From Anaerofustis stercorihominis DSM 17244 (GTDB taxonomy: Bacteria; Bacillota; Clostridia; Eubacteriales; Anaerofustaceae), in contig NZ_DS560019.1 of NCBI RefSeq assembly GCF_000154825.1, positions 1,034,501 through 1,098,500 on the forward strand: a stretch of 64,000 nt of DNA, read 5' to 3'. This document shows, piece after piece, positions 1-64,000 of this stretch; position 1 is the stretch's first letter; every line of letters starts with the position of its first letter. A program made the position numbers and the translations under genes. The notes under the pieces were generated by a model that saw only the letters and a list, made by a program, of their open reading frames with translations, was not told where the DNA came from and did not search any database.

Positions 1-1226
1 TTGAAATAATCAAGTTTGTCTGATATTATCTTATGTGTTTTTTCTTTAGGTTCACCTCTTTTTATGATATCTTGTCCGTAATTATCTCTTAATTTATCCA
101 TTACCTCTTCGATTTTTTTCATCTTCTCATTTTCAATTTTTTCTTCTATTAAAGAAAGCTGATTTACTTCATCTTTATTGAGCCCGCCTACACTTATTCC
201 AAGAAGTCTTATAGCATCATTGTTCCAAAATTCGTTGAATAGTTTAAATGCTTGTTCGTATATCGTATTGGTCGAGTTAGTAAAATATGGCAGTGTTCTT
301 TGATGTGAATAAGAATGAAATAAATTATTTTTTATGGTTACTGTTATCGTATTTCCTTTTAAATCTTTTCTTCTGAGCCTCGTTCCTACACTGTCGCTTA
401 AAGCAAGAAATACTTTTTTTACTTCATTTATATCTGTCGTGTCATTTTTAAGTGTGGTACTGTTTCCTATTGATTTTGTCTGTCTTGAAATTTCTACTTC
501 ACTTTCATCTATTCCATGAGAATAGTTATATAACATTGTTCCCTGAGCTTTTTTAAAATTACTTATTAAAAATCCCATAGAACATTTATTTAAATCTCCT
601 ATAGTTTTTATTCCCAAACTGTTTAATTTTTCTTTTGTTTTTCTTCCTACCATAAACAGTTCATTGATAGTAAGAGGAAGCATTTTTTCTTCTATTTCTT
701 CGGGAAAGAGAGTGATTACTTTATCGGGCTTTTTTAAATCTCCTGCCATTTTTGCAAGGAGTTTATTATTTGAAATTCCTATGTTAACGGTAAATCCAAG
801 TTCTCTTTTTATCCTTTCTTTTATTTCATATGCAGCTTTGATCGGTTCTCCGAATAATTTTTGGCTGGAGGTATAATCAAGAAAGCATTCGTCTATGGAA
901 TATCTTTCTATTGTATCGGAATATTCACTAAGTAAATCAAATAATTTATTTGAATACATCCTATATATTTTGAAGTTAGGCTTTACTATTAAAAGGTTGG
1001 GACATTTTTTTCTTGCTTCGAATAGACTTTCTCCGGTCCTTACGCCATATTTCTTAGCTTTTTGTGATTTTGCCAGAACTACACCTTTTCTTTTTGCTTC
1101 ATCGCCGCCCACAGCACTTGGGATACTTCTTAGGTCAACCTCTTTATTTCCCATTTTTTTATTATATGCAGCCTGCCATGATAAAAAAGCTGAATTAACA
1201 TCAATATGAAATATAATTCTCCCCAT
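1..1226 (-). CDS. dinB: DNA polymerase IV (Y-family), C-terminus cut by window edge
   Basis: Translesion DNA polymerase that copies past lesions. Reading the minus strand from ATG at 1226 gives a frame open for 408 codons to the window edge with no stop, so the C-terminus lies outside. The N-terminus MGRIIFHIDVNSAFLSWQ carries the first catalytic Asp, and YSIDECFLDYT carries the conserved Asp-Glu of the palm. Later the helix-hairpin-helix type stretch GRKTKEKLNSLGIKTIGDL and the little-finger region follow, as in DinB/UmuC proteins of about 400 residues. An in-frame ATG at 1238 sits directly against AAAGGA, too close to serve well, so 1226 is preferred. No lexA-type operator was recognised upstream. 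Family assignment is firm; DinB versus UmuC-like subfamily is less sure. Confidence 0.9.
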   Translation of the reverse strand, partial: MGRIIFHIDVNSAFLSWQAAYNKKMGNKEVDLRSIPSAVGGDEAKRKGVVLAKSQKAKKYGVRTGESLFEARKKCPNLLIVKPNFKIYRMYSNKLFDLLSEYSDTIERYSIDECFLDYTSSQKLFGEPIKAAYEIKERIKRELGFTVNIGISNNKLLAKMAGDLKKPDKVITLFPEEIEEKMLPLTINELFMVGRKTKEKLNSLGIKTIGDLNKCSMGFLISNFKKAQGTMLYNYSHGIDESEVEISRQTKSIGNSTTLKNDTTDINEVKKVFLALSDSVGTRLRRKDLKGNTITVTIKNNLFHSYSHQRTLPYFTNSTNTIYEQAFKLFNEFWNNDAIRLLGISVGGLNKDEVNQLSLIEEKIENEKMKKIEEVMDKLRDNYGQDIIKRGEPKEKTHKIISDKLDYF

Positions 1227-1358
1227 TTTTTTTAACATTCCTTTCGTATAATAAAAAATATAACATAAAATATAGCAAAAATCAAACATACGTTCTTTAA
1301 TCTGTATGTATTATATAAAATTAACAAAGATTAGTATTGGTTAATATCTATATTTTAG

Positions 1359-1388
1359 TTGACTTAATAATAAGTGCAGTTGTATAAT
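1359..1388 (+). promoter_or_regulatory. Sigma-A promoter of feoAB
   Basis: TTGACT (1359-1364), an 18-bp spacer and a perfect TATAAT (1383-1388), 42 bp before the feoA start. It is the only strong promoter in the gap between dinB and feoA (1239-1429). No convincing Fur or DtxR palindrome was seen over it, although iron repression would be expected for feo. Confidence 0.8.
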
Positions 1389-1429
1389 TTAAAGGTAGCA
1401 AAAGCTAACTGAAATTGGTGAGGGATAAT

Positions 1430-1654
1430 ATGACTTTAGATGAACTGAAGATCGGTCAAAAAGCAATTATTAAAAGTACCGGCGGTGAGCCCGCAATAAG
1501 AAGGAGACTTTTGGATATCGGATTGATTCCGAAGACCAAGGTTTTTATAAGAAAGGTTGCACCTCTTGGTGATCCTATTGAAATAAATTTAAGAGGTTTT
1601 GAACTTACTCTTCGAAAAGATGATGCAAATAAAATAGAAGTTGAGGTGATTTAA
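1430..1654 (+). CDS. feoA: Ferrous iron transport protein A
   Basis: Small SH3-like cytoplasmic partner of FeoB, 74 residues. The start at 1430 is chosen because GTGAGG lies 6 bases upstream; a TTG at 1415 in the same frame would include that ribosome-binding site. Residues include the family pattern LKIGQKAIIK, then RRRLLDIGLIPKTKV and the closing DANKIEVEVI, typical of FeoA. The stop codon is followed immediately by the feoB ATG at 1655, so the two are translationally coupled. No feoC follows. Role in supporting FeoB is from family knowledge. Confidence 0.93.
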   Translation: MTLDELKIGQKAIIKSTGGEPAIRRRLLDIGLIPKTKVFIRKVAPLGDPIEINLRGFELTLRKDDANKIEVEVI

Positions 1655-3664
1655 ATGGAAAAAACCTTTGCTTTAGTGGGTAATCAAAACTGCGGTAAGA
1701 CAACTTTATTTAATGCTTTAACCGGGAGTAATGCACATGTAGGTAATTTCCCGGGGGTAACTGTAGATAAAAAAGAAGGACCTATAAAAGGTCATGAAAA
1801 TATAAATTTGGTAGACCTTCCCGGTATATATTCACTTTCTCCGTATACGAGTGAGGAAGTCGTAACCAGAGACTTTTTAATGAAAGATAAGCCGGATCTG
1901 ATTATAAATATAATCGATGCAACCAATATAGAAAGAAATCTATATTTAACTTTACAATTACTAGAACTTAATATTCCCATGGTAATCGCACTTAGTATGA
2001 TGGACGAGGTTATTGCCTGCGGAAACAGTATCGATATTGATAAAATAGCAGATACTCTGAATGTAGACTGCATACCCATTCAAGCAGCAAAAAATCAGGG
2101 TACGGAAGAGTTGGTTGCCGTAGCGGAAGATTTGATTACAGAAAATTCTTTTAGAGGCAAGATCGACTTTTGTAGCGGATATATACATAAGGCAATTCAT
2201 TCAATATCTCATATAATAGAAGCTAATGCGGAAGAAAAACATCTTCCAGTCAGGTTTTGTGTTTCTAAAATAGTAGAGGGTGATACTCTGCTTGAAGAAC
2301 AGCTTGAACTTAGTGAAGCGGATAAAGATATAATAGGGCATATCGTTCAAGAAATGGAAGATTCCGTAGGTTTGGACAGAGAAGCGGCAATTGCGGAAAT
2401 GAGATATGAATATATTGAAACACTATGTAAAGACAGCGTACATAAAATAGCACATACCAAAGAACATATACAAAGCGTTAAGATAGATACTGTTCTTACA
2501 AATAAATATTTTGCTCTGCCTATTTTTATACTTATTATGGGGGCGATCTTTTATTTGACATTCGGTGTTATTGGCGCATTTTTAAGCGATGCTTTTGAAT
2601 TGTTGTTGGAAAATTTTAAGTTGGTTCTCGATATGGGGCTTACGGCACTTAAAATAAATCCTACACTTCATTCTTTGGTTACGGACGGGATTTACAGTGG
2701 TGTATCCATAGTATTATCTTTCCTTCCGATAATCGTAACATTATTCTTCTTTTTATCTCTTCTTGAGGACAGCGGATATATGGCAAGGATTGCGTTTATA
2801 ATGGACAAGCCTCTCAGAAGGATAGGTCTTAGCGGAAAGAGTTTTGTTCCTATGCTTATAGGTTTCGGATGTTCCGTTCCGGGTATAATGGCAACAAGAA
2901 CTCTTAACAGTTCCAGAGACAGGAAGATGACGGTACTGCTTACTCCTTTTATGTCATGCAGTGCGAAACTTCCTATATATACTGTTTTTGCGGCAGCTTT
3001 TTTCAATGATAATCTGCCTTTGGTAATGATTTGTTTTTATCTGCTTGGTATATTTACCGCGGTATTATCCGGTTTTTTGCTTAAGAATAGTATTTTTAAA
3101 GGAGAGGCTATGCCTTTTGTTATGGAACTTCCTCCTTATAGACTACCTTCGATCAAGTCACTGACAAGGCTTAGCTATGAAAAAGCGAAAGATTTTATCA
3201 CTAAGGCCTTTACGATTATTTTTGTAGCAAGTGTACTTATTTGGTTCTTGGAAAACTTTGACTTTAGGTTTAATATGGTCGCAAATCCGGCGTCAAGTAT
3301 GCTGGCGTCAATAGGAACATATTTGGCAGTGATATTCAAGCCTCTCGGGTTTGGTGAGTGGAAGTTTGTTACGGCGTTAATTGCAGGGTTCAGTGCAAAA
3401 GAGGTAGTTGTAAGTACTTTGGCTATTTTGACGGGAAGTACATTAAATACGCTTCCTGCGGTATTGTCATCAATGCTTAGTCTTCCTGCCGCGATATCAT
3501 TTTTAACATTTACACTTTTGTATATGCCTTGTGCGGCGGCATTTGCGGCGGCAAAAAGAGAAATAGGTTCTTTTAAAGGGGCAATATTCACTGCAATGTA
3601 CCAAACGGGAATAGCATATGTAATGGCATTTATAGTTTATAACATCGCGAAATTAATTTTATAG
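1655..3664 (+). CDS. feoB: Ferrous iron transport protein B
   Basis: Membrane Fe(II) transporter with an N-terminal G domain, 669 residues. G1 is GNQNCGKT (residues 9-16), G2 region GNFPGVTVDKKEG (30-42), G3 DLPG (54-57). The usual G4 motif NMMD reads SMMD here (Ser114 where the family usually has Asn), a single-base difference from Asn. A helical linker occupies about 165-270. The membrane part has two Gate repeats, with the conserved GFGCSVPGIMATRTL in the first and AGFSAKEVVVSTLA in the second. Length is normal for clostridial FeoB. Coupled to feoA and closed by a terminator at 3678. Confidence 0.95.
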   Translation: MEKTFALVGNQNCGKTTLFNALTGSNAHVGNFPGVTVDKKEGPIKGHENINLVDLPGIYSLSPYTSEEVVTRDFLMKDKPDLIINIIDATNIERNLYLTLQLLELNIPMVIALSMMDEVIACGNSIDIDKIADTLNVDCIPIQAAKNQGTEELVAVAEDLITENSFRGKIDFCSGYIHKAIHSISHIIEANAEEKHLPVRFCVSKIVEGDTLLEEQLELSEADKDIIGHIVQEMEDSVGLDREAAIAEMRYEYIETLCKDSVHKIAHTKEHIQSVKIDTVLTNKYFALPIFILIMGAIFYLTFGVIGAFLSDAFELLLENFKLVLDMGLTALKINPTLHSLVTDGIYSGVSIVLSFLPIIVTLFFFLSLLEDSGYMARIAFIMDKPLRRIGLSGKSFVPMLIGFGCSVPGIMATRTLNSSRDRKMTVLLTPFMSCSAKLPIYTVFAAAFFNDNLPLVMICFYLLGIFTAVLSGFLLKNSIFKGEAMPFVMELPPYRLPSIKSLTRLSYEKAKDFITKAFTIIFVASVLIWFLENFDFRFNMVANPASSMLASIGTYLAVIFKPLGFGEWKFVTALIAGFSAKEVVVSTLAILTGSTLNTLPAVLSSMLSLPAAISFLTFTLLYMPCAAAFAAAKREIGSFKGAIFTAMYQTGIAYVMAFIVYNIAKLIL

Positions 3665-3677
3665 AATATATTAAAAA

Positions 3678-3712
3678 GGAGATGAAATGAATAAATTTTA
3701 TCTCTTTTTTTA
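3678..3712 (+). terminator. Terminator of feoAB
   Basis: GGAGATGAAAT pairs with ATTTTATCTC across a short A/T loop (one bulge), followed by seven T residues, 14 bp after the feoB stop. Confidence 0.75.
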
Positions 3713-3720
3713 TTGTTTGT

Positions 3721-3761
3721 TAGGGGCACTACGCCTCACTGCGTGAGATACCGCGCCCCTA
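3721..3761. repeat. 41-bp nested-hairpin repeat, copy 1
   Basis: The outer stem is TAGGGGC (3721-3727) with GCCCCTA (3755-3761). The inner stem is CTCAC (3735-3739) with GTGAG (3743-3747), loop TGC. Between the stems lie ACTACGC on the left and ATACCGC on the right. The second copy, at 26454-26494, has the same length and layout but different bases in both stems, each change compensated. Not a simple terminator: one already precedes it at 3678 and no T run follows. Confidence 0.7.
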
Positions 3762-3920
3762 ATAAACTCTTTATATCTTAATTTGTTTAATAATGCGAAT
3801 TTATTATTCTTTAATCTTTTTTATTCAAAATTATTACGCTTTTTATCAAACAATAAAATAATCTATAAAAGTTTTAAAAACAGTAAAAACACCTAAAAAA
3901 ACTATAAAAAGGTGTACTTT

Positions 3921-3949
3921 TTGTAACTTGGATAAAAAATCTGTAATAT
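3921..3949 (+). promoter_or_regulatory. Candidate promoter in the 340-bp AT-rich gap before the LRR gene
   Basis: TTGTAA (3921-3926), 17-bp spacer, TAATAT (3944-3949). It would give a leader of about 145 nt before the start at 4103. The remainder of 3762-4102 is A/T-rich with no other structure I can support. Match to consensus is modest. Confidence 0.4.
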
Positions 3950-4102
3950 ATGGATTTTATTACAAATAATCTTTTATATGTAATAATAATATATCAATAT
4001 ATGTGATTTCTAATATTATTACAATACATTTTAAATATAACATAAATGTCACAAAAAGTACGATTATTGATATTATTGTCGAAAAATAAAGGGGAGTTAG
4101 AA

Positions 4103-6082
4103 ATGAAGAGCAAGAGACTTTTAGCGGTAATGCTGAGCGGGTTTATGGTGTTAGGAAGCATGACACCTGTGTTTGCCGAAGAAGTAAAGAATGAAAACAC
4201 GAATGATAATGCTGTAGTAAGCGAAGAACAACAGGTAACTGACGTAAATAACAGTGAGGAAGTCAAAGATAACGAAAAAGCTGTTATAACAAATAAAGAT
4301 AAAACCGCAGAAGATGAAAAGAAATCTGATGAAAGTACTTCTTCAAATGAGACTTCAAAATCTGTTAAGTCGACTTCAAAGACAGCCAAAGCTGTTGTAG
4401 AAAATAAAACAGATGAAACAACCGGACTTGAGTTCAGTTATGATGAGGATACAAATAAAGCTACGATTACCGGTATCGGGTCTTTTTCCGGTGATGTCCT
4501 TGAAATCCCAAAGAAGGTAAAGGCTTCCGATACGGGAGAATATGAAGTAACGGCTATAGGTGAAGCGGCTTTCTCTGGCGAAAGTCTTACAAGTGTTGAA
4601 ATCCCGAATAACGTTATATCTATAGGGGCGTCTGCATTTAATAATTGTACAAGCTTAACTGCATGTACTTTTGAAAAAGGCAGCAAGTTAACATCTATAT
4701 CTATTTACACATTTTATAATTGTAACAAACTGGAAGAAATTATTATACCAAATTCAGTGATGGGAATATCATACTATGCTTTTTCATTGTGTTCATCATT
4801 AACTAAATGTATTTTTGAAAAAGATAGTTCTTTAAGGGCTATAACTGAACATGCATTTGAAGGTTCGGGGCTAAAAAGTATTGAAATACCTAAGTCTGTT
4901 ATATCACTAGAGTCTAATGTATTTAAAGATTGTACAGACTTGACTTCATGTACATTTGAAAACGGAATTAATTTAACTGAAATTAAAGAAAGCACATTTG
5001 AAAATTCGGGACTTAATAGTTTTAAAATACCGAAAACTGTTGAGACGATTCAGAGTGATGTCTTTAAGGACTGTACTAATTTAACTTCTATTGACAGTGA
5101 AGAGGGAAGTGTTTTGAAAGATATATATGACTGTGTATGTGGAGATACAAATTTAAAGACTATAAGACTTACAAGTGATATTCTTAATGCTGTAAATATC
5201 GGATATTTAAATGACACTGGTGACTTTATTCATGGGGTGAAATTTATCGGACACAGCGGGAATATTGATGATGATCCCAGTCCATTATATAGATGGTTTA
5301 GGTCAGGGAAAGATGATGGTGACGGTTCATGGGAATTTTCAAGCGAAGGTGTATGTCACGGAACCAGCGAAGTTACCGAAACTAAGGTCGAGCCTACGTG
5401 TGCAAACGCGGGAAGCATCACTTACTCTGCGGGAACTTGTGCATGCGGGAATGAAGTAAGCGATGAAGTTACATTAGAAATTCCTGCAACGGGAAATCAT
5501 ACATTTGATAAAACTGTGGTAGATAAAACTGCAACTTGTTCCGAAAAGGGTAAAGAGCATAAAATATGCAGTGTATGCAATGATATCGACTATGATTCAT
5601 ATAAGGATATAGATATGATACCTCATATATTTGATAAAACAGTCGTTGATAAAGCTGCAACATGTGCTGAAGAAGGAAGCAATCATGTGGAATGCAGTGT
5701 ATGTAACACTAAAAAAGAAAACTCAGATGAAACGATAGGAGTTATCCCTCATAAATTTGATAAAGAAGTGGTAGACAAAGAAGCTACATATACAGAAGAA
5801 GGAAGTAAGCATACGGAATGCAGGGTTTGCGGGACTAAAAAAGAAGGTTCTGATGTCGTTATCCAAAAATTAGTTAAAAAGGATGAAAGTAATAACAATA
5901 ATAACAACGGTGACTCCACATCAAATGGAAGTACCGTTACAAATACAGGAAGTGATAAGACATCTGTAAATAATCCTCAGACTTCTGATGAAATGAATAT
6001 GGTTTTATACGTCCTATTGGGACTTGTGTCTTTGGGTGCAGTAGGGACCGTAGGATATAAAATCAAGAAAAGGAATATTTAA
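4103..6082 (+). CDS. Secreted BspA-type leucine-rich-repeat surface protein with sortase signal
   Basis: 659 residues from ATG 4103, chosen because GGGGAG lies 6 bases upstream and a signal peptide follows at once (MKSKRLLAVMLSGFMVLG, cleavage near VFA-EE). Residues about 25-110 are a charged, low-complexity linker. About 115-400 hold LRR_5 (BspA/Treponema type) repeats of the form LTSVEIPNNVISIGASAF. About 410-600 hold four Cys-rich repeats with CxxC or CxC pairs, three of them starting H-x-FDKxVVDK. The C-terminus has NPQTSD, a hydrophobic helix and the tail KIKKRN, a cell-wall sorting signal of the sortase B type. A class B sortase lies at 18771. Likely adhesin or host-interaction protein; ligand unknown. 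Confidence 0.85.
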   Translation: MKSKRLLAVMLSGFMVLGSMTPVFAEEVKNENTNDNAVVSEEQQVTDVNNSEEVKDNEKAVITNKDKTAEDEKKSDESTSSNETSKSVKSTSKTAKAVVENKTDETTGLEFSYDEDTNKATITGIGSFSGDVLEIPKKVKASDTGEYEVTAIGEAAFSGESLTSVEIPNNVISIGASAFNNCTSLTACTFEKGSKLTSISIYTFYNCNKLEEIIIPNSVMGISYYAFSLCSSLTKCIFEKDSSLRAITEHAFEGSGLKSIEIPKSVISLESNVFKDCTDLTSCTFENGINLTEIKESTFENSGLNSFKIPKTVETIQSDVFKDCTNLTSIDSEEGSVLKDIYDCVCGDTNLKTIRLTSDILNAVNIGYLNDTGDFIHGVKFIGHSGNIDDDPSPLYRWFRSGKDDGDGSWEFSSEGVCHGTSEVTETKVEPTCANAGSITYSAGTCACGNEVSDEVTLEIPATGNHTFDKTVVDKTATCSEKGKEHKICSVCNDIDYDSYKDIDMIPHIFDKTVVDKAATCAEEGSNHVECSVCNTKKENSDETIGVIPHKFDKEVVDKEATYTEEGSKHTECRVCGTKKEGSDVVIQKLVKKDESNNNNNNGDSTSNGSTVTNTGSDKTSVNNPQTSDEMNMVLYVLLGLVSLGAVGTVGYKIKKRNI

Positions 6083-6301
6083 TTAGTTTGTATTAAAAAT
6101 AAAAATATTGATTGAAAATAAAATATACAATGACCTTGAGGATAAAAATTTTCAGATAGTTTTTATTCAATATAAGATGAAAATAGATAATTAATCAGAT
6201 AAAAATATAAAAGAAATATTCAATCAACTTAGGTAAAAAAATATATCTGAGTTAGGAATATAAAAATAAATATGTACATATTTATTAAAAAAAGTTACCC
6301 G

Positions 6302-6327
6302 GATGATTTCACTCAGCAGAAATCATC
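6302..6327. other. Hairpin in the gap after the LRR gene
   Basis: GATGATTTC (6302-6310) pairs perfectly with GAAATCATC (6319-6327) over an 8-base loop. No T run follows, so it is not a plain terminator; GTTACCC before it and GGTAAG after it could extend pairing. The rest of the gap 6083-6363 is A/T-rich and shows nothing else. Confidence 0.45.
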
Positions 6328-6363
6328 TTGATATAAAGGTAAGATTTAAAACACCAATACTAA

Positions 6364-6392
6364 AAAAGACCCTACCCCGATGGGTCTTTTTT
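6364..6392 (+). terminator. Intrinsic terminator before the hydrolase gene
   Basis: AAAAGACCC (6364-6372), 9-base loop, GGGTCTTTT (6382-6390) and continuing T residues. It is the likely end of the LRR transcript, about 280 bp after its stop. Confidence 0.85.
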
Positions 6393-6474
6393 AGTTCGAT
6401 GTTTGTTAAAATTTATAATTTATGGTATAATTATTAGCTGAAAATAGAAAAAATCCCTAGCACGAGGTTTACAT

Positions 6475-8097
6475 ATGAAATCGAAACTAAAGTCCAAATT
6501 GAATATATTGCTAATAATATTGATAGGAATATTTGTGGTTGGATGTCTTGCTCAGGTATATTCGACGAATACCTTTTATAAAATGGATAAAGTCAATTAC
6601 TATAATATCGATGAGTTAAAAATATCTGCAAAATATCACCGCGGAACTAAAGACATGGGTGTATTTATTGTCAATGATTTAAATCAAAATGCGAAAGATA
6701 CATGGTTTATGGTAGAAGAGTTTGCAAAACTCGGATATCATGTATATGTCTTTGATTTGCCGAGTCAGGGACATACAAAAGGCAGCGTTGAGTTTGGATA
6801 TAAACAAAGTGAATATCTTGCAGAACAGTATTATACCGGAGTAGTTGCTTTTTCTCAGCTTGCAAAATTAAATGAAGAAAATATACATATTATCGCAAGC
6901 GGTGTTTCTGCGAGAACGGCTCTTCAAACCGCGACAAAAGGATTTTTTGATCCAAAAGATTTAACACTTATTTCAACACAAACAAATATTTTAGATAAAC
7001 TTGATTTGGATGTAATTAACTTCGTTAAAGAAGAAGATGTTAAATTCATGAAGGATTTGAGTGCGTCAAATCCGGGAGAAAATATACATTTGATTACTTC
7101 TAACTTAAATAATAAATCCAGTGTAGCAGAAAATGAAGCTCTGAAACAAAGGCTTGAACAGGGTTCAACAGGTGCTGTCAATGAGAATGAAGTCACTCTT
7201 TCCGTTGTAAAAAATGTTCTTCCTATAAATGAAATTGAAAATAAAAGTGTTATTGACGAAACCGTAAGTTATATAGCATCAAGAGACGGATATCAATATA
7301 TGCCAAATATGTTTTTGACAGTAAAAAGTTTTATGAGTGTATTCTTGAGCCTATTGGCACTTGCGATTATAATTCTTGCTTATAAAATCAAAGGTAAAGA
7401 TTATTATAAAGAAAAAGGAAGTATTCCTTTCAATAAGGAATTTGTGATATCTAAACTTCTTGCAGTATTGCCTGCGGGCATCTTGGTATTCCTTCTTCCA
7501 GTTGCAATATACTTTTTGGCTAGTCCTATTATTGCCGTTCCGTATTTTGTTCTTGTTAAAATATCATTGATATCATGTTATGGAATAGTAATATTTTATT
7601 TATACTATAGGACTACGATTGCAAATGATATAGGAAGTCAAATATTTTATAAGGATCCTAAGGATAATGTAAAAGGCGGATTAGTTGTTACGGGATTGGT
7701 TCTTGTAATGTTATATCTGCTTTCCGTGTCGGGAAATAATATAGTCTTTAATGTATTCTCAATGAAGACACTTTGGCTTATAGTATTTAGTATATTTGCT
7801 TATTTTATATTTTATATAGAAGAGAGAGAAAAAGAAGTTATGATCGCTTCCCAGCTTCAAAGATTTATGATGTCATCATTCAACTTTTTGGTCATTTTGA
7901 TAGTTGCCATAATACTTTTGATTATGGGACAATTTGTTTTGGCACTTGATTTTGTGGGGCTTGGATTTGACATTGTATTTGTGCTTGCTGTAGGAAAACT
8001 TTTAAAAGCCGTTAATTCTCCTACAAGGTTCAATGCATTGGTTCAGTCGGCCATCCTTTGCGGACTTATGTTAGCTCAAACAGTTTTATTTTTCTAA
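6475..8097 (+). CDS. Membrane protein with alpha/beta-hydrolase-like N-terminal domain
   Basis: 540 residues, ATG preceded by GAGG at 7 bases. A membrane anchor covers about 10-30. Residues about 45-270 resemble an alpha/beta hydrolase: TWFMVEEFAKLGYHVYVFDLPSQGHTKG matches the strand-turn before the nucleophile elbow (described in parts), and HIIASGVSARTAL sits where GxSxG is expected but ends in Arg rather than Gly. The second half (about 280-540) contains roughly eight to nine hydrophobic helices of no recognised family. Activity is therefore uncertain. It stands alone between two terminators. I do not recognise a named gene. Confidence 0.6.
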   Translation: MKSKLKSKLNILLIILIGIFVVGCLAQVYSTNTFYKMDKVNYYNIDELKISAKYHRGTKDMGVFIVNDLNQNAKDTWFMVEEFAKLGYHVYVFDLPSQGHTKGSVEFGYKQSEYLAEQYYTGVVAFSQLAKLNEENIHIIASGVSARTALQTATKGFFDPKDLTLISTQTNILDKLDLDVINFVKEEDVKFMKDLSASNPGENIHLITSNLNNKSSVAENEALKQRLEQGSTGAVNENEVTLSVVKNVLPINEIENKSVIDETVSYIASRDGYQYMPNMFLTVKSFMSVFLSLLALAIIILAYKIKGKDYYKEKGSIPFNKEFVISKLLAVLPAGILVFLLPVAIYFLASPIIAVPYFVLVKISLISCYGIVIFYLYYRTTIANDIGSQIFYKDPKDNVKGGLVVTGLVLVMLYLLSVSGNNIVFNVFSMKTLWLIVFSIFAYFIFYIEEREKEVMIASQLQRFMMSSFNFLVILIVAIILLIMGQFVLALDFVGLGFDIVFVLAVGKLLKAVNSPTRFNALVQSAILCGLMLAQTVLFF

Positions 8098-8108
8098 TAA
8101 AAGATTTA

Positions 8109-8137
8109 AATGCTGTCGTATGGCAGCATTTTTTTTA
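8109..8137 (+). terminator. Terminator of the hydrolase-like gene
   Basis: AATGCTG (8109-8115) pairs with CAGCATT (8124-8130) and is followed by eight T residues. Confidence 0.88.
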
Positions 8138-8230
8138 TATAAAATTTGTAGAATTTTCTTAATGATACTGAGTATTATTAAGATGTGATTTTTAATGATT
8201 TATTAATATTTTTTATCTGATTTGGATAAA

Positions 8231-8289
8231 AAAGTATTTACTTTAAATTAAATTAAGTATATAATACGTAAATACTTTGAATATCAAAG
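8231..8289 (+). promoter_or_regulatory. acpP promoter with 11-bp dyad and FabT-like box
   Basis: TTTACT (8237-8242), 17-bp spacer and TATAAT (8260-8265). A perfect inverted repeat, AAAGTATTTAC (8231-8241) and GTAAATACTTT (8268-8278), brackets the promoter. Overlapping its right arm is CTTTGA-ATA-TCAAAG (8275-8289), the TTTGA-N3-TCAAA pattern of FabT operators, placed at the likely start of transcription. Binding by a FabT-like MarR protein is inferred; no fabT lies in the window. Confidence 0.7.
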
Positions 8290-8309
8290 AATTTAGGAGG
8301 ACTATATTT

Positions 8310-8537
8310 ATGTTAGAAGATATTAAAAAAGTGTTGGTAGATGCATTGGATATTGATGAAAATCTTATTACTCCTGATGCGAGATTAAAAGAAGATTTAG
8401 ATATCGACTCACTTGCAGCAGTGGAATTATCATTAGAACTTGAAACTGAATTCGACGTTCAAATCGAAGACGAAGAATTGGAAAAATTAGTAACAGTACA
8501 AGATATTATTGATATAATAAAAGAAAAACAAGCATAG
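8310..8537 (+). CDS. acpP: Acyl carrier protein
   Basis: 75-residue carrier that holds growing acyl chains on phosphopantetheine. The attachment Ser is S34 in DIDSLAAVELSLELE, flanked by the acidic helices normal for ACP. Start 8310 is set by AGGAGG 9 bases upstream. It has its own promoter and terminator, and the accB-fabZ genes begin 204 bp downstream, so it is the first unit of the fatty acid locus but separately controlled. Confidence 0.96.
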   Translation: MLEDIKKVLVDALDIDENLITPDARLKEDLDIDSLAAVELSLELETEFDVQIEDEELEKLVTVQDIIDIIKEKQA

Positions 8538-8562
8538 ATTACATATTTTTAAACTTTAAGCG

Positions 8563-8592
8563 GGCTTATATTAAGCCCTTTTATATTTTTTA
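8563..8592 (+). terminator. Terminator of acpP
   Basis: GGGCTT (8563-8568) pairs with AAGCCC (8574-8579) over TATAT-like loop bases, followed by a T-rich run interrupted by single A residues. Confidence 0.8.
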
Positions 8593-8613
8593 TACGAATT
8601 TATACAATTTATT

Positions 8614-8630
8614 AGTTTGATAATCAAAGT
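8614..8630 (+). promoter_or_regulatory. FabT-like operator upstream of accB
   Basis: AGTTTGATAATCAAAGT contains the perfect palindrome TTTGAT-A-ATCAAA (8616-8628). This fits the FabT operator described in streptococci (TTTGATTATCAAA core). A second, slightly different copy lies at acpP. Position 110-125 bp before the accB start puts it in the promoter region of the long accB-fabZ operon. Confidence 0.65.
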
Positions 8631-8679
8631 AATTTGGTTGTCTGTTTTATAGGAAATTTCAGGTACAGATTTATTAAAC

Positions 8680-8737
8680 AATCAATCAGTACTTTATATA
8701 TAATTGATTAAAGCCGAAAGCTTTGATTAAAGGAGGG
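8680..8737 (+). promoter_or_regulatory. accB leader with repeats around a -10 box and a hairpin before the RBS
   Basis: AATCAAT (8680-8686) and ATTGATT (8703-8709) are inverted around TATAAT (8699-8704), for which no good -35 is visible. TTGATTAAAG occurs twice (8704-8713, 8723-8732). AAAGC (8710-8714) pairs with GCTTT (8720-8724) just before the Shine-Dalgarno AGGAGGG (8731-8737). Regulatory meaning is inference. Confidence 0.4.
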
Positions 8738-8741
8738 TATT

Positions 8742-9203
8742 TTGGATACTAAAATAATAAAACAAGTTATAGATATATTTGAACATTCGGATGTTCATAA
8801 ACTGGAAGTAGAAGATAAAGATATAAAGATAAAACTTGAAAAAGAAAATCATAATATCGTTACATCTATTCCTTTTGATAGTTATAAACAAAGTCCGGCT
8901 GTTGTTCAAAACAATAGTGCGGATTTAGAAAAAAAGGTGAATGTGAAAGAAAAAGAAGACGATAAAGGGAATTGGGTCAAATCTCCTTTGGTCGGTACTT
9001 TTTATTCAAGACCAAACGAAAATGCAAATGAATACGTAAGCGTAGGTGAAAGCATTAAAAAAGGCGATACCATTTGTATTATCGAAGCTATGAAAGTCAT
9101 GAATGAAATAAAGGCACCATCTTCTGGAACAGTTTTAAAGGTTAATAAAACAGACGGAGAAATGGTTCAATTCGACGATAATCTTGTTTTAATAGGTGAG
9201 TAA
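8742..9203 (+). CDS. accB: Biotin carboxyl carrier protein of acetyl-CoA carboxylase
   Basis: 153 residues. The start is TTG at 8742, fixed by AGGAGGG five bases upstream. An N-terminal helical part (1-75) leads into the biotinyl domain (80-153) with the attachment motif EAMKVM, biotin Lys at 118, and the thumb-type entry SPLVGTFYSRPNE expected of AccB. The unmodified protein would be biotinylated by BirA (not in the window) and shuttle carboxylate between AccC and AccAD. It is the first gene of the operon that runs to fabZ; accC starts right after the stop. Confidence 0.95.
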   Translation: MDTKIIKQVIDIFEHSDVHKLEVEDKDIKIKLEKENHNIVTSIPFDSYKQSPAVVQNNSADLEKKVNVKEKEDDKGNWVKSPLVGTFYSRPNENANEYVSVGESIKKGDTICIIEAMKVMNEIKAPSSGTVLKVNKTDGEMVQFDDNLVLIGE

Positions 9204-10574
9204 ATGATTAAGAAAGTTTTGATCGTAAACAGAGGTGAAATTGCAGTAAGGATCATCAGGACATGCAAAGAGATGGGTATTAAAACCGTGGCGGTTTATT
9301 CTACCGCAGATAAAGATTCTCTTCATGTCCAAATAGCGGATGAGGCGGTTTGTATAGGACCTGCAAAAGTTAATGACAGTTACTTGAATATGAGTAATAT
9401 AATCGAAGCTGCGTGTTCCTCAGGTGCCGATGCAGTACATCCCGGTTTTGGCTTTTTAAGTGAAAATCCTAAATTTGCAAGGCTTGTTATAGGGTGCGGG
9501 CTTATCTTTATAGGACCAAATCCCGATGTGATAGAAAAGCTGGGAAATAAAAGCGAAGCAAGAAAAATGATGATCGAAGCCGGAGTGCCTGTCGTACCCG
9601 GTTCCAAAGAAATAATAAAAACCGCCGATGAAGGAATTAAACTTGCCAAGGAAATTTCTTACCCCGTAATTATAAAAGCCAGCAATGGCGGCGGGGGTAG
9701 AGGAATGAGGATAGTAAGGAGCGAAGAAGAGTTTGAAGACAACTTCAATAATGCCGTAAGCGAGGCTAAGGCTTGCTTCGGAGACAGCGATGTATATCTG
9801 GAAAAGTATATTGAAAATCCCAAACATATCGAAATACAGCTTCTCGGTGATAAACACGGAAACGTAATTCATTTGTTTGAAAGAGACTGCTCTTTTCAAA
9901 GAAGAAATCAAAAGCTTATAGAAGAAGCTCCCTGTCATGTTTTAGATGATAATATAAGAAAGTCAATGATAACTGATGCCGTAAAAGCATGCCGTCATGT
10001 GGGCTATGACAGTGTAGGTACGATTGAATTTTTGCTTGATAAAAGCGGTAAGTATTATTTCATGGAAATGAATACGAGAATTCAAGTTGAACATCCTATT
10101 TCCGAAATGATAAGCGGTGTTGATATAGTTAAACATCAAATCAAAGTTGCAGGCGGACAAAAATTATCTCTTAAGCAAGAAGATATAAAATGTAACGGCT
10201 ATGCAATGGAGTGCAGGATAAATGCGGAAGACATGGAAAGAGATTTTGCTCCCTCACCCGGGAAGATAAAATTTTTACATCTTCCGGGAGGCAGAGGTAT
10301 AAGGATAGACAGTGCCGTTTATACGGGATATGAAATACCGCCTTATTACGATTCGATGATACTCAAGCTTATTACATTTGCACCAACCAGGTTGGAGTGT
10401 ATAAAGAAAATGAGAGTAGCTCTTGAAGAGCTGATAATAGACGGAGTAAAAACTAATATAGAATTTCATTATTTGACGCTTCATAATAAAACTTTTATTG
10501 AAGGTAATTATGATACCGGATTTTTTGATAGGTTTATAAAGGAGTTGGAAGAACAAAGTGGAGAACTTATTTAA
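9204..10574 (+). CDS. accC: Biotin carboxylase subunit of acetyl-CoA carboxylase
   Basis: 456 residues, ATP-dependent carboxylation of biotin on AccB. ATP-grasp features are present: the N-terminal KVLIVNRGEIAVRIIRTCK, the glycine-rich loop GGGGRGMRIV, the catalytic region YFMEMNTRIQVEHP and the C-terminal domain with AMECRINAED. Length is normal. GGTGAG lies before the ATG, which directly follows the accB stop. The last 17 bases overlap accD, showing tight coupling. Confidence 0.97.
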   Translation: MIKKVLIVNRGEIAVRIIRTCKEMGIKTVAVYSTADKDSLHVQIADEAVCIGPAKVNDSYLNMSNIIEAACSSGADAVHPGFGFLSENPKFARLVIGCGLIFIGPNPDVIEKLGNKSEARKMMIEAGVPVVPGSKEIIKTADEGIKLAKEISYPVIIKASNGGGGRGMRIVRSEEEFEDNFNNAVSEAKACFGDSDVYLEKYIENPKHIEIQLLGDKHGNVIHLFERDCSFQRRNQKLIEEAPCHVLDDNIRKSMITDAVKACRHVGYDSVGTIEFLLDKSGKYYFMEMNTRIQVEHPISEMISGVDIVKHQIKVAGGQKLSLKQEDIKCNGYAMECRINAEDMERDFAPSPGKIKFLHLPGGRGIRIDSAVYTGYEIPPYYDSMILKLITFAPTRLECIKKMRVALEELIIDGVKTNIEFHYLTLHNKTFIEGNYDTGFFDRFIKELEEQSGELI

Positions 10575-11433
10575 AAAAAGACAGGAAAGACTTGAACTTT
10601 TTAAATCAAGAAGAATAAGGACCAATAAAGATTTAACAAAAAAAGAGGTTCCCGAAAATTTAATAAAAAACTGTGAAGTATGTCATAAAAATGTTCCATA
10701 CGAAGATATGATGAATAATCTCTATGTATGTCCTAACTGTTCTCATCATTTAAAGATAAGTGCAAGAGAAAGGATAAGACAGCTTACTGATAAATCTACA
10801 TTCAGAGAACTTGATAAGAACTTAGAAAGCTCTAATGAAGATGATTTTCCGGGATATACAAAGAAACTCGATAAGAGTAAAAAATCTACGGGACTTCATG
10901 AAGCTGTAGTTACCGGAGTCGGAAGGATAAACGGAGAAAAAATAGCCCTTGCGGTCATGGACAGTAACTTCATGATGGGAAGCATGGGGCAAATCGTGGG
11001 TGAAAAAATCACGAGAATAACCGAGTATGCGACTAGAAGGAGACTTCCTCTCCTTATCAGCTGTACCAGCGGAGGAGCAAGGATGCAGGAGGGTATAATG
11101 TCTTTAATGCAGATGGCTAAGACGAGTGCCGCACTTAAAAAGTTCAGTGACGAAGGCGGATTTTATATTTCTCTTCTCACTCATCCGACGACGGGAGGAG
11201 TAAGCGCATCATTTGCTATGCTCGGAGATATCATAATTTCAGAGCCAAATGCTCTTGTAGGTTTTGCAGGAAAAAGAGTTATAGAGAATACTATTAATGA
11301 GACGCTTCCTAAGGAATTTCAAAGAGCGGAATTTCTATTAGAAAAAGGTTTTATAGACATGGTTGTAGACAGAACCGAAATGAAAAAGACTATATATGAA
11401 CTTATAATGCTTCATAAAGGAGTAAGTTTATGA
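10558..11433 (+). CDS. accD: Acetyl-CoA carboxylase carboxyltransferase beta subunit
   Basis: 291 residues, transfers the carboxyl group from biotin to acetyl-CoA together with AccA. The zinc ribbon is complete: Cys39, Cys42, Cys58 and Cys61. The crotonase-fold core includes LISCTSGGARMQEG and the oxyanion region TTGGVSASFAMLGD. The GTG start at 10558 overlaps accC by 17 bp; GGAG 14 bases upstream is a rather distant ribosome-binding site, consistent with translational coupling. Ends in TGA inside the accA start (ATGA). Confidence 0.96.
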   Translation: MENLFKKRQERLELFKSRRIRTNKDLTKKEVPENLIKNCEVCHKNVPYEDMMNNLYVCPNCSHHLKISARERIRQLTDKSTFRELDKNLESSNEDDFPGYTKKLDKSKKSTGLHEAVVTGVGRINGEKIALAVMDSNFMMGSMGQIVGEKITRITEYATRRRLPLLISCTSGGARMQEGIMSLMQMAKTSAALKKFSDEGGFYISLLTHPTTGGVSASFAMLGDIIISEPNALVGFAGKRVIENTINETLPKEFQRAEFLLEKGFIDMVVDRTEMKKTIYELIMLHKGVSL

Positions 11434-12353
11434 AAATAAAAGAATGTGAAATAAAAATCAGGACTTTGGAAGCGGAAAAAGCTGGTTTGAATATTGACGA
11501 AAGTCAAAGATATGATGAAATAAACAAGGAAATCATGGAGCTTAAAAAAGAGGCTTATTCAAATCTGGAACCATGGGACAGGGTATATCTTGCAAGGCAT
11601 CAGGACAGACCCAAGGCTTCGGATTATATCTCTTTGCTGATAGATGATTTTTACGAACTTCACGGAGACAGGTGTTACGGTGATGACAATGCTTTGATCG
11701 GAGGGATAGGAACTTTTAAGGGTATTCCCGTCACTGTACTTGCTCAGGCAAAGGGTAAAACTTTGGAAGAAAATCTAAAGAGAAACTTTGGGATGATGAA
11801 CCCCGAAGGGTACAGAAAAGCCCTAAGACTTGCAAAAGAAGCTGAAAAGTTTCACAGACCGATAATAAATATAGTAGATACCGCGGGGGCTTATCCGGGA
11901 AAAGGCGCTGAAGAAAGAGGACAGGCAGAAGCTATTGCCAAATGTCTATACGAATTTTCAAACCTTAAGACACCTGTCATAAGCGTTGTTATTTCGGAAG
12001 GCGGAAGCGGAGGCGCTCTTGCACTGAGCGTTGCCGATAGGATAGTGATGCTTGAAAATGCAATATATTCTGTCCTTTCTCCCGAAGGTTTTGCGAGCAT
12101 ACTATGGAAAGATGAGAGCAGAGCCGAAGAGGCGAGCAAGTATATGAGACTCACCTCTTATGATCTATATGAAAAAGGTATCATTGACCATATAATAAAA
12201 GAGCCTGCCGGAGGTGCTCAAAACGGTCTTGAATATGTGGTAGCACAAATTGCGGTTTATATAGAAACCGAACTTAAGGAGCTTATTCAAAAAAAGGATA
12301 GACTGCTTATTAGAGAAAGATTTTTAAAATATCGTAAAATAGGAATGATTTAA
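11430..12353 (+). CDS. accA: Acetyl-CoA carboxylase carboxyltransferase alpha subunit
   Basis: 307 residues, partner of AccD. An N-terminal helical part (1-45) precedes the carboxyltransferase fold. Diagnostic stretches are DRPKASDYISLLIDDFYELHGD (given as the DRPKASDY start), NFGMMNPEGYRKALRLAKE, IVDTAGAYPGKGAEERGQ and SEGGSGGALALSVADR. Overlaps accD by 4 bp. Followed 1 bp later by fabH. Length normal. Confidence 0.97.
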   Translation: MKIKECEIKIRTLEAEKAGLNIDESQRYDEINKEIMELKKEAYSNLEPWDRVYLARHQDRPKASDYISLLIDDFYELHGDRCYGDDNALIGGIGTFKGIPVTVLAQAKGKTLEENLKRNFGMMNPEGYRKALRLAKEAEKFHRPIINIVDTAGAYPGKGAEERGQAEAIAKCLYEFSNLKTPVISVVISEGGSGGALALSVADRIVMLENAIYSVLSPEGFASILWKDESRAEEASKYMRLTSYDLYEKGIIDHIIKEPAGGAQNGLEYVVAQIAVYIETELKELIQKKDRLLIRERFLKYRKIGMI

Positions 12354-12354
12354 A

Positions 12355-13323
12355 ATGAACAATAGAAAAATTCTGGGATATGGGTATTATATTCCAAAGA
12401 ATATGATTACCAACCATGATTTGGAAAAAATAGTCGATACAAGCGATGATTGGATAAAAAGCAGGTCGGGTATCGAAACGAGATACATAAGCAGTGATGA
12501 AAATACAAGCGATATATCATATAATGCTGCTATAAAAGCAATAGATGACGCAGGTATCAAAAATGAAGATATCGACCTAGTCATTTGTTCAACCTGTACT
12601 CCCGACAATCTGACCCCGTCTACTGCTTGCTTGATACAAGAAAAGCTGGGACTTAACGATAAACACGTTATGGCTTTCGATATAAGTGCTGCATGCAGCG
12701 GCTTTTTATATGCAATGCAGGTTGCGAGTATGATGCTCATGGAGTATAAATGTGCTCTTATAATCGGTGCTGAAACACTTAGTAAAGTAATAGACTGGAG
12801 CGACAGGAATACTTGTGTACTCTTCGGAGACGGTGCGGGTGCAGTAATCATGAAAAGAGAAAACATTAACAAAAACATGTTTTTCTATGCAAACAGCGAA
12901 GGGGACAATGAAGGTAAACTTAGGATAAAGGGACCAAGCTTAAAAGAGCCTTTAAAGAATGAACTAAGAGAAATAGGCCATATCGAAATGGCGGGAAACG
13001 ATGTTTTTCGTTTTGCCGTAAGAGCAATGAGTGAAGCTTTAATCAAAGTTCTTGAGAAGGCTGATAAGACAATAGACGATATTGACTTATTTATTCCTCA
13101 TCAGGCTAATTACAGGATCATAAAACATGTTATCAGAAAACTTAAAATAGACGAAAGCAAATTATATATAAATCTAAATAATTACGGAAATACTTCGGCT
13201 GCAAGTGTTGCTATCGCTTTAGCTGAAGCAAAGGAAAAAGGACTAATAAAAGAAGGAGCAAAAATTGTTTTAATAGGATTTGGAGCAGGGTTTACTTATG
13301 CTTCGGGTTATATTGAAATATAG
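12355..13323 (+). CDS. fabH: Beta-ketoacyl-ACP synthase III
   Basis: 322 residues, starts chains by condensing an acyl-CoA primer with malonyl-ACP. The catalytic triad is visible: Cys114 in SAACSGFLYA, His249 in PHQANYRI, Asn279 in NNYGNTSAAS. Primer preference (acetyl or branched) cannot be read from the sequence. Its last bases contain no clear ribosome-binding site for fabK. Confidence 0.96.
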   Translation: MNNRKILGYGYYIPKNMITNHDLEKIVDTSDDWIKSRSGIETRYISSDENTSDISYNAAIKAIDDAGIKNEDIDLVICSTCTPDNLTPSTACLIQEKLGLNDKHVMAFDISAACSGFLYAMQVASMMLMEYKCALIIGAETLSKVIDWSDRNTCVLFGDGAGAVIMKRENINKNMFFYANSEGDNEGKLRIKGPSLKEPLKNELREIGHIEMAGNDVFRFAVRAMSEALIKVLEKADKTIDDIDLFIPHQANYRIIKHVIRKLKIDESKLYINLNNYGNTSAASVAIALAEAKEKGLIKEGAKIVLIGFGAGFTYASGYIEI

Positions 13324-13339
13324 TAGAAAAGTTATGGTA

Positions 13340-14284
13340 ATGTTAAATAAAATGCTAGGTATAAAATATCCGATTATTCAAGGTGCTATGGCAAATATTG
13401 CTACAGCAGAATTTGCGGCATGCGTAAGTAATGCGGGAGGACTTGGAATTATCGGAACAGGTGCTATGACATGTGTTCAGGCAAAAGAAGAAATCAAAAA
13501 ATGCAAAAGCTTGACCTATAAGCCGTTCGGAGTCAACGTAATGATGATGAACCCCGAAACCGAAGAAATAATGAATATGTTATGTGAGGAAAAGGTTTCC
13601 GTAGTAACTACGGGAGCAGGAAATCCCGGTAAATATGTTGAAGCTCTTAAAAAATCAGGGGCTAAAGTTTTTCCCATTTCTCCGAGCGTAGCACTTGCAA
13701 AAAGGCTTGCAAGAGCGGGTGTCGATGCTATAATCGTTGAAGGCGGAGAGTCCGGAGGACACGTAGGCGAACAGACCACTATGGCTCTCGTTCCACAAAT
13801 CGTAGATGCGGTCGATGTTCCGGTTATAGCCGCAGGAGGAATTGCCGACGGAAGAGGTTTCAATGCAGCACTTTCTCTCGGTGCTATAGGTGTTCAAGTG
13901 GGGACTTGTCTGTTGGTGTCTGAGGAATGTCCGATACATGAAAATTATAAGGCTGCAGTTTTAAAAGCAAAGGATACAGATACTATCGTTACGGGAAAAA
14001 GCTTAAATGCTCCCGTAAGGGTACTTAAAAACAAAATGAGCAAGGAGTACATAAAGCTCGAAACTTCTCTTGCAAACAGAGAAGAACTTGAAAAACTTAC
14101 CCTTGGTGGTCTTAGAAAAGCTGTTTTTGAAGGCGATATGGTTACGGGTTCCGTAATGATGGGACAGATTGCCGGAATGTGTAAAGAGATTATGCCTATG
14201 AAGGATATACTTAAAAATATAATGGACTCTTCAAAGAGAGAACTTGAAATATTAATTGAAAAACATAAGGAGTTAGAATGTTAA
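13340..14284 (+). CDS. fabK: Enoyl-ACP reductase II (FMN-dependent)
   Basis: 314 residues from ATG 13340; ATG 13334 in the same frame is equally possible because only a weak GAAAAG is seen. It reduces enoyl-ACP with NAD(P)H and FMN. The TIM-barrel family motifs are IKYPIIQGAMANIA, SGGHVGEQTTMALVPQ (catalytic-site His) and AAGGIADGRGFNAALSLGA, as in streptococcal FabK. No fabI or fabL is seen, so this is probably the only enoyl reductase of the locus. Its end overlaps the next, related gene by 7 bp. Confidence 0.92.
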   Translation: MLNKMLGIKYPIIQGAMANIATAEFAACVSNAGGLGIIGTGAMTCVQAKEEIKKCKSLTYKPFGVNVMMMNPETEEIMNMLCEEKVSVVTTGAGNPGKYVEALKKSGAKVFPISPSVALAKRLARAGVDAIIVEGGESGGHVGEQTTMALVPQIVDAVDVPVIAAGGIADGRGFNAALSLGAIGVQVGTCLLVSEECPIHENYKAAVLKAKDTDTIVTGKSLNAPVRVLKNKMSKEYIKLETSLANREELEKLTLGGLRKAVFEGDMVTGSVMMGQIAGMCKEIMPMKDILKNIMDSSKRELEILIEKHKELEC

Positions 14285-15366
14285 AAGAAGTAAGAATTAA
14301 AGATAAAGTACTCAGCGTTCCTATCATTCAAGGCGGAATGGGCGTTGGCGTATCTTTATCTTCACTTGCAGGAAGTGTTATGAAAGAAGGAGCGATGGGG
14401 GTTATAAGTGCCGCTCATCCCGGATACAGAAAGCCTGACTTTAACAAAAATTCTCTAAAATGCAATATAGAAGCAATAATTGAAGAAGCAAAAAAAGCAA
14501 GAGAAATAAGCGGAGGCAACGGGCTTTTAGGAGTAAATATCATGGTAGCCAGCAAGGGCTACGCAGAATATGTAAAAGCTGCCGTTAAAGCTAAGGTCGA
14601 CGCTATTATATCGGGTGCCGGTCTTCCCCTTGATTTACCGAAGCTTGTGGAAGATAAGAGTATTTTGCTTGCACCTATAGTATCAAGCGGCAGAGCCATT
14701 AGACTGATACTTAAAAGGTGGAGCAAAAGGCATAGCGTAATCCCCGATTTTGTTGTTATCGAAGGGAGCGAAGCCGGCGGACATCTTGGATTTAAAAAGG
14801 AAGATTTGGAGAATGGTACATGCGAAAGTCTAGATAAGATTTTTGAAGATGTTAAAAATGAACTTGCACCTTTTGAAGAAGAGTACAACAAAAATGTCCC
14901 TGTCTTTGTTGCGGGAGGTATTTATACCGGAAGCGATATCGCTCACTTTATAAAAAAGGGTGCCGACGGAGTACAAATGGGTACGAGATTTATTGCTACG
15001 AAAGAATGTGATGCTTCACAGGAATTCAAAGATATGGTTATAAATGCAAAAAAAGAAGATATATCTATCGTTAAAAGCCCTACGGGTTTTCCGGGTAGAG
15101 GAATTATGAATTCTTTTATGCAGAAGGTTGAAAACAGAGGAAATATTTGTATGTCTTCTTGTTATAACTGTTTATCCCTTTGTGATCCAAGCGATACTCC
15201 TTACTGCATTTCTCAGGCTCTTATTCAGTCTGTAAAAGGAAATGTGGATAACGGACTTATATTTGTAGGCAGCAATGCTTCAAGAGTGGATAAGATGACA
15301 ACAGTACATGAACTCATTAAGGAATTGGTCGACGGTGCCAACGAAGAATTGAAGGAGAATGAATAG
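14278..15366 (+). CDS. FabX-like flavin dehydrogenase/isomerase (nitronate monooxygenase family)
   Basis: 362 residues, FMN TIM barrel related to but clearly distinct from the FabK before it. Motifs: VPIIQGGMGVGVSLSSLAG, ISGAGLPLDLP, EGSEAGGHLGF (His169 at the family catalytic position) and GADGVQMGTRFIATKECD. A C-terminal extension absent from FabK carries Cys291, 295, 298, 302 and 310, then FVGSNASRVDKMTTVHEL. Length, Cys cluster and this last stretch fit Helicobacter pylori FabX, a [4Fe-4S] flavoenzyme that makes cis-3-decenoyl-ACP for unsaturated fatty acids. Its place between fabK and fabD, and the lack of fabA/fabM/fabN, support that role. Function here is inferred; a second enoyl reductase is the alternative. 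Confidence 0.75.
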   Translation: MLKEVRIKDKVLSVPIIQGGMGVGVSLSSLAGSVMKEGAMGVISAAHPGYRKPDFNKNSLKCNIEAIIEEAKKAREISGGNGLLGVNIMVASKGYAEYVKAAVKAKVDAIISGAGLPLDLPKLVEDKSILLAPIVSSGRAIRLILKRWSKRHSVIPDFVVIEGSEAGGHLGFKKEDLENGTCESLDKIFEDVKNELAPFEEEYNKNVPVFVAGGIYTGSDIAHFIKKGADGVQMGTRFIATKECDASQEFKDMVINAKKEDISIVKSPTGFPGRGIMNSFMQKVENRGNICMSSCYNCLSLCDPSDTPYCISQALIQSVKGNVDNGLIFVGSNASRVDKMTTVHELIKELVDGANEELKENE

Positions 15367-16284
15367 ATGAAAATAGGATTTTTATTTGCCGGTCAGGGAA
15401 CTCAATCTGTAGGCATGGGAAAAGAATTATATGATACATATTCCGAAGCAAAAGAAGTTTTTGATAGTGTTAAACTTGATTATGACGTAAAAGAACTTTG
15501 TTTTAACGGACCTAAAGAGACTCTTGACGATACTGCGTATTCTCAAAGTGCTATACTTACCACGTCTATGGCTATAGCAAATGTAGTTAAATCTAAGGGA
15601 ATTGATCCGGATTATGTATGCGGACTCTCCCTAGGAGAATATTCAGCTCTTTGTTATGCGGGAGCTTTTAGCGTAAATGAAGCCGCGAATATCGTTAGAA
15701 AGCGTGGACAGATAATGGCAAACGCTCTTCCTAAAGGAACCTCTAAAATGGTAGCGGTAATGAACTTCGATAAAGATATAATCAAGGAAACCTGCGAGGA
15801 AGTAAAGTCTGAAGGTGTATGCGAAATAGCAAATTATAATTCTCCCGCACAGATAGTCATAACAGGGGAAGTTAAAGCTGTGGATAAAGCCTGTGAAATC
15901 CTTAAAGAAAAAGGAGCCAGAAGGCTCATTCCTTTAAACGTAAGCGGAGCTTTTCATTCTTCTCTTTTGGAAGAAGCTTCAATGGAACTTAATGAAGTTT
16001 TGGGTAAATATGAAATAAATAAGCCTAGTATACCCGTTTTATATAATGTAACGGGAGGAGAGTACGATGGAGATATAAAAGAAATTTTAACAAAACAAAT
16101 CAAATCCAGCGTATACTTTATGCAAATGGTTGAATACATGATAGATAAAGATGTTGAAGCTTTTGTTGAAATAGGTCCGGGTAAGGTGCTTAAAGGATTT
16201 GTAAGGAAAATAAACAAAAATATCCCTGTATACAGTGTAGAGGATAATAAATCACTTGAAGAAATGATAGGAGCGTTGAAATAA
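15367..16284 (+). CDS. fabD: Malonyl-CoA:ACP transacylase
   Basis: 305 residues, moves malonyl from CoA to Acp[20 protein letters not shown] opens the protein and the nucleophile Ser88 is in [10 protein letters not shown]; the partner His is in [10 protein letters not shown]. Start 15367 follows AAGGAG by 10 bases and the preceding stop by none. Its stop codon shares one base with the fabG ATG. Confidence 0.96.
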
Positions 16285-17021
16285 TGGATAGTAAAACTGC
16301 TGTTGTAACGGGAGCGGGCAGGGGTATCGGAAGAGCCATTGCCATAGCTCTTGCCAAAGACGGATATAATGTAGTAATCAATTATAACGGAAGCAAAGAA
16401 AAAGCAGAGAAAGTTGCTTTGGAATGCAGAGAGCATGGTGTTAGTGCAATTACCGTAAAAGCAAATGTATCTGACTTTAGTGAAAGCGAAGAGCTTATAA
16501 AGAAAGCGATAGAAGAATTTGGAAGTATAGATGTGCTTGTCAATAATTCCGGTATTACAAGGGACAACTTGCTTCTCAGAATGAAAGAGAAAGATTTTGA
16601 CAGTGTAATAGATGTAAATTTAAAGGGAACATTTAATACCATAAAACATGCAACCAGACAAATGATGAAACAAAAAAGCGGTTCTATAATCAATATGTCA
16701 AGCGTAGTAGGTATTTCCGGAAATGCGGGACAGGCAAATTATTCCGCAAGTAAAGCTGGTGTGATAGGTCTTACAAAGTCTGTTGCGAGAGAACTTGCTT
16801 CAAGAGGGATAAGAGTGAATGCAATAGCTCCCGGATTTATCGAAAGCGATATGACTGATGAATTGAATGATAAAGCAAAAGATGAAATATTAAAGGGTAT
16901 TCCGCTCAAGTCTATAGGAAAAGGCGAAGATGTTGCTAATTTGGCGGTGTTCTTATCCGGAGATAAAAGCAGGTATATAACCGGTCAGGTTATAAATGTA
17001 GACGGCGGAATGGTAATGTAG
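16284..17021 (+). CDS. fabG: 3-oxoacyl-ACP reductase
   Basis: 245-residue short-chain dehydrogenase that reduces 3-ketoacyl-ACP. The cofactor loop is [12 protein letters not shown] (residues 9-20), NNSG lies at 87-90, and the catalytic Ser140, Tyr153 and Lys157 (NYSASKAG) are present. Starts inside the fabD stop (TAATG). Length is exactly typical. Confidence 0.97.
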
Positions 17022-17029
17022 GAGGCATG

Positions 17030-18268
17030 ATGAAAAGAAGAGTAGTGATTAGTGGACTTGGAGCTGTTTCTCCAATCGGTAATGATGTTGATACGATGTG
17101 GGACTCTATAAAAGAGGGAAAATGCGGTATCGATGAAATTACTCATTTTGATACGAGTGAATACAGAGTTAAACTTGCTGCGGAAGTCAAAGACTTGGAT
17201 ATGGAAAAATATCTGAAGAAAAGAGAAATTAAATTTAACGACAGATTTACCACATTTGCCCGTATTGCTGCAATGCAGGCAATGAATGACAGTAATATAG
17301 ACCTTAAAAATGTAGATAAAAATCGTTTCGGAGTTATAATAGCCAGCGGTATCGGCGGTATCGAAACCATAGAAAATGCACAGATGAATATGGAAAAGAG
17401 AGGTCCAAGTAAGGTTTCTCCTTATTTTATTCCTATGTGTCTTATTAATCTTGCGGCAGGAAACGTTGCTATCGACTTCGGTCTTAAAGGGCATTGTTCT
17501 TCGACCGTTACGGCATGTGCCGCAGCCAGCAATGCGATAGGCGAAGCTTTTCATAAGATAAGAGACGGATATGAAGATTTGATGCTTGCCGGAGGAAGCG
17601 AAGCTTCCATAACTCCTCTTGCAATGGCGGGATTTATGTCAATGAGAGCACTTCATGAAGGCGATGATAAAAACAGAGCAAGCATACCTTTCGACAAAGA
17701 CAGAAGCGGTTTTGTAATGGGGGAAGGTGCGGGAGTACTTTTATTGGAAGAATACGAACATGCGAAAAAAAGAGGAGCTAAAATCTATGCGGAAATCGTA
17801 GGCTACGGTGCCACATGTGACGCACATCATGTAACTGCTCCTATTGATGACGGAAGCGGCGGAGCAAGAGCAATGGCAAGTGCCATTGAGGATGCAAGCA
17901 TTAACGCTTCCGATGTAGATTACATAAACGCCCATGGAACGAGTACACCTTTGAATGATAAAACCGAAACCATGGCGGTCAAATCCGCATTTGGAAATCA
18001 TGCTAAAGAACTTAAGATATCTTCTACAAAGTCCAACACAGGTCACCTTCTTGGTGCTTCAGGAGCAATCGAAGCTATAATTTCTATAAAAGCCATAGAA
18101 AATAGCTTTATTCCTCCTACGATAAATTATAAAAACCAAGATGAAGACTGTGATTTGAATGTTGTTCCGAACAAGGGGCTAAACGAAGAAGTAAATTATG
18201 CAATGAGTAACTCTTTAGGGTTCGGCGGACATAATGCTTCATTAATATTTAAGAAGGCGGACAAATAA
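17030..18268 (+). CDS. fabF: Beta-ketoacyl-ACP synthase II
   Basis: 412 residues, elongating condensing enzyme. Catalytic Cys163 is in TVTACAAASNAIGEA; the two histidines are in NAHGTSTPLND and KSNTGHLLGASG. The second of two adjacent ATGs (17030) is preferred because GGAGG ends 4 bases before it; the first (17027) is only one base away. Without a fabB this FabF probably also elongates unsaturated intermediates. Confidence 0.96.
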   Translation: MKRRVVISGLGAVSPIGNDVDTMWDSIKEGKCGIDEITHFDTSEYRVKLAAEVKDLDMEKYLKKREIKFNDRFTTFARIAAMQAMNDSNIDLKNVDKNRFGVIIASGIGGIETIENAQMNMEKRGPSKVSPYFIPMCLINLAAGNVAIDFGLKGHCSSTVTACAAASNAIGEAFHKIRDGYEDLMLAGGSEASITPLAMAGFMSMRALHEGDDKNRASIPFDKDRSGFVMGEGAGVLLLEEYEHAKKRGAKIYAEIVGYGATCDAHHVTAPIDDGSGGARAMASAIEDASINASDVDYINAHGTSTPLNDKTETMAVKSAFGNHAKELKISSTKSNTGHLLGASGAIEAIISIKAIENSFIPPTINYKNQDEDCDLNVVPNKGLNEEVNYAMSNSLGFGGHNASLIFKKADK

Positions 18269-18269
18269 A

Positions 18270-18698
18270 ATGATTTATAATTCCAATGATATTCAAAAAA
18301 TCATACCTCACAGATATCCTTTTCTGCTTGTAGATACTATAGAAGAAATAACAGATGATACTGTCATTATAGGTAAGAAGTGCGTCAGCGCCAATGAAAT
18401 GCAGTTTATGGGACATTTCCCTGAAAAGCATGTGATGCCGGGAGTCTTGATGATCGAAGCTTTGGCTCAAACTGGTGCGGTCTTACTGTTATCTAAAGAA
18501 GAAAACAAAGGTAAGATTGCGGTCCTTGCGGGAGTAAATAAAATACGTTTTAAAAGACAAGTTATCCCGGGAGATACATTGACTTTAAAAGTGGAACTTA
18601 CCAAGATGAAAGCGGGCATAGGCTTTGCAAATGCTACGGCTCTTGTGGGGGATGAAATTGCCGTTAAAGGGGAAATAATGTTTGCGGTAGAAAAATAA
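18270..18698 (+). CDS. fabZ: 3-hydroxyacyl-ACP dehydratase
   Basis: 142-residue hot-dog-fold enzyme, removes water from 3-hydroxyacyl-ACP. His49 and Glu63 of the active site lie in MGHFPEKHVMPGVLMIEAL. IIPHRYPFLLVD near the N-terminus is the usual FabZ opening. Last gene of the fatty acid operon; the terminator starts within its stop codon. Confidence 0.97.
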   Translation: MIYNSNDIQKIIPHRYPFLLVDTIEEITDDTVIIGKKCVSANEMQFMGHFPEKHVMPGVLMIEALAQTGAVLLLSKEENKGKIAVLAGVNKIRFKRQVIPGDTLTLKVELTKMKAGIGFANATALVGDEIAVKGEIMFAVEK

Positions 18699-18727
18699 GA
18701 AGGAAGAATGGTCTTTCTTCTTTTTTT
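18697..18727 (+). terminator. Terminator of the accB-fabZ operon
   Basis: AAGAAGGAAGA (18697-18707) pairs with TCTTTCTTCTT (18712-18722), followed by T residues to 18727. Confidence 0.85.
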
Positions 18728-18743
18728 ATTGTTTAAAGTTATC

Positions 18744-18772
18744 TTGATAATTATTTTATTAAGTTATATAAT
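18744..18772 (+). promoter_or_regulatory. Promoter of the sortase gene
   Basis: TTGATA (18744-18749), 17-bp spacer, perfect TATAAT (18767-18772). The -10 box overlaps the ATG at 18771, so transcription should begin about 18779, next to a second ATG at 18780. Confidence 0.65.
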
Positions 18773-19538
18773 GAAAACTATGAAAGAGAAAAAAGTAAAA
18801 GTAATCAAAAAGCATAAAAAAGACAAAAGCAGTTTAAAAAAGAATATTTTATTATATATACTTCTCGGTGTATTCAGTGTTACGCTTTTATTTTCGGTGT
18901 ATAAAATTTACACCATAACATCTGCGTATAATCAAGGGACAAATACATATCAGAGTATAAAAAACGAAGCAAAGAAATCGGAAAGAGAAATAGATTTTGA
19001 TAAATTAAAGAGTATCAACCCCGATGTTATAGGATGGTTGTATTCCAAAGATACTATGATCGATTATCCGGTAGTCCAAGGTAGCGATAATGATTATTAT
19101 TTATCTCATTTATTTGATAACACTCAAAATTCCAGCGGTTCGGTTTTTATGGATTATACGAAGAATAAGAACTTCAAGAGTAAAAATACGATCCTCTATG
19201 CTCACAACATGAAGAACGGAAGTATGTTTGCAGGTCTTATGGGATATAAGGATCCAGAGTATTATAATTCTCATAAAACATTAGAACTTTACACCCCAAA
19301 TCAAAATTATGAGATAGAAGTTGTTTATGGATTTGTAATAGACGCATATAAGTGGGATGACAATAAATTTGTGCTGGATGAAAATGTTGAGGATTTACTC
19401 CTTCATGCAAAATCAAACACAACATTCAACAGCGGAAAAACCATAAGAGACAGTGATAAAATTATAACCCTTTCTACGTGTTCCTATGAAATGGAAGAGG
19501 GAAGATATGTTTTGATAGGTAAACTAATCAAGAAATAA
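18771..19538 (+). CDS. srtB: Class B sortase
   Basis: 255 residues from ATG 18771. The true start is unsettled: 18708 has GAAGGA before it but lies inside the fabZ terminator, and the promoter at 18744 points to 18780. A basic tail and one membrane helix (about 25-46) are followed by the sortase domain. Catalytic His145 (YAHNM), Cys237 (STCSYE) and Arg245 (GRYVLIG) are all present, and the spacing matches class B enzymes. It transpeptidates NP(Q/K)T-type signals; the LRR protein at 4103 ends in NPQTSD and is the only such candidate seen here. Confidence 0.88.
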   Translation: MKTMKEKKVKVIKKHKKDKSSLKKNILLYILLGVFSVTLLFSVYKIYTITSAYNQGTNTYQSIKNEAKKSEREIDFDKLKSINPDVIGWLYSKDTMIDYPVVQGSDNDYYLSHLFDNTQNSSGSVFMDYTKNKNFKSKNTILYAHNMKNGSMFAGLMGYKDPEYYNSHKTLELYTPNQNYEIEVVYGFVIDAYKWDDNKFVLDENVEDLLLHAKSNTTFNSGKTIRDSDKIITLSTCSYEMEEGRYVLIGKLIKK

Positions 19539-19562
19539 AAAACGACCTTTATAGGCGTTTTT
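19538..19562. terminator. Bidirectional terminator between srtB and DUF523 gene
   Basis: AAAAACG (19538-19544) and CGTTTTT (19556-19562) pair; A and T runs serve both converging genes. The stem is short in G/C. Confidence 0.6.
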
Positions 19563-19994
19563 TTATAATTCATTTTCATTTATTACTTTAATATTGTTTT
19601 CTTTTAAAATACTTGCTGTAATACCTTTTCCTTTTATTAAAGTACCGCTGAAGTTTCCGTCATAAATCTCATTATTACCGCACGATGGGGAATTTGCTTT
19701 AAGTATCGCAAATCTAACATTATTTTCTTTTGCTATTCTTAAAATTTCTAAAGCTCCGAGTTCGAATTCTTTTGTTACATCATCTCCGCTTTTCGTTAAT
19801 ACTTTACCGTTTTTTATTTCGCAAGGTTCCCTGGGAGTCATAAGTCCTCCAAGCTGTTCAGGGCATACCATAATCAAATTGAATTTTTCTCTTAGTTCAT
19901 CAATTATTGTATCGTTGATTTTATTGTTTCCTCCGCTGTATTTGCAGTTCTCTCCGAGAAGACAAGCGGAAATCAAAATATTATCTTTATTCAT
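19563..19994 (-). CDS. DUF523 family protein
   Basis: 143 residues from ATG 19994 (GAGG five bases upstream; an upstream ATG at 20030 lacks a site). Conserved family features are ISACLLGENCKYSGG at the N-terminus, VCPEQLGGLMTPREPCEI in the middle and LKANSPSCG near the end, with several invariant Cys residues. The family (YbbK-like) is widespread in anaerobes; its biochemical role is not established to my knowledge. Third gene of the rpsU-yqeY direction, separated from yqeY by a hairpin. Confidence 0.85.
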   Translation of the reverse strand: MNKDNILISACLLGENCKYSGGNNKINDTIIDELREKFNLIMVCPEQLGGLMTPREPCEIKNGKVLTKSGDDVTKEFELGALEILRIAKENNVRFAILKANSPSCGNNEIYDGNFSGTLIKGKGITASILKENNIKVINENEL

Positions 19995-20013
19995 TATTAC
20001 CTCTAAATTAAAA

Positions 20014-20037
20014 ATAAGAAGCGTCACCACTTCTTAT
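20014..20037 (-). terminator. Terminator or attenuator between yqeY and the DUF523 gene
   Basis: On the minus strand ATAAGAAG and CTTCTTAT pair over an 8-base loop and TTTTTAATTT follows. It lies 20 bp before the DUF523 start, so some readthrough may feed that gene. Confidence 0.7.
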
Positions 20038-20048
20038 CTTAAGTATAA

Positions 20049-20492
20049 TTAATTTAATAATTCTCTTGCTACTTCATTAACGACTTTGCCGTCTGTTTTT
20101 CCTTTTACTTTCGGCATAACTTCGCTCATGATTTTGCCCATATCTTTGACTGTTTTCGCACCTACTTTATCAATAGCTTCTTTTACTATTTCTTTGACTT
20201 CCTCTTTTGAAAGCTGTTTAGGTAAGTACTTCATCAAAACATCAAGCTCAGCTTTAGTCTCTTCAACTAGGTCATCTCTTCCTGCTTTTACAAATTCGTT
20301 CAAAGAGTCTCTTCTTTGTTTGACTTGTTTTGCTACTACGTCAAGAATTTCCGTATCATCCAATTCTTTCTTCGTATCTTTTTCGATTTGTAATATCGCA
20401 GCTCTGACCATTGTAACAGTAGATTTTGCTATATTGTCTTTTTCTTTCATGGCTTTTTTTAAATCGCCAAGTAAAGTTTCTTTAAGTGACAT
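20049..20492 (-). CDS. yqeY: GatB/YqeY family protein
   Basis: 147 residues from ATG 20492 (AGGAAG 8 bases before; a GTG three codons earlier is less likely). LKETLLGDLKKAMKEKD, LRMVRAAI-like helix VRAAILQIEKD and the YLPKQLSKEEVKEIV stretch match YqeY, which resembles the tRNA-binding tail domain of GatB. Follows rpsU by 16 bp, the classic rpsU-yqeY pairing. Probable role in tRNA or translation; not proven. Confidence 0.9.
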   Translation of the reverse strand: MSLKETLLGDLKKAMKEKDNIAKSTVTMVRAAILQIEKDTKKELDDTEILDVVAKQVKQRRDSLNEFVKAGRDDLVEETKAELDVLMKYLPKQLSKEEVKEIVKEAIDKVGAKTVKDMGKIMSEVMPKVKGKTDGKVVNEVARELLN

Positions 20493-20508
20493 ACAAAACA
20501 CTTCCTAA

Positions 20509-20688
20509 TTATCTTTTATTTTTTTTCTTTCTGGCTGCTTCAGCTTTTTTCTTTCTTTTAACACTTGGCTTTTCATAGTGCTCTCTTTTTCTGATTTCAG
20601 ACATAACACCTGCCATAGCTGTTTTTTTCTTAAATCTTTTTAAAGCGCTCTCTAGTGATTCGCCTTCTCTTAATCTTACTTCTGACAT
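20509..20688 (-). CDS. rpsU: 30S ribosomal protein S21
   Basis: 59 residues, [19 protein letters not shown] at the N-terminus and a very basic tail, exactly the size and composition of S21. ATG 20688 is preceded by GGGGAGGG. The stop is TTA on the plus strand at 20509-20511. It is too short for most ORF lists but is certain from sequence. Promoter at 20743-20771; yqeY follows. Confidence 0.97.
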
Positions 20689-20742
20689 TCTTCAACCCTC
20701 CCCTCTAACCGTGGGTTATCACGTTTGTAAGTAGCATAAATT

Positions 20743-20771
20743 ATTATAAAAAAATAAGCGGGATATGTCAA
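20743..20771 (-). promoter_or_regulatory. Consensus promoter of rpsU-yqeY
   Basis: On the minus strand TTGACA (20771-20766), a 17-bp spacer and TATAAT (20748-20743), a perfect sigma-A match, as expected for a ribosomal protein gene. Confidence 0.92.
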
Positions 20772-20902
20772 TAAGATTTGGTCGTTCTTTTGAAAAAAAC
20801 AAGTATTAATGGCTTTATAGCCCCTAAAACGAAAATATCTTATCTGACTTAATCCTATTTAAGAAATTTTATCATTTAAATAAAATATAATTAATAAATT
20901 AT

Positions 20903-20934
20903 AATGTTATAAATGATTTAATGATTGTAACATT
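20903..20934 (-). other. Weak inverted repeat downstream of the isocitrate dehydrogenase gene
   Basis: AATGTTA (20903-20909) and TAACATT (20928-20934) could form the end of the idh transcript, but the T run is poor. The rest of 20772-20957 is A/T-rich and shows nothing else. Confidence 0.3.
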
Positions 20935-20957
20935 TATTATTTATAAAAAAATTTCTT

Positions 20958-21953
20958 TTACTGTAATCTTTCGATTACTCTCTTTGTAAATTCTTTTGTA
21001 CCGAGATTTCCTCCAAGGTCTTTTGTTAGATATTTACCTTCTTTTATCAGACCTTCTATTGCGTTTTCGATTTTCTTGGCTTCTTTTTCATAACCTATGT
21101 AATTAAGCATTTTCGCGCCTGCTAAAATACATGCGGTAGGATTTGCAATATCTTTTCCCGCAATATCCGGTGCAGAACCGTGAACTGCTTCGAATATCGC
21201 TCCGTCTTTTCCTATATTAGAGCCTGTTGTAAGTCCGAGTCCTCCTATCAAACCCGCACATAAATCGCTTACGATATCTCCGAAAAGATTTGTAGCTAAT
21301 AGTACATCATATTTTTCAGGGTACATAACCAGATTCATACATGCCGCATCTATTATCAAGTCGTTTAATTCGATTTCCGGATAATCTTTATGTACTTCGT
21401 TAACCGCATCTAAGAATACCCTGTCAGTAAGTTTGCATATGTTTGCTTTGTGAAGAGCTGTCACCATTTTTCTGCTTTCTCTTCTTGCAAGTTCGAAAGC
21501 ATACTTTGCAATCCTTTTGCTTGCTTCTTTTGTAATCAGTCTTGTCGTTTCCGCACCGCCTTCGATTTCCTTTTCGATCCCTGCATAAAGTCCTTCTGTA
21601 TTTTCTCTTATTATTACAAGATCGATATCTTCATAGCGATTTTTAAGACCTTCATAAGTTTTGACCGGTCTTACGTTTGCATATAGATTAAGTTCTTTTC
21701 TCAAAGTCACATTTACGCTTCTAAATCCCTTGCCTACAGGAGTTGTAACCGGACCTTTAAGAGCTACTTTATTTTTCTTTATACTGTCTATTACTTTTTT
21801 AGGAAGAGGCTCCCCGTATTTTTCTACTGCTTCCAGTCCCGCAATCTCTTCTTCAAAATTTATATCGGCTCCTGTTGCCTTTATTACTTCGACCGCACTT
21901 GACATTACTTCCTTACCAATGCCGTCGCCATAAATTAATGTTACGTTTTTCAT
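20958..21953 (-). CDS. Isocitrate/isopropylmalate dehydrogenase family, probably NAD-isocitrate dehydrogenase
   Basis: 331 residues; oxidative decarboxylation of a 3-hydroxyacid with NAD. YGDGIGKEVM begins the protein; the substrate loop VTLRKELNLYANVRPVKT, the VIIRENTEGLYAGIE stretch typical of NAD-dependent isocitrate dehydrogenase, NLFGDIVSDL and the dinucleotide region AVHGSAPDIAGKDIANPTA are present. AAGGAG lies 9 bases before ATG. It stands alone, without leuBCD or citrate synthase/aconitase neighbours, so isocitrate is favoured over isopropylmalate or homoisocitrate by motif only. Confidence 0.85.
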   Translation of the reverse strand: MKNVTLIYGDGIGKEVMSSAVEVIKATGADINFEEEIAGLEAVEKYGEPLPKKVIDSIKKNKVALKGPVTTPVGKGFRSVNVTLRKELNLYANVRPVKTYEGLKNRYEDIDLVIIRENTEGLYAGIEKEIEGGAETTRLITKEASKRIAKYAFELARRESRKMVTALHKANICKLTDRVFLDAVNEVHKDYPEIELNDLIIDAACMNLVMYPEKYDVLLATNLFGDIVSDLCAGLIGGLGLTTGSNIGKDGAIFEAVHGSAPDIAGKDIANPTACILAGAKMLNYIGYEKEAKKIENAIEGLIKEGKYLTKDLGGNLGTKEFTKRVIERLQ

Positions 21954-22074
21954 TATTGTTCTCCTTTTTTCAGATTAAGTTCAATTATACTTTACTTAAG
22001 AAAAATACTCAATAGATATAAATTCTAAATTTTCAAAATATTTGATAATCTTTTGTAATTTGCGCTGTAATTAT

Positions 22075-22104
22075 TTGACAATAGTAACGTTTGTATAGTA
22101 AAAT
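22075..22104 (+). promoter_or_regulatory. Promoter upstream of the HAD phosphatase cluster
   Basis: TTGACA (22075-22080), 18-bp spacer, TAAAAT (22099-22104). This gives a leader of about 170 nt before the first start codon at 22285; the leader is A/T-rich and no riboswitch-like fold was recognised. Confidence 0.6.
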
Positions 22105-22284
22105 TATAAAAGGTAATTAAGTTTATAGGAAAATTATAAATTAAAATTTCAAAATAAAAGATTTTGTTGTATCGAATTGTTAGATTTTATTAAAAGGTTA
22201 TATCCTTTTGTAAAACTGTTTTATTTGGAATATATTGATAATTCAAAATAAAGTTCGTTTAAAATATATTTTAAGGAGGAGTAT

Positions 22285-23086
22285 ATGGATTATAAACTAC
22301 TGATCACTGATTTGGACGGGACTATGCTAAACAGCAAAAGTGAAATCAGTAAAAAAAATACTTGAAGCAGTTCATGAGCTTCAGCAAAGAGGAAAATTTA
22401 TAAGCGTTGGCAGCGGCAGATTATATGTAGACGCGATAAAATTTGCCAGACAGCTGGGATGTCAGAATAACTTCAATATCGCAAACGGAGGTCTTACTAT
22501 TTTCAAGGAGGGCGAAGAAGAAGTGGTCGCTCATTTTGAAGAAAATTTCTATAAGAGGATAGTCGATATACTCAGATATAATAATATTCCTTTTGTGGTT
22601 ATGACAAGTAAGTATTCCGGTGCGTTTTATGATGAGTCGAGTAAAGAATTTGTACATAAATGTAAATCAATAAACCAGGATACCTTAATAGATTTTGTCG
22701 AAACCGATGTAAGAGAGCTTAAAAATGTATTTAAGATAAGTTCATCATATAAGAATGTCGATCATATATTCCTGCATAGAGAAATGGAAAGACTTCACAG
22801 TGATATTAGAGCGGATATTGCCGGGGAATATTTTATCGATTTATCTCCGAGAGGCGTATCAAAATGGAGCGGAGCTTTAAGGATAGCAAAGGAAATGGGT
22901 ATATCCACGAAAGAAATCATTGCTGTCGGGGACCAGGAGAACGATATGCAGATAGTCGGTAATGTAGGTCTTGGTATCGCAATGAAGAATGCGGTGGACA
23001 AACTTAAAAATGTAGCCGATGTAGTTCTTCCGTACACAAATGACGAGGACGGATTATATCATTTGATCCACGAATATATGCTTTAA
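22285..23086 (+). pseudogene. Cof-type HAD phosphatase 1, frameshifted in an A8 tract
   Basis: AAGGAGG precedes ATG 22285, and the first 26 codons encode MDYKLLITDLDGTMLNSKSE with the catalytic DLDGT. The frame then stops at TGA 22363 just after eight A residues (22351-22358). With seven As it would continue as KKILEAVHELQQRGK and run 248 more residues to 23086, including SPRGVSKWSGAL and the acidic motif GDQENDMQIVG. Thus the second ORF lacks the nucleophile Asp and the first is only a stub. Real mutation, sequencing error or transcriptional slippage on A8 are all possible. Four intact paralogues follow. Confidence 0.88.
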
Positions 23087-23153
23087 GAAATTAAATCCTA
23101 TCAAAGGAAATTTAAATATATTTAAAATATACACAAACATTGAGGAGAGCATA

Positions 23154-23951
23154 ATGAAATATAAATTGATTGTTATGGATGTTGATAATACTCTGCTTTG
23201 TACCGATAAGAGTGTTTCAAAAAAGAATTTAGAGGCTATAAAAAAATGTAAAGATAAAGGGATAATGGTGTCTCTTGCAAGCGGCAGACCTGCTCTAGAT
23301 GTGCTTCATTATGCCAAAATGATAGGTATAGAAGATAACTACCATATTTCGGATAATGGTGCGGGGATATTTAAAGGCAACGACAGAAAAATAATAAAGA
23401 CTTTTAATCATGATTTTTATATTGATTTGGTGGATAAACTTAGGGCAAAAGGTATCGAATGCGGAGTATTTTCCAGTGAAAATCTTGATTTTGTATATGA
23501 AAATGGAAGCGAAAGCATAGGCAAAAGCATTGAAATTTATTTTCCGGTAACTAAAACAAAATTGGGAAATATCAAAGATATAAAAGGTGTATATAAAATA
23601 AGTACTTACTTTAAAGATGACAAAGAATATGAATTTGTCAAGGGGCTTGAAAAAGAAAATGAAATGAGCGGAGTTATCCCCGATCCCAATTACTTTGATA
23701 TGATGCCATATGAAATCACCAAGATAAAGGGAACCGAGGCGATTGCAAAGGAACTTGGTATTTCCATGGATGAGGTCATCGTAATGGGAGATCAGGAAAA
23801 TGATTATACGAATATAAAAGGTGCTGGACTTGGTATTGCAGTAGCCAATGCGACAGATGATGTCAAAGAAATCGCAGATGTGGTTTTAGAACAAAGCTGT
23901 GATGAAGATGCTGTTGCATATGTAGTAGATAAATATATATTGGGGGAATAG
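23154..23951 (+). CDS. Cof-type HAD phosphatase 2
   Basis: 265 residues; predicted Mg-dependent hydrolase of small phosphorylated metabolites. Nucleophile motif DVDNT (Asp9, Asp11), SGR motif SLASGRPALDV, motif III Lys region and motif IV GDQENDYTNIKGAG. Cap domain of the IIB type lies between. AGGAG before ATG. Followed 3 bp later by the next paralogue. Confidence 0.9.
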   Translation: MKYKLIVMDVDNTLLCTDKSVSKKNLEAIKKCKDKGIMVSLASGRPALDVLHYAKMIGIEDNYHISDNGAGIFKGNDRKIIKTFNHDFYIDLVDKLRAKGIECGVFSSENLDFVYENGSESIGKSIEIYFPVTKTKLGNIKDIKGVYKISTYFKDDKEYEFVKGLEKENEMSGVIPDPNYFDMMPYEITKIKGTEAIAKELGISMDEVIVMGDQENDYTNIKGAGLGIAVANATDDVKEIADVVLEQSCDEDAVAYVVDKYILGE

Positions 23952-23954
23952 ACT

Positions 23955-24752
23955 TTGAAGTATGAGCTTTTAGTAACGGACTTGGATGATACGCTTTTGA
24001 AAGATGACGGAACGATATCCGATAAAAATAAAAAGGCACTAAGAACTTTAATCGAAAATGGCGGTAAAGTTGCCCTTGCAAGCGGAAGAGCAGCTCCTAC
24101 GATGGTGGATGTAATAAAGATGGTCGGACTAACAGACCAAAAACATTTGGCTCACAACGGACTTAGTATCTTTAATATAGACGGATATGAAAAAATTTCA
24201 GGCTTTTTGCCAAAAAATGAAATTATAAGGATCCTTGATTTATTAAAGGAAAATAATATAGAAGCGAATGTGTTTACGCCTAAGGGGATATATCATAACC
24301 ATAGTTTTGAATTGGCAAAAGTCATGGATAAATATATCAAAGGTTATCCATTAATAGATGTTGATTATACACCTTATGATGTCGAAGGTATATTTTTGAT
24401 TTATGGAATTATAAATAACGAAGAAGAAAGAGCATTGATGCGTTCTTGGTCAAATGATGTGATAGAAACGGGAGAAGGGAACGGTTTTGTCATATTTTCA
24501 TTAAGAGGCGAAGGCAAGTATAAAGGAGCAAAGAGACTGTCGGAGGAATTTGGTATAGACGAGAGCAAAATAGTTTGTGTCGGAGACGGCGGAAATGACC
24601 TACAAATGCTCAGGGAAGCACCTCTTGGAATAGCGGTAAAGAATGCCGTAGAGGAAGCTAAAGAGGCTGCAAAAATAGTAATAGATAAAACCAATGAAGA
24701 AGATGCTATCAGCTATGTTATAGAAAAATATTTTTTAGGAGAAAAATTATGA
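23955..24752 (+). CDS. Cof-type HAD phosphatase 3
   Basis: 265 residues, TTG start at 23955 with a GGGGAA stretch a few bases upstream. DLDDT (Asp9, Asp11), ALASGRAAPTMVD and GDGGNDLQMLREA are complete, so it should be active. Its TGA stop overlaps the next ATG by 4 bp. Substrate unknown. Confidence 0.88.
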   Translation: MKYELLVTDLDDTLLKDDGTISDKNKKALRTLIENGGKVALASGRAAPTMVDVIKMVGLTDQKHLAHNGLSIFNIDGYEKISGFLPKNEIIRILDLLKENNIEANVFTPKGIYHNHSFELAKVMDKYIKGYPLIDVDYTPYDVEGIFLIYGIINNEEERALMRSWSNDVIETGEGNGFVIFSLRGEGKYKGAKRLSEEFGIDESKIVCVGDGGNDLQMLREAPLGIAVKNAVEEAKEAAKIVIDKTNEEDAISYVIEKYFLGEKL

Positions 24753-25552
24753 TAAAATTATTGGCTGTGGATTTAGACCATACACTTCTGAGAGACGGAA
24801 ATATTATTTCAAAAGAAGATAAAGAGGCTATTAAAGCTTTGGAAGCTACGGGCGTTAAAATAGTACTTGATTCGGGTAGAAGCGAACCTACTATGAAGGA
24901 TATGATTTATGAACTCGGACTTGAAAAGTATAAACATGTTGGAGTAAACGGAGCTCTTATAATGGATTATACAAGTAAGAATAAATTCGTAGAGGCTATT
25001 GACCGTGATACATATGTGGCTTTAATAGAAAGGCTCAGAAAGGAAAACAGAGAATTTTTCTGTTATTGTGACGGGGGACTTATGTATGAGCATGTAGATA
25101 AATTAAGACCTCAGGTGGAATATTTCCATTCAAGTAAAGCTCTTATTAAGGGCGATGTAATGTCTATTCCTGAATGTCCCAGAGTAAACACATATTACGG
25201 TGACGAAGAAGAGCTTAAATATGTAAGAAGTATCTGTCCTGAAGGATTATATTCAACTGCCAACAGCGGTATACTGGATTATATGCCAATAGGGCTCAAT
25301 AAATTTTCCGGACTCAAACCTATACTTGAAGATTATGGGATATTGCCTGAAGAAGTGGCTTGTATTGGGGATCAGGAAAGCGATATCGACATGTTTAAAG
25401 CCTGCGGTATGTCTTTTGCGGTAAGTAACTGCGATGACTTTGCGAGAGAAGCAGCGGATATCGTACTTCCGAGAAGTCACAATGAGAATGGTGTTGCGTA
25501 TGCAATTTATAAATATTTGTTAAAAGATGAAGAAAAATTAAAAGAAATATAG
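24749..25552 (+). CDS. Cof-type HAD phosphatase 4
   Basis: 267 residues. Nucleophile motif DLDHT (Asp8, Asp10). The last motif reads GDQESDIDMF: the second Asp is kept but the usual Asn is Ser. FSGLKPILEDYGILPEEVA matches the motif III-IV region. Most similar to paralogue 5 (shared Y-K-HV-NGALI and FFCY stretches), which suggests a recent duplication. Confidence 0.88.
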   Translation: MIKLLAVDLDHTLLRDGNIISKEDKEAIKALEATGVKIVLDSGRSEPTMKDMIYELGLEKYKHVGVNGALIMDYTSKNKFVEAIDRDTYVALIERLRKENREFFCYCDGGLMYEHVDKLRPQVEYFHSSKALIKGDVMSIPECPRVNTYYGDEEELKYVRSICPEGLYSTANSGILDYMPIGLNKFSGLKPILEDYGILPEEVACIGDQESDIDMFKACGMSFAVSNCDDFAREAADIVLPRSHNENGVAYAIYKYLLKDEEKLKEI

Positions 25553-25580
25553 TAGAAAAATATATCTGAATTATATATAA

Positions 25581-25605
25581 TAGCCATAGCTTTATGCTGT
25601 GGCTA
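25581..25605 (+). other. Hairpin between HAD 4 and HAD 5
   Basis: TAGCCATAGC (25581-25590) pairs with GCTGTGGCTA (25596-25605), one G-T pair, loop TTTAT. No T run follows, and a ribosome-binding site lies just downstream. Perhaps a processing or attenuation element. Confidence 0.55.
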
Positions 25606-25627
25606 TAAGAATTTAACGGAGGATAAA

Positions 25628-26440
25628 ATGATAAAATTATTTTCAGTAGATTTAGATGATACATTTTTAGATAAAAACGATAATATGTCAAAGGAAAATA
25701 TCAATGCCGTAAGAGACCTTGTTGATGCGGGAGTAAAAGTAGTATTAAACTCGGGAAGAACGGAAGTTCTTATGAGAGAGCATATACATGATTTGGGGCT
25801 TGAAGATTTTAAACATGTCGCAATAAACGGAGCTTTGATACTTGATGTCAAAGGAGAAAATAAACTGATTTCTTACTTTGATAAAAATTCATACGAAAAT
25901 TTCATAAAAGAGCTGAGAGCTGAAAACAGAGGGTTCTTCTGTTATCATGAAAATGGGATTATGTATGAAAATGCAGACGAGAAATTAATGCGTCATATAG
26001 AAAGATTTCATACCTTAAAGAAAGCCTGTGAAGGCGATACTCTCTCTTTGGATAAATGCTGCAGAGTTGCAGTTGTAAGGGAAAATGAGGAAGATGTACC
26101 TCATTTGAGAGCTCTTGCCCCTAAAGGAGTATATACCACTGCAAGACCTTACGGAGAGTGTGTAAGTTATATGCCGAATGGTTTAAATAAAGCAAACGGA
26201 CTTAAAGTAATCATGGATGAATATGGAATAACAGCAGATGAGGTTGCAAGTATCGGCGATCAGGAAGTAGATACGTATATGTTTGATATTTCAAAGTATG
26301 GGATTGCAGTTAAAAACAGCGATGATAAAACAAAAGAAGCCGCTGATATAGTTCTTCCGAGGACCAATAATGAAAATGCATTTGCATATGCTGCATATAA
26401 ATATATTTTAAAAGATGAAGATAAATTGAAACATGTATAA
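25628..26440 (+). CDS. Cof-type HAD phosphatase 5
   Basis: 270 residues, GGAGG upstream of ATG. DLDDT (Asp8, Asp10), LNSGRTEVLMREHIHDL and GDQEVDTYMFD; the Asn of the last motif is replaced by Val. NGALILDVKGENKLISYFDK and RAENRGFFCYHENG parallel HAD 4. Last gene of the cluster; the 41-bp repeat and T-rich sequence follow. Confidence 0.88.
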   Translation: MIKLFSVDLDDTFLDKNDNMSKENINAVRDLVDAGVKVVLNSGRTEVLMREHIHDLGLEDFKHVAINGALILDVKGENKLISYFDKNSYENFIKELRAENRGFFCYHENGIMYENADEKLMRHIERFHTLKKACEGDTLSLDKCCRVAVVRENEEDVPHLRALAPKGVYTTARPYGECVSYMPNGLNKANGLKVIMDEYGITADEVASIGDQEVDTYMFDISKYGIAVKNSDDKTKEAADIVLPRTNNENAFAYAAYKYILKDEDKLKHV

Positions 26441-26453
26441 TTAAATTTAGAAA

Positions 26454-26494
26454 AAGGGGCACTACGCCTGCCTTCGGCAGATTCGGCGCCCCTT
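26454..26494. repeat. 41-bp nested-hairpin repeat, copy 2
   Basis: Outer stem AAGGGGC (26454-26460) with GCCCCTT (26488-26494); inner stem CTGCC (26468-26472) with GGCAG (26476-26480), loop TTC. ACTACGC and ATTCGGC fill the same internal positions as in copy 1 (3721-3761). Here T-rich sequence follows, so it may also end the HAD transcript. Confidence 0.75.
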
Positions 26495-26507
26495 ATTTTT
26501 TATTTCG

Positions 26508-26951
26508 TTATCTACTTTGAAACCTTTTAAGTGCGTCATTCAATTCTTTGGTATCAAAGTTAGCTTTGATTTCCAAAGCCAGCCATACTACTAATATCGA
26601 TACGAGACCCGCTAAGTAGAATAAGATTTTGCACCATATTTTTACTTGGCTGAACCAGCCAAAGAACTCGCAAAACCCTATGGTTATAATAAACATCAAT
26701 ATGCCCCATATCATTGTTCTTTTTAAGGATATTTTATCTTCAGGTATTAGTGTTTCCTGAGAAAATCCTATCAATGCAGAACATATCAGCATTTGAAAAG
26801 CGGTCATAAAACCAAGTACCGAATTTGATATGCCATTTGATAATGCACTAAGTACTAAATAAAAAAGTACAAATGTGCTGAAGTAAATTCCTGTCATGGA
26901 CTTTGCATTGTATAAAAACATCAGTTCTTTTCTTAGGTTATTATTTTTCAT
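26508..26951 (-). CDS. DUF3021-type membrane protein
   Basis: 147 residues with four hydrophobic helices (about 18-40, 48-64, 78-97, 105-125) and a charged C-terminus. It follows the LytTR gene with one base between them, the common LytTR/DUF3021 pairing in Firmicutes in which the membrane protein is thought to inhibit the regulator. Assigned mainly by size, topology and neighbour. Confidence 0.65.
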   Translation of the reverse strand: MKNNNLRKELMFLYNAKSMTGIYFSTFVLFYLVLSALSNGISNSVLGFMTAFQMLICSALIGFSQETLIPEDKISLKRTMIWGILMFIITIGFCEFFGWFSQVKIWCKILFYLAGLVSILVVWLALEIKANFDTKELNDALKRFQSR

Positions 26952-26952
26952 T

Positions 26953-27402
26953 TTAATTTTCTCCTTTCAATATCCCAAGGTTTTCTTTAAGTCTGAAATT
27001 ATAATGTCTCGATAATATTAATTGTTCATCGCTTTTAAGCGTTAGTTTTATTTTTGAGTTTATTAAAGCTTTAAGACTTTTTATATAATAAATGTTTACT
27101 ATCTGGGATTTGTTTATCCTCGTAAATCCAAATGACATATATTTCGTCTCAAGTTCAATTAAAGAAAAATTTACTTTTATAACAACGTCTTTTGTATATA
27201 TAAATGTTTTTCCTTCGATAGTTTCGATGTAGTATATTTCATTTGGCTCAGCCATGTATATACCCTCATCGGTCTTTGCGGGTATCTTAAAGCTTCGTTC
27301 TTTTAAAAGCTCAAGTATTTCCAGCATTTCTTCATCCAGTTTTTTACACTTTAGGATTATTTCATTTTCACCTTCTTTGATATGCTCAACTGTTATCTTC
27401 AA
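26953..27402 (-). CDS. LytTR-domain transcriptional regulator
   Basis: 149 residues. The start is TTG at 27402: AGAGGAGG lies eight bases before it, whereas the in-frame ATG at 27453 has none. Residues about 45-149 form the LytTR DNA-binding domain (EIYYIETIEGKTFIYT, FTRINKSQIVNIYYIKSL). There is no receiver domain, so it is a one-component regulator. A possible promoter TTGAAT-17-TATCCT precedes it on the minus strand near 27447-27419. Confidence 0.85.
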   Translation of the reverse strand: MKITVEHIKEGENEIILKCKKLDEEMLEILELLKERSFKIPAKTDEGIYMAEPNEIYYIETIEGKTFIYTKDVVIKVNFSLIELETKYMSFGFTRINKSQIVNIYYIKSLKALINSKIKLTLKSDEQLILSRHYNFRLKENLGILKGEN

Positions 27403-27507
27403 TGTCCTATCCTCCTCTAATTGCAGGATACTATAAACTGTTATCATATTCAATAAGGTGTACTCTAAGTTACATATAATAAATGTCAGGCTGCATAAAT
27501 AAAAAAA

Positions 27508-27524
27508 GAGCGGATATTCCGCTC
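27508..27524 (-). terminator. Terminator of the sdpR-sdpI-like operon
   Basis: On the minus strand GAGCGGA and TCCGCTC pair (27524-27508) and a run of seven T follows. The hairpin lies 11 bp after the stop codon at 27536. Confidence 0.88.
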
Positions 27525-27535
27525 TCTTAATTTTA

Positions 27536-28168
27536 TTAAATTCCTTTTTTATATAGGATGAAGGAATATATCATAGGTATTAATAATACTGCAAAAATCG
27601 TAATCATGGTAATGATACCGCCGAAATCGAAAAATGCACCCGCTATTTGTATCAATCCGAATAACACAAATACTATACCGCCCAGCCTATGTGTTTTGTT
27701 CCAGTTTTCTTCACTGTTAAGTGTCCATGGAAGTTTTATTCCTATAGTATAATTCTGCTTGCATTTTGGAAGGTAATTGCCAATAACTATAAAAAGTATC
27801 CCGACAAAACACAATACCCATGTAGATACATTGATATTGACATTTAATGCCGCAGCTATGGATAATCCCGTAACTATAGTCATCAAAACGGGAATGAGCC
27901 ACCTTACGATAGAAAACATTATCTTTGGTGAGTTTGCTCTTTTGGGGTCATTGTTTATCATTATATTAACAAATAGATGGAGCCCAACATATAATAAAGG
28001 CATTACAAAAGTAAAAAATACTTTTGATGAATAGCCGTTGGCTTCACCGTTTGCTCCAAAATGTGTAGGTACTTGTTCCGGTAACTTGTCATAAAATAAA
28101 AGTGCGATGACCATTGGTATGAAGCACGCTATCGTTGATAATAAAAGTTCCTTATTTATCTTTTTCAT
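27536..28168 (-). CDS. sdpI: SdpI-like immunity protein (DUF1648 + SdpI domains)
   Basis: 210 residues, six hydrophobic helices. The DUF1648 part includes LPEQVPTHFGANGEANGYSSK; the SdpI part includes GNYLPKCKQNYTIGIKLPWTL and ENWNKTHRLGG, both diagnostic. In Bacillus SdpI protects against the SdpC toxin and signals to SdpR. Overlaps the repressor gene by 17 bp. No sdpABC toxin genes were seen in this window, so it may protect against foreign toxins. Confidence 0.88.
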   Translation of the reverse strand: MKKINKELLLSTIACFIPMVIALLFYDKLPEQVPTHFGANGEANGYSSKVFFTFVMPLLYVGLHLFVNIMINNDPKRANSPKIMFSIVRWLIPVLMTIVTGLSIAAALNVNINVSTWVLCFVGILFIVIGNYLPKCKQNYTIGIKLPWTLNSEENWNKTHRLGGIVFVLFGLIQIAGAFFDFGGIITMITIFAVLLIPMIYSFILYKKGI

Positions 28169-28436
28169 TTTCTTCTCCTCCGCCGAACTGGGATAACCAT
28201 AACATCAGTTCTTCAAATACCGAAGTATTTATGTCGTAGTATATAAAATTCTTATATTTCGTTTCGTATATAAGTCCCGCTTCTTTTAATTTTGACAGAT
28301 GATATGATACTGTTGCATTTGTCATATCAAACTTATCGGATATATCTCCCGCAGACATCCTTTTGCTTTTAAGCATTGTAAGTATCTCTCTTCTTATTGG
28401 ATCCGACAGTGCTTTAAGAGTATCCCCGAAACTCAT
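28152..28436 (-). CDS. sdpR: ArsR-family repressor (SdpR-like)
   Basis: 94 residues, winged helix: ALSDPIRREILTMLK, then the recognition helix region NATVSYHLSKLKEAGL. No metal-binding Cys motif is present (ELCVCDL-type missing), which fits SdpR rather than a metal sensor. AAGGAG lies 7 bases before ATG. Autoregulation is strongly suggested by the long palindrome between its promoter and start. Confidence 0.9.
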   Translation of the reverse strand: MSFGDTLKALSDPIRREILTMLKSKRMSAGDISDKFDMTNATVSYHLSKLKEAGLIYETKYKNFIYYDINTSVFEELMLWLSQFGGGEENEKDK

Positions 28437-28449
28437 ATAATCATCTCCT

Positions 28450-28485
28450 TATAGTCTATTTAGAAAATTTTCTAAATAGACTATA
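28450..28485 (-). promoter_or_regulatory. 36-bp perfect palindrome, operator of sdpRI
   Basis: Positions 28450-28467 are exactly complementary to 28485-28468, with core TATTTAGAAAATTTTCTA. It starts in the -10 box and ends at the Shine-Dalgarno AAGGAG, so repressor binding would block transcription. The half site CTATTTAGA recurs in the second palindrome at 28507. Confidence 0.85.
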
Positions 28486-28508
28486 TTACTGTTACAGAAG
28501 AAAGTCAA
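28480..28508 (-). promoter_or_regulatory. Promoter of sdpRI
   Basis: On the minus strand TTGACT (28508-28503), 17-bp spacer, TATAGT (28485-28480). The -10 box is part of the palindrome. Confidence 0.85.
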
Positions 28509-28540
28509 TAACTATTTAGATAAATTTCTAAATAGTTATT
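28507..28540 (-). promoter_or_regulatory. Second operator palindrome of sdpRI
   Basis: AATAACTATTTAGA (28507-28520) and TCTAAATAGTTATT (28527-28540) are perfectly complementary around a 6-bp centre. It lies just upstream of the -35 box and overlaps the 3' end of the acetyltransferase gene, so it may also act as that gene's terminator. Confidence 0.75.
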
Positions 28541-29135
28541 TGTTTATTGCCTCTTCATATTTTCTGAAGATTTTATTTAGCTTTTCTTTATTGATTTTGT
28601 TGATTGGTATAAATTCTTTTGGGTTTGGCTTAAAGTCTCCTATCTCCAAACTGTACCAAGCAGTATCATACCATTGCCCATCTTTAAAACCGCTTTTTTC
28701 AAAATAACCTATCTCTTTGAAACCAAGTTTTTTATGGAAATCACTGCTTTTAAGCGTAGGGTGTATCGTTATGCAAGCATATAAAAGCTGAAGATTTTGT
28801 AATTTTAATATTTCTATAAGAGACATATATAAATTTTGTCCTATGTGTTTACCTTTATATCCCTCTTTTATATATATAGATATTTCGGCAGTATAATCAT
28901 ATGCTTTTCTGTTTTTATATTGGCTTGCATAAGCATAGCCTATTATTCTACTATCAATAGTGTAAACCAAATATGGATATAACTTTTTTGTTTTTACTAT
29001 TCTATTTTTAAATTCTTCCTCATCAGGTCTGTCATATTCGAAAGTTATGGGTGTATTTAATATGTATGGAGTATATATATCTAAAATTTCATTACTGTCA
29101 TTTTCTTCTGCAAATCTTATTTTAATTTTATTCAT
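28536..29135 (-). CDS. GNAT acetyltransferase, phosphinothricin-acetyltransferase type
   Basis: 199 residues. IRFAEENDSNEILDIYTPYI, TPITFEYD and the acetyl-CoA site EGYKGKHIGQNLYMSL match the Pat/YncA group of N-acetyltransferases that modify amino-acid-like compounds. LYACITIHPTLKSSDFHKKLGF is the usual C-terminal part. It has about 35 extra residues at the C-terminus, basic and Asn/Lys-rich. AAGGAGG precedes ATG. Substrate unknown. Confidence 0.8.
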   Translation of the reverse strand: MNKIKIRFAEENDSNEILDIYTPYILNTPITFEYDRPDEEEFKNRIVKTKKLYPYLVYTIDSRIIGYAYASQYKNRKAYDYTAEISIYIKEGYKGKHIGQNLYMSLIEILKLQNLQLLYACITIHPTLKSSDFHKKLGFKEIGYFEKSGFKDGQWYDTAWYSLEIGDFKPNPKEFIPINKINKEKLNKIFRKYEEAINK

Positions 29136-29180
29136 GATGATCCTCCTTATAGGGTAAATTTAAAATGATTTAAATTTAAC

Positions 29181-29261
29181 TTAACTAAATATTTATATAA
29201 AAAATATATTATCATAATTTTTCCATTAACTAAATAATTTGTTTCTTTTACTTAACTAAAT
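29181..29261. repeat. Three TTAACTAAAT repeats upstream of the acetyltransferase gene
   Basis: TTAACTAAAT occurs at 29181-29190, 29226-29235 and 29252-29261 in the same orientation, in the region where the acetyltransferase promoter should be. Could be regulator sites; A/T-richness makes chance occurrence of part of it possible. Confidence 0.4.
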
Positions 29262-29320
29262 CATATTAAAAAATTTATTAATTAATTGCAATCATCTGAA
29301 ACTGAAACATAAATAAAAAA

Positions 29321-29346
29321 AGAACAAGTTCTATAGACATTGTCCT
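29321..29346 (-). terminator. Terminator of the CmpB-like gene
   Basis: On the minus strand AGGACAA pairs with TTGTTCT (one G-U pair), followed by seven T. It begins 2 bp after the stop codon. Confidence 0.75.
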
Positions 29347-29347
29347 T

Positions 29348-29854
29348 TTAATGATAAAGATGATATAGACTCATCAAAATATCAATAATGAATATTCCAA
29401 TGAGTGTATAAACCGCATATATGATTGACCTGTTAGATAGATTATCATAAACCAATTCAACTAAGTTTGGATGTATAAAGTTAACGAGTATAACTCCGAA
29501 TAGCCCAAATACAGTAAATCCAAGCAAACATACTCTGCCGTTAAGATTAAACAGATTATTGGAATAATCCCAGTAATGTTTATTAAATATTTTTTCCAGT
29601 AAATAAGATGTAAAATATTCCAAGGTGCATGCAAGTAGTCCCACGAGGAAAAATAAAGGCAGAGTATCTATATGAGTATCGTAAAATACTATGATTATCA
29701 ATGCACATCCAAAACCGTATATTGGTCTTACCGGACCGTATAAAAAACCTTTAGAGTTTATAGGTACTTTGTTTACGATATTAATTGCTGTTTCATATAT
29801 ATATCCGAAAAAGCTGTATATAAAAATAAAAAGTATTAAAATATAAATGCTCAT
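29348..29854 (-). CDS. CmpB-like putative ABC-transporter type IV membrane protein
   Basis: 168 residues with five hydrophobic helices. The family signature is clear: GFLYGPVRPIYGFGCALII, then LEYFTSYLLEKIFNKHYWDY and FNLNGRVCLLGF. Such proteins (PF06541) are common in Firmicutes; despite the name a transport role has not been shown to my knowledge. No ATPase neighbour. Single-gene unit on the minus strand. Confidence 0.8.
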   Translation of the reverse strand: MSIYILILFIFIYSFFGYIYETAINIVNKVPINSKGFLYGPVRPIYGFGCALIIIVFYDTHIDTLPLFFLVGLLACTLEYFTSYLLEKIFNKHYWDYSNNLFNLNGRVCLLGFTVFGLFGVILVNFIHPNLVELVYDNLSNRSIIYAVYTLIGIFIIDILMSLYHLYH

Positions 29855-29973
29855 GATTTTCCTTTTTTATTTTTATTTTCTGTTATTACTATGATTAACA
29901 TACTATAAATTTAACGAATTGATGATTTTTTTCATATTATATTATGAATATTATTAATTTAGGAGGAAATTTT

Positions 29974-30576
29974 ATGGTAGATGTATATATATCACCTTCC
30001 GTTCAGCATTTTAATTTGGGACAGCAGGGATACGGAAGTGAAGAAGCAAGAATGAATGAAGTGGCGGATGTTGTGGAATATGAACTAAACAGACACGGAC
30101 TTGTAACTGCTAGGAATAATCCGAGCATGACTTTGGCACAGGTCGTAGAGGACTCTAATAATATAAATCCAAGGGTCCATGTTGCCCTTCATTCAAATGC
30201 GGCAAACGGAGAAGCGAGAGGTGCGGAGATTTATACCCATCGTTTCGGAGGAGAGGGCGAAGCTCTTGCGAGAGATATTTATCCTTATTTGGAAGCTTTG
30301 ACTCCAACTGAAGATTTGGGAGTTAAAGAAGGAAGGCTTTCTTTCGGCGGGAAAGGTATGTATGAGCTTAAAAATACAACGGCTCCGGCAGTTCTTGCTG
30401 AAATAGGTTTTCACGATAATCCCGAGGAAAGTGATTTCATTATAAATAACGTATATGAATACGGAAGAGATATTTCAAAGGGGATACTTGATTACTTCGG
30501 AATTCCATACAATGAAGACAGTGAAGAAAATATTTCTTACTTAAGAAACAGATATAACGGAAATTATTTTGAATAA
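29974..30576 (+). CDS. N-acetylmuramoyl-L-alanine amidase (Amidase_3)
   Basis: 200 residues from ATG 29974, set by AGGAGG seven bases upstream (an ATG at 29944 has no site). The zinc-amidase pattern is ALHSNAANGEARGAEIY (ligand His) and VLAEIGFHDNPEESDFI (catalytic Glu); the first ligand His lies near SVQHFN. No signal peptide or wall-binding domain is present, so export, if any, is not classical. Similar proteins occur in phages, but no phage genes surround it. Confidence 0.85.
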   Translation: MVDVYISPSVQHFNLGQQGYGSEEARMNEVADVVEYELNRHGLVTARNNPSMTLAQVVEDSNNINPRVHVALHSNAANGEARGAEIYTHRFGGEGEALARDIYPYLEALTPTEDLGVKEGRLSFGGKGMYELKNTTAPAVLAEIGFHDNPEESDFIINNVYEYGRDISKGILDYFGIPYNEDSEENISYLRNRYNGNYFE

Positions 30577-30582
30577 AAAATG

Positions 30583-30613
30583 TCCTTTTTTAAAATAATA
30601 AAATAAAAAAGGA
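30583..30613 (+). promoter_or_regulatory. Inverted repeat covering the RBS of the next gene
   Basis: TCCTTTTTT (30583-30591) is complementary to AAAAAAGGA (30605-30613), and the right arm contains the Shine-Dalgarno of the gene at 30622. Folding would hide it and could couple or reduce its translation. Confidence 0.5.
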
Positions 30614-30621
30614 TAAATGAA

Positions 30622-31050
30622 ATGGATAATAGTATTAGATTATTGGAGTTTATATTTAAAAATGCTAAAATGGGGAGCGAAACCATTGAGGATTTAATTG
30701 ACATCAATGAAGATTTAAAATTCAGAGATGAATTGATTTACGAAAAAGAAACTTATGACGATTTTGTAAGTAAAGTAAATAAACTTATGAAGAAAATGGG
30801 TAAAGAAGCGAAGGATCTATCATTTTTCACGGAAATGCAAAGCTATTTAATGATAAAAATGGAAACATTAAAAGATAAATCTTCGGAACATATTGCGGGG
30901 ATGCTAATGCAGGGAAGTACCATGGGTATAGTTCAAATAACGAAAAAATTAAGAGAATATAAAGACAGCGATAAAGATGTAGTAAAATTGGCAGAAAGAC
31001 TTCTTGAAATCGAAGAAAAGAATTTTTATGAACTTAAAAAGTATCTATAA
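30622..31050 (+). CDS. Small helical protein, unknown function
   Basis: 142 residues, all-helical by eye, with LEFIFKNAKMGSETIEDLI at the start and HIAGMLMQGSTMGIVQITK in the third helix. The layout resembles the four-helix DUF2383/ferritin-like small proteins, but I cannot confirm metal ligands. No signal peptide. Lies 45 bp after the amidase gene and shares its direction, so the two may be co-transcribed. Confidence 0.7.
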   Translation: MDNSIRLLEFIFKNAKMGSETIEDLIDINEDLKFRDELIYEKETYDDFVSKVNKLMKKMGKEAKDLSFFTEMQSYLMIKMETLKDKSSEHIAGMLMQGSTMGIVQITKKLREYKDSDKDVVKLAERLLEIEEKNFYELKKYL

Positions 31051-31053
31051 AAG

Positions 31054-31082
31054 AATGAGCTATTTATTTAGCTCATTTTTTA
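31054..31082 (+). terminator. Terminator after the small helical protein gene
   Basis: AATGAGCTA (31054-31062) pairs with TAGCTCATT (31069-31077), followed by six T. Confidence 0.9.
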
Positions 31083-31172
31083 TTTGATTTTTAAATATTT
31101 TAAATTTTAAAGTAGATATGGTTTAATAATCGGATTTACATATTTTTATGGATAAGCTCATATATTAAAAAG

Positions 31173-31790
31173 ATGAAAAGAAAAAAGTTAAATAAAAAAA
31201 ATAGAATATTATATAAAAATTTATTTTTCGTATTTTTAAATATTATATTTGTGGTTATAACCGTTTGGAGTTATGGGTTTAAATTTCAGGATATGTTTTA
31301 TTTGTTCAATAATGAATTTATAGTATCAGATAATGATTCTAAAATCACAAAATATAAAAAAGAAAAGAGAGGATTTATAAAACCGGTTGAAGGAACGATA
31401 ACGAGTCCTTTTTCTTATAGGATACATCCCATATATAAAAAGAAGAAAATGCACACGGGTATTGATATAGGTGCCCAATGGCATGATAAAATAAAAGCTG
31501 CTGCAGACGGAACGATAGTAGAAACAGGTCTTGATAAAGGCGGGTATGGTAATTACATAAAGATAAAACATGAATATGATATACATACTTTTTATGCTCA
31601 CCTTTCAAAGGTATATGTTAAAAAAGGACAAAAGGTAAAACAGGGAGATGTGATAGGAAGAGAGGGGGGAGACCCCGTAAAAGACAAAAATCCGGGTTCT
31701 ACGACTGGACATCATCTTCACTTTGAAGTCAGGACATCCACTGATGTGAAGGATGTTATAAATCCTTTGATTTTTGTAGATTATAAATAG
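31173..31790 (+). CDS. M23 family metallopeptidase, membrane-anchored
   Basis: 205 residues. One membrane helix (about 12-32) after a basic N-terminus, then a linker and the LytM domain (about 70-200). Zinc ligands: His and Asp in MHTGIDIGA, and the HxH in TGHHLHFEVR. SPFSYRIHPIYKKKKMHTG is the usual entry. Should cut peptidoglycan cross-bridges or be activated from the membrane. The ATG is preceded only by AAAAAG, a weak site. Confidence 0.88.
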   Translation: MKRKKLNKKNRILYKNLFFVFLNIIFVVITVWSYGFKFQDMFYLFNNEFIVSDNDSKITKYKKEKRGFIKPVEGTITSPFSYRIHPIYKKKKMHTGIDIGAQWHDKIKAAADGTIVETGLDKGGYGNYIKIKHEYDIHTFYAHLSKVYVKKGQKVKQGDVIGREGGDPVKDKNPGSTTGHHLHFEVRTSTDVKDVINPLIFVDYK

Positions 31791-31795
31791 ATAAA

Positions 31796-31831
31796 AAAAG
31801 ACAGAGTGAATTTCACTTTGTCTTTTTTATT
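31796..31831 (+). terminator. Terminator of the M23 peptidase gene
   Basis: AAAAGACAGAGTG pairs with CACTTTGTCTTTT (one G-T), then more T residues. Confidence 0.88.
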
Positions 31832-31923
31832 ATAAAAATAAAGGTTATAATACAGTATGATTAAATATTTTAAAGTTTTAATTAATATATTTAATATTTT
31901 AATTAAATATATTAATATTTATA

Positions 31924-31952
31924 TTGACATTTTTAATATTTTGTATTATATT
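31924..31952 (+). promoter_or_regulatory. Promoter of the DUF2089 operon
   Basis: TTGACA (31924-31929), 17-bp spacer, TATATT (31947-31952). The preceding 31857-31923 is almost pure A/T with repeated TAATATTT units, perhaps an UP-type element or operator. Confidence 0.8.
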
Positions 31953-31979
31953 TGTATTAAAGAGAAAGGGCGTGAATGT

Positions 31980-32339
31980 ATGAAAAAAGTTATTAGTCGC
32001 TGTCCGGTATGTAACAGCGAGCTTGCAGTAACAAGACTTAAATGCGATTCCTGCGAAACGGTAATAGAAAATAGTTTCAGACTCAGTAAATTTGACTATC
32101 TTTCCGATGAAGATTTGTATTTTGCAGAAACTTTTATAAGATGCAGAGGAAATATCAAAGAAGTTGAAAAGGAACTTGGTATCTCATATCCGACAGTACG
32201 TGCTAAATTGGATTCGGTAATAAAAAAACTCGGATACGAAACAGAAACGAATGAAGAGTCGGCAAAGAAAGAGGAAGTATTAAGAGCACTCGAAAACGGA
32301 GAAATAACAGCTGAACAAGCAATTGAACAGTTAAAATAA
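31980..32339 (+). CDS. DUF2089 family protein
   Basis: 119 residues from ATG 31980 (AAAGGG upstream). A zinc ribbon RCPVCNSELAVTRLKCDSCE (Cys9, 12, 23, 26 approx.) is followed by a helix-turn-helix-like stretch, NIKEVEKELGISYPTVRAKLDSV, and a short C-terminal helical hairpin ENGEITAEQAIEQLK of the SHOCT-like type. DNA binding with autoregulation is plausible. First of three co-directional genes. Confidence 0.85.
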   Translation: MKKVISRCPVCNSELAVTRLKCDSCETVIENSFRLSKFDYLSDEDLYFAETFIRCRGNIKEVEKELGISYPTVRAKLDSVIKKLGYETETNEESAKKEEVLRALENGEITAEQAIEQLK

Positions 32340-32360
32340 TATAAAATAAGGAGTTTGATC

Positions 32361-32747
32361 ATGGATGAAAAATTAAGGATTTTAAAGATGATAGAAGAAG
32401 GAACTATTACAGCCGAACAGGGAGCGGAATTGATGTCAGCAATGAATGTGAATGTACCTTCCTCTCAAAACGAAGTAATGAAGAACAGCTATGATAAAAA
32501 GATGTTTAGGATTATAGTAGACAGCAGCAGCGGTGATAAAGTGAATATACAATTCCCTGTTGGAGCCATTAAAAAGATTTTAAAAGTAACAGGTAAGCTT
32601 CCAATACCGGAACAGGAACTTGAAGGTTTTGACCTTTCGAGTATGATGGATGCAGTTTCGGAGTGCCTTGATGACGAAATCGAAGGCGACTTTGTAAATG
32701 TGGATGCAGCCGATGGGACCACGGTTAGAATATTCGTTGATAAATAG
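32361..32747 (+). CDS. SHOCT-like small protein
   Basis: 128 residues from ATG 32361 (AAGGAG 7 bases upstream). N-terminal helices KMIEEGTITAEQGAELMSA resemble the C-terminal hairpin of the preceding DUF2089 protein. The C-terminal half, FRIIVDSSSGDKVNIQFPVG to VDAADGTTVRIFVDK, is beta-rich and shares its end with the next protein. I do not know its function; similar sets sit near LiaF/YvlB-type envelope stress genes in Firmicutes. Confidence 0.75.
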   Translation: MDEKLRILKMIEEGTITAEQGAELMSAMNVNVPSSQNEVMKNSYDKKMFRIIVDSSSGDKVNIQFPVGAIKKILKVTGKLPIPEQELEGFDLSSMMDAVSECLDDEIEGDFVNVDAADGTTVRIFVDK

Positions 32748-32758
32748 ACTTTATAAAT

Positions 32759-33022
32759 ATGAAAGTAAAAATCAGAACAAAGGATTTTCGTTTCTCTTTA
32801 CCCGTTCCGATAGGTATGGCAGGATTTGTGGTTCAAATGCTCCCGGAAAAATTGTTTGAGGAAATGAGTATTAATACACCTGAACCTTATGATAAACTAG
32901 TTACTAAGGAAACCATCAACCTGATCGTAAAAGAATGTATGGATATTTTAAAAGAAAATAAAGGTTTGGAAATTATCCATGTGGAAGCGGCGGACGGCAC
33001 GTTTGTTTCTATAAAATTATAA
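32759..33022 (+). CDS. Small protein related to the C-terminal half of the preceding gene product
   Basis: 87 residues. KVKIRTKDFRFSLPVPIGMA and IIHVEAADGTFVSIKL mirror the matching positions in the 32361 protein, so it looks like a duplicated, truncated copy without the SHOCT hairpin. It follows by 11 bp. No clear ribosome-binding site (TAAATATG), suggesting coupling to the previous gene. Confidence 0.7.
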   Translation: MKVKIRTKDFRFSLPVPIGMAGFVVQMLPEKLFEEMSINTPEPYDKLVTKETINLIVKECMDILKENKGLEIIHVEAADGTFVSIKL

Positions 33023-33028
33023 TTATTG

Positions 33029-33076
33029 AGTGATTATTATATCGGATTGAAATCTGATAATGTAATCACTTTTTTA
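33029..33076 (+). terminator. Terminator of the DUF2089 operon
   Basis: AGTGATTA (33029-33036) pairs with TAATCACT (33063-33070), with an inner CGGATT/AATCTG-type stem, followed by six T. Confidence 0.8.
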
Positions 33077-33150
33077 TTTTATATAATATATATTTTTATA
33101 TAACGAAATATAATCAAGCATAATATTAAGTGAATTATTTATTCCAAATA

Positions 33151-33183
33151 AAAAAGACATTGTGATATTTTACAATGTCTTTT
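33151..33183. terminator. Terminator of the minus-strand gene at 33182
   Basis: AAAAAGACATTGT (33151-33163) and ACAATGTCTTTT (33172-33183) form a long stem. On the minus strand a T run follows; it could also act from the plus side. Confidence 0.85.
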
Positions 33184-33790
33184 ATGATAGTAAATCTACA
33201 AGCTCTAAAATATCGTTATAGCTTTTATCTTCTTTAAGATTTCTTTTATTTTTTTTCTCCTTTTCTGCTTTTATTATTTCACTATGCTCTTTTTGCTCAT
33301 CATGTTCAGCTTTTGTTTCCGTTTTTATTTCGCTTGATGCCGGTTTTGCACCTAATATATCTTTCATTTCATTCATGCCGCTTAATAACGGGAGCATATT
33401 TATCATTGATTCGATATTTTTGTAATTATCTCCCAGCCCATGCTTTAAATTATCCATTAGGAACTTATTAGTTCCCTTTTTTCCGTCTTTTTTTATTCCA
33501 ACCGCTCTGTTTTTTATTCTTTCTGCATGAGAAAAGTATTCGTCAACATATTTCAACCTTTTTCTCGCATTATGTATATTAAAATTACTATTAAATAACT
33601 GCTTATTTAACAAAGCTTTTTTATGTTCGATGTTTTCTTTTTCTAAAGTGTCTGATTCATCGGCGTTCTCTGAATCCGTTATGGTGTAATTTGCTTTAAT
33701 ATATGGGCTGTTATTGTTACTACTAAATAGATTATATACCAAATATACCAGTAGTATTTCATTTAGGGATATGTTTCTGAATATATCCAT
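33182..33790 (-). CDS. Hypothetical protein, charged, unknown
   Basis: 202 residues. A short hydrophobic N-terminus (LNEILLVYLVYNLF) is followed by a long Lys/Glu/Asn-rich region, a central helical part with MINMLPLLSGMNEMKDILG, then a low-complexity charged tail (about 150-190). GGAG lies before ATG. It is third in a minus-strand group with two Cys-rich hydrophobic peptides, and its opening resembles theirs in being one short hydrophobic segment. No family recognised. Confidence 0.65.
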   Translation of the reverse strand: MDIFRNISLNEILLVYLVYNLFSSNNNSPYIKANYTITDSENADESDTLEKENIEHKKALLNKQLFNSNFNIHNARKRLKYVDEYFSHAERIKNRAVGIKKDGKKGTNKFLMDNLKHGLGDNYKNIESMINMLPLLSGMNEMKDILGAKPASSEIKTETKAEHDEQKEHSEIIKAEKEKKNKRNLKEDKSYNDILELVDLLS

Positions 33791-33810
33791 TTTTGTAATC
33801 TCCTTTAATT

Positions 33811-33833
33811 AAAGGGGCCGAGGCCCCTTTTTT
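33811..33833 (-). other. GC-rich hairpin between small peptide gene and the 33182 gene
   Basis: AAAGGGGCC and GGCCCCTTT pair over two bases. On the minus strand only three T follow, on the plus strand seven; as the genes are on the minus strand it is at best an attenuator there. Confidence 0.6.
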
Positions 33834-33835
33834 TA

Positions 33836-34033
33836 TTAGCATTCGTCGTCACAGAAAAGTAAGAACACTACTAAGATAATAAGGATTATATTATTGCCGT
33901 CGAATAAACCGTTTAGAAATCCGCCGCCGCATCCGCAGTCGTCGTTGCCATTAAAAAGTAATAATACTGCCAAAACGATAAGTATGATCATACTATCGTC
34001 GTCACACAAACAATCTAAAAAATTGCCTTTCAA
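33836..34033 (-). CDS. Small Cys-rich double-hydrophobic peptide 1
   Basis: 65 residues, TTG start at 34033 with GGGAGG about 7 bases upstream. Layout: NFLDCLCDDDS, first hydrophobic stretch IILIVLAVLLLF, NGNDDCGCGGG, second stretch IILIILVVFLLF, and CDDEC at the end. It resembles small Cys-rich membrane or coat peptides of clostridia, but I cannot name a family. A clear paralogue is encoded directly upstream at 34101-34256. Confidence 0.75.
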   Translation of the reverse strand: MKGNFLDCLCDDDSMIILIVLAVLLLFNGNDDCGCGGGFLNGLFDGNNIILIILVVFLLFCDDEC

Positions 34034-34100
34034 AAGAAGTACCTCCCTCGGGTAAATTTGTAAAATATTTTACGTCTATATCAAAATCTTAAAATTAAAA

Positions 34101-34256
34101 TTATTCAGTGAAAAGAACAACTAATAATAAGAAGAAGAATAATAAGCTGCATGAATCTTCTTCGCCGAAGATATCACAGCCGTCAAATAACACTACTAAA
34201 AGTAGGAAAAACATCAATAAACATTCACAAGAACAGTCATCTAAAAAATTACACAT
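34101..34256 (-). CDS. Small Cys-rich double-hydrophobic peptide 2
   Basis: 51 residues, ATG 34256 with GGAGG eight bases before, TAA at 34103-34101. Layout: MCNFLDDCSCEC, hydrophobic LLMFFLLLVVLF, DGCDIFGEEDSC, hydrophobic LLFFFLLLVVLF, TE. NFLD-x-CxC and the two hydrophobic blocks match peptide 1. Short enough to be missed by ordinary gene calls; the ribosome-binding site and paralogue support it. Confidence 0.75.
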   Translation of the reverse strand: MCNFLDDCSCECLLMFFLLLVVLFDGCDIFGEEDSCSLLFFFLLLVVLFTE

Positions 34257-34308
34257 ATAAGTTACCTCCAAGTAATAGATTTTAATAGGTGCTTTTTTTA
34301 TTTTTTAA

Positions 34309-34338
34309 GCCCCTAGTTCATAGTACGCACCAAGGGGT
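34309..34338. other. Hairpin in the divergent gap before the 34394 gene
   Basis: GCCCCT (34309-34314) and AGGGGT (34333-34338) can pair, enclosing GTACGC. T-rich sequence lies on its plus-strand left side, so on the minus strand it precedes an A run. Its role is unknown. Confidence 0.4.
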
Positions 34339-34393
34339 ATTTGTGTGATGAAATAATTTATTTATTTCAATTTAAATATAAGGAGGTAGTTTA

Positions 34394-34702
34394 GTGAAGG
34401 AAAAAGACATTTCAAAGATGGTAAATATGGCAAGCGGTCTAAATATCAATGAGGATTCGGTGGAAAAACTTAAGGATGCGGCAAGCAAGAAGGGGGTTAT
34501 GGAAAAGGCGGAAGCCTTGGAGCAGGAGTATGCACCTAAGTTTCAGGAATTTATGAGAGATCATGGAGATCTTGCACATCTTAGCAATGAAGATAAGGCA
34601 AGAGTGATACTGGAGTATAAAGAAAAGCTTCCTATGGAAGAACAAAAACAGTTTGATAAAGTTTTGGATATGCTTAAATCATATGTAAAAAAAGTAAAAT
34701 AA
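34394..34702 (+). CDS. Small helical protein, unknown
   Basis: 102 residues, GTG start with AAGGAGG 7 bases upstream. Entirely helical: SKMVNMASGLNINEDSVEKL, then YAPKFQEFMRDHGDLAHLS and a final amphipathic helix. No membrane segment. Ten bases before the next gene, so the two form an operon. Not recognised. Confidence 0.7.
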   Translation: MKEKDISKMVNMASGLNINEDSVEKLKDAASKKGVMEKAEALEQEYAPKFQEFMRDHGDLAHLSNEDKARVILEYKEKLPMEEQKQFDKVLDMLKSYVKKVK

Positions 34703-34712
34703 GGTGATAAAT

Positions 34713-35027
34713 ATGGCTCGGGGTAAAAGGCTTAAAAGAAAAAAGCTAAAAGCAGAAAACATAAATAATAATGAAGACATGTTAAAAGAAAAGCAGAAAA
34801 CTGATAATAAAGATGCAGTAACAAAAAAAGAAAAATCTGCACATAATAGAAGAAAAAGGAGAAGAAGAATGGAAGATAAAAAAATACTTATTTATAATGA
34901 CGATACTGTCAAAGAAGTCGTAGTGGAAAATGAACATAAAAATATAGAAGCTGAGGTTGAAGAAACTCCTCAGATAAAAAAGGATTTTATAACCGAAGAT
35001 GAATTTCTGAAAGGAGAGGGCTTTTAG
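34713..35027 (+). CDS. Highly charged small protein, unknown
   Basis: 104 residues from ATG 34713 (AAGGTGAT upstream; a GTG at 34704 is inside that site). The first half is Lys/Arg-rich, including RRKRRRRMEDKKILIY; the second is acidic. Such a tail may bind nucleic acid, but that is only composition. The stop lies within the terminator stem. Confidence 0.6.
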   Translation: MARGKRLKRKKLKAENINNNEDMLKEKQKTDNKDAVTKKEKSAHNRRKRRRRMEDKKILIYNDDTVKEVVVENEHKNIEAEVEETPQIKKDFITEDEFLKGEGF

Positions 35028-35042
35028 TCCTCTCTTTTTTTA
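35014..35042 (+). terminator. Terminator of the 34394-34713 operon
   Basis: GAGAGG (35014-35019) and CCTCTC (35029-35034) pair across the stop codon, followed by seven T. Confidence 0.88.
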
Positions 35043-35105
35043 TTTTATATAAATATTACCATAAATATGTTAAAATAATTATATATTATAAATCAGGGTG
35101 AAATT

Positions 35106-35837
35106 ATGAAATATTCTATTAAAGATAAGATAAAAATAACAGAGCCTATAATTCCGGAAGATAATGAGCCTTTTAACATACCTGAAAACGTAAGCTTGGA
35201 AAACTGTTTTGAAAAGAGTGGAAAAATAGAGCCTTGGATAAGCGGGTTGTTTTATTATTTCAATGATGTTAAAATAAAGTCATCTTTAAGCGGTGATGAT
35301 TCTCTGTGGGATATTATGTATACGATTGGGGAAGATGATATGTATTACTGTGCTAAAATCTTCAAGTGGCTTAGTATATATTTCCCTTATGTAAATAAGA
35401 ATGCCGATGATTATTATAATGAAATGGATTCTTGTATGCTTTGTTGGTTTTCCGATGATTACTATGAGGGTATGTCTAAACTATTAAAAGAAGATGAAGA
35501 TTTTATAGTATATTTATTCTCAGAATTTCCCGCTGCAAATTACGGTTTTATAGATTTTATCAGAAGCACCAGAAAAAATAATGATTTTGAGCTGTTTAAA
35601 AAATGTTTTGATAGCATTTCTAAAAATGAATACACGAGGGACAGTCATTTGATTACTTACGAAGATTTATTGAGTGAAGTAATACCAAAGAAAAAACATG
35701 CAAGGAAAGAAAAAATATCTTATCCTTCAGCCTTTTATAGTTATTTTAATCAAATAATTTCTTTATCGGACAATGATAAGGTAAAGAAAAAGCTATATAA
35801 AAGACTTGAAAAATGGAATAACGAATTTAATAAGTAA
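35106..35837 (+). CDS. Hypothetical protein, unknown
   Basis: 243 residues, acidic and rich in Tyr, Phe and Asp, no signal or membrane segment. GGGTGAAATT lies before ATG. Helices with PWISGLFYYFNDVKIKS and DYYNEMDSCMLCWFSDDYY stand out. No family recognised. It sits alone between two terminators, ahead of proS. Confidence 0.6.
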   Translation: MKYSIKDKIKITEPIIPEDNEPFNIPENVSLENCFEKSGKIEPWISGLFYYFNDVKIKSSLSGDDSLWDIMYTIGEDDMYYCAKIFKWLSIYFPYVNKNADDYYNEMDSCMLCWFSDDYYEGMSKLLKEDEDFIVYLFSEFPAANYGFIDFIRSTRKNNDFELFKKCFDSISKNEYTRDSHLITYEDLLSEVIPKKKHARKEKISYPSAFYSYFNQIISLSDNDKVKKKLYKRLEKWNNEFNK

Positions 35838-35863
35838 AAGCTTATATTAATAAGCTTTTTTTA
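35836..35863 (+). terminator. Terminator of the 35106 gene
   Basis: AAAAGCTTA pairs with TAAGCTTTT, then more T residues. Confidence 0.88.
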
Positions 35864-35901
35864 TTTATTTTACCAATAAATATGAAAAATATATAAAGTT
35901 A

Positions 35902-35910
35902 TGATATAAT
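35902..35910 (+). promoter_or_regulatory. Extended -10 promoter of proS-tyrS
   Basis: TGATATAAT (TGnTATAAT type) at 35902-35910, 37 bp before the proS start. No good -35 is visible, typical of extended -10 promoters. The leader is too short for a T-box. Confidence 0.6.
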
Positions 35911-35947
35911 ATTTAATTGATTAAAATTATATTTAGGAGAAGAAGAA

Positions 35948-37384
35948 ATGGGTAAGAAAAAGAAAGTTCAAGCTATAACTCCGATGGGTGAAGACTTTGC
36001 TCGTTGGTACACAGATGTAATAACTAAAACAGAAATGGTAGATTATGCCCCCGTTAAGGGGTTTATGGTTATTCGTCCGTATGGTTATGCACTTTGGGAA
36101 AATATTCAAGCGGCATTCGATAAAAGATTTAAAGAGACCGGACATCAAAATATGTATTTCCCGCTACTTATCCCGGAAAGCTTTTTAAATAAAGAAAAAG
36201 AACATGTTGAAGGTTTTGCTCCCGAAGTTGCATGGGTAACACATGGGGGAGAGAACGAACTTGCGGAAAGACTTTGCATAAGACCTACAAGCGAAACCAT
36301 TATATGCAGTATGTATGCAAAATGGCTTAAATCCTACAGACAGCTTCCGTTTTTATACAATCAATGGGCAAACGTTGTAAGATGGGAAAAAACGACCAGA
36401 CCTTTCCTCAGAACAAGCGAATTTTTATGGCAGGAAGGTCATACCGTTCATGCAACATTTGAAGAAGCACAGGAAGAGACTCTTCAGATGATAGATATTT
36501 ACAGAGAAATATGTGAAGATTATCTTGCAATGCCTGTAGTTGTAGGACAAAAGTCGGAAAAGGAAAAATTTGCCGGAGCTCACGCTACTTATACCATAGA
36601 AGCATTGATGCACGACGGACAAGCTCTTCAAAGCGGTACCAGCCATAATTTAGCTGACCATTTTGCAAAGGCATTCGGAATTAAATTCTTAAATAAAGAA
36701 GAAAAAGAGCAATATGCTTATTCTACATCTTGGGGTGTTTCAACAAGACTCATCGGCGGTATCATAATGGTTCACGGAGATGATTACGGTCTTGTATTCC
36801 CGCCTAAGATTGCACCTACTCAAGTGGTTATTATCCCTATCGCACAGCATAAAGAAGGGGTACTTGATAAAGCAAATGAACTTAAGAATAAATTAAGTGA
36901 TTTAAGGGTATTATTAGATGATAATGAAGCTTATTCACCGGGATGGAAATTCAATCAGTGGGAAATGAAGGGTGTTCCCGTTAGGATCGAAATCGGACCT
37001 AAAGATATTGAAAACGGTCAGTGTGTAATAGCCAGAAGAGATACTTCTGAAAAAATAAGTGTAAGCTTGGATGAAGTAGAAAATAAAGTTAAAGAATTAT
37101 TGGATGAAATACAATCTAATATGTATAATAAAGCACTCAAACACAGAGAAGAACATACAAAAGCAGCCAAAGATATGGATGAATTCAAGAAAGTTCAAAG
37201 CGAAGCTCTTGGATTTGTAAAGGCTATGTGGTGCGGATGCGCAGAGTGTGAAGAAAAAATCAAGGAAGAAACAGGTGCAACACTTAGATGTGTACCGTTC
37301 AAACAAGAAGATATCGGAAGCGATACTTGTGTATACTGCGGTAAGAAAGCAGATAAGCTTGCATATTTTGCAAGAGCATATTAA
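35948..37384 (+). CDS. proS: Prolyl-tRNA synthetase, archaeal/eukaryotic-like type
   Basis: 478 residues, lacking the editing insertion of the long bacterial form. Class II motifs are visible: motif 2 region [22 protein letters not shown] and motif 3 [18 protein letters not shown] region. The C-terminal domain has CGCAECEEK and CVYCGKK, zinc-type Cys pairs, and ends in ARAY, as in other ProS of this type. AGGAG lies before ATG; tyrS follows 15 bp after the stop. Confidence 0.96.
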
Positions 37385-37399
37385 TAGGAGAAAGAATAA

Positions 37400-38623
37400 A
37401 TGACTGTTTACGAAGAACTGGTTAAAAGAGGACTCATTGCTCAAGTAACAGATGAAGAAGAAATAAAAGAACTTATCAATAACGGCAAAGCAACATTTTA
37501 TATCGGATTTGACCCTACTGCGGATAGTCTTCATGTAGGTCACTTTATGGCTTTATGTTTAATGAAGAGACTTCAAATGGCAGGAAACAAACCAATAGCA
37601 CTCGTCGGCGGCGGAACGGGAATGATAGGTGATCCGTCTGGCAGAACAGATTTAAGACAAATGATGACTGTTGAAACCATAAACGAAAACTGCGAAAGAT
37701 TTAAAGAACAAATGAGCAGGTTTATTGATTTTTCCGACGGTAAGGCTTTAATGGTTAATAATGCAGACTGGCTGAGAGATTTGAATTATATAGATTTCAT
37801 AAGAGATATAGGTTCTCATTTCAGCGTCAACAGAATGCTTACATTCGAATGTTACAAGCAAAGAATGGAAAAAGGACTCAGTTTCCTTGAGTTTAACTAC
37901 ATGATAATGCAAAGCTATGACTTTTACAGATTATATAAAGATTACGGCTGCAACATGCAGTTTGGCGGAGACGATCAGTGGAGCAATATGCTCGGCGGTA
38001 CAGAGCTTATAAGAAGGAAGCTGGGCAAAGATGCTTATGCCATGACAATTACATTACTTCTTAATTCAGAAGGCAAGAAAATGGGTAAGACGGCGTCAGG
38101 AGCTGTCTGGCTGGATCCAAACAAGACTTCACCTTTTGATTTTTATCAGTACTGGAGAAATGTAGGAGACGAAGATGTAATCAAATGTCTTAAAATGCTG
38201 ACTTTCCTTCCATTGGAAGAGATAGAAAAAATGGAAAAATGGGAAGGCAGTGAATTAAATAAAGCAAAAGAAATTTTAGCTTACGAACTTACCGAACTTG
38301 TTCACGGTGAAGACGAAGCGGATAAGGCAAAGGAAGCTGCGTCCGCACTGTTTAAAGGCAAAGGAAGCAAGGAAAATATGCCTTCAACGGATATTGAAAA
38401 ATCGGAAATAAATGATGGTATTTCTTTGCTTGATTTAATGCTGAAGGCTGAGCTTATACCTTCCAAAAGTGAAGGAAGAAGGCTTGTAAAACAAGGCGGA
38501 GTTAGTGTTGATGATATAAAAATAACCGATGTAAATAAAATGATTACATTAGAAGATTTTAAAGAAAATGAAATCATTATCAAAAAAGGGAAAAAGGTAT
38601 ATCATAAAATAAATATTGTTTAA
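37400..38623 (+). CDS. tyrS: Tyrosyl-tRNA synthetase
   Basis: 407 residues. The HIGH-type motif is [11 protein letters not shown], the KMSKS-type motif is KKMGKTASG, and [25 protein letters not shown] (tyrosine-binding part) is present in pieces. The C-terminal S4 RNA-binding domain covers about 340-407 ([18 protein letters not shown]). Same operon as proS, AGGAG before ATG, no T-box between them. Confidence 0.96.
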
Positions 38624-38629
38624 TAAACG

Positions 38630-38658
38630 TTGACATGGTTAATAATATTTAGTATTAT
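38630..38658 (+). promoter_or_regulatory. Promoter of tuf
   Basis: TTGACA (38630-38635), 17-bp spacer, TATTAT (38653-38658). Lies 75 bp upstream of the tuf start, directly after tyrS; no terminator separates them. Confidence 0.85.
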
Positions 38659-38732
38659 TTATTTGATGTAAATAGGCTATTTTAAAGTACAATAAGAGAA
38701 TATAAAAGTTTGATAAGGAGAAAGAAAATAAA

Positions 38733-39926
38733 ATGGCAAGAGAAAAATACGAAAGAACGAAACCACATGTAAATATCGGAACGATCGGACACGTAGACCA
38801 CGGAAAGACAACATTGACAGCAGCAATCACAAAGGTACTACATGAAAGATTGGGAACAGGTGATGCAGTAGCATTCGAAAACATCGATAAAGCGCCGGAA
38901 GAAAGAGAAAGAGGGATAACGATCTCAACAGCTCACGTAGAATATGAAACAGAAACAAGACATTACGCACACGTAGACTGCCCTGGACATGCCGACTATG
39001 TAAAGAACATGATCACAGGAGCAGCTCAAATGGACGGAGCTATCTTAGTAGTAAGTGCAGCAGATGGTCCAATGCCACAAACAAGAGAACATATCTTACT
39101 AGCAAGACAGGTAAACGTACCATATATCGTAGTATTCCTAAACAAAGCAGATATGGTTGATGATGAAGAACTTATCGAATTAGTAGAAATGGAAGTAAGA
39201 GAACTTCTTGACGAATACGAATTTGACGGAGATGAAACACCAATCGTAATCGGATCAGCACTTAAAGCGTTGGAAGATCCTCAAAGTGAATGGGGAGATA
39301 AGATCCTTGATTTAATGAAAGAAGTAGATGCATATATCCCAGAACCGGTAAGAGATACAGATAAACCATTCCTAATGCCTGTAGAAGACGTATTCTCAAT
39401 CACAGGAAGAGGTACAGTAGCAACAGGTAGAGTAGAAAGAGGAGTTATCAAAGTAGGTGAAGAAGTAGAATTAGTAGGAATTCACCCAGAAATTAAGAAG
39501 ACAGTAGTAACAGGTGTAGAAATGTTCAGAAAGATGTTAGACGAAGGTGTAGCCGGAGATAACATCGGAGCACTTTTAAGAGGTGTAGACAGAACAGAAA
39601 TCGAAAGAGGACAAGTACTGGCAAAACCTGGAACAATTCATCCACACACAAAATTCAAAGCGGAAGTATATGTATTGACAAAAGACGAAGGTGGAAGACA
39701 TACACCATTCTTCAACGGATACAGACCACAATTCTACTTTAGAACAACAGACGTTACAGGAGTAGTAAATCTAGAAGGCGGAGCAGAAATGGTAATGCCT
39801 GGAGATAACATTACAACAACTATTGAGCTAATCACACCGATAGCTATCGAACAAGAGTTAAGATTTGCTATCAGAGAAGGCGGAAGAACAGTAGGATCCG
39901 GAGTAGTAACAGAAATCATTGAATAA
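38733..39926 (+). CDS. tuf: Elongation factor Tu
   Basis: 397 residues. G1 GHVDHGKTT, switch [12 protein letters not shown]4 NKAD, G5 GSALKAL; domains 2 and 3 follow with normal length. AAGGAG lies 13 bases before ATG. Codons differ visibly from neighbouring genes (more ACA, CCA, GTA and ATC), as expected from very high expression. Not next to fusA or ribosomal genes, so it may be one of two tuf copies or relocated. Confidence 0.98.
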
Positions 39927-39942
39927 TGAATAATAGATAGAA

Positions 39943-39970
39943 AAGAGCATCTTTATGATGTTCTTTTTTT
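39943..39970 (+). terminator. Terminator of tuf
   Basis: AAGAGCATC (39943-39951) pairs with GATGTTCTT (39957-39965), one G-T pair, followed by a T run. Confidence 0.88.
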
Positions 39971-40016
39971 TGTGGTTGGTAATATTTGTGGGGGGATTTG
40001 ATTTTTATAAAAAAAT

Positions 40017-40037
40017 AAGACTCTTGTTGGGAGTCTT
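40017..40037 (-). terminator. Terminator of the lipoprotein gene
   Basis: AAGACTC (40017-40023) and GAGTCTT (40031-40037) pair; on the minus strand ATTTTTTTAT follows. The stem contains the stop codon. Confidence 0.85.
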
Positions 40038-40500
40038 ATCTGAGGTTTAATACCAATTGACTTGAATCTATAGTTTCATCGGTTCTGTATTTAATTGCTT
40101 TATTTAAAGTTACTATTACTTCACTTTTATTTCCTTCTTTGTTTTTAGCTTCGATTTTTTTGATAATTTTATTATTTTTATAATCGGAAATCCTTGCTGT
40201 TTCCACATTCACATTATCAAAAGATATTTTAATTTGTTTTTCATTTTTTGAATAACTTATGATATGAGTAGGGATTTTATCTGTTTCATCAAAGTCCATA
40301 ATGATTTTGGTATCCCCAATCAAATCATTTATCCAAATCTTTCTTATTGATGTAGCACCGGTATCTTTTCCGCCTTTGAAAGTTTCATCATTCATATAAT
40401 TACTCTTTTCATTTGTTTCATAGTCCTTTATGGGATTGGAACATGCAAAAAAAGACGGAATTATCAGAAGTGTTATACAAATACTTATTAATTTTTTCAT
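40036..40500 (-). CDS. Predicted lipoprotein, unknown
   Basis: 154 residues. Signal peptide with lipobox IPSFFACSN (Cys20), so membrane-anchored outside the cell. The rest is beta-rich: IWINDLIGDTKIIMDFDETDK and IKISFDNVNVETARISDY. No family recognised. AGGAGG lies before ATG. It follows the HdeD-like gene by 61 bp in the same direction. Confidence 0.75.
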   Translation of the reverse strand: MKKLISICITLLIIPSFFACSNPIKDYETNEKSNYMNDETFKGGKDTGATSIRKIWINDLIGDTKIIMDFDETDKIPTHIISYSKNEKQIKISFDNVNVETARISDYKNNKIIKKIEAKNKEGNKSEVIVTLNKAIKYRTDETIDSSQLVLNLR

Positions 40501-40561
40501 TGTTCCTCCTTACAGTTGATTTATTAATATTTTCTGTAAAAAGGGTTAAAATATGCTTGGT

Positions 40562-41863
40562 TTATTTTACAATTCCTTTTGGATTATAAACAGTTTTAGT
40601 TATCACTATGCTGTTTTTCCTTCTGTATTCTCTGTCAAAGTAGTTGAAATAGGCACCCGGAGAAATAACTCCGTTAAGGTTTAATATATCTATCCCTGCT
40701 TGTCCCAATATTGAATCGGCGAATTTAACACAGTTGGTATAAAATGTAAAATAATATTTAAAACGACCTCTTTTGATTTTTCTGAAAGTGATGCTATTTG
40801 CTTTAGAAAGTTCGCTTGCATAATCATCATAATCTTTGTGTTTATTATTGTAATAGTCAATAGGTGCAAGCCAATAATAAGAATTAGCCATGTGTTCTTT
40901 TATTTTATTTCTGACTTTTTCGATTTGTAAATCAGTTAGTCTTAAACCAAAATCAAAAATTGTTTTTTCATCGTACCAATTACAAAACTTTATATATTTT
41001 TCTTTACTTTTTGCAAAAAACAGAACGCCTTCTCCCATGGAACCGAAAAGTTTTAAAGATGAAAAATCATAGTTACCGTATGAAATGACATATCCGTCAA
41101 AGAAAAAATCAACATGCCCGAATGCTCCCGTACCATCTTTCTTTACATGTATCAATATATCCAAGTTCGGTTCAAGTCCGATTTGATTTTCGCTTAAATT
41201 TATTTCTCCGTTATTAGTATCTACTTGATTTATAAAATCATTTACTTTTTTTAGTGTACTTTTTAAAATATTTGTCGTAAACAAAACAGGAAGTCTAACG
41301 GAAAATTTTCTTATAAGTTTATTTGCGTATGACTTTGGTATTTCTTCATCAATAAAATCAGTAAATATAGTAATTCCGTAAAAAATCAAATATAGTCCGG
41401 TTAGTTTCGTGATTATAAATGTTTTATCATAAAAATTTGCGCTGATTACGAGAAAAGCTATAACGAAAAATGCAATCGATTTTAATATCATTAAAATCGA
41501 AAACGGAGCTTTTGCTTTTTTATATTGATAAAAAACTATTGCGGATATAGTTCCTAAACACAATGAGTAGAATACTACAAAGGCGGGGAATATTATAAGT
41601 ATCAAATTAGGTTTTATGAAAGCAAGGATCCCCTGAATCAGGATTACAAAATCACCGAGAAGAACAAAATTGTTTTTATTATTATTTTTTGAATAAAAAG
41701 AATAGAATTTAGAAAGAGAAGTGTAAATCAAAATAGTTCCTACGATCATAGGGAACCATTCTAAAAATATATCTGTTTCGAAAAAAATATATAGACCAAG
41801 AGTTATCAATGCCATTGAAGATACAAATAAGTTTAATGCCGATATATTTTTCTTAAATTCCAT
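40562..41863 (-). CDS. HdeD-like membrane protein fused to a putative permuted papain-like domain
   Basis: 433 residues. Residues about 8-170 form six hydrophobic helices in the pattern of HdeD/DUF308 proteins. Residues about 235-433 are soluble: FGHVDFFFDGYVISYGNYD places His250 in a strand, and FTFYTNCVKFADSILGQAG places Cys378 at the start of a helix. The order His then Cys is that of permuted NlpC/P60 (YiiX-like) hydrolases. This is inference from motif shape, and the catalytic role is not established. Could act on lipid or wall peptide at the membrane. Followed by a lipoprotein gene. Confidence 0.6.
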   Translation of the reverse strand: MEFKKNISALNLFVSSMALITLGLYIFFETDIFLEWFPMIVGTILIYTSLSKFYSFYSKNNNKNNFVLLGDFVILIQGILAFIKPNLILIIFPAFVVFYSLCLGTISAIVFYQYKKAKAPFSILMILKSIAFFVIAFLVISANFYDKTFIITKLTGLYLIFYGITIFTDFIDEEIPKSYANKLIRKFSVRLPVLFTTNILKSTLKKVNDFINQVDTNNGEINLSENQIGLEPNLDILIHVKKDGTGAFGHVDFFFDGYVISYGNYDFSSLKLFGSMGEGVLFFAKSKEKYIKFCNWYDEKTIFDFGLRLTDLQIEKVRNKIKEHMANSYYWLAPIDYYNNKHKDYDDYASELSKANSITFRKIKRGRFKYYFTFYTNCVKFADSILGQAGIDILNLNGVISPGAYFNYFDREYRRKNSIVITKTVYNPKGIVK

Positions 41864-41919
41864 TTCATTCCTCCTGATGTAATATTATATCATGTTACAT
41901 ATAAACTTCACAGTTAAGA

Positions 41920-43504
41920 TTAAAAGTTTTGATTGTTTTTATATAAAGTCTTTCCCTCTTTTATTGTTTCCAATATCTTTATTTCCTTTAAATTATCAGG
42001 ATTACATATCTTTAATGGATTTTTATCTAAAATAACTAAATCCGCAAATTTTCCTTCTTTTATGCTTCCCTTTGTATCTTCTTCAAAATAGGAATAAGCC
42101 GCATTTATCGTAACGGCTTTTAATCCTTCCAATATAGTTATTCTTTCATCACTGCCGAGTGTCACTCCATTTTTAGTCGTTCTGTTTACACCTATCCATA
42201 TACTTTCGAAAATGTCCGGGTTAAGTACAGGGGTATCTTCATGTATGGTATATATCAAATCAATTTTAATAGCCGTTTTTATAGGTGAAATTTTATAAGC
42301 TCTGCTGCCTAGGTTTATTAAATGAATATCTCCCCAGTAATATATATGGTCAACAAAAAATGATGGTATCATATTATACTTTTTCATCCTTCTAATTTGG
42401 TCTTCTCTTATTGTTTGAGCATGTATCATAACAGGTCTTATATCATTTTTTGGATTTAAATCTTCGAATGATTTTATAAGCTGTTCTGCTGCTGCATCTC
42501 CGTTGCAGTGAGTGATAAGCTGGATATTTTCATTCAGAGCGGTTTTGATAACGCTTTTAACTTCTTCATCATTATAAATCGGATATCCCTTATATTCTTT
42601 TTCTCCATTGTAAGGTTCACTTAGCCACGCAGTTTTACCTTGAGGTGAACCGTCGAGAAATAGTTTATAACCTCCTATTTTATAATGATTTATATATTTT
42701 AAATATTCCTTATGTTTTTCTAATATATTTTATTATTTTTATATCAATATAACTTACAACGTCTATATCAAGTTTGTTTCTTTTCGACATTGTTTTTAAA
42801 ATTTCGAATTCTTTTTCTCTTGTGATTCCATCCTGTGCTGTGGTAATACCATAGCTCAAATAAACACGTTCTGCTTTTTTCATTGCTTTTATGATTTTAT
42901 CCATGGAAAAGTTATCAAGCTTTTTTGAGTTATTTGTAAAAGCTGTTTCTTCTAAATATCCGTTTGGAGTGTTTGTTCCGCTGAACCTTCCGATTTTACC
43001 TCCGTCGGGATCTTTTGTGTTTTCATCTATATTTAATAGCTTCAGACCCAATGAATTTGTAACTCCCATATGTCCGGATTTGTGTGTTATCAGTATCGGT
43101 ATTTCTATGCTTGCTTTATCTAATATTTCTTTTGTAGGATGAGTTTTTTCTTCCAAAAAATTGTGGTCATAGCCAAAACCTATCAAGTAGTCATTGTTAC
43201 TTAAATTGTTTTTATTTTTAAAGTCTTTTAGTATATTTATTATATCATCATAATTTTTAGCATTTGATAAGTCTGCCGTTAATGAAGTCTGCGCAAGAGC
43301 AGTGATATGACTGTGCGAATCGATAAAAGAAGGCATAAGACATTTCTGACCTAAGTCTGTAACTATCGTATCTTTGTCTTTCAGTTTTATAATATCGTTA
43401 TAATCACCTGTAGCTGATATTTTATTATTGTCAATTAGTACCGCCTGAGTGTATAATTTATTCTCCATAGTAACTATGTTGTCGCCGTAATAAATTTTTT
43501 TCAT
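41920..43504 (-). pseudogene. Amidohydrolase family protein (YtcJ-like), frameshifted
   Basis: Starts at ATG 43504 (GGAGG upstream): KKIYYGDNIVTMENKLYT, then metal-binding PSFIDSHSHITAL. The frame ends at TAA 42712-42710 after DIDVVSYIDIKIIKY. The neighbouring frame is open from there and continues EKHKEYLKYINHYKIGGYK, FLDGSPQGKTAWLSEPYNGE, ITHCNGDAAAEQLI and IHAQTIREDQI to the stop at 41920, as in intact YtcJ-type enzymes. Removing one A from the AAAA tract (TTTT at 42728-42731 on the plus strand) restores one reading frame of about 528 residues. Substrate unknown. Either a real lesion or an assembly error. Confidence 0.85.
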
Positions 43505-43612
43505 GTTATCCTCCATTATTATCTTTATTATAACCCATATTTTATAATATACATTTTACTTTAATAAAAATATTTATATGTTATTATAAAATAAAAAGGA
43601 ATGAGCAATATT

Positions 43613-44032
43613 ATGAGAGATAAGATAAAGACGGTAGGTAATTTGATAGATAAAGCAAGTGTGGCATTTATAGCAAGTATAGATGAAGATGGTTTCCCGA
43701 ATATGAAAGCTATGCTGGTTCCGAGGATAAGACAAGACATTAAGACATTTTATTTTACTACAAATACTTCATCAATGAGAGTCAGACAATATCTGAAAAA
43801 TGATAAGGCAAGTATTTATTTTTATGATAAAAGGTTTTTCAGAGGAGTTATGCTTGTAGGGAATATGGAAGTTTTTACAGATAAGGACAGTAAAGAACTG
43901 ATATGGCGTGAGGGAGATGAAATGTATTATCCGAAAGGTGTTACAGACGAAGATTATGCGGTCTTAAGATTTACTGCATTTAAGGGTCGTTATTATAGAA
44001 ATTTTTCAAGCGAAGATTTTAATATCGAATAA
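43613..44032 (+). CDS. Pyridoxamine 5'-phosphate oxidase-like flavin protein
   Basis: 139 residues from ATG 43613; ATG 43601 is in frame but abuts AAAAGGA. Split-barrel flavin-binding fold: SVAFIASIDEDGFPNMKAML, FYFTTNTSSMRVRQYL and RFFRGVMLVGNMEV match the general-stress/PNPOx-like group. Short family members bind FMN, F420 or heme; the cofactor cannot be told here. Single gene, convergent with the lysozyme gene. Confidence 0.85.
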   Translation: MRDKIKTVGNLIDKASVAFIASIDEDGFPNMKAMLVPRIRQDIKTFYFTTNTSSMRVRQYLKNDKASIYFYDKRFFRGVMLVGNMEVFTDKDSKELIWREGDEMYYPKGVTDEDYAVLRFTAFKGRYYRNFSSEDFNIE

Positions 44033-44060
44033 TAATAAAAAAGCACTTTAAGTTGTCTTT

Positions 44061-45725
44061 TTATTTTACTATTTTTATATATTTACTGCTTATATAACCG
44101 CTGTATTTTTTCTTCCCTTTTGTAAAAGAAATCCTATACCATTTCTTTCCTTTTTTATCCTTTTTATATCCCGTTACTTTTACCTTTTTGTTTTTAGAAA
44201 CTTTAGTAACTTTTTTATAGTTAGTACCTGCATTTTGCCTTACATAAACTTTTGAAGCTTTGATAATCCCATCAGCCTTCATTGATACCAATGTCTTTTT
44301 AACTGCTTTAGCTTTTAATGTAGGTGAATAACCTCCAAAATATAAAGATCCATTTAAAGTTCTATAAGCTCTTACTTTATATTTATAGGTTTTATTTTTA
44401 GATACTTTTTTATCTTGATATTTATTAGTTTTAAGTGTTTTATAATGTACATATCTTTTTTTCTTTGGTGAATATTTATACAGTCTATATCCGCTTGCTC
44501 CTGTTATTTTAGACCATGATAAATTGATTTTTTTTGTTGTAGATGTAGTAACTTTTAATGTTTTTACTTTTTTAGGGTCAGTAGTAACTTTTAATTGTTC
44601 AGACATCTTTCCATAGTTGTACTTTTCGTTTTCAAGTGTATAGCTTCTTATTTTATAATAGTATGTCGTTGCAGATTTTAGTTTTGTATTAGTCCAAGTT
44701 GTCGTTACATTGTTTTTTATATTTTTAATTTGTTCATATTTCTTGGATGTAGGATTATATCTGTAAATTATATAGCCGTCTGCATTGGATATTTTAGTCC
44801 AAGACATTTTTATTTTACTATCGCTATTCCCCAAATATTTAAGTGTTTTTGCAGAGTACCAGAAATTCATGTCCACTCTTCCAGAGATACCGCTTACTTT
44901 TCCGTCGGATGAATACTGCCAAAATGTATAATCTCCGTTATAAGAAGTACTTGTGCTGTAATGAGCGAGCCACACAGCATATTTTGCGTCTATAGTTTCT
45001 TTATTTAAACTGTAATTTAACATACTGTAGTTTGCATATAACATTGGAGTATATCCTGCGGCTTTTATCGTATTTAAAAATTCCATGCAGATATTTGTTG
45101 CAGCTGTTTTAGATAGTTTTGCTTGGGTGAGTCTTCCGGAAGATCCTCCAGAGTATTCATAGTCCATTACTACAGGAAGGTCCATTTTATATCCTTTTAT
45201 TTTATTTAATGTATAATTTGCTTCCTGTCTTGCTTCTGCTTTTGTTATAGCCTGTGAAAAGAAATAAACACCCACTTTTATGCCTGCCGCTTTTGCTCCG
45301 TTTATATTTTTTACAAACATGCTGTCATCAAAAATAGTTCCGCTTTTACCGTATCCTCTTGCGGCAACTCTAATAAATACATACTTTATACCCGCATTTT
45401 TTACTTTGGTCCAGTTTATATTATTATTCCAAACAGATACATCAATACCATTTACAATCACACTGCCGTCAAACTTACTGTTATGAGTGTATGTTTTGCC
45501 GGTAAAGTTACTTTTGGTTTTCGTACTCATTGTACTTTTCATAGAACCACCGCCATAAAAGTCCTTTGAAATATTTCCCTTTGCTCTGAATTGTTCCGGG
45601 TCGTCAACTGCTGTTTTTACTGTTTTGGTGTTTGCATTAGTGTTTTTTTCGCTTGCAGCTATGGGAGTAACCACTATGCTCATTATAAACATCAATGACA
45701 AGATAAATGATAGTATTTTTTTCAT
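44061..45725 (-). CDS. Secreted GH25 lysozyme with Fn3 and SH3 domains
   Basis: 554 residues. Signal peptide 1-24 (cleavage near IAA-SE). GH25 domain about 92-295, with Asp95 in GIDVSVWN and the catalytic DxE at Asp188/Glu190 (PVVMDYEY). Two fibronectin type III-like repeats follow (about 303-385, 392-475), sharing WxKI-x-A-x-GY-x-Y. The C-terminal bacterial SH3 domain (about 485-553) begins SKVYVRQNAGTNYKKVTKV and probably binds the wall. The C-terminal half is very Lys-rich. Probable autolysin or muramidase against competitors. No sorting signal. Confidence 0.92.
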   Translation of the reverse strand: MKKILSFILSLMFIMSIVVTPIAASEKNTNANTKTVKTAVDDPEQFRAKGNISKDFYGGGSMKSTMSTKTKSNFTGKTYTHNSKFDGSVIVNGIDVSVWNNNINWTKVKNAGIKYVFIRVAARGYGKSGTIFDDSMFVKNINGAKAAGIKVGVYFFSQAITKAEARQEANYTLNKIKGYKMDLPVVMDYEYSGGSSGRLTQAKLSKTAATNICMEFLNTIKAAGYTPMLYANYSMLNYSLNKETIDAKYAVWLAHYSTSTSYNGDYTFWQYSSDGKVSGISGRVDMNFWYSAKTLKYLGNSDSKIKMSWTKISNADGYIIYRYNPTSKKYEQIKNIKNNVTTTWTNTKLKSATTYYYKIRSYTLENEKYNYGKMSEQLKVTTDPKKVKTLKVTTSTTKKINLSWSKITGASGYRLYKYSPKKKRYVHYKTLKTNKYQDKKVSKNKTYKYKVRAYRTLNGSLYFGGYSPTLKAKAVKKTLVSMKADGIIKASKVYVRQNAGTNYKKVTKVSKNKKVKVTGYKKDKKGKKWYRISFTKGKKKYSGYISSKYIKIVK

Positions 45726-45895
45726 ATTTCCTCACTTTAATCCTAATAATCTATAATTTCTATATTTTATATGATAAGTATAGCATAATATCTTATTAAG
45801 TGTGCAATATAAATATAATTTAAATATTGTATGTTTTGATTTTTCTTATAATGAGAAATGAATTTTGATATTTACTTGAAGTAATTATTATACTT

Positions 45896-46765
45896 TTACA
45901 GTCCTCTCATATATTCTTCTTTTATATATTCTTTTCCTTCCAGTGCGGCATTTAATTTATTAATAAGTTCTTTTTTATCTTTATTTAAAGTTCCCTTTAA
46001 ATTTACGTAATTGGAAGCGTGGTTTGCTCTGAATACTGCATTATCACAATTTAGATTTTCAATGAGCAATTTTGTTTCTTTTAAGATGTCATATGGATCC
46101 ATTACTTTAAACGTACCTTTTTTTATTTCATTCTCTAAAGGTACTCCCGGTTCTATCATCAAAGTAAGAAGTCCTATATATTGTGGGTTCATTTTTGATA
46201 AAGTTTTTCCTGTTTCTACTGCATGTTCTTCCCATAATTCATATCCTCCAAGTCCCGATATAGCAGTGACGGATAACATGATACCTGCATTATGGATTTT
46301 ATTTGCGGCCTCGATCATTTCTTTTGACGTGACACCTTTTTTTACTCTTTTAAGTATCTTGTCGCTTCCGGATTCAAGCCCCAGATAAACCATTTTCAGT
46401 CCTTTATCCTTAAGTGTTTTTAGCTCTTCTTCGGATTTTAAGAGTATACTTTTTGCTGAAGCATAGCAAGAGATTTGTTTACATTCAGGGAAATATTCTT
46501 TTATAAAATCCAGTATTTTTATAAGCATATCAGCTTTGCATATCAGTGCATCTCCGTCCGCTAAAAATATTTTACTTATATTTTTATATAATTCTCTTGC
46601 TTCTTTAAAATCTGTTAAAATTTCATCTATATTTCTAATATGAAAATTTTTATCTTTGTACATACTGCAAAATGTACATCCATTTTGACTGCAGCCTATA
46701 GTTACCTGTACTATCAAACTTCCCGCTTCGCTGGGAGGTCTGTATACTATTCCTTGATAATTCAT
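45896..46765 (-). CDS. Radical SAM protein
   Basis: 289 residues. The cluster motif is CSQNGCTFCSMY (C-x4-C-x2-C), in the group of radical SAM proteins with this spacing (TIGCSxNxCTFC). FLADGDALIC and VYLGLESGSDKILKRVKKG are the usual SAM and substrate-binding strands. The reaction is not known for this group. ATG follows GGAG. Separate unit, followed on the minus strand by nothing until 45725. Confidence 0.85.
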   Translation of the reverse strand: MNYQGIVYRPPSEAGSLIVQVTIGCSQNGCTFCSMYKDKNFHIRNIDEILTDFKEARELYKNISKIFLADGDALICKADMLIKILDFIKEYFPECKQISCYASAKSILLKSEEELKTLKDKGLKMVYLGLESGSDKILKRVKKGVTSKEMIEAANKIHNAGIMLSVTAISGLGGYELWEEHAVETGKTLSKMNPQYIGLLTLMIEPGVPLENEIKKGTFKVMDPYDILKETKLLIENLNCDNAVFRANHASNYVNLKGTLNKDKKELINKLNAALEGKEYIKEEYMRGL

Positions 46766-46788
46766 TTAGTTCTCCTTTTTATCTATAA

Positions 46789-46816
46789 AAAAGAAAGTGA
46801 GAAAACACTTTCTTTT
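46789..46816 (-). terminator. Terminator of the DJ-1/PfpI gene
   Basis: AAAAGAAAGTG (46789-46799) and CACTTTCTTTT (46806-46816) pair; on the minus strand a T run follows. The radical SAM start lies 24 bp further on. Confidence 0.85.
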
Positions 46817-47348
46817 AGTAATATATTTCTTCTTTTGTTTCTTTTTCTGCTTTTTCGCCCATTAGCTCTTTTAAGATAGCAAATCCAAAGTCGATGGTAG
46901 CCGCGGCACTTCTTCCCGTAATGATTTTACCGTCCGTAACCACGTACTTATCTATATATGTCCCTCCGAAATCTTCGTTCATTGAAGTGAAGCAGGTATA
47001 ATTTTTATTTTTAAGGTATCCTGCTCTTCCGAGTATTGTAGGACCTGCGCAAATTGCACACATATATTTATCTTTTTTACTGAACGACTTGATTAAATTT
47101 TGTACTTTAGTACTTGCCTCTATAGCAACGTATTCGGGACCTCCCGGAAGTATCAATGCTTCATAGTCTTCTTCTTTTATTTGGGAAAATGGTTTTAGAT
47201 TAGTGCATGTGATCCCAAATCTGCCTGTCGCATCTTTATCGAGAAGTGAATATACATCTACGTCTACGCTGCCTCTTCTTAGAATGGCGAATGTTCCTAT
47301 AGCTTCTATTTCTTCAAATCCGTCTGTTATTATCATACAAACTTTCAT
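46815..47348 (-). CDS. DJ-1/PfpI family protein
   Basis: 177 residues. DGFEEIEAIGTFAILRRG opens the fold with the conserved Glu, ALILPGGPEYVAIEAS forms the middle and the nucleophile elbow is AICAGPTILG with its Cys. FGGTYIDKYVVTDGKIITGR completes the family pattern, close to the DJ-1/ThiJ group (chaperone or glyoxalase-type activities reported). Nine to ten extra acidic residues at the C-terminus. Confidence 0.9.
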   Translation of the reverse strand: MKVCMIITDGFEEIEAIGTFAILRRGSVDVDVYSLLDKDATGRFGITCTNLKPFSQIKEEDYEALILPGGPEYVAIEASTKVQNLIKSFSKKDKYMCAICAGPTILGRAGYLKNKNYTCFTSMNEDFGGTYIDKYVVTDGKIITGRSAAATIDFGFAILKELMGEKAEKETKEEIYY

Positions 47349-47465
47349 ATTTATTCTCCTTTTATTTAAACTTATTTATTATTTATGTTGTTTATATATT
47401 ATAACACTTATTTAAGTTTTAATATAATAGAAGTTGAAGTTTCATTGAATGTTCATATTGATATA

Positions 47466-48331
47466 TTATTTCCCGCCGTAGATTATTTTATCGTTTTGAG
47501 TAATGATAGGGGAGAGTTCTGTTTTATCTCCGTAAATATCATTCCTCGACAGTAAATAATTTATAAGCTGCTTTTTGCTATTGAACTTAGTTATTTGATA
47601 AGGTGCTTCCGGTCCGAACTTTTCCAAGAACAGTAAACTTTTATTGTTTTTTATAAGTACTCCCGTATGTCCAATAAACCTTAGATTATCAGAAGGGGAA
47701 TGCATGTATAGTGATATAAGAGATATATTACTTTTCTTGAACTTGATATTCTTTGATTTGAATGATTTAAGTATTTTTTGTTTGTGCTGTTTTAATGTTT
47801 TTGTTCCTTTTACATTAACGGAATTAAACAATATAGTATATTTTTTCTTATCACTTTTGGTCATTTTAAACTGCGGAGCGTTTTCTATCGCATCTACATC
47901 GAACATCATAAATGTATCATTATGATTTGCCTTCCCTTTGGTTTTAATCAAATTTTATATAATAAGAATGCACTCATCCTGCAGTTTACCTCTGGAGCAA
48001 AATCTCCGTTTTTTAGTTTCTTTGATTTAAATGTAAAGTTATCATAATTTACGGCTTTACCGTCCGTTTTTATAAATTCTTTTGCTTTAAGCTTAGATGA
48101 ACGTTTATATAAATCATTTACCCACTTAAAATATTTAACTGTTTGCTTTTTGGATACCTTGTTTTTGATTAATATTTTAGATACTTTAGTTTGTGCAGTT
48201 TTACTTAACATATTAGAGTAAGTAATAGGCTTGCTTTTAGCTCGGACATCATTTTTCGGCACTGATAAAATACTTACCGCACAAATTAAAGCCAATGCAG
48301 CGGCGATACTTTTTAAATATTTTTTCCTCAT
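47466..48331 (-). pseudogene. DUF4300 secreted protein, frameshifted
   Basis: ATG 48331 with AAGGAG upstream; signal peptide MRKKYLKSIAAALALICAV. The first frame, with ITYSNMLSKTAQTKVSKILI and ending EVNCRMSAFLLYKI, stops at 47948. The next frame continues LIKTKGKANHNDTFMMFDVD, IENAPQFKMTKSDKKKYTIL, LRFIGHTGVLIKNNKSLLFL and FGPEAPYQITKFNSK. Together they give a full DUF4300 protein of about 289 residues. One A is missing in the tract TTTT 47953-47956 (plus strand); five would restore the frame as YKNLIKTK. Function unknown; conserved NCR and GHxGV motifs suggest an NlpC-like hydrolase, which is speculation. Confidence 0.85.
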
Positions 48332-48481
48332 TTGTATACTCCTTTTTTCTGATTTTTTCAAAGTCTATCAGATGTAAGGTTTGGTATCAATGCTTGTCCG
48401 TCCTTATTAATATAATCTTCATATATTTAATAATTTCTTAAAATATTGTGATGTTGATATAAATAGATTTATTTAATAAAA

Positions 48482-48505
48482 AAAGAAAGTCATCAGACTT
48501 TCTTT
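48482..48505 (-). terminator. Terminator of the DEAD-box helicase gene
   Basis: AAAGAAAGTC (48482-48491) and GACTTTCTTT (48496-48505) pair, with T residues following on the minus strand. Confidence 0.85.
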
Positions 48506-48511
48506 TAAATA

Positions 48512-50044
48512 TTAACAACTTTGATTGGCTCTTTTATTTTTATAATTTCCGTTTGTTCTTTTCTTATTCCTGTTTGAATTTTTACTTGATGATGTTCTTC
48601 TGTTATTTTCATAGAATATTAAATCATCTTTTAAAGACTTGTTTCCATATGATTTTTGTTTTTTTCTTCTTGCATTATTTTTATTACCGTCGTTATATCT
48701 TTTTGTTTCTTTGTTTATGGAAATATCTTCGATCTTTACGATATTTTCTTTTGTTTCGCCAAAGTATAAGTTTAAGGCAGCTTTTGCTATTTGGTTTTCA
48801 CTGTATCCCAAGTCTTTTAAGTCAGATATCATTTCATCGTGTGAATTATTTTCTCTTTTAAGTGCGCTTATTATAACTGACATATTGTCTTTAGAATTCT
48901 TTGAGTTTATATCGTTCTTTGTAGGTATATCTAACTTTTTGATTTTTGAGTTGGTTTCTTTTAATATCATTTTAAGGTCGGTAACTTGTTTTCTATTATT
49001 TGTCATTGTAATAGAAGTTCCTGTTTTTCCGCCTCTTGCGGTCCTTCCTATTCTATGGATATAGTATTCGGAATTTTGAGGTATGTCATAATTTATAACA
49101 TATTCAACGTCTTTTACATCTATTCCTCTTGCCGCAACATCTGTCGCAACCAGTATTGGAGTTTTTGCATTTTTGAAATTAGACATTACTCTGCTTCTTT
49201 CGTTTTGTCTTATATCACCATGAAGACATTCTGCACTAAATCCATTTTTACGAAGGAACTTTGTAAGGTCGTCTACCATACGCTTTGTATTGCAGAAAAT
49301 GATTGTAAGCTTCGAACCGTAGTAGTGAAGGAGAAGATTTAATACTTCTTTTTTCTTTCCTTTTGGTACATCTATATAATTTTGAGCTATTTTATTTACT
49401 GTCACTTGTTCCTTATCGATTTGAATAAGTAATGGATTTTTTAAGAATGTATCTATGATATTCATTATTGCAGGCGGCATTGTTGCGGAAAACAGTACAG
49501 TCTGTCTTGTGTCCGGTGCGGTTTTTAAAATCGTATCTATATCTTCTTTGAAACCCATGCTTAACATTTCGTCTGCTTCATCAAGTACGACCATTTTTAT
49601 GTTTTGTAGTTTTAAAGTACGTCTTTTAAGATGATCTTTGATCCTTCCGGGTGTACCGATTACGATATGAGCTTTTTTAAGTTTTGAAATTTGTCTTTCC
49701 ATTGATACACCGCCGTATATATCTACGACTTTTATTTCAGGCATATATTTGGTAAGTTTCTTTATTTCTGCATATCCTTGCTGTGCCAATTCTCTTGTAG
49801 GACAGATTATCAAAACCTGTGCGGTTGGTTTTTCTTGTTCTATGTCTATTTTTTCAATGGCAGGAATTGCAAATGCTATTGTTTTTCCTGTTCCTGTCTG
49901 TGATTTTCCTATAACATCAACTCCACTTCTTATTGCGGGGATCGCTTTATTTTGGATATCTGTGGGATTTGTAAATCCCATTTCATCTAATACTCGATTT
50001 ATATCTAAGTTTATTTCGAGCTCAGAAAATGTAGTTTTGTTCAT
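48512..50044 (-). CDS. DEAD-box RNA helicase (DeaD/CshA type)
   Basis: 510 residues. Q motif GFTNPTDIQNKAIP, Walker A SQTGTGKT, PTRELAQQ, DEAD in VLDEADEMLSMG, SAT, and HRIGRTAR are all present. After the core (about 1-365) comes a linker and a Lys/Asn/Arg-rich tail (about 450-510, KKQKSYGNKSL and GNYKNKRANQ) for RNA binding. Probable role in RNA folding, ribosome assembly or decay at low temperature. AGGAGG before ATG; the leader contains a terminator (50081-50098). Confidence 0.94.
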   Translation of the reverse strand: MNKTTFSELEINLDINRVLDEMGFTNPTDIQNKAIPAIRSGVDVIGKSQTGTGKTIAFAIPAIEKIDIEQEKPTAQVLIICPTRELAQQGYAEIKKLTKYMPEIKVVDIYGGVSMERQISKLKKAHIVIGTPGRIKDHLKRRTLKLQNIKMVVLDEADEMLSMGFKEDIDTILKTAPDTRQTVLFSATMPPAIMNIIDTFLKNPLLIQIDKEQVTVNKIAQNYIDVPKGKKKEVLNLLLHYYGSKLTIIFCNTKRMVDDLTKFLRKNGFSAECLHGDIRQNERSRVMSNFKNAKTPILVATDVAARGIDVKDVEYVINYDIPQNSEYYIHRIGRTARGGKTGTSITMTNNRKQVTDLKMILKETNSKIKKLDIPTKNDINSKNSKDNMSVIISALKRENNSHDEMISDLKDLGYSENQIAKAALNLYFGETKENIVKIEDISINKETKRYNDGNKNNARRKKQKSYGNKSLKDDLIFYENNRRTSSSKNSNRNKKRTNGNYKNKRANQSC

Positions 50045-50080
50045 TTATTTCCTCCTGTACACTTACCTGCAAAATAAAAA

Positions 50081-50098
50081 ACGAGGTACACTCCTCGT
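50081..50098 (-). terminator. Intrinsic terminator in the helicase 5' leader (attenuator)
   Basis: On the minus strand ACGAGG pairs with CCTCGT over six bases and TTTTTATTTT follows. It ends about 26 bp before the helicase ribosome-binding site (AGGAGG at 50051-50056), with no other gene between it and the probable promoter region at 50100-50180. AGTGTAC occurs both in the loop side and next to the Shine-Dalgarno, so alternative pairings are possible. Confidence 0.7.
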
Positions 50099-50188
50099 TT
50101 AATTTTATATTTTTATATAAATTGCAATACGCGTAAATGTTTATTCAGTATATCATAATAGTAATAAAAAAGCAACTTTCTTTTGATT

Positions 50189-50719
50189 TTATATTTTAAT
50201 GTCTGATTGAAATGTGATTTTTACATCATTATTATTTTTTAATATGTCTGATAATTTTTCTTTGTCTTCTATATACCCTAGCCTTGTATATTTATTAAAT
50301 GTCTCAAAATCTTTATAAAATATAACGATGCAGTCAGAACCGTAGAGCATTATATCTCCCGATTTAATATTTTTTATATCCTCTTCATCTTGAGTAAGGG
50401 ATGAAGATATATAATAATATTTTTCATTTCAGTTCATTTCGTTCATATTTATCGTCATGGGAAATTGGTTTATTAGCTCTTCGGTGGAGTCACTTGTATA
50501 CAGTTTTGCAGAAAATGTGTTATTGTTTATGAAAATATCAACAGGTATCAACTCTTTGTTATTTTTCTTGTTATTTTCATATGCTAAATTTTCTGATACG
50601 GAAGGGCTGTTATTTTCTTTTCTTTGGTTTTTGTCTGTGCAGTTTTTATTGCAAGCCGTAAGAGATAATGCTATGAATATTATCAAGATTAAAGAAATTA
50701 ATATTTTTGTATTTTTCAT
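50189..50719 (-). pseudogene. Cyclophilin-like lipoprotein with in-frame TGA
   Basis: ATG 50719; signal with lipobox ALSLTACNK (Cys23 approx.). VDIFINNNTFSAKLYTSDST and INQFPMTINMNEMN lead to TGA at 50431-50429. Beyond it the same frame goes on for 79 codons: NEKYYYISSSLTQDEEDI, KSGDIMLYGSDCIVIFYKDF, NKYTRLGYIEDKEKL, ending at TAA 50191-50189. This is the complete cyclophilin-like-2 fold. Related proteins have Gly at the stop position (GGA), so a single G-to-T change explains it. Nonsense mutation or sequence error. Last gene of the LysR-linked cluster. Confidence 0.82.
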
Positions 50720-50732
50720 TTATTATTTACCT

Positions 50733-51275
50733 TTAAACATTTTTACCCATATCATATGCTGATTTAAGAATATCGGATAAAGCACTGATACTTGAGGATT
50801 CGTCTGCCCCCGTACCTTTAATGACACCTTTTAGACTTGCTTTTTCAAAGCAGTCGATCCAGCCTTGTAATCCTTTTAACGCCCCGTCCATTGACCTTTT
50901 GTCCGTGTCTGCCGAAGCAGCCAATAAGTATATGTCTCTAAATGAATAGTCTGAGGGGAACAAAGGATTAGACCTGTCAAGCAATACTTTCATTTGTCCC
51001 GACATTTCATAGAAATATATAGGTGTTGAAAAGACAATTACATCTGACGTTAACATTTTATCTATTATTTCCTTAACCTCATCATTGATTATACATTTTT
51101 GAGTTTTTTGACAGGCTAAACAACCTATGCAAAAATTTATTTTCTTATCTTTTAAGCTTATTATTTCAACCTCATTTTCTGCTTCAACCGCACCTTTCTT
51201 GAATTCCTCTGCAAGGATTTGTGAATTACTGTTTTTTCTGAGGCTTGTTGAAATAATCAAAACTTTTTTATTCAT
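50733..51275 (-). CDS. NADPH-dependent FMN reductase / flavodoxin-like protein
   Basis: 180 residues, flavodoxin fold. FMN-binding loop STSLRKNSNSQILAEEFKKG, then FCIGCLACQKTQKCIINDE with Cys residues usual for iron-sulfur flavoprotein relatives, and STPIYFYEMSGQMKVLLDR. Reduces FMN or quinone-like compounds; physiological substrate unknown. Follows the acetyltransferase by 14 bp in the LysR-linked cluster. Confidence 0.88.
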   Translation of the reverse strand: MNKKVLIISTSLRKNSNSQILAEEFKKGAVEAENEVEIISLKDKKINFCIGCLACQKTQKCIINDEVKEIIDKMLTSDVIVFSTPIYFYEMSGQMKVLLDRSNPLFPSDYSFRDIYLLAASADTDKRSMDGALKGLQGWIDCFEKASLKGVIKGTGADESSSISALSDILKSAYDMGKNV

Positions 51276-51289
51276 ATTAATTCTCCTGT

Positions 51290-51862
51290 TTATTTTTTAT
51301 CTATACTCTTAATGACTTTTGCGGGAACTCCGCCTTCAATAACATTTTGCGGAACGTCTTTGGTGACTACCGCACCTGCGGCTATTACCGAATTATCTCC
51401 TATGGTTACTCCGGGAACGATTGTCGCATTAGCACCTATCCATACATTTTTTCCTATTACAACTTTAGACGGATGTGTGGTGCTTCTTTCTTTGGGATTA
51501 AAATCATGATTAAGTGTGGCTATTACTACATTATGCCCAATAAAGGCTCCGTCACCGATCGTGATACCTCCTTGGTCCTGAAAGCAGCAGCCTGAATTTA
51601 TGAAGACATTTTTACCGATGGTTATATTTTTCCCGCAGTCTGTGTAGAAAGGCGGGAACATTCCGAAGCTGTCGTCCACGGGTTTACCTGTAAGCTCGGA
51701 AAACAGTTCACGAATTTCTCTAGGTGTATTGTAAGAATTGTTTAGCTTTGTTGTGATTTTCATGGCTTCGTTACTAAGTTTTATCATATATTCATGAGTA
51801 TTGGAGGCCTTCGGTATGGGTAACTCGTCATTTACGTGTTCTAAAAATTTTTCTAAATCCAT
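51290..51862 (-). CDS. Maltose/galactoside O-acetyltransferase family protein
   Basis: 190 residues from ATG 51862 (GGAGAT upstream), not the longer frame. An N-terminal Mac domain ([20 protein letters not shown]) is followed by left-handed hexapeptide repeats: [36 protein letters not shown] (active-site His in NHD) and [20 protein letters not shown]. Transfers acetyl from acetyl-CoA to a sugar. Starts 22 bp after the alcohol dehydrogenase stop. Confidence 0.9.
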
Positions 51863-51884
51863 ATTCTTATCTCCGATTTGTTTT

Positions 51885-53063
51885 CTAACGATATGATTTT
51901 CTAAAGATTTCTGCACAGTCTTCATGAGTCATTTCACATGGATTTGCGAGGAACAATCCGCCCATTGTTTCCCTTGCATTTGTAGCAAGAGTATCCGCTT
52001 CGTCAATAGTAAATCCGTAATTGCTCATCTTAAGGTTTTCTACGTTACATTCTTTTTGTAGGTTGTATAAAGCCGTAAGGAAATCTTCCGGTTTATCTGC
52101 GTCTTTTATTCCCATTACTTTCGCCATTTTAATAAACTGTTCGTCACAGGCGTGTTTATCGATAAAGAATTTATAGAATTCATTTGAAATCATAATAAGT
52201 CCCGCACCGTGAGGTAAATTGCTGTGATAAGCACTCATTGCGTGTTCCATGGAATGTTTTGCCGTTGTGCTTGTAAGCTGCATCGTTATTCCTGCCATGG
52301 TACTTGCGTAAGCAACTCTTTCTCTTGCTTCGATATCATTCCCGTTCTTTACTGCAATAGGGAGGTATTTTGCTATATTTTCAATAGCGGATAATGCTAT
52401 GGTTTCGCTTAAGATATTTATGTCTTTGCTTATCATTACTTCCGTGTTGTGAAACAGTGCGTCAAAACCTTGGTATGCGGTGTATTTTGCAGGTACTGTC
52501 AGCATTAATGTCGGGTCGACTATAGAAAGAACGGGATTTAGTTCGGGAACTCCTCCGAAACCTATTTTTTCATTTGCTTCATTGTTGCTTATAACTCCCC
52601 AGCAGTTTATTTCGGAACCTGTTCCCGAGGTGGTTGCTATTGTTACGATTGGTAGAGGTTTACTTATAAGCGGCTTAGCTTTACCTGTACCTCCTGCAAC
52701 ATAGTCCCATAAATCTCCCGGATTGGTAGCCATTGCCGCAACTGCTATAGAAGAGTCCAGTACCGCACCTCCTCCGAGAGCTACTATGAAATCACAGCTA
52801 TTTTTTTTTGCTGTTGAAGCCGCTTCCATAACAACTTCTTTTGTTGGGTTTTCGTGAATATTAGCACATAAAGTGTACTCCACCCCTGCTTCTTCCAGTT
52901 GTTTTTGAACCTTATTTAGCGTTCCGTTTTCCCTTGTTGATTTTCCGTTTGAAATAAGCAGTAAAGCTTTCTTACCCGGTAATTTTTGTTTGCCTAGTTC
53001 GTTCAACATTCCCGTTCCGAACAATAAGTTTGTCGATGTAAATAAATTAAAATTCATGTTCAT
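51885..53063 (-). CDS. Iron-containing alcohol dehydrogenase
   Basis: 392 residues, group III alcohol dehydrogenase (YqhD/BDH-like). [13 protein letters not shown] is the NAD(P) loop, [10 protein letters not shown] the next conserved part, and the metal ligands lie in [13 protein letters not shown] (Asp, His) and [22 protein letters not shown] (several His). AGGAG lies before ATG. Probably reduces aldehydes with NADPH; induced through the adjacent LysR regulator. Confidence 0.93.
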
Positions 53064-53084
53064 AATAAAATCTCCTAAATTTTT

Positions 53085-53306
53085 TTAATATATTTGTTTC
53101 TTCATTTTATAAATCAAATAGTCGAGACAATCGATCATTTTGTAACTATCATGGATTTGATTTATAAGTGAAGTCCTGTGCATTGAAAGAAGCCTAAGTT
53201 GTCCTTGATGGTTGCCGTATTTTTCAAATTTGATATACTTTGTTATGAAATCATCATTACAGCCCGCATCTTTTAGATTTTGAATAATATCAAGTTTACT
53301 TTTCAT
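53085..53306 (-). CDS. Small helical protein linked to LysR/oxidoreductase clusters
   Basis: 73 residues, GGAGG seven bases before ATG. LKDAGCNDDFITKYI and GQLRLLSMHRTSLINQIHDS followed by IDCLDYLIYKMKK. Proteins of this size and shape commonly precede NADPH oxidoreductase genes next to LysR regulators in Firmicutes, from general knowledge of such loci. Function unknown. First gene of the minus-strand cluster, 21 bp before the alcohol dehydrogenase. Confidence 0.75.
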   Translation of the reverse strand: MKSKLDIIQNLKDAGCNDDFITKYIKFEKYGNHQGQLRLLSMHRTSLINQIHDSYKMIDCLDYLIYKMKKQIY

Positions 53307-53329
53307 AATAATGCCTCCTTCTTAATTAA

Positions 53330-53413
53330 ATTATATGTAAGAAATATAAAATAGCAAATACCTATATTGAATGGATTACCATAGTTGACAGGAATGGTAA
53401 TAATCTATAAAAT
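53330..53413. promoter_or_regulatory. Divergent promoters with LysR-type operator
   Basis: A perfect inverted repeat ATTACCAT (53375-53382) / ATGGTAAT (53394-53401), 11-bp centre, has the T-N11-A form of LysR sites. The plus-strand promoter for lysR, TTGACA (53385-53390)-17-TAAAAT (53408-53413), lies across it, so binding would repress lysR. The minus-strand promoter TTGCTA (53357-53352)-16-TATAAT (53335-53330) begins 17 bp beyond it, the right distance for activation. Confidence 0.8.
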
Positions 53414-53449
53414 ATAAAAAAGATAAAAAAGATAAGGAGATGCGATAAT

Positions 53450-54325
53450 ATGGAATTAAGAGTACTTCGTTATTTTTTGGCGGTTGCCAGAGAAGAAAAT
53501 ATTACTGCGGCGGCGGAAGTTTTACATATAACTCAGCCGACACTTTCAAAACAGCTTATGGATTTGGAGAAGGAGCTTGGAAAACAATTATTTATAAGAG
53601 GGAAAAGAAAAATTACCCTTACCGAAGAAGGTATGTTTCTTCGAAGGCGTGCTCAGGAGATCGTTGAGCTTGCTGATAAAACTCAGTCGGAGTTTTTATC
53701 AAATGAAGATATAATAAGCGGGGATATATATATCGGCGGGGGAGAGACCGATGCCATGAGGATAGTGGCTAAGACCGCAAAAGAACTACAAAAAAATTAT
53801 CCGGGTATCAGATATCATCTCTACAGCGGGAATGCACAGGACGTGACCGAAAGGCTGGACAAGGGATTATTGGATTTTGGTATTTTAATAGGTTCATCGA
53901 ATTTAAATAAATATGATTATATTAGGCTTCCCGTTACGGATACATGGGGGCTTTTGATGAAAAAGGACAGCCCTCTTATGGATAAAGACGTGATAAGTTC
54001 AGCGGATTTAAAAGATTTACCTTTGATAGTTTCCATACAGGCGCTGAAAACAAATGAATTATCGGGGTGGAGCGGGTATAGCTTTGAAGATTTAAATATC
54101 GTTGCGACTTATAATTTAGTTTATAATGCTACATTAATGGTCGATGAAGGGCTGGGATACGTACTTACTTTGGATAAGCTCGTAAATACCTCCGGTGGAA
54201 GCAAGTTTTGTTTTAAACCGCTGAAACCTAAATTGGAAGCACCTCTTTATATCGTTTGGAAAAAGTATCAGGTCTTTTCAAAGGCTACCGAGAAATTTAT
54301 TGAGGCATTGCAGGATTTATTGTGA
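53450..54325 (+). CDS. LysR-family transcriptional regulator
   Basis: 291 residues. N-terminal helix-turn-helix MELRVLRYFLAVAREENIT and AEVLHITQPTLSKQLMDLEK, then the effector-binding domain (about 90-290) with GDIYIGGGETDAMRIVAK. AAGGAGATG lies before ATG. Divergent from the redox cluster it most likely activates; no inducer can be inferred with confidence, but quinone, aldehyde or other electrophile stress fits the genes. Confidence 0.92.
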   Translation: MELRVLRYFLAVAREENITAAAEVLHITQPTLSKQLMDLEKELGKQLFIRGKRKITLTEEGMFLRRRAQEIVELADKTQSEFLSNEDIISGDIYIGGGETDAMRIVAKTAKELQKNYPGIRYHLYSGNAQDVTERLDKGLLDFGILIGSSNLNKYDYIRLPVTDTWGLLMKKDSPLMDKDVISSADLKDLPLIVSIQALKTNELSGWSGYSFEDLNIVATYNLVYNATLMVDEGLGYVLTLDKLVNTSGGSKFCFKPLKPKLEAPLYIVWKKYQVFSKATEKFIEALQDLL

Positions 54326-54347
54326 TTTATAATCGGCGAAGAAATAT

Positions 54348-54372
54348 AAAACCGATCGAATCGATCGGTTTT
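54348..54372. terminator. Bidirectional terminator between lysR and the 54371 gene
   Basis: AAAACCGATCG (54348-54358) and CGATCGGTTTT (54362-54372) form an 11-bp stem with loop AAT. It serves converging genes. Confidence 0.88.
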
Positions 54373-54898
54373 AGTTATTGTTTTTTATATCATGTTTTAG
54401 AAAAACTTCTTTAATATTTTCAAAATCAATATTTTTTATTTTTATGGGTTCGTTGATATTGATTTTTTTATTATTTCTATCATATAGATATATAGTGTAG
54501 TAATCATCATCGGATGTGGAAATAGAATAATAATTTATCCATTTATATTTTATTATTTGAGATTTTAAAATAATACCACTTTTATATAATCCTATATTTA
54601 AATATTTGTTTTGTAAGATTGAGCTTATATAAATCCCGCTTATGACAGCACAAAGAAAAGAAAAAAGCCAGGAGGGAATGAGTTCATTATTATTATAAAA
54701 ACTGATTATAAATACACAGAAAAGACTTCCGATCAGAGTTAGTATAATAAGCCATAATTCCTTTTTCGTATCATGATTTAATTCATTTATTTTAAATTCT
54801 AATTCCCCATAGGCTTTTAAACTATTGTTTATAAGTTTTTGTCTTATATATATAGTTATCAAAGTCAATATAACGTATAATATCATATCAGTTATCAT
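54371..54898 (-). CDS. Membrane protein, unknown
   Basis: 175 residues. Helices at about 5-20, 48-67 and 75-95, then a soluble beta-rich part: GLYKSGIILKSQIIKYKWIN and YTIYLYDRNNKKININEPI. The last part resembles DUF5673/PH-like membrane proteins, but I would not insist. AGGAGGG lies before ATG. It is 57 bp downstream of the hydroxyacid dehydrogenase and may belong to the PTS operon. Confidence 0.65.
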   Translation of the reverse strand: MITDMILYVILTLITIYIRQKLINNSLKAYGELEFKINELNHDTKKELWLIILTLIGSLFCVFIISFYNNNELIPSWLFSFLCAVISGIYISSILQNKYLNIGLYKSGIILKSQIIKYKWINYYSISTSDDDYYTIYLYDRNNKKININEPIKIKNIDFENIKEVFLKHDIKNNN

Positions 54899-54955
54899 TT
54901 TTTCCCTCCTGATTTTTATTTACTTAGAAGAGTATATCAGCTCTTCATCGTAAGT

Positions 54956-56011
54956 TTATTTTTCACATTCAAATATAATACCGCCTCGATTTTTAAACTC
55001 TAAGGAGTCAAATACTTTGGGATTATATAATCTGAGTCCTTTTGTTTTGCCTTTTTTGAATTTATCAAAACTATCCATTAAATATTCATATTGATGAGGA
55101 ACTCTTTCCATTGAAATACCTGCCATATGCGGAGTTAATAATAGTTTATCCTCAGGGATTTTATAGGCTCTGCTATCTTTGTTTAAAGGTTCCGAGGTAA
55201 ATACGTCCAAAGCCGCACCTTTAATTATATCGTTATCCAGAGCATCGAATATAGCTTTTTCATCAGCAAGTTTCGATCTCCCGGTATTTATGAGATATGC
55301 GGTAGGTTTCATCATTGCGATTTCTTTCTTACCTATCATGCCCTCTGTTTCAGGTGTCACTCTTGCAAGTAATGTGACATAATCTCCCGCTGACATTGCA
55401 TCCGGAAGAGACATCATAGTAACGTTTAATTCCTCTGCTTGTTTTTTTGTTACATACGGGTCATAAGAAACTACATTCATACCAATGCCGTTAGCTAATT
55501 TCGCAAGCTCTCTTCCGTTTCTTCCAAGTCCTATAATAGAAAGTGTTTTCCTATATAATTCCGTTTGCGAAAATAAGTCTTCTGTCATATTCGTAGAAGT
55601 CCAGCCTTCATTTCTCATTCGATTGGTTAATCTAATAAAGTTGCATGCAAGATTAAACATCAACGTCATATTCAATTCTGCAACACTATGTACACATCTT
55701 CCTCCCGCAAACAAAACCGGTATCCCGTATTTGGTACACATATTTATATCTATATTTTCTTCCGGACCGTCTCTTACGCTTAAAATCATTTTTAATTTGG
55801 GACAATTCTTTATTATCTCTTCATCTACAGGGTCGTATCCGTCAATAAAAATATCTTTATCCTTTAATACTTCTATCAAGTCTATACCTCTCAGTAATCC
55901 GTCAGGATATACTGCCCCTATATTTAAGCTGGCTCTTTCAAGTTCAAAATTTTGTGAGAATATTTTTTTCCATTCATCATCATATTCTCCTGTCCATAGA
56001 GCTTTTAACAT
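54956..56011 (-). CDS. D-isomer-specific 2-hydroxyacid dehydrogenase
   Basis: 351 residues, NAD-dependent interconversion of a D-2-hydroxyacid and a 2-ketoacid. Rossmann loop LSIIGLGRNGRELAKLANGI, then LARVTPETEGMIGKKEIAMM, INTGRSKLADEKAIFDAL (catalytic Arg region EPL lies later in VFTSEPLN) and the catalytic His in LLTPHMAGIS. The N-terminal 60 residues are less conserved. Its place at the end of a PTS/aldolase operon suggests that it acts on a sugar-acid-derived intermediate. Preceding gene is a small membrane protein. Confidence 0.88.
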   Translation of the reverse strand: MLKALWTGEYDDEWKKIFSQNFELERASLNIGAVYPDGLLRGIDLIEVLKDKDIFIDGYDPVDEEIIKNCPKLKMILSVRDGPEENIDINMCTKYGIPVLFAGGRCVHSVAELNMTLMFNLACNFIRLTNRMRNEGWTSTNMTEDLFSQTELYRKTLSIIGLGRNGRELAKLANGIGMNVVSYDPYVTKKQAEELNVTMMSLPDAMSAGDYVTLLARVTPETEGMIGKKEIAMMKPTAYLINTGRSKLADEKAIFDALDNDIIKGAALDVFTSEPLNKDSRAYKIPEDKLLLTPHMAGISMERVPHQYEYLMDSFDKFKKGKTKGLRLYNPKVFDSLEFKNRGGIIFECEK

Positions 56012-56056
56012 TATTCTCTAACCTCCGTTGTTATTTTTTGAAGTTTTAAGAAAATG

Positions 56057-56410
56057 TTATTTTAGTCTCAAGTATTTACTTATTATATATTGATTAACTA
56101 TGATATTTCCGATGAGCATACCTGCTACATAATAAATAATACCTATTGTGGAATTAAAATATAATATTATAAAAGGAGCCGTAACAGATAAGATGATATT
56201 CATCACTCCGTAAATAATATTGATATATGAAATATCGATTCTCTTTATTTTATAGAGTTTATATTTACTGTTTAATACATGAGCCATGGCTTTATCGGAT
56301 TTTTTATCATTGCTGTAATAAGTCTTCCTAAAAATAGCTATTATATTTAAAATAGTAATTATTGAAAATACTATCAATATTAAAGTTTTATCACTTATTG
56401 AGTCTAACAT
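56057..56410 (-). CDS. Small membrane protein, unknown
   Basis: 117 residues with helices at about 9-27, 62-85 and 88-108 and a basic loop between the first two (YKLYKIKRIDI). No family recognised. It lies between the aldolase and the hydroxyacid dehydrogenase genes, 26 bp after the former, so belongs to the same transcript by position. Weak ribosome-binding site (AAGGTATAAG). Confidence 0.6.
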   Translation of the reverse strand: MLDSISDKTLILIVFSIITILNIIAIFRKTYYSNDKKSDKAMAHVLNSKYKLYKIKRIDISYINIIYGVMNIILSVTAPFIILYFNSTIGIIYYVAGMLIGNIIVNQYIISKYLRLK

Positions 56411-56436
56411 TTTCTTATACCTTCTTTTTTGAAATT

Positions 56437-57327
56437 TTATGCTTTATTTGTGCTTTTGAACAAATCTATATAATATTCAAGCATATCCGAATAACCTGCA
56501 TAGTATGCGGGAAGCGGATACATGAGTTTTGTGAGCATATCATCAGAATCCTTCAAATATCCATTATTGATATATTCACGCCCTTTTTTTAATAAGTCAC
56601 TGCAAATATTTACTTTACATATGCCTTCTTTGCAGGCACGTGCCAGATTATCATCTCCGGAACCACTCCCGCCGTGTATGACTAACGGCACCTTAACTGC
56701 GTCTCTGAGCTTTTTTAATAATTCAAAGTCAATGCTCGGTTTTAATCCTTTGGGGTAGAGTCCGTGTACTGTGCCGATAGCTACAGCTAGGCAGTCCACT
56801 TTTGTTCTTTCAACGTATTCCACTGCTTCTTCTACTTTTGTAAAAGTAGCTTTTTTATCTTCTTCGGTAATGATCGTATTACTTCCAAGCATCCCCTCCG
56901 AGTCAGCTCCTATATTGGTTCCCACATGTCCGAGCTCGGCTTCTACCGAACATCCCAATGTATGAGCGATTTTAACTATTTCCGATACTTCTTTTATGTT
57001 ATCTTCGAATTCGAGCATTGAGCGGTCAACCATAATGGAAGTAAAATCCATTTTTAATGATTTTATGATTTGTTCATAGTCTCCTCCGTGATCGAGATTT
57101 ATCGCTACGGGTACTTTTGAATGTATTGCCTTATCCTTTGCGTAATTTACGAATGTGGATAAATCATCATTCGTTTCAAATGTTACATTCAATATGATCG
57201 GAGCATTTTTCTTTTCCGCGGTTTTGATTGCAACATCAATTGTCTTATAGTCAAGTACATTCGGCGCCGCAACTGCATAATGGTCCTCTCTGGCTTTATC
57301 CAGGATTGGTTTCATTGTGTATAACAT
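56437..57327 (-). CDS. Class II fructose/tagatose-bisphosphate aldolase family protein
   Basis: 296 residues, zinc-dependent aldolase. Catalytic Asp79 and zinc ligand His80 are in INLDHGG; EAELGHVG, GTVHGLYP (zinc His) and LVIHGGSGSGDDN (zinc His and phosphate loop) follow, then KVNICSDL. Overall more like GatY/KbaY-type or short FbaA-type than long FbaA. A PTS operon setting suggests cleavage of a ketose phosphate made from the imported sugar. Substrate cannot be told. Confidence 0.88.
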   Translation of the reverse strand: MLYTMKPILDKAREDHYAVAAPNVLDYKTIDVAIKTAEKKNAPIILNVTFETNDDLSTFVNYAKDKAIHSKVPVAINLDHGGDYEQIIKSLKMDFTSIMVDRSMLEFEDNIKEVSEIVKIAHTLGCSVEAELGHVGTNIGADSEGMLGSNTIITEEDKKATFTKVEEAVEYVERTKVDCLAVAIGTVHGLYPKGLKPSIDFELLKKLRDAVKVPLVIHGGSGSGDDNLARACKEGICKVNICSDLLKKGREYINNGYLKDSDDMLTKLMYPLPAYYAGYSDMLEYYIDLFKSTNKA

Positions 57328-57330
57328 ATT

Positions 57331-57765
57331 CTATATCCTTTCCGTCTTGGTAAATCCTTTTGTTTCTTTTTCTAAAGATTGTTTTAATGTTTCCATTCTG
57401 CTTTCTTTTGTCTTCATCTTTTCCTTGTATTCCTGAATGTCTTTTGCTAAAGCACCTGACAGAAAAGTTTTTAATGATTTTTCGATATTTTGTTGACTCT
57501 CACTTTTGTTCTTTACCGAATGAATAAGGGTATATACTTTATCGAAATAATATATCGTATAGTCCAGTCCTTTTTCATCAAGCATATAATGTATACCCGA
57601 CTGTGCACCTGAATGCTTTGCACATTCAAACTGTTCCTGCAAAACCATAACAAGAGTATCTGCGTATTCTTTATCCCATTTTCTTTTTAACTTTGTACTT
57701 ATAAGCATGCAAAGTGAAAAACCTATGACAAAGCTTATAATAGTAAGTATTATATATTTTCCCAT
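57331..57765 (-). CDS. Membrane-anchored coiled-coil protein in PTS operon, unknown
   Basis: 144 residues. One membrane helix (about 4-24), then Lys/Glu-rich helices including ECAKHSGAQSGIHYMLDEKG and a C-terminal coiled coil (about 105-140). Not a PTS subunit. Three bases separate its end from the aldolase start codon region, so co-translation is likely. I do not recognise it. Confidence 0.65.
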   Translation of the reverse strand: MGKYIILTIISFVIGFSLCMLISTKLKRKWDKEYADTLVMVLQEQFECAKHSGAQSGIHYMLDEKGLDYTIYYFDKVYTLIHSVKNKSESQQNIEKSLKTFLSGALAKDIQEYKEKMKTKESRMETLKQSLEKETKGFTKTERI

Positions 57766-57804
57766 TTTAAATCGTTGACCTTTCTGTCATATTTTTATTT
57801 ACTT

Positions 57805-58653
57805 TTATCCAAATAATCCCAAAATACCAAGAATTATGCAAATAACTATAATTCCTATCATTATTTTTGCAATATGTATTTTCTTTTTCTTAAAAAGATA
57901 ATATATTATAAATACGGGAGCTAAACCTGAAATACCCGGAAGAAGTGAATCTACTAATTCGTGTAGGGATTGTTTCCCAATGGTGACTGCAGTTACAAAG
58001 TTGACATTTCCTGCAGTTAAAGCTCCCATTATGCACATTGCAACAACTGCGGATACGGTGAGTACTTTTTGTGCCAGTTTGGAGGATGTAAGTTTCGATA
58101 CTGCTTCTCTTCCTGAATAATATCCGGAGAAACAGGTAAGCCAAGATAATAAATATCTGGAAAATCCTATCCCAAGCCAAGATATCGGTACAGCGAGGAA
58201 GTTGCCTGCCATTGCGAGAGGCTGTGCATAACCTATGGTTATTACCCAAAATACCGTTTGAACGATAGTATCTCCAAACCCAGCCAATGGACCCATCAAA
58301 CCGGTTTTAACCGCCCTTATCAAATCAGGAGAAATAGTGGACTCTCCGTTTTCGTAGAGGTCATTAGCTCTTTGTTCTTCCATTGAAATTATAAGTCCGT
58401 TTATACAACCGCCCCATGCGTAATCTGTCATGTAAAAATCCATATGTCTGGTTAAGGCTTCTGCCAAATCATCTTTATTTTTATAAAACTTATGTAATAT
58501 ATATTCCATTGCGGAAGAAAATGATAATCCGCCTTTTCTTGTATTCCCCTGTGTATGGGCGATACCATCCATAAATATAAGCTGCTCCATAAATAAGTCA
58601 AATTTAGTAATTTTATCCGGAGCTTTTCTTTCAATATTATTATTTTCTGACAT
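57805..58653 (-). CDS. PTS mannose/fructose/sorbose family IID component
   Basis: 282 residues, integral part of the sugar channel. GIAHTQGNTRKGGLSFSSAM, EALTRHMDFYMTDYAWGGCI and AVKTGLMGPLAGFGDTIVQT are typical of IID. Several membrane helices at the C-terminus. AGGAGG lies before ATG, and it starts 2 bp after the IIC stop. Sugar specificity is not evident. Confidence 0.93.
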   Translation of the reverse strand: MSENNNIERKAPDKITKFDLFMEQLIFMDGIAHTQGNTRKGGLSFSSAMEYILHKFYKNKDDLAEALTRHMDFYMTDYAWGGCINGLIISMEEQRANDLYENGESTISPDLIRAVKTGLMGPLAGFGDTIVQTVFWVITIGYAQPLAMAGNFLAVPISWLGIGFSRYLLSWLTCFSGYYSGREAVSKLTSSKLAQKVLTVSAVVAMCIMGALTAGNVNFVTAVTIGKQSLHELVDSLLPGISGLAPVFIIYYLFKKKKIHIAKIMIGIIVICIILGILGLFG

Positions 58654-58655
58654 AT

Positions 58656-59441
58656 TTAATTACCTCCTATCAAATTTTCGGAATCGTTCATGCCTTCTCT
58701 GTTAAGCATGTATATAAATCCTAAAATCAGTCCTATAAGTCCTATAACAATAGTTGATAGACCTGCAAATTTTACGAGATAAAATCCTACGAAGAAATAT
58801 GGTAAGAATTTCATTTTACCTATTAATGCCAGGAACATTGCAAAACCTACTGCCGGCATCAATCCTGCTGCGGCACCGAAGCCTAGCATTACGCTTTCGG
58901 GGATTTTGTTTATTATCAAACTTGTTGCGGCTGTTCCCGCATAAACTCCCATGAATGCAACAACGAATTTAAATGCTGTATTCAGTACTGCAGGCAATAC
59001 ATGACTTACATATAGAAGTTTCTTCCAATTTCCCTCGGCAGCTGCTTTATCTCCCAAAGGGACATACACAAGATCAAATAAACCGATTATATTAATTTGC
59101 CCTAGGAAGTTTGCGATTACCGCTACCGGTGCGGCAATTGCGACTGCTGCTGTGATATCAAGTCCGTAGCTTATAACCAGAGGTATTACCAGTGTAGCGG
59201 AATACCATAAATCTACGGTCGTAATCCCTCCGATAATGACCGGAGTCATATTTATCGTTTGTATCGTCGCACCTATTATAAGTCCCTGCTTCCAATCTCC
59301 TAGCACGGCACCGATAAGCCATGAGAAAGTAAAAGGAGTGACCATCGTCGTAATCATGCCGATCGGAGGAAGTCCGCCGTTTCCGTGGAACAGTGCGTAA
59401 ATCAAAGATATCAAAACTACTTGTATTAATGTGATTTCCAT
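58656..59441 (-). CDS. PTS mannose/fructose/sorbose family IIC component
   Basis: 261 residues with about eight membrane helices. GLPPIGMITTMVTPFTFSWL, VLGDWKQGLIIGATIQTINM and LMPAVGFAMFLALIGK fit IIC of the Man family. Encodes the sugar-translocating unit with IID. Start 59441 follows AAAGGAAAAT, 19 bp after the IIB stop. Confidence 0.92.
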   Translation of the reverse strand: MEITLIQVVLISLIYALFHGNGGLPPIGMITTMVTPFTFSWLIGAVLGDWKQGLIIGATIQTINMTPVIIGGITTVDLWYSATLVIPLVISYGLDITAAVAIAAPVAVIANFLGQINIIGLFDLVYVPLGDKAAAEGNWKKLLYVSHVLPAVLNTAFKFVVAFMGVYAGTAATSLIINKIPESVMLGFGAAAGLMPAVGFAMFLALIGKMKFLPYFFVGFYLVKFAGLSTIVIGLIGLILGFIYMLNREGMNDSENLIGGN

Positions 59442-59460
59442 TTTATATTTTCCTTTCTAT

Positions 59461-59958
59461 TTAAAATTTTCCTTTTATTCCATACTCAAAGGAAACCGGC
59501 TCGAATTGAGGAGAATACTGCATATTTACTTCTACGCCGTAGTCTTTTTCCATTTTCCTTACTAAATCCACATCAGCTTCACTGATGCATAGAGATTGGT
59601 CGATCCTTTCTCTTCCTTTTTTGGGGTTTGTCCATCCAAGCTGAAGGGAAGTAAAGTTTAAACCTTTTTCATAAGCATTATAAGCATCCTCAATGGATTT
59701 AAAGATTAAAAGTATCCGTCCTTCGCCGAGCCCTTTTTCTTTCCATGATGAAACTGCATTATCTATTGTCAATATATCTGCATTTAGTCCTGATGCACCG
59801 GATGCACTTGATTTCATAATGCTTTTTACAAAATCATCATTTGCGGTAATATCGTCGACCGCTATGATCGTATCGGCATTTACGTTTGGTGCCCATGTAA
59901 CACAGATAACTCCGTGGATCAATCTTTCATCAACTCTTACTAAAACGAGTTCTCCCAT
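59461..59958 (-). CDS. PTS mannose/fructose/sorbose family IIB component
   Basis: 165 residues. The phosphoryl-accepting His15 is in VRVDERLIHGVICVTWA. ADTIIAVDDITANDDFVKSI and LQLGWTNPKKGRERIDQS are typical of Man/Sor IIB. Passes phosphate from IIA to the sugar. AGGAGG before ATG; one base separates it from the IIA stop. Confidence 0.94.
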   Translation of the reverse strand: MGELVLVRVDERLIHGVICVTWAPNVNADTIIAVDDITANDDFVKSIMKSSASGASGLNADILTIDNAVSSWKEKGLGEGRILLIFKSIEDAYNAYEKGLNFTSLQLGWTNPKKGRERIDQSLCISEADVDLVRKMEKDYGVEVNMQYSPQFEPVSFEYGIKGKF

Positions 59959-59959
59959 T

Positions 59960-60385
59960 TTAATTTCCTCCTTTTTGATTTTTGTTCATTGTTAGAACGG
60001 TTTCTAAGTTTTGAATTCCGTTTATCGCAGATTCTATGGAATACTGTGCAGTACTGTCTAAATCCATTCCTTGTGATCTTGCTTCTATTGCAGCGAATAA
60101 CATGGGAAGGTTTAACCCTGTGACTATTTTTACATTTTTGGAAGTTAGTAATTTACCTGATTGATTGCAGGGGCTTCCTCCAAGCAAATCTGCAAATATC
60201 AACACACCTTCTCCGTTATCCATTTCGTCAACTGTTTCAGCTATTAAAGGAGCAAACTTATTTATATCATCGGCTACATTTAAAGACAGAGCTTTCACTT
60301 TATCCTGTTCTCCCATGATACAGTTCATTGCATCTCTAACACCTTTACTTAAGTTGCTGTGCGAAGCGAGTATAATTCCTATCAT
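59960..60385 (-). CDS. PTS mannose family IIA component
   Basis: 141 residues from ATG 60385 (AAAGGATGGTG upstream; the frame extends to 60421 without a better site). His9 in ILASHSNLSKGVRDAM is the phosphorylation site, and VLIFADLLGGSPCNQSGKLL is the conserved DLxGGSP part. Receives phosphate from HPr. First gene of the PTS operon. Confidence 0.93.
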   Translation of the reverse strand: MIGIILASHSNLSKGVRDAMNCIMGEQDKVKALSLNVADDINKFAPLIAETVDEMDNGEGVLIFADLLGGSPCNQSGKLLTSKNVKIVTGLNLPMLFAAIEARSQGMDLDSTAQYSIESAINGIQNLETVLTMNKNQKGGN

Positions 60386-60430
60386 TATTACACCATCCTT
60401 TCCGTAAAATTTATGCTTCAATTATATATA

Positions 60431-60447
60431 AGAAAATATCATGCCAA
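60431..60447 (-). promoter_or_regulatory. Candidate sigma-54 promoter of the PTS operon
   Basis: On the minus strand TTGGCATGATATTTTCT (60447-60431) matches the -24/-12 pattern: TTGGCA with GG, ten bases, then TC where GC is usual. Start about 60420, 35 nt before the IIA ATG. The presence of a LevR-type activator with GAYTGA upstream supports it; the mismatch at -12 weakens it. Confidence 0.65.
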
Positions 60448-60473
60448 GTTGATGTGTATAAAAATAAATAAAA

Positions 60474-60508
60474 AATAAGAGGCAAATCCCTTTATTTAGC
60501 CTCTTATT
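60474..60508 (-). terminator. Terminator of levR
   Basis: AATAAGAGGC (60474-60483) and GCCTCTTATT (60499-60508) pair perfectly; T-rich sequence follows on the minus strand. It separates levR from the PTS promoter. Confidence 0.85.
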
Positions 60509-60554
60509 GCAAATTTCTGTTTTTTTATATAATTATACATATGCTGACTTTATT

Positions 60555-60599
60555 TTATACACATTAAATTTTCAATGATTTAATTGATTATGTGTATAA
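60555..60599. promoter_or_regulatory. TTATACACAT inverted repeats, candidate activator sites
   Basis: TTATACACAT (60555-60564) and ATGTGTATAA (60590-60599) are perfect inverted copies. A further ATGTGTATAA is at 60452-60461 beside the sigma-54 promoter, and TGTGTATA recurs upstream of levR at 63204-63211. They are placed 100-150 bp upstream of the start, like enhancer sites of LevR-type activators. Confidence 0.55.
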
Positions 60600-60601
60600 T
60601 T

Positions 60602-63165
60602 TTAAATCTCAAAATCATAATGAACATCAAACATTTCTATTATTGCTTCATACTCGCTCGGATACATAATAAAACCAAATTCCTGATAAACCGGTCTGAA
60701 ATACTCTTCCAATTTTTTAAGGGTTTCTTTTCTGTTATTATAGTAATAGTTGAGGTTTTTTCCCGGCATAGGTTCTTTTTTTATAGCTCGTTCAACCATA
60801 AATGCACAGTGCATTATAAACTTATATTCAAACATTTTGTCTTTTGTAAGTCCTAAATCGTTCCATATATTTATAAGGACAGATTTTAAAGAATTATAAA
60901 TTTTTGTCGGATCTATGAAAGTCAACATTTCATCAAGGACTTTAATGAATTTTTTTTCTTCACTGTTCATTAATGTATTATTATTTTTATTTATATTTCT
61001 TTTGTTATATATTACATTATCGTCTATCAACTCATTATAAAAATCATTTAATTCTACTGTGGAACTATATGCTCTTCTCGTAATTTCCAATGCCATAAGC
61101 GTCGTTACATTTGGGATAGATATTGTAGGTATCCCCGTTTCCTCGGTGATCAATGTGTCAAAGTCGCATAAAGATTCCATATCCGTTAGTAATATCACGC
61201 CTTTTCCCTTATCTATTTCTTTTACTAAATTAATCGCTTTATTTAATATACTTTCTACCTTTTCGTTAAGAGGAACGTCCAAAGCATATAGACCTTCTAT
61301 GTCCAAGAGTGTATTCACCACTTCCGCTATAGAACTTGCAACATTGCTTCCGTGAGCTATGCATAAAACTCCTATCCTGTTTCCCAGATCCATATCATTC
61401 ATCGTATGTAACAGCATTGTTACAAACATGATTTCGTTTGAAGAGATTTCTATATTGAGTTCTTTTGAAAGTACTTCGATTATCTTTTGAGCTGCGTAAT
61501 AGTCGATGGGGTAGAGCTGCTCTACAGATTTGATCAAATTATTATTTACGGAATATTTGCCGCTTTTTATCCTTTCAATCAAATTATTTATATGTAAAGA
61601 TAATGCACAAACGATCCTCTTATTGTTTTCCTGGTTATTATATATGGTTTTGACGGAATCGATAGCATCGATAACTGCTTCAATGATCCTTTCATCGACT
61701 ATTCTCGAAAGCAGTTCTCCGTATTCGGGAAGCTGATTACTTCTTATTTTTTCCTGCATGGATAAGAAATAACTCTTTAAATCATCTTCGACTTTTTTTC
61801 TCACATTATCGTTTTCTTCATTTTTAAATGATAGTTCATAGTAGTCTTCTATGATTTTGCTGTAGTATTTATTTTCATGTTCAAATTTATTCATTTGATT
61901 TGAAAGATACTTGCTTTCGTTGACTTCTCTGTAATCAAAAATTACCGTATCATCGAGAACGAGGTCTGCATAATTGCTGCTTTCGTGGTTTGTACTTATT
62001 AATCCAAGCTTCATATTGTTTGGAATATCGTTCCATTTTATCTTTATATCTTTTTCTGAATTTGTAACGCAGGAAAAATAACCCTTTGCACATATGAGCT
62101 GGATATCGCTTTTTAAACCGCCTATATTTAGCGGACAGTCGTAATTTAAACAACTTTTTAAAATCTTTTTGCTGACTTTAATCTTTCTTTTGGTCTTTGC
62201 CGATTCGACATAAAAGAATTTAAATATTAATTCCAATCTTTCCTGCGTATTGTATTTATTGATATCCGGTAACTCTATTGTTATGGGTATACGCCTTATG
62301 AAGGTATTTAAGAGCTGGGAATTTTTTCTTTCGGTAGTTGCCGCAATTATCATTAGGTCAGCTTTCCTTGTAATATCCGTTTCACCGACCCTTCTGTATA
62401 TACCTTTATCCATCAGGGTGAACAGCATTTCCTGTCCTTCCTTTGGAAGTCTGTGGACTTCGTCCAAGAATAATATCCCGCCGTTGGCTTTGTCGACTAA
62501 TCCCGTTCGTTCTGTGTCTGCACCCGTATATGCTCCTTTTATATTTCCGAAGAGCTGAGAGACTAAAAGCTGAGGATTGTCTGCGTAATCCGCACAATTG
62601 AAAACTACGAATTTTGTATCTTTATAAAACATACCTATCGTCATCCCATAGTTGTACATTGCTTCCGCAAAAGTGCTTTTCCCGCATCCGGTCGAACCTA
62701 TTAGTATTGTATTTAACCCCAAAGGGGGATAGGTAACTGCTGCTTTAGCCAATGAAACTTGATTTTTTAGTGTATCATTAAATCCCACTATATTTTTAAA
62801 TACATCATACACTTTTTTATCTTCATTTTTATTTTTTGTTATATCAATATTATCATTAAGAGAATTTAATATTGAGCTTTTATCGTATACACATTTATCT
62901 AAATTCTTATTAAAATTTTCTTCAAGCTTTTTTTATGGAAATATAATATTGGTTTTCCCGTTATTTTAATTAATATTTTATCTTCGACCAATTCGTTAAG
63001 ACATTTGCTTACATTTGTCCGTTGCATATTTAAATCATTTGCTACGGAGATAGTAGAGTAGTAACTGTAATTAAAATCTTTACTATCAAGAAAATAGTCT
63101 TTCGGTAAGTCAGACGTTCGTTTTTCTATTTCGTTTAATATGAGTTGGGCTTTATTCTTTTTCAT
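60602..63165 (-). pseudogene. levR: LevR-type sigma-54 activator, frameshifted after the HTH domain
   Basis: ATG 63165 (GGGAGAT upstream) starts a helix-turn-helix domain (TISVANDLNMQRTNVSKCLN) that stops at 62899 after seven As (TTTTTTT 62928-62934 on plus). Eight As would join it to the next frame, KKLEENFNKNLDK, which runs into the large ORF. That part (GTG 62812 to 60602, 736 residues) has Walker A GSTGCGKST, the sigma-54 contact GAYTGA, Walker B GGILFLDEVHRLP, a first PRD (ALSLHINNLIERI), an EIIA-like domain (VLCIAHGSNVASSIAE) and a second PRD (FIMHCAFMVERAIKKE). It should activate the PTS operon. As read here, the AAA part lacks its DNA-binding domain. Confidence 0.85.
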
Positions 63166-63228
63166 TTTTATCTCCCATAAATAAAAAGTGTATGATTTAT
63201 AATGTGTATAGTCGTACTCTATGCTACC

Positions 63229-63257
63229 TTTATAGCATAAAAATAATTAATATTCAA
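63229..63257 (-). promoter_or_regulatory. Promoter of levR with overlapping palindrome
   Basis: On the minus strand TTGAAT (63257-63252), 17-bp spacer, TATAAA (63234-63229). TATGCTA (63220-63226) and TAGCATA (63233-63239) form a perfect 7-bp palindrome over the -10 box, a likely operator. The rest of the gap 63258-63481 is A/T-rich without recognised features. Confidence 0.65.
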
Positions 63258-63481
63258 CTTTTGTTCGTATCGGAGAGAGTTCGGAGTATGATACAATAAT
63301 GATTTAATATTGGTTTTACATAGTTTCTAATATGTTTGTGTTTTGTAAAAATTCAGATTTTGATTTATTTTGTGTCCGTAATTGTATGTTAATTACATTA
63401 TGCAAATTAATGATAGTTTATTATGTAAAAGATATAAATTATGTTGTTAAAAAATCGTTATGAAGTATTTAATATGTAAAT

Positions 63482-63523
63482 AATAAAGAGCCTACCATGT
63501 TTTTTGAAGATAGACTCTTTATT
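63482..63523 (-). terminator. Hairpin ending the 63608 gene
   Basis: AATAAAGAG (63482-63490) pairs with CTCTTTATT (63515-63523) over a long loop. The T run on the minus strand is interrupted. It lies 85 bp after the stop codon. Confidence 0.55.
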
Positions 63524-63607
63524 GTCGTAGAAATTTTATTTAACTCAAAATTTTGTTTTTTACGTTATTATTTTTTAATCAATATTTCATTATAAATATA
63601 GTTCAAT

Positions 63608-64000
63608 TTAATCCAATGTCCAAATATCATCGTATATCCATTTACCATTTGCATCCTTAGGGTCCGTATAGACTCCGTTTACCTTAATTGGTGCTGTTCT
63701 AAAATAAATATTTTTAAAATATGTGCCATTATAGGTATTGTTATGAAGTATATTTTCTTTATTTTCAGCTGTAATGTTGTTTGCTACCGGCTCCACTTTT
63801 AACTTGTCCGTACTTCCACTTTGATGATATGCATATCTAAAATGATATATTCTTGTACTTGCATTGTTTACATTAAAAGTGTTGTTGTATACATCCATTA
63901 CATTTGCACTTCTACAGTATATTATTGTATTTTCAGGAGAGCAGTTAAATGTATTACCTGAAATTACAGTTTCTTTCCATCTCATTGGCTGTATAACTTT
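63608..64000 (-). CDS. C-terminal part of a beta-helix-like surface protein
   Basis: Open from the window edge (64000) to the stop at 63608, 130 codons; the ATG at 63985 is probably internal because the frame stays open to the edge (KVIQP before it). Repeats of the form ETVISGNTFNCSPENTIIYC and NVMDVYNNTFNVNNAS suggest turns of a right-handed parallel beta-helix (pectate-lyase or NosD-like). ANNITAENKENILHNNTYNG continues the pattern. Function unknown; probably secreted. Confidence 0.65.
   Translation of the reverse strand, partial: KVIQPMRWKETVISGNTFNCSPENTIIYCRSANVMDVYNNTFNVNNASTRIYHFRYAYHQSGSTDKLKVEPVANNITAENKENILHNNTYNGTYFKNIYFRTAPIKVNGVYTDPKDANGKWIYDDIWTLD

Follow-up and report, generated by a model that had tools for sequence, protein, structure and literature searches.

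A Man-family phosphotransferase system (PTS), a class II aldolase and a D-2-hydroxyacid dehydrogenase (HADH) encoded together, with no kinase beside them, raise the question of how the imported compound is broken down, and which compound it might be. The locus lies in a 64,000-nucleotide stretch of Anaerofustis stercorihominis DSM 17244 (contig NZ_DS560019.1), which is referred to here as the window.

Organisation and conservation of the operon

Eight genes between positions 60385 and 54956, all on the minus strand, encode in this order PTS components IIA, IIB, IIC and IID, a coiled-coil-like protein, the aldolase, a small membrane protein and the dehydrogenase (Table 1), with intergenic gaps of 1–57 bases. 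Their place and order agree with an earlier note on this DNA. Pfam families above cut-off were EIIA-man, PTSIIB_sorb, EII-Sor and EIID-AGA, the four domains that define Man-family membership, together with F_bP_aldolase and 2-Hacid_dh plus 2-Hacid_dh_C. The claim that the operon contains no kinase or isomerase was confirmed, as neither domain was found in it by Pfam search, and profile searches for PfkB and FGGY_N gave no match near the operon. Two genes had been overlooked, a ninth operon gene and the gene of the regulator. Synteny with the genome of a sister species (G002) extends over all of these genes, with protein identities of 86–99% for the eight genes and 75% for the ninth. This synteny, together with dN/dS values against G002 of 0.007–0.196 (below 0.2 for every gene, i.e. 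purifying selection), argues that the arrangement does not consist of chance reading frames.

Table 1. Features of the operon and its surroundings in the window.
Feature	Position	Strand	Basis and remarks
Terminator-like hairpin, 3′ of last gene	54347..54373	-	12-pair stem; readable from plus strand too
175-aa membrane protein, ninth and last operon gene	54371..54898	-	Syntenic in G002, 75% identity; dN/dS 0.196
NAD-type D-2-hydroxyacid dehydrogenase	54956..56011	-	PF02826, 1.3e-50; alignments; fold match
117-aa membrane protein	56057..56410	-	Several hydrophobic segments (hydropathy); dN/dS 0.125
Class II aldolase	56437..57327	-	PF01116, 1.4e-77; alignment; model and fold match
144-aa protein	57331..57765	-	One N-terminal TM segment, then charged coiled-coil-like stretch (hydropathy); dN/dS 0.11
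PTS Man-family IID	57805..58653	-	PF03613; G002 identity 99%; dN/dS 0.015
PTS Man-family IIC	58656..59441	-	PF03609; G002 identity 99%; dN/dS 0.007
PTS Man-family IIB	59461..59958	-	PF03830, 2.6e-36
PTS Man-family IIA	59960..60385	-	PF03610, 6.9e-24
Putative sigma54-type -24/-12 site TTGGCATGATATTTTCT	60431..60447	-	Upstream of IIA; pattern scan
LevR/DagR-type sigma54-dependent activator	60602..63165	-	Frameshifted; ORFs 63165-62899 and 62812-60602

The hairpin past the last gene is the sole terminator-like site on the minus strand between 52000 and 63000. Since the count of such sites on both strands (5) is about that expected by shuffling (5.7), only the 12-pair stem favours it as a terminator. 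A transcript end ahead of the aldolase gene appears improbable, no minus-strand terminator-like site being present before 54373.

The 144-aa protein, with no Pfam family above cut-off, was found in two of the three Anaerofustis genomes, and only marginal matches (E about 1e-3) were obtained elsewhere, in 4 of 390 other genomes. It was therefore dropped as a marker of a wider system, and it names no function. The 117-aa protein had no Pfam family, and the 175-aa protein matched DUF5673 below threshold (16.3 bits vs a cut-off of 26.7).

Regulator and promoter

The regulator combines a winged-helix-like N-terminus with AAA, PRD and EIIA-man domains (Pfam Sigma54_activat, PRD, EIIA-man), and the AAA-sigma54, PRD and EIIA-man domains are likewise found in the intact 874-aa regulator of G002. 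Its best NCBIfam match was DagR, at 438 bits far under the cut-off of 1400. In the window a frameshift within an A tract breaks the reading frame, and dN/dS of the downstream part was 0.046. The site upstream of IIA is presumably of sigma54 type, judged by the -24/-12 consensus; its counterpart in G002 is TTGGCACGACATTTGCT, which differs in the -12 element. The operon would be catabolic and sigma54-activated, and to judge by the frameshifted regulator and the -12 element unlike that of G002, it may be silent in this strain.

Active site of the aldolase

According to the alignment, the aldolase retains the metal and DHAP site (D79, H80, E131, H188, H218, the GGSG loop and N240/S243), and lacks the DPR motif, which contains the second-phosphate arginine of bisphosphate aldolases. 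In the alignment, FbaA, GatY, KbaY and the FBP aldolase of this genome carry the motif; E. coli YdjI and the PTS-linked relatives of the window aldolase lack it. It corresponds to D278-P279-R280 of Giardia FBA in chain numbering, where Arg280 is said to interact with C6 of FBP (PMC4973958). The predicted model is weak in the C-terminal part where DPR would sit (residues 241–270, pLDDT 44–51). The aldolase stayed under the cut-offs of TIGR01859 (208.3 bits, cut-off 343.05), TIGR00167 (205.7 bits, cut-off 215.6) and TIGR01858 (186.4 bits, cut-off 443.55). It is not the glycolytic aldolase, let alone the sole one, as the genome holds six PF01116 genes, of which C5:1342, located elsewhere, passes TIGR01859 and is a proper FBP aldolase.

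Dehydrogenase

HADH has the 2-Hacid_dh domains and the catalytic triad R245/E274/H295, and scored under every equivalog cut-off tested, including the glyoxylate reductase models PRK13243 (154 bits vs 455) and GhrB (120 vs 492). Its top fold matches were archaeal glyoxylate/hydroxypyruvate reductases, at TM about 0.6 and pTM 0.68, a level that does not separate members of the D-2-HADH family. An extra arginine, R105, which is aligned to alanine in 1wwk, was found in all 12 aligned operon-linked HADHs, and R217 in 7 of the 12; the two residues may point to a substrate larger or more anionic than glyoxylate. In the genome, no tartronate-semialdehyde reductase above cut-off and no hydroxypyruvate isomerase match were found, which slightly favours glyoxylate. 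In the alignment of one HADH relative, L045, the catalytic histidine is missing.

Gene neighbourhoods in other genomes

Of the best 12 aldolase matches in 391 genomes, 11 have Man-, Gat- or Fru-type PTS genes next to them, and PfkB and FGGY_N gave 0 matches in the fetched stretches of these 11 loci. Some fetched stretches (L140, L145, L147) end at or near contig edges. The twelfth locus (G033), without PTS, has an FGGY kinase. HADH adjoins the aldolase in 5 of the best 12 matches, and also in a further G002 operon with a Fru-type PTS that falls outside this count. The latter operon and those of G020, G024 and G027 consist solely of PTS, HADH, aldolase, and regulator or HPr genes.

Proposed pathway and alternatives

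The reading we favour, with a probability of roughly 0.45, is that the PTS yields a ketose-1-phosphate, the aldolase splits this into DHAP and an oxo-acid, and HADH reduces the oxo-acid. The Man-family PTS would import a ketose-like compound and phosphorylate the hydroxyl next to the keto group, and the aldolase, for which a second phosphate would no longer be needed, would cut the product directly, releasing DHAP to glycolysis and an unphosphorylated aldehyde to be reduced by HADH with NADH. As HADH needs an oxo-acid, the most economical substrate would be an ulosonate, for example a 4-keto-pentonate, giving DHAP and glyoxylate, which would be reduced to glycolate, or a 5-keto-hexonate, giving DHAP and tartronate semialdehyde. 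The earlier note had argued from the lack of a kinase to direct cleavage, and this part gains support from the missing arginine and from the relatives, in whose fetched stretches a kinase occurs only where the PTS is absent. Its substrate class, an unusual ketose or else a keto acid of a sugar, probably still is the best description; its choice of this class over mannose or sorbose is an inference. More doubtful is the wider proposition that the locus represents a pathway type in which the PTS acts as both transporter and kinase, a DHAP aldolase with no need of a second phosphate immediately splits what has been imported, and the kind of linked reductase, HADH or alcohol dehydrogenase, reports the aldehyde chemistry, here from ulosonate to DHAP and oxo-acid.

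Dehydrogenation before cleavage, which the note had also allowed, seems unlikely. The PTS would in that case import an aldonate and phosphorylate its far end, HADH would oxidise C2, and the aldolase would cleave the resulting 2-keto-acid phosphate. This order is consistent with the use of phosphorylated hydroxyacids by D-2-HADH relatives (the PGDH and PdxB models match), with R105 and R217 in operon-linked HADHs, and with the position of the HADH gene ahead of the aldolase gene in G020, G024 and G027. However, it places the phosphate far from the keto group, where the aldolase has no arginine, and is less favoured because an aldolase with the retained DHAP-phosphate site needs a phosphate beside the keto group.

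Ranked next, and likewise improbable, is a neutral substrate. Sorbose- and levan-type PTSs make plain ketose-1-phosphates; such a product would be split into DHAP and glyceraldehyde or a deoxy-aldehyde, and HADH would do no more than balance redox on another oxo-acid, e.g. pyruvate. The replacement of HADH by Fe- and Zn-alcohol dehydrogenases beside the same aldolase family, seen in G001, in G233 and in the Man-PTS operon nearby (L038), would agree with this, but HADH recurs beside this aldolase type in several PTS settings and also lies close to it in FGGY/ABC-transporter contexts (L053, L129), a recurrence that suggests a function within the pathway.

Least probable is a second phosphorylation by a kinase encoded elsewhere, with an ordinary ketose-bisphosphate aldolase: three matches to the PfkB domain and two to FGGY do occur in the genome away from the operon, but the aldolase lacks the DPR arginine and stays under the TIGR01859 and TIGR00167 cut-offs, and C5:1342 already supplies an FBP aldolase.

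Among the papers covered by the literature search, none treats a hydroxyacid dehydrogenase together with a class II aldolase, a PTS and a sugar acid in the setting of an operon, nor was there anything on phosphorylated-lactone hydrolysis as proposed for the sister operon L039. Titles and abstract openings on sorbose-1-phosphate, aldolase and PTS described no such operon. Glyoxylic acid and several polyols are given as Biolog-positive for A. butyriciformans in PMC12029686, which is too indirect as evidence.

If the favoured pathway is true, the aldolases in a set of operons from gut and anaerobic Firmicutes, which would ordinarily be named ‘fructose-bisphosphate aldolase’, would serve kinase-free ketose-1-phosphate catabolism, and presence or absence of DPR would provide a one-motif marker with a testable substrate class. 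The ATP of the second phosphorylation would be saved, and the dehydrogenases standing in place of kinases in such operons would be explained.

Comparison with known systems

The glucoselysine operon has a SIS-type deglycase, and Pfam found no SIS domain in the window operon. GatYZ and KbaYZ (galactitol, N-acetylgalactosamine) likewise combine a PTS with a PF01116 aldolase, but theirs is a bisphosphate aldolase that carries DPR and is accompanied by a Z chaperone, without HADH, on a route that includes a tagatose-6-phosphate kinase step. The Salmonella dga system shares the Man-family PTS, there for the sugar acid D-glucosaminate, and has an aldolase and a DagR-type activator, DagR being also the best NCBIfam match of the window regulator, though far under its cut-off; its ammonia-lyase and KDPG-type aldolase domains are absent here.

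Sulfo-EMP2 employs the kinase SqiK and the PF01116 aldolase SqiA, an acidic-tailed ketose-1-phosphate being split into DHAP and an aldehyde that is reduced by anaerobes (PMC9594981). The proposed pathway resembles it in the ketose-1-phosphate with a non-phosphate acidic tail, the aldolase family and the products, whereas sulfo-EMP2 requires a kinase and an isomerase, has no PTS and acts on a sulfonate; neither a SqiK-type PF00365 kinase nor an isomerase domain was found in the window operon by Pfam.

The E. coli ydj system differs in having an ATP kinase (YdjH) and non-PTS transporters instead of a PTS, and Zn-dehydrogenases instead of HADH. YdjI is about 30% identical to the window aldolase and is not grouped with it in the tree, the deep forks of which are open. 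Like the window aldolase, it is a class II enzyme without the DPR arginine and has dehydrogenases annotated alongside, and its own annotation, L-glycero-L-galacto-octuluronate-1-phosphate aldolase, names a ketose-acid-1-phosphate as substrate.

Aldolase active site

Six class II aldolase family (PF01116) proteins were found in the genome, of which C5:1342 scored above the cut-off of the FBP-aldolase model TIGR01859 (374.9 bits vs 343), and the aldolase of the operon reached 208 bits with the same model. The structure model of the operon aldolase had the expected barrel (pLDDT 77.5), and in fold comparison matched FBP, tagatose-BP, YdjI and SqiA aldolases. According to the alignment, the metal and DHAP residues are retained. 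The DPR (Asp-Pro-Arg) motif, D278-P279-R280 in Giardia FBA, was present in aligned FbaA, GatY, KbaY and C5:1342, and in every one of the nine distinct sequences of solved bisphosphate aldolases for which the printed alignment extends to the motif region (1rv8, 2fjk, 1gvf, 3q94, 4to8, 7nc7 and three Giardia variants). The motif was absent from the operon aldolase, the other aligned PTS-linked relatives, YdjI and the aldolase of genome G033, and was likewise missing in L053, L067 and L129, three relatives located outside PTS contexts; the remaining two aldolases of the genome have DPK and DPL at this position in the alignment. Of the E. coli FbaA residues, His110, His226, His264 and Glu174 are named in one study (PMC11194214), and in another the DPR arginine is reported to contact carbon 6 (PMC4973958). 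With the DHAP-phosphate site kept and the second-phosphate arginine lost, a phosphate next to the keto group would therefore be required, and thus the PTS should make a product of the ketose-1-phosphate type.

The operon aldolase and its orthologue in the sister species (G002) have an insertion after AELGHVG (approximately residues 137-150), which the other aligned aldolases lack. An FGGY-linked relative (L070) also has extra residues at this position, a possible sign of relatedness to the kinase-linked group.

Operon structure and control

The eight genes listed in the earlier note were confirmed at their positions, six of them with Pfam support. Downstream, the gene run extends through a 175-aa membrane protein gene as far as a 12-pair hairpin, and a LevR/DagR-type activator gene precedes the operon. 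Gene order is the same in the sister species, and because pairwise dN/dS values between the two were low (IIC 0.007, IID 0.015, aldolase 0.069, HADH 0.057, and the three small membrane proteins 0.11, 0.125 and 0.196), all operon genes look real and under selection. The 144-aa protein was not found in the third Anaerofustis genome (G001); of the two Man-PTS operons, the locus examined there (L144) has just the other one.

Features and loci in the window and in the genomes compared
Feature	Location	Strand	Remarks
175-aa membrane protein	54898-54371	minus	extends gene run beyond eight genes
Class II aldolase	56437-57327	minus	
Sigma54-type site	60447 (start)		TTGGCATGATATTTTCT, upstream of IIA
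LevR-type regulator	60602-63165		frameshift in run of A
Five tandem paralogues	22340-26440		248-270 aa, HAD-type hydrolase-like, mutual identity 25-49%
Second Man-PTS operon	L038:1784-10523		just outside window, ~10 kb away; own 916-aa LevR, DPR-less aldolase, iron- and zinc-alcohol dehydrogenase
Fru-PTS operon of sister species	L043:3058-9371		Fru-PTS, HPr, HADH, aldolase
Gat-PTS operon	L039:5041-12835		phosphotriesterase-family protein, OYE flavoenzyme, aldolase, HADH, two Zn-dehydrogenases
RuBisCO-like protein	L145:2412-6977		nearest model MtnW enolase; adjoins Gat-PTS and DPR-less aldolase
Man-type PTS beside aldolase	window, G000:C5:1102078, G001, G233, G264		
Gat-type PTS beside aldolase	G000:C1:274759, G020, G024, G027, G309		
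Fru-type PTS beside aldolase	G231		

The sigma54-type site was called by a pattern scan for the consensus, and its counterpart in the sister species, TTGGCACGACATTTGCT, differs in the -12 element. Over the full length of the window, the scan called two sites, of which the second falls inside the aldolase gene, presumably by chance. One site each was found in loci L043, L038, L141, L142, L143 and L144, and none in L140. The regulator is intact in the sister species, and a homopolymer sequencing error is a possible source of the frameshift. If the frameshift is real, it may, together with the altered -12 element, result in poor induction of the operon in this strain, where operon control may be in the course of being lost.

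Upstream of the regulator, the sister species has its Fru-PTS operon in place of the second Man-PTS operon, and PTS-aldolase modules seem to have been exchanged between species at this locus. The Gat-PTS operon L039 is perhaps a lactone or aldonate pathway.

Aldolase and HADH neighbourhoods

The surroundings of the best 12 aldolase matches (E ≤ 1e-55) among 391 genomes of the class were read, and PTS genes adjoined the aldolase in 11; those of the twelfth, G033, contained no PTS genes. When 11 genomes (G002 and the ten that hold the aldolase matches) were searched for PfkB and FGGY_N, the clusters examined contained no match except an FGGY kinase in G033. HADH accompanied the aldolase in five of the 12 (window, G000:C1, G020, G024, G027), alcohol dehydrogenases without HADH in five (G000:C5:1102078, G001, G233, G264, and G309, which is cut by the contig end), and neither in two (G231, G033). 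The Fru-PTS operon of G002 lies outside this sample. Among 80 named loci found via HADH, the flank examined held an aldolase relative in five and PTS genes in three. L051 is the same operon as that of the window. In L056 and L061, an AraD-type aldolase stands with Gat-PTS and HADH, and FGGY-like kinases, called by sequence reading, occur in L053, L067 and L129.

Proposed pathway

The PTS product would be a ketose-1-phosphate-type molecule, cleaved at once by the aldolase. An aldolase of this kind would usually be paired with an enzyme acting on the released aldehyde, and with HADH as partner this aldehyde would be an oxo-acid; in the simplest case, a 4-keto-pentonate would give glyoxylate. HADH has the catalytic residues R245, E274 and H295, and D184, which is characteristic of the NAD type. 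Its top solved-structure matches were archaeal glyoxylate/hydroxypyruvate reductases (TM about 0.6), and the best match by sequence was 1wwk, a PGDH. Glycerate kinase is present in the genome, in which no tartronate-semialdehyde reductase scored above cut-off (19.9 bits vs 340.75) and hydroxypyruvate isomerase gave no match. In the 12 aligned operon-linked HADHs, R80 and R105 occur throughout and R217 in 7. The extra arginines of HADH leave room for dehydrogenation before aldolase cleavage, which would be the less likely order; cleavage probably comes first, and the substrate would be of the type proposed.

Comparison with known systems

No paper on such an operon was found in the literature covered, most subscription papers lying outside the search scope. 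Membership tests ruled out Gat/Kba, glucoselysine and sulfo-EMP2 operons. The kinase of the ydj and sulfo-EMP2 pathways is absent from the operon, which would otherwise work as these do, with the PTS replacing both kinase and transporter.
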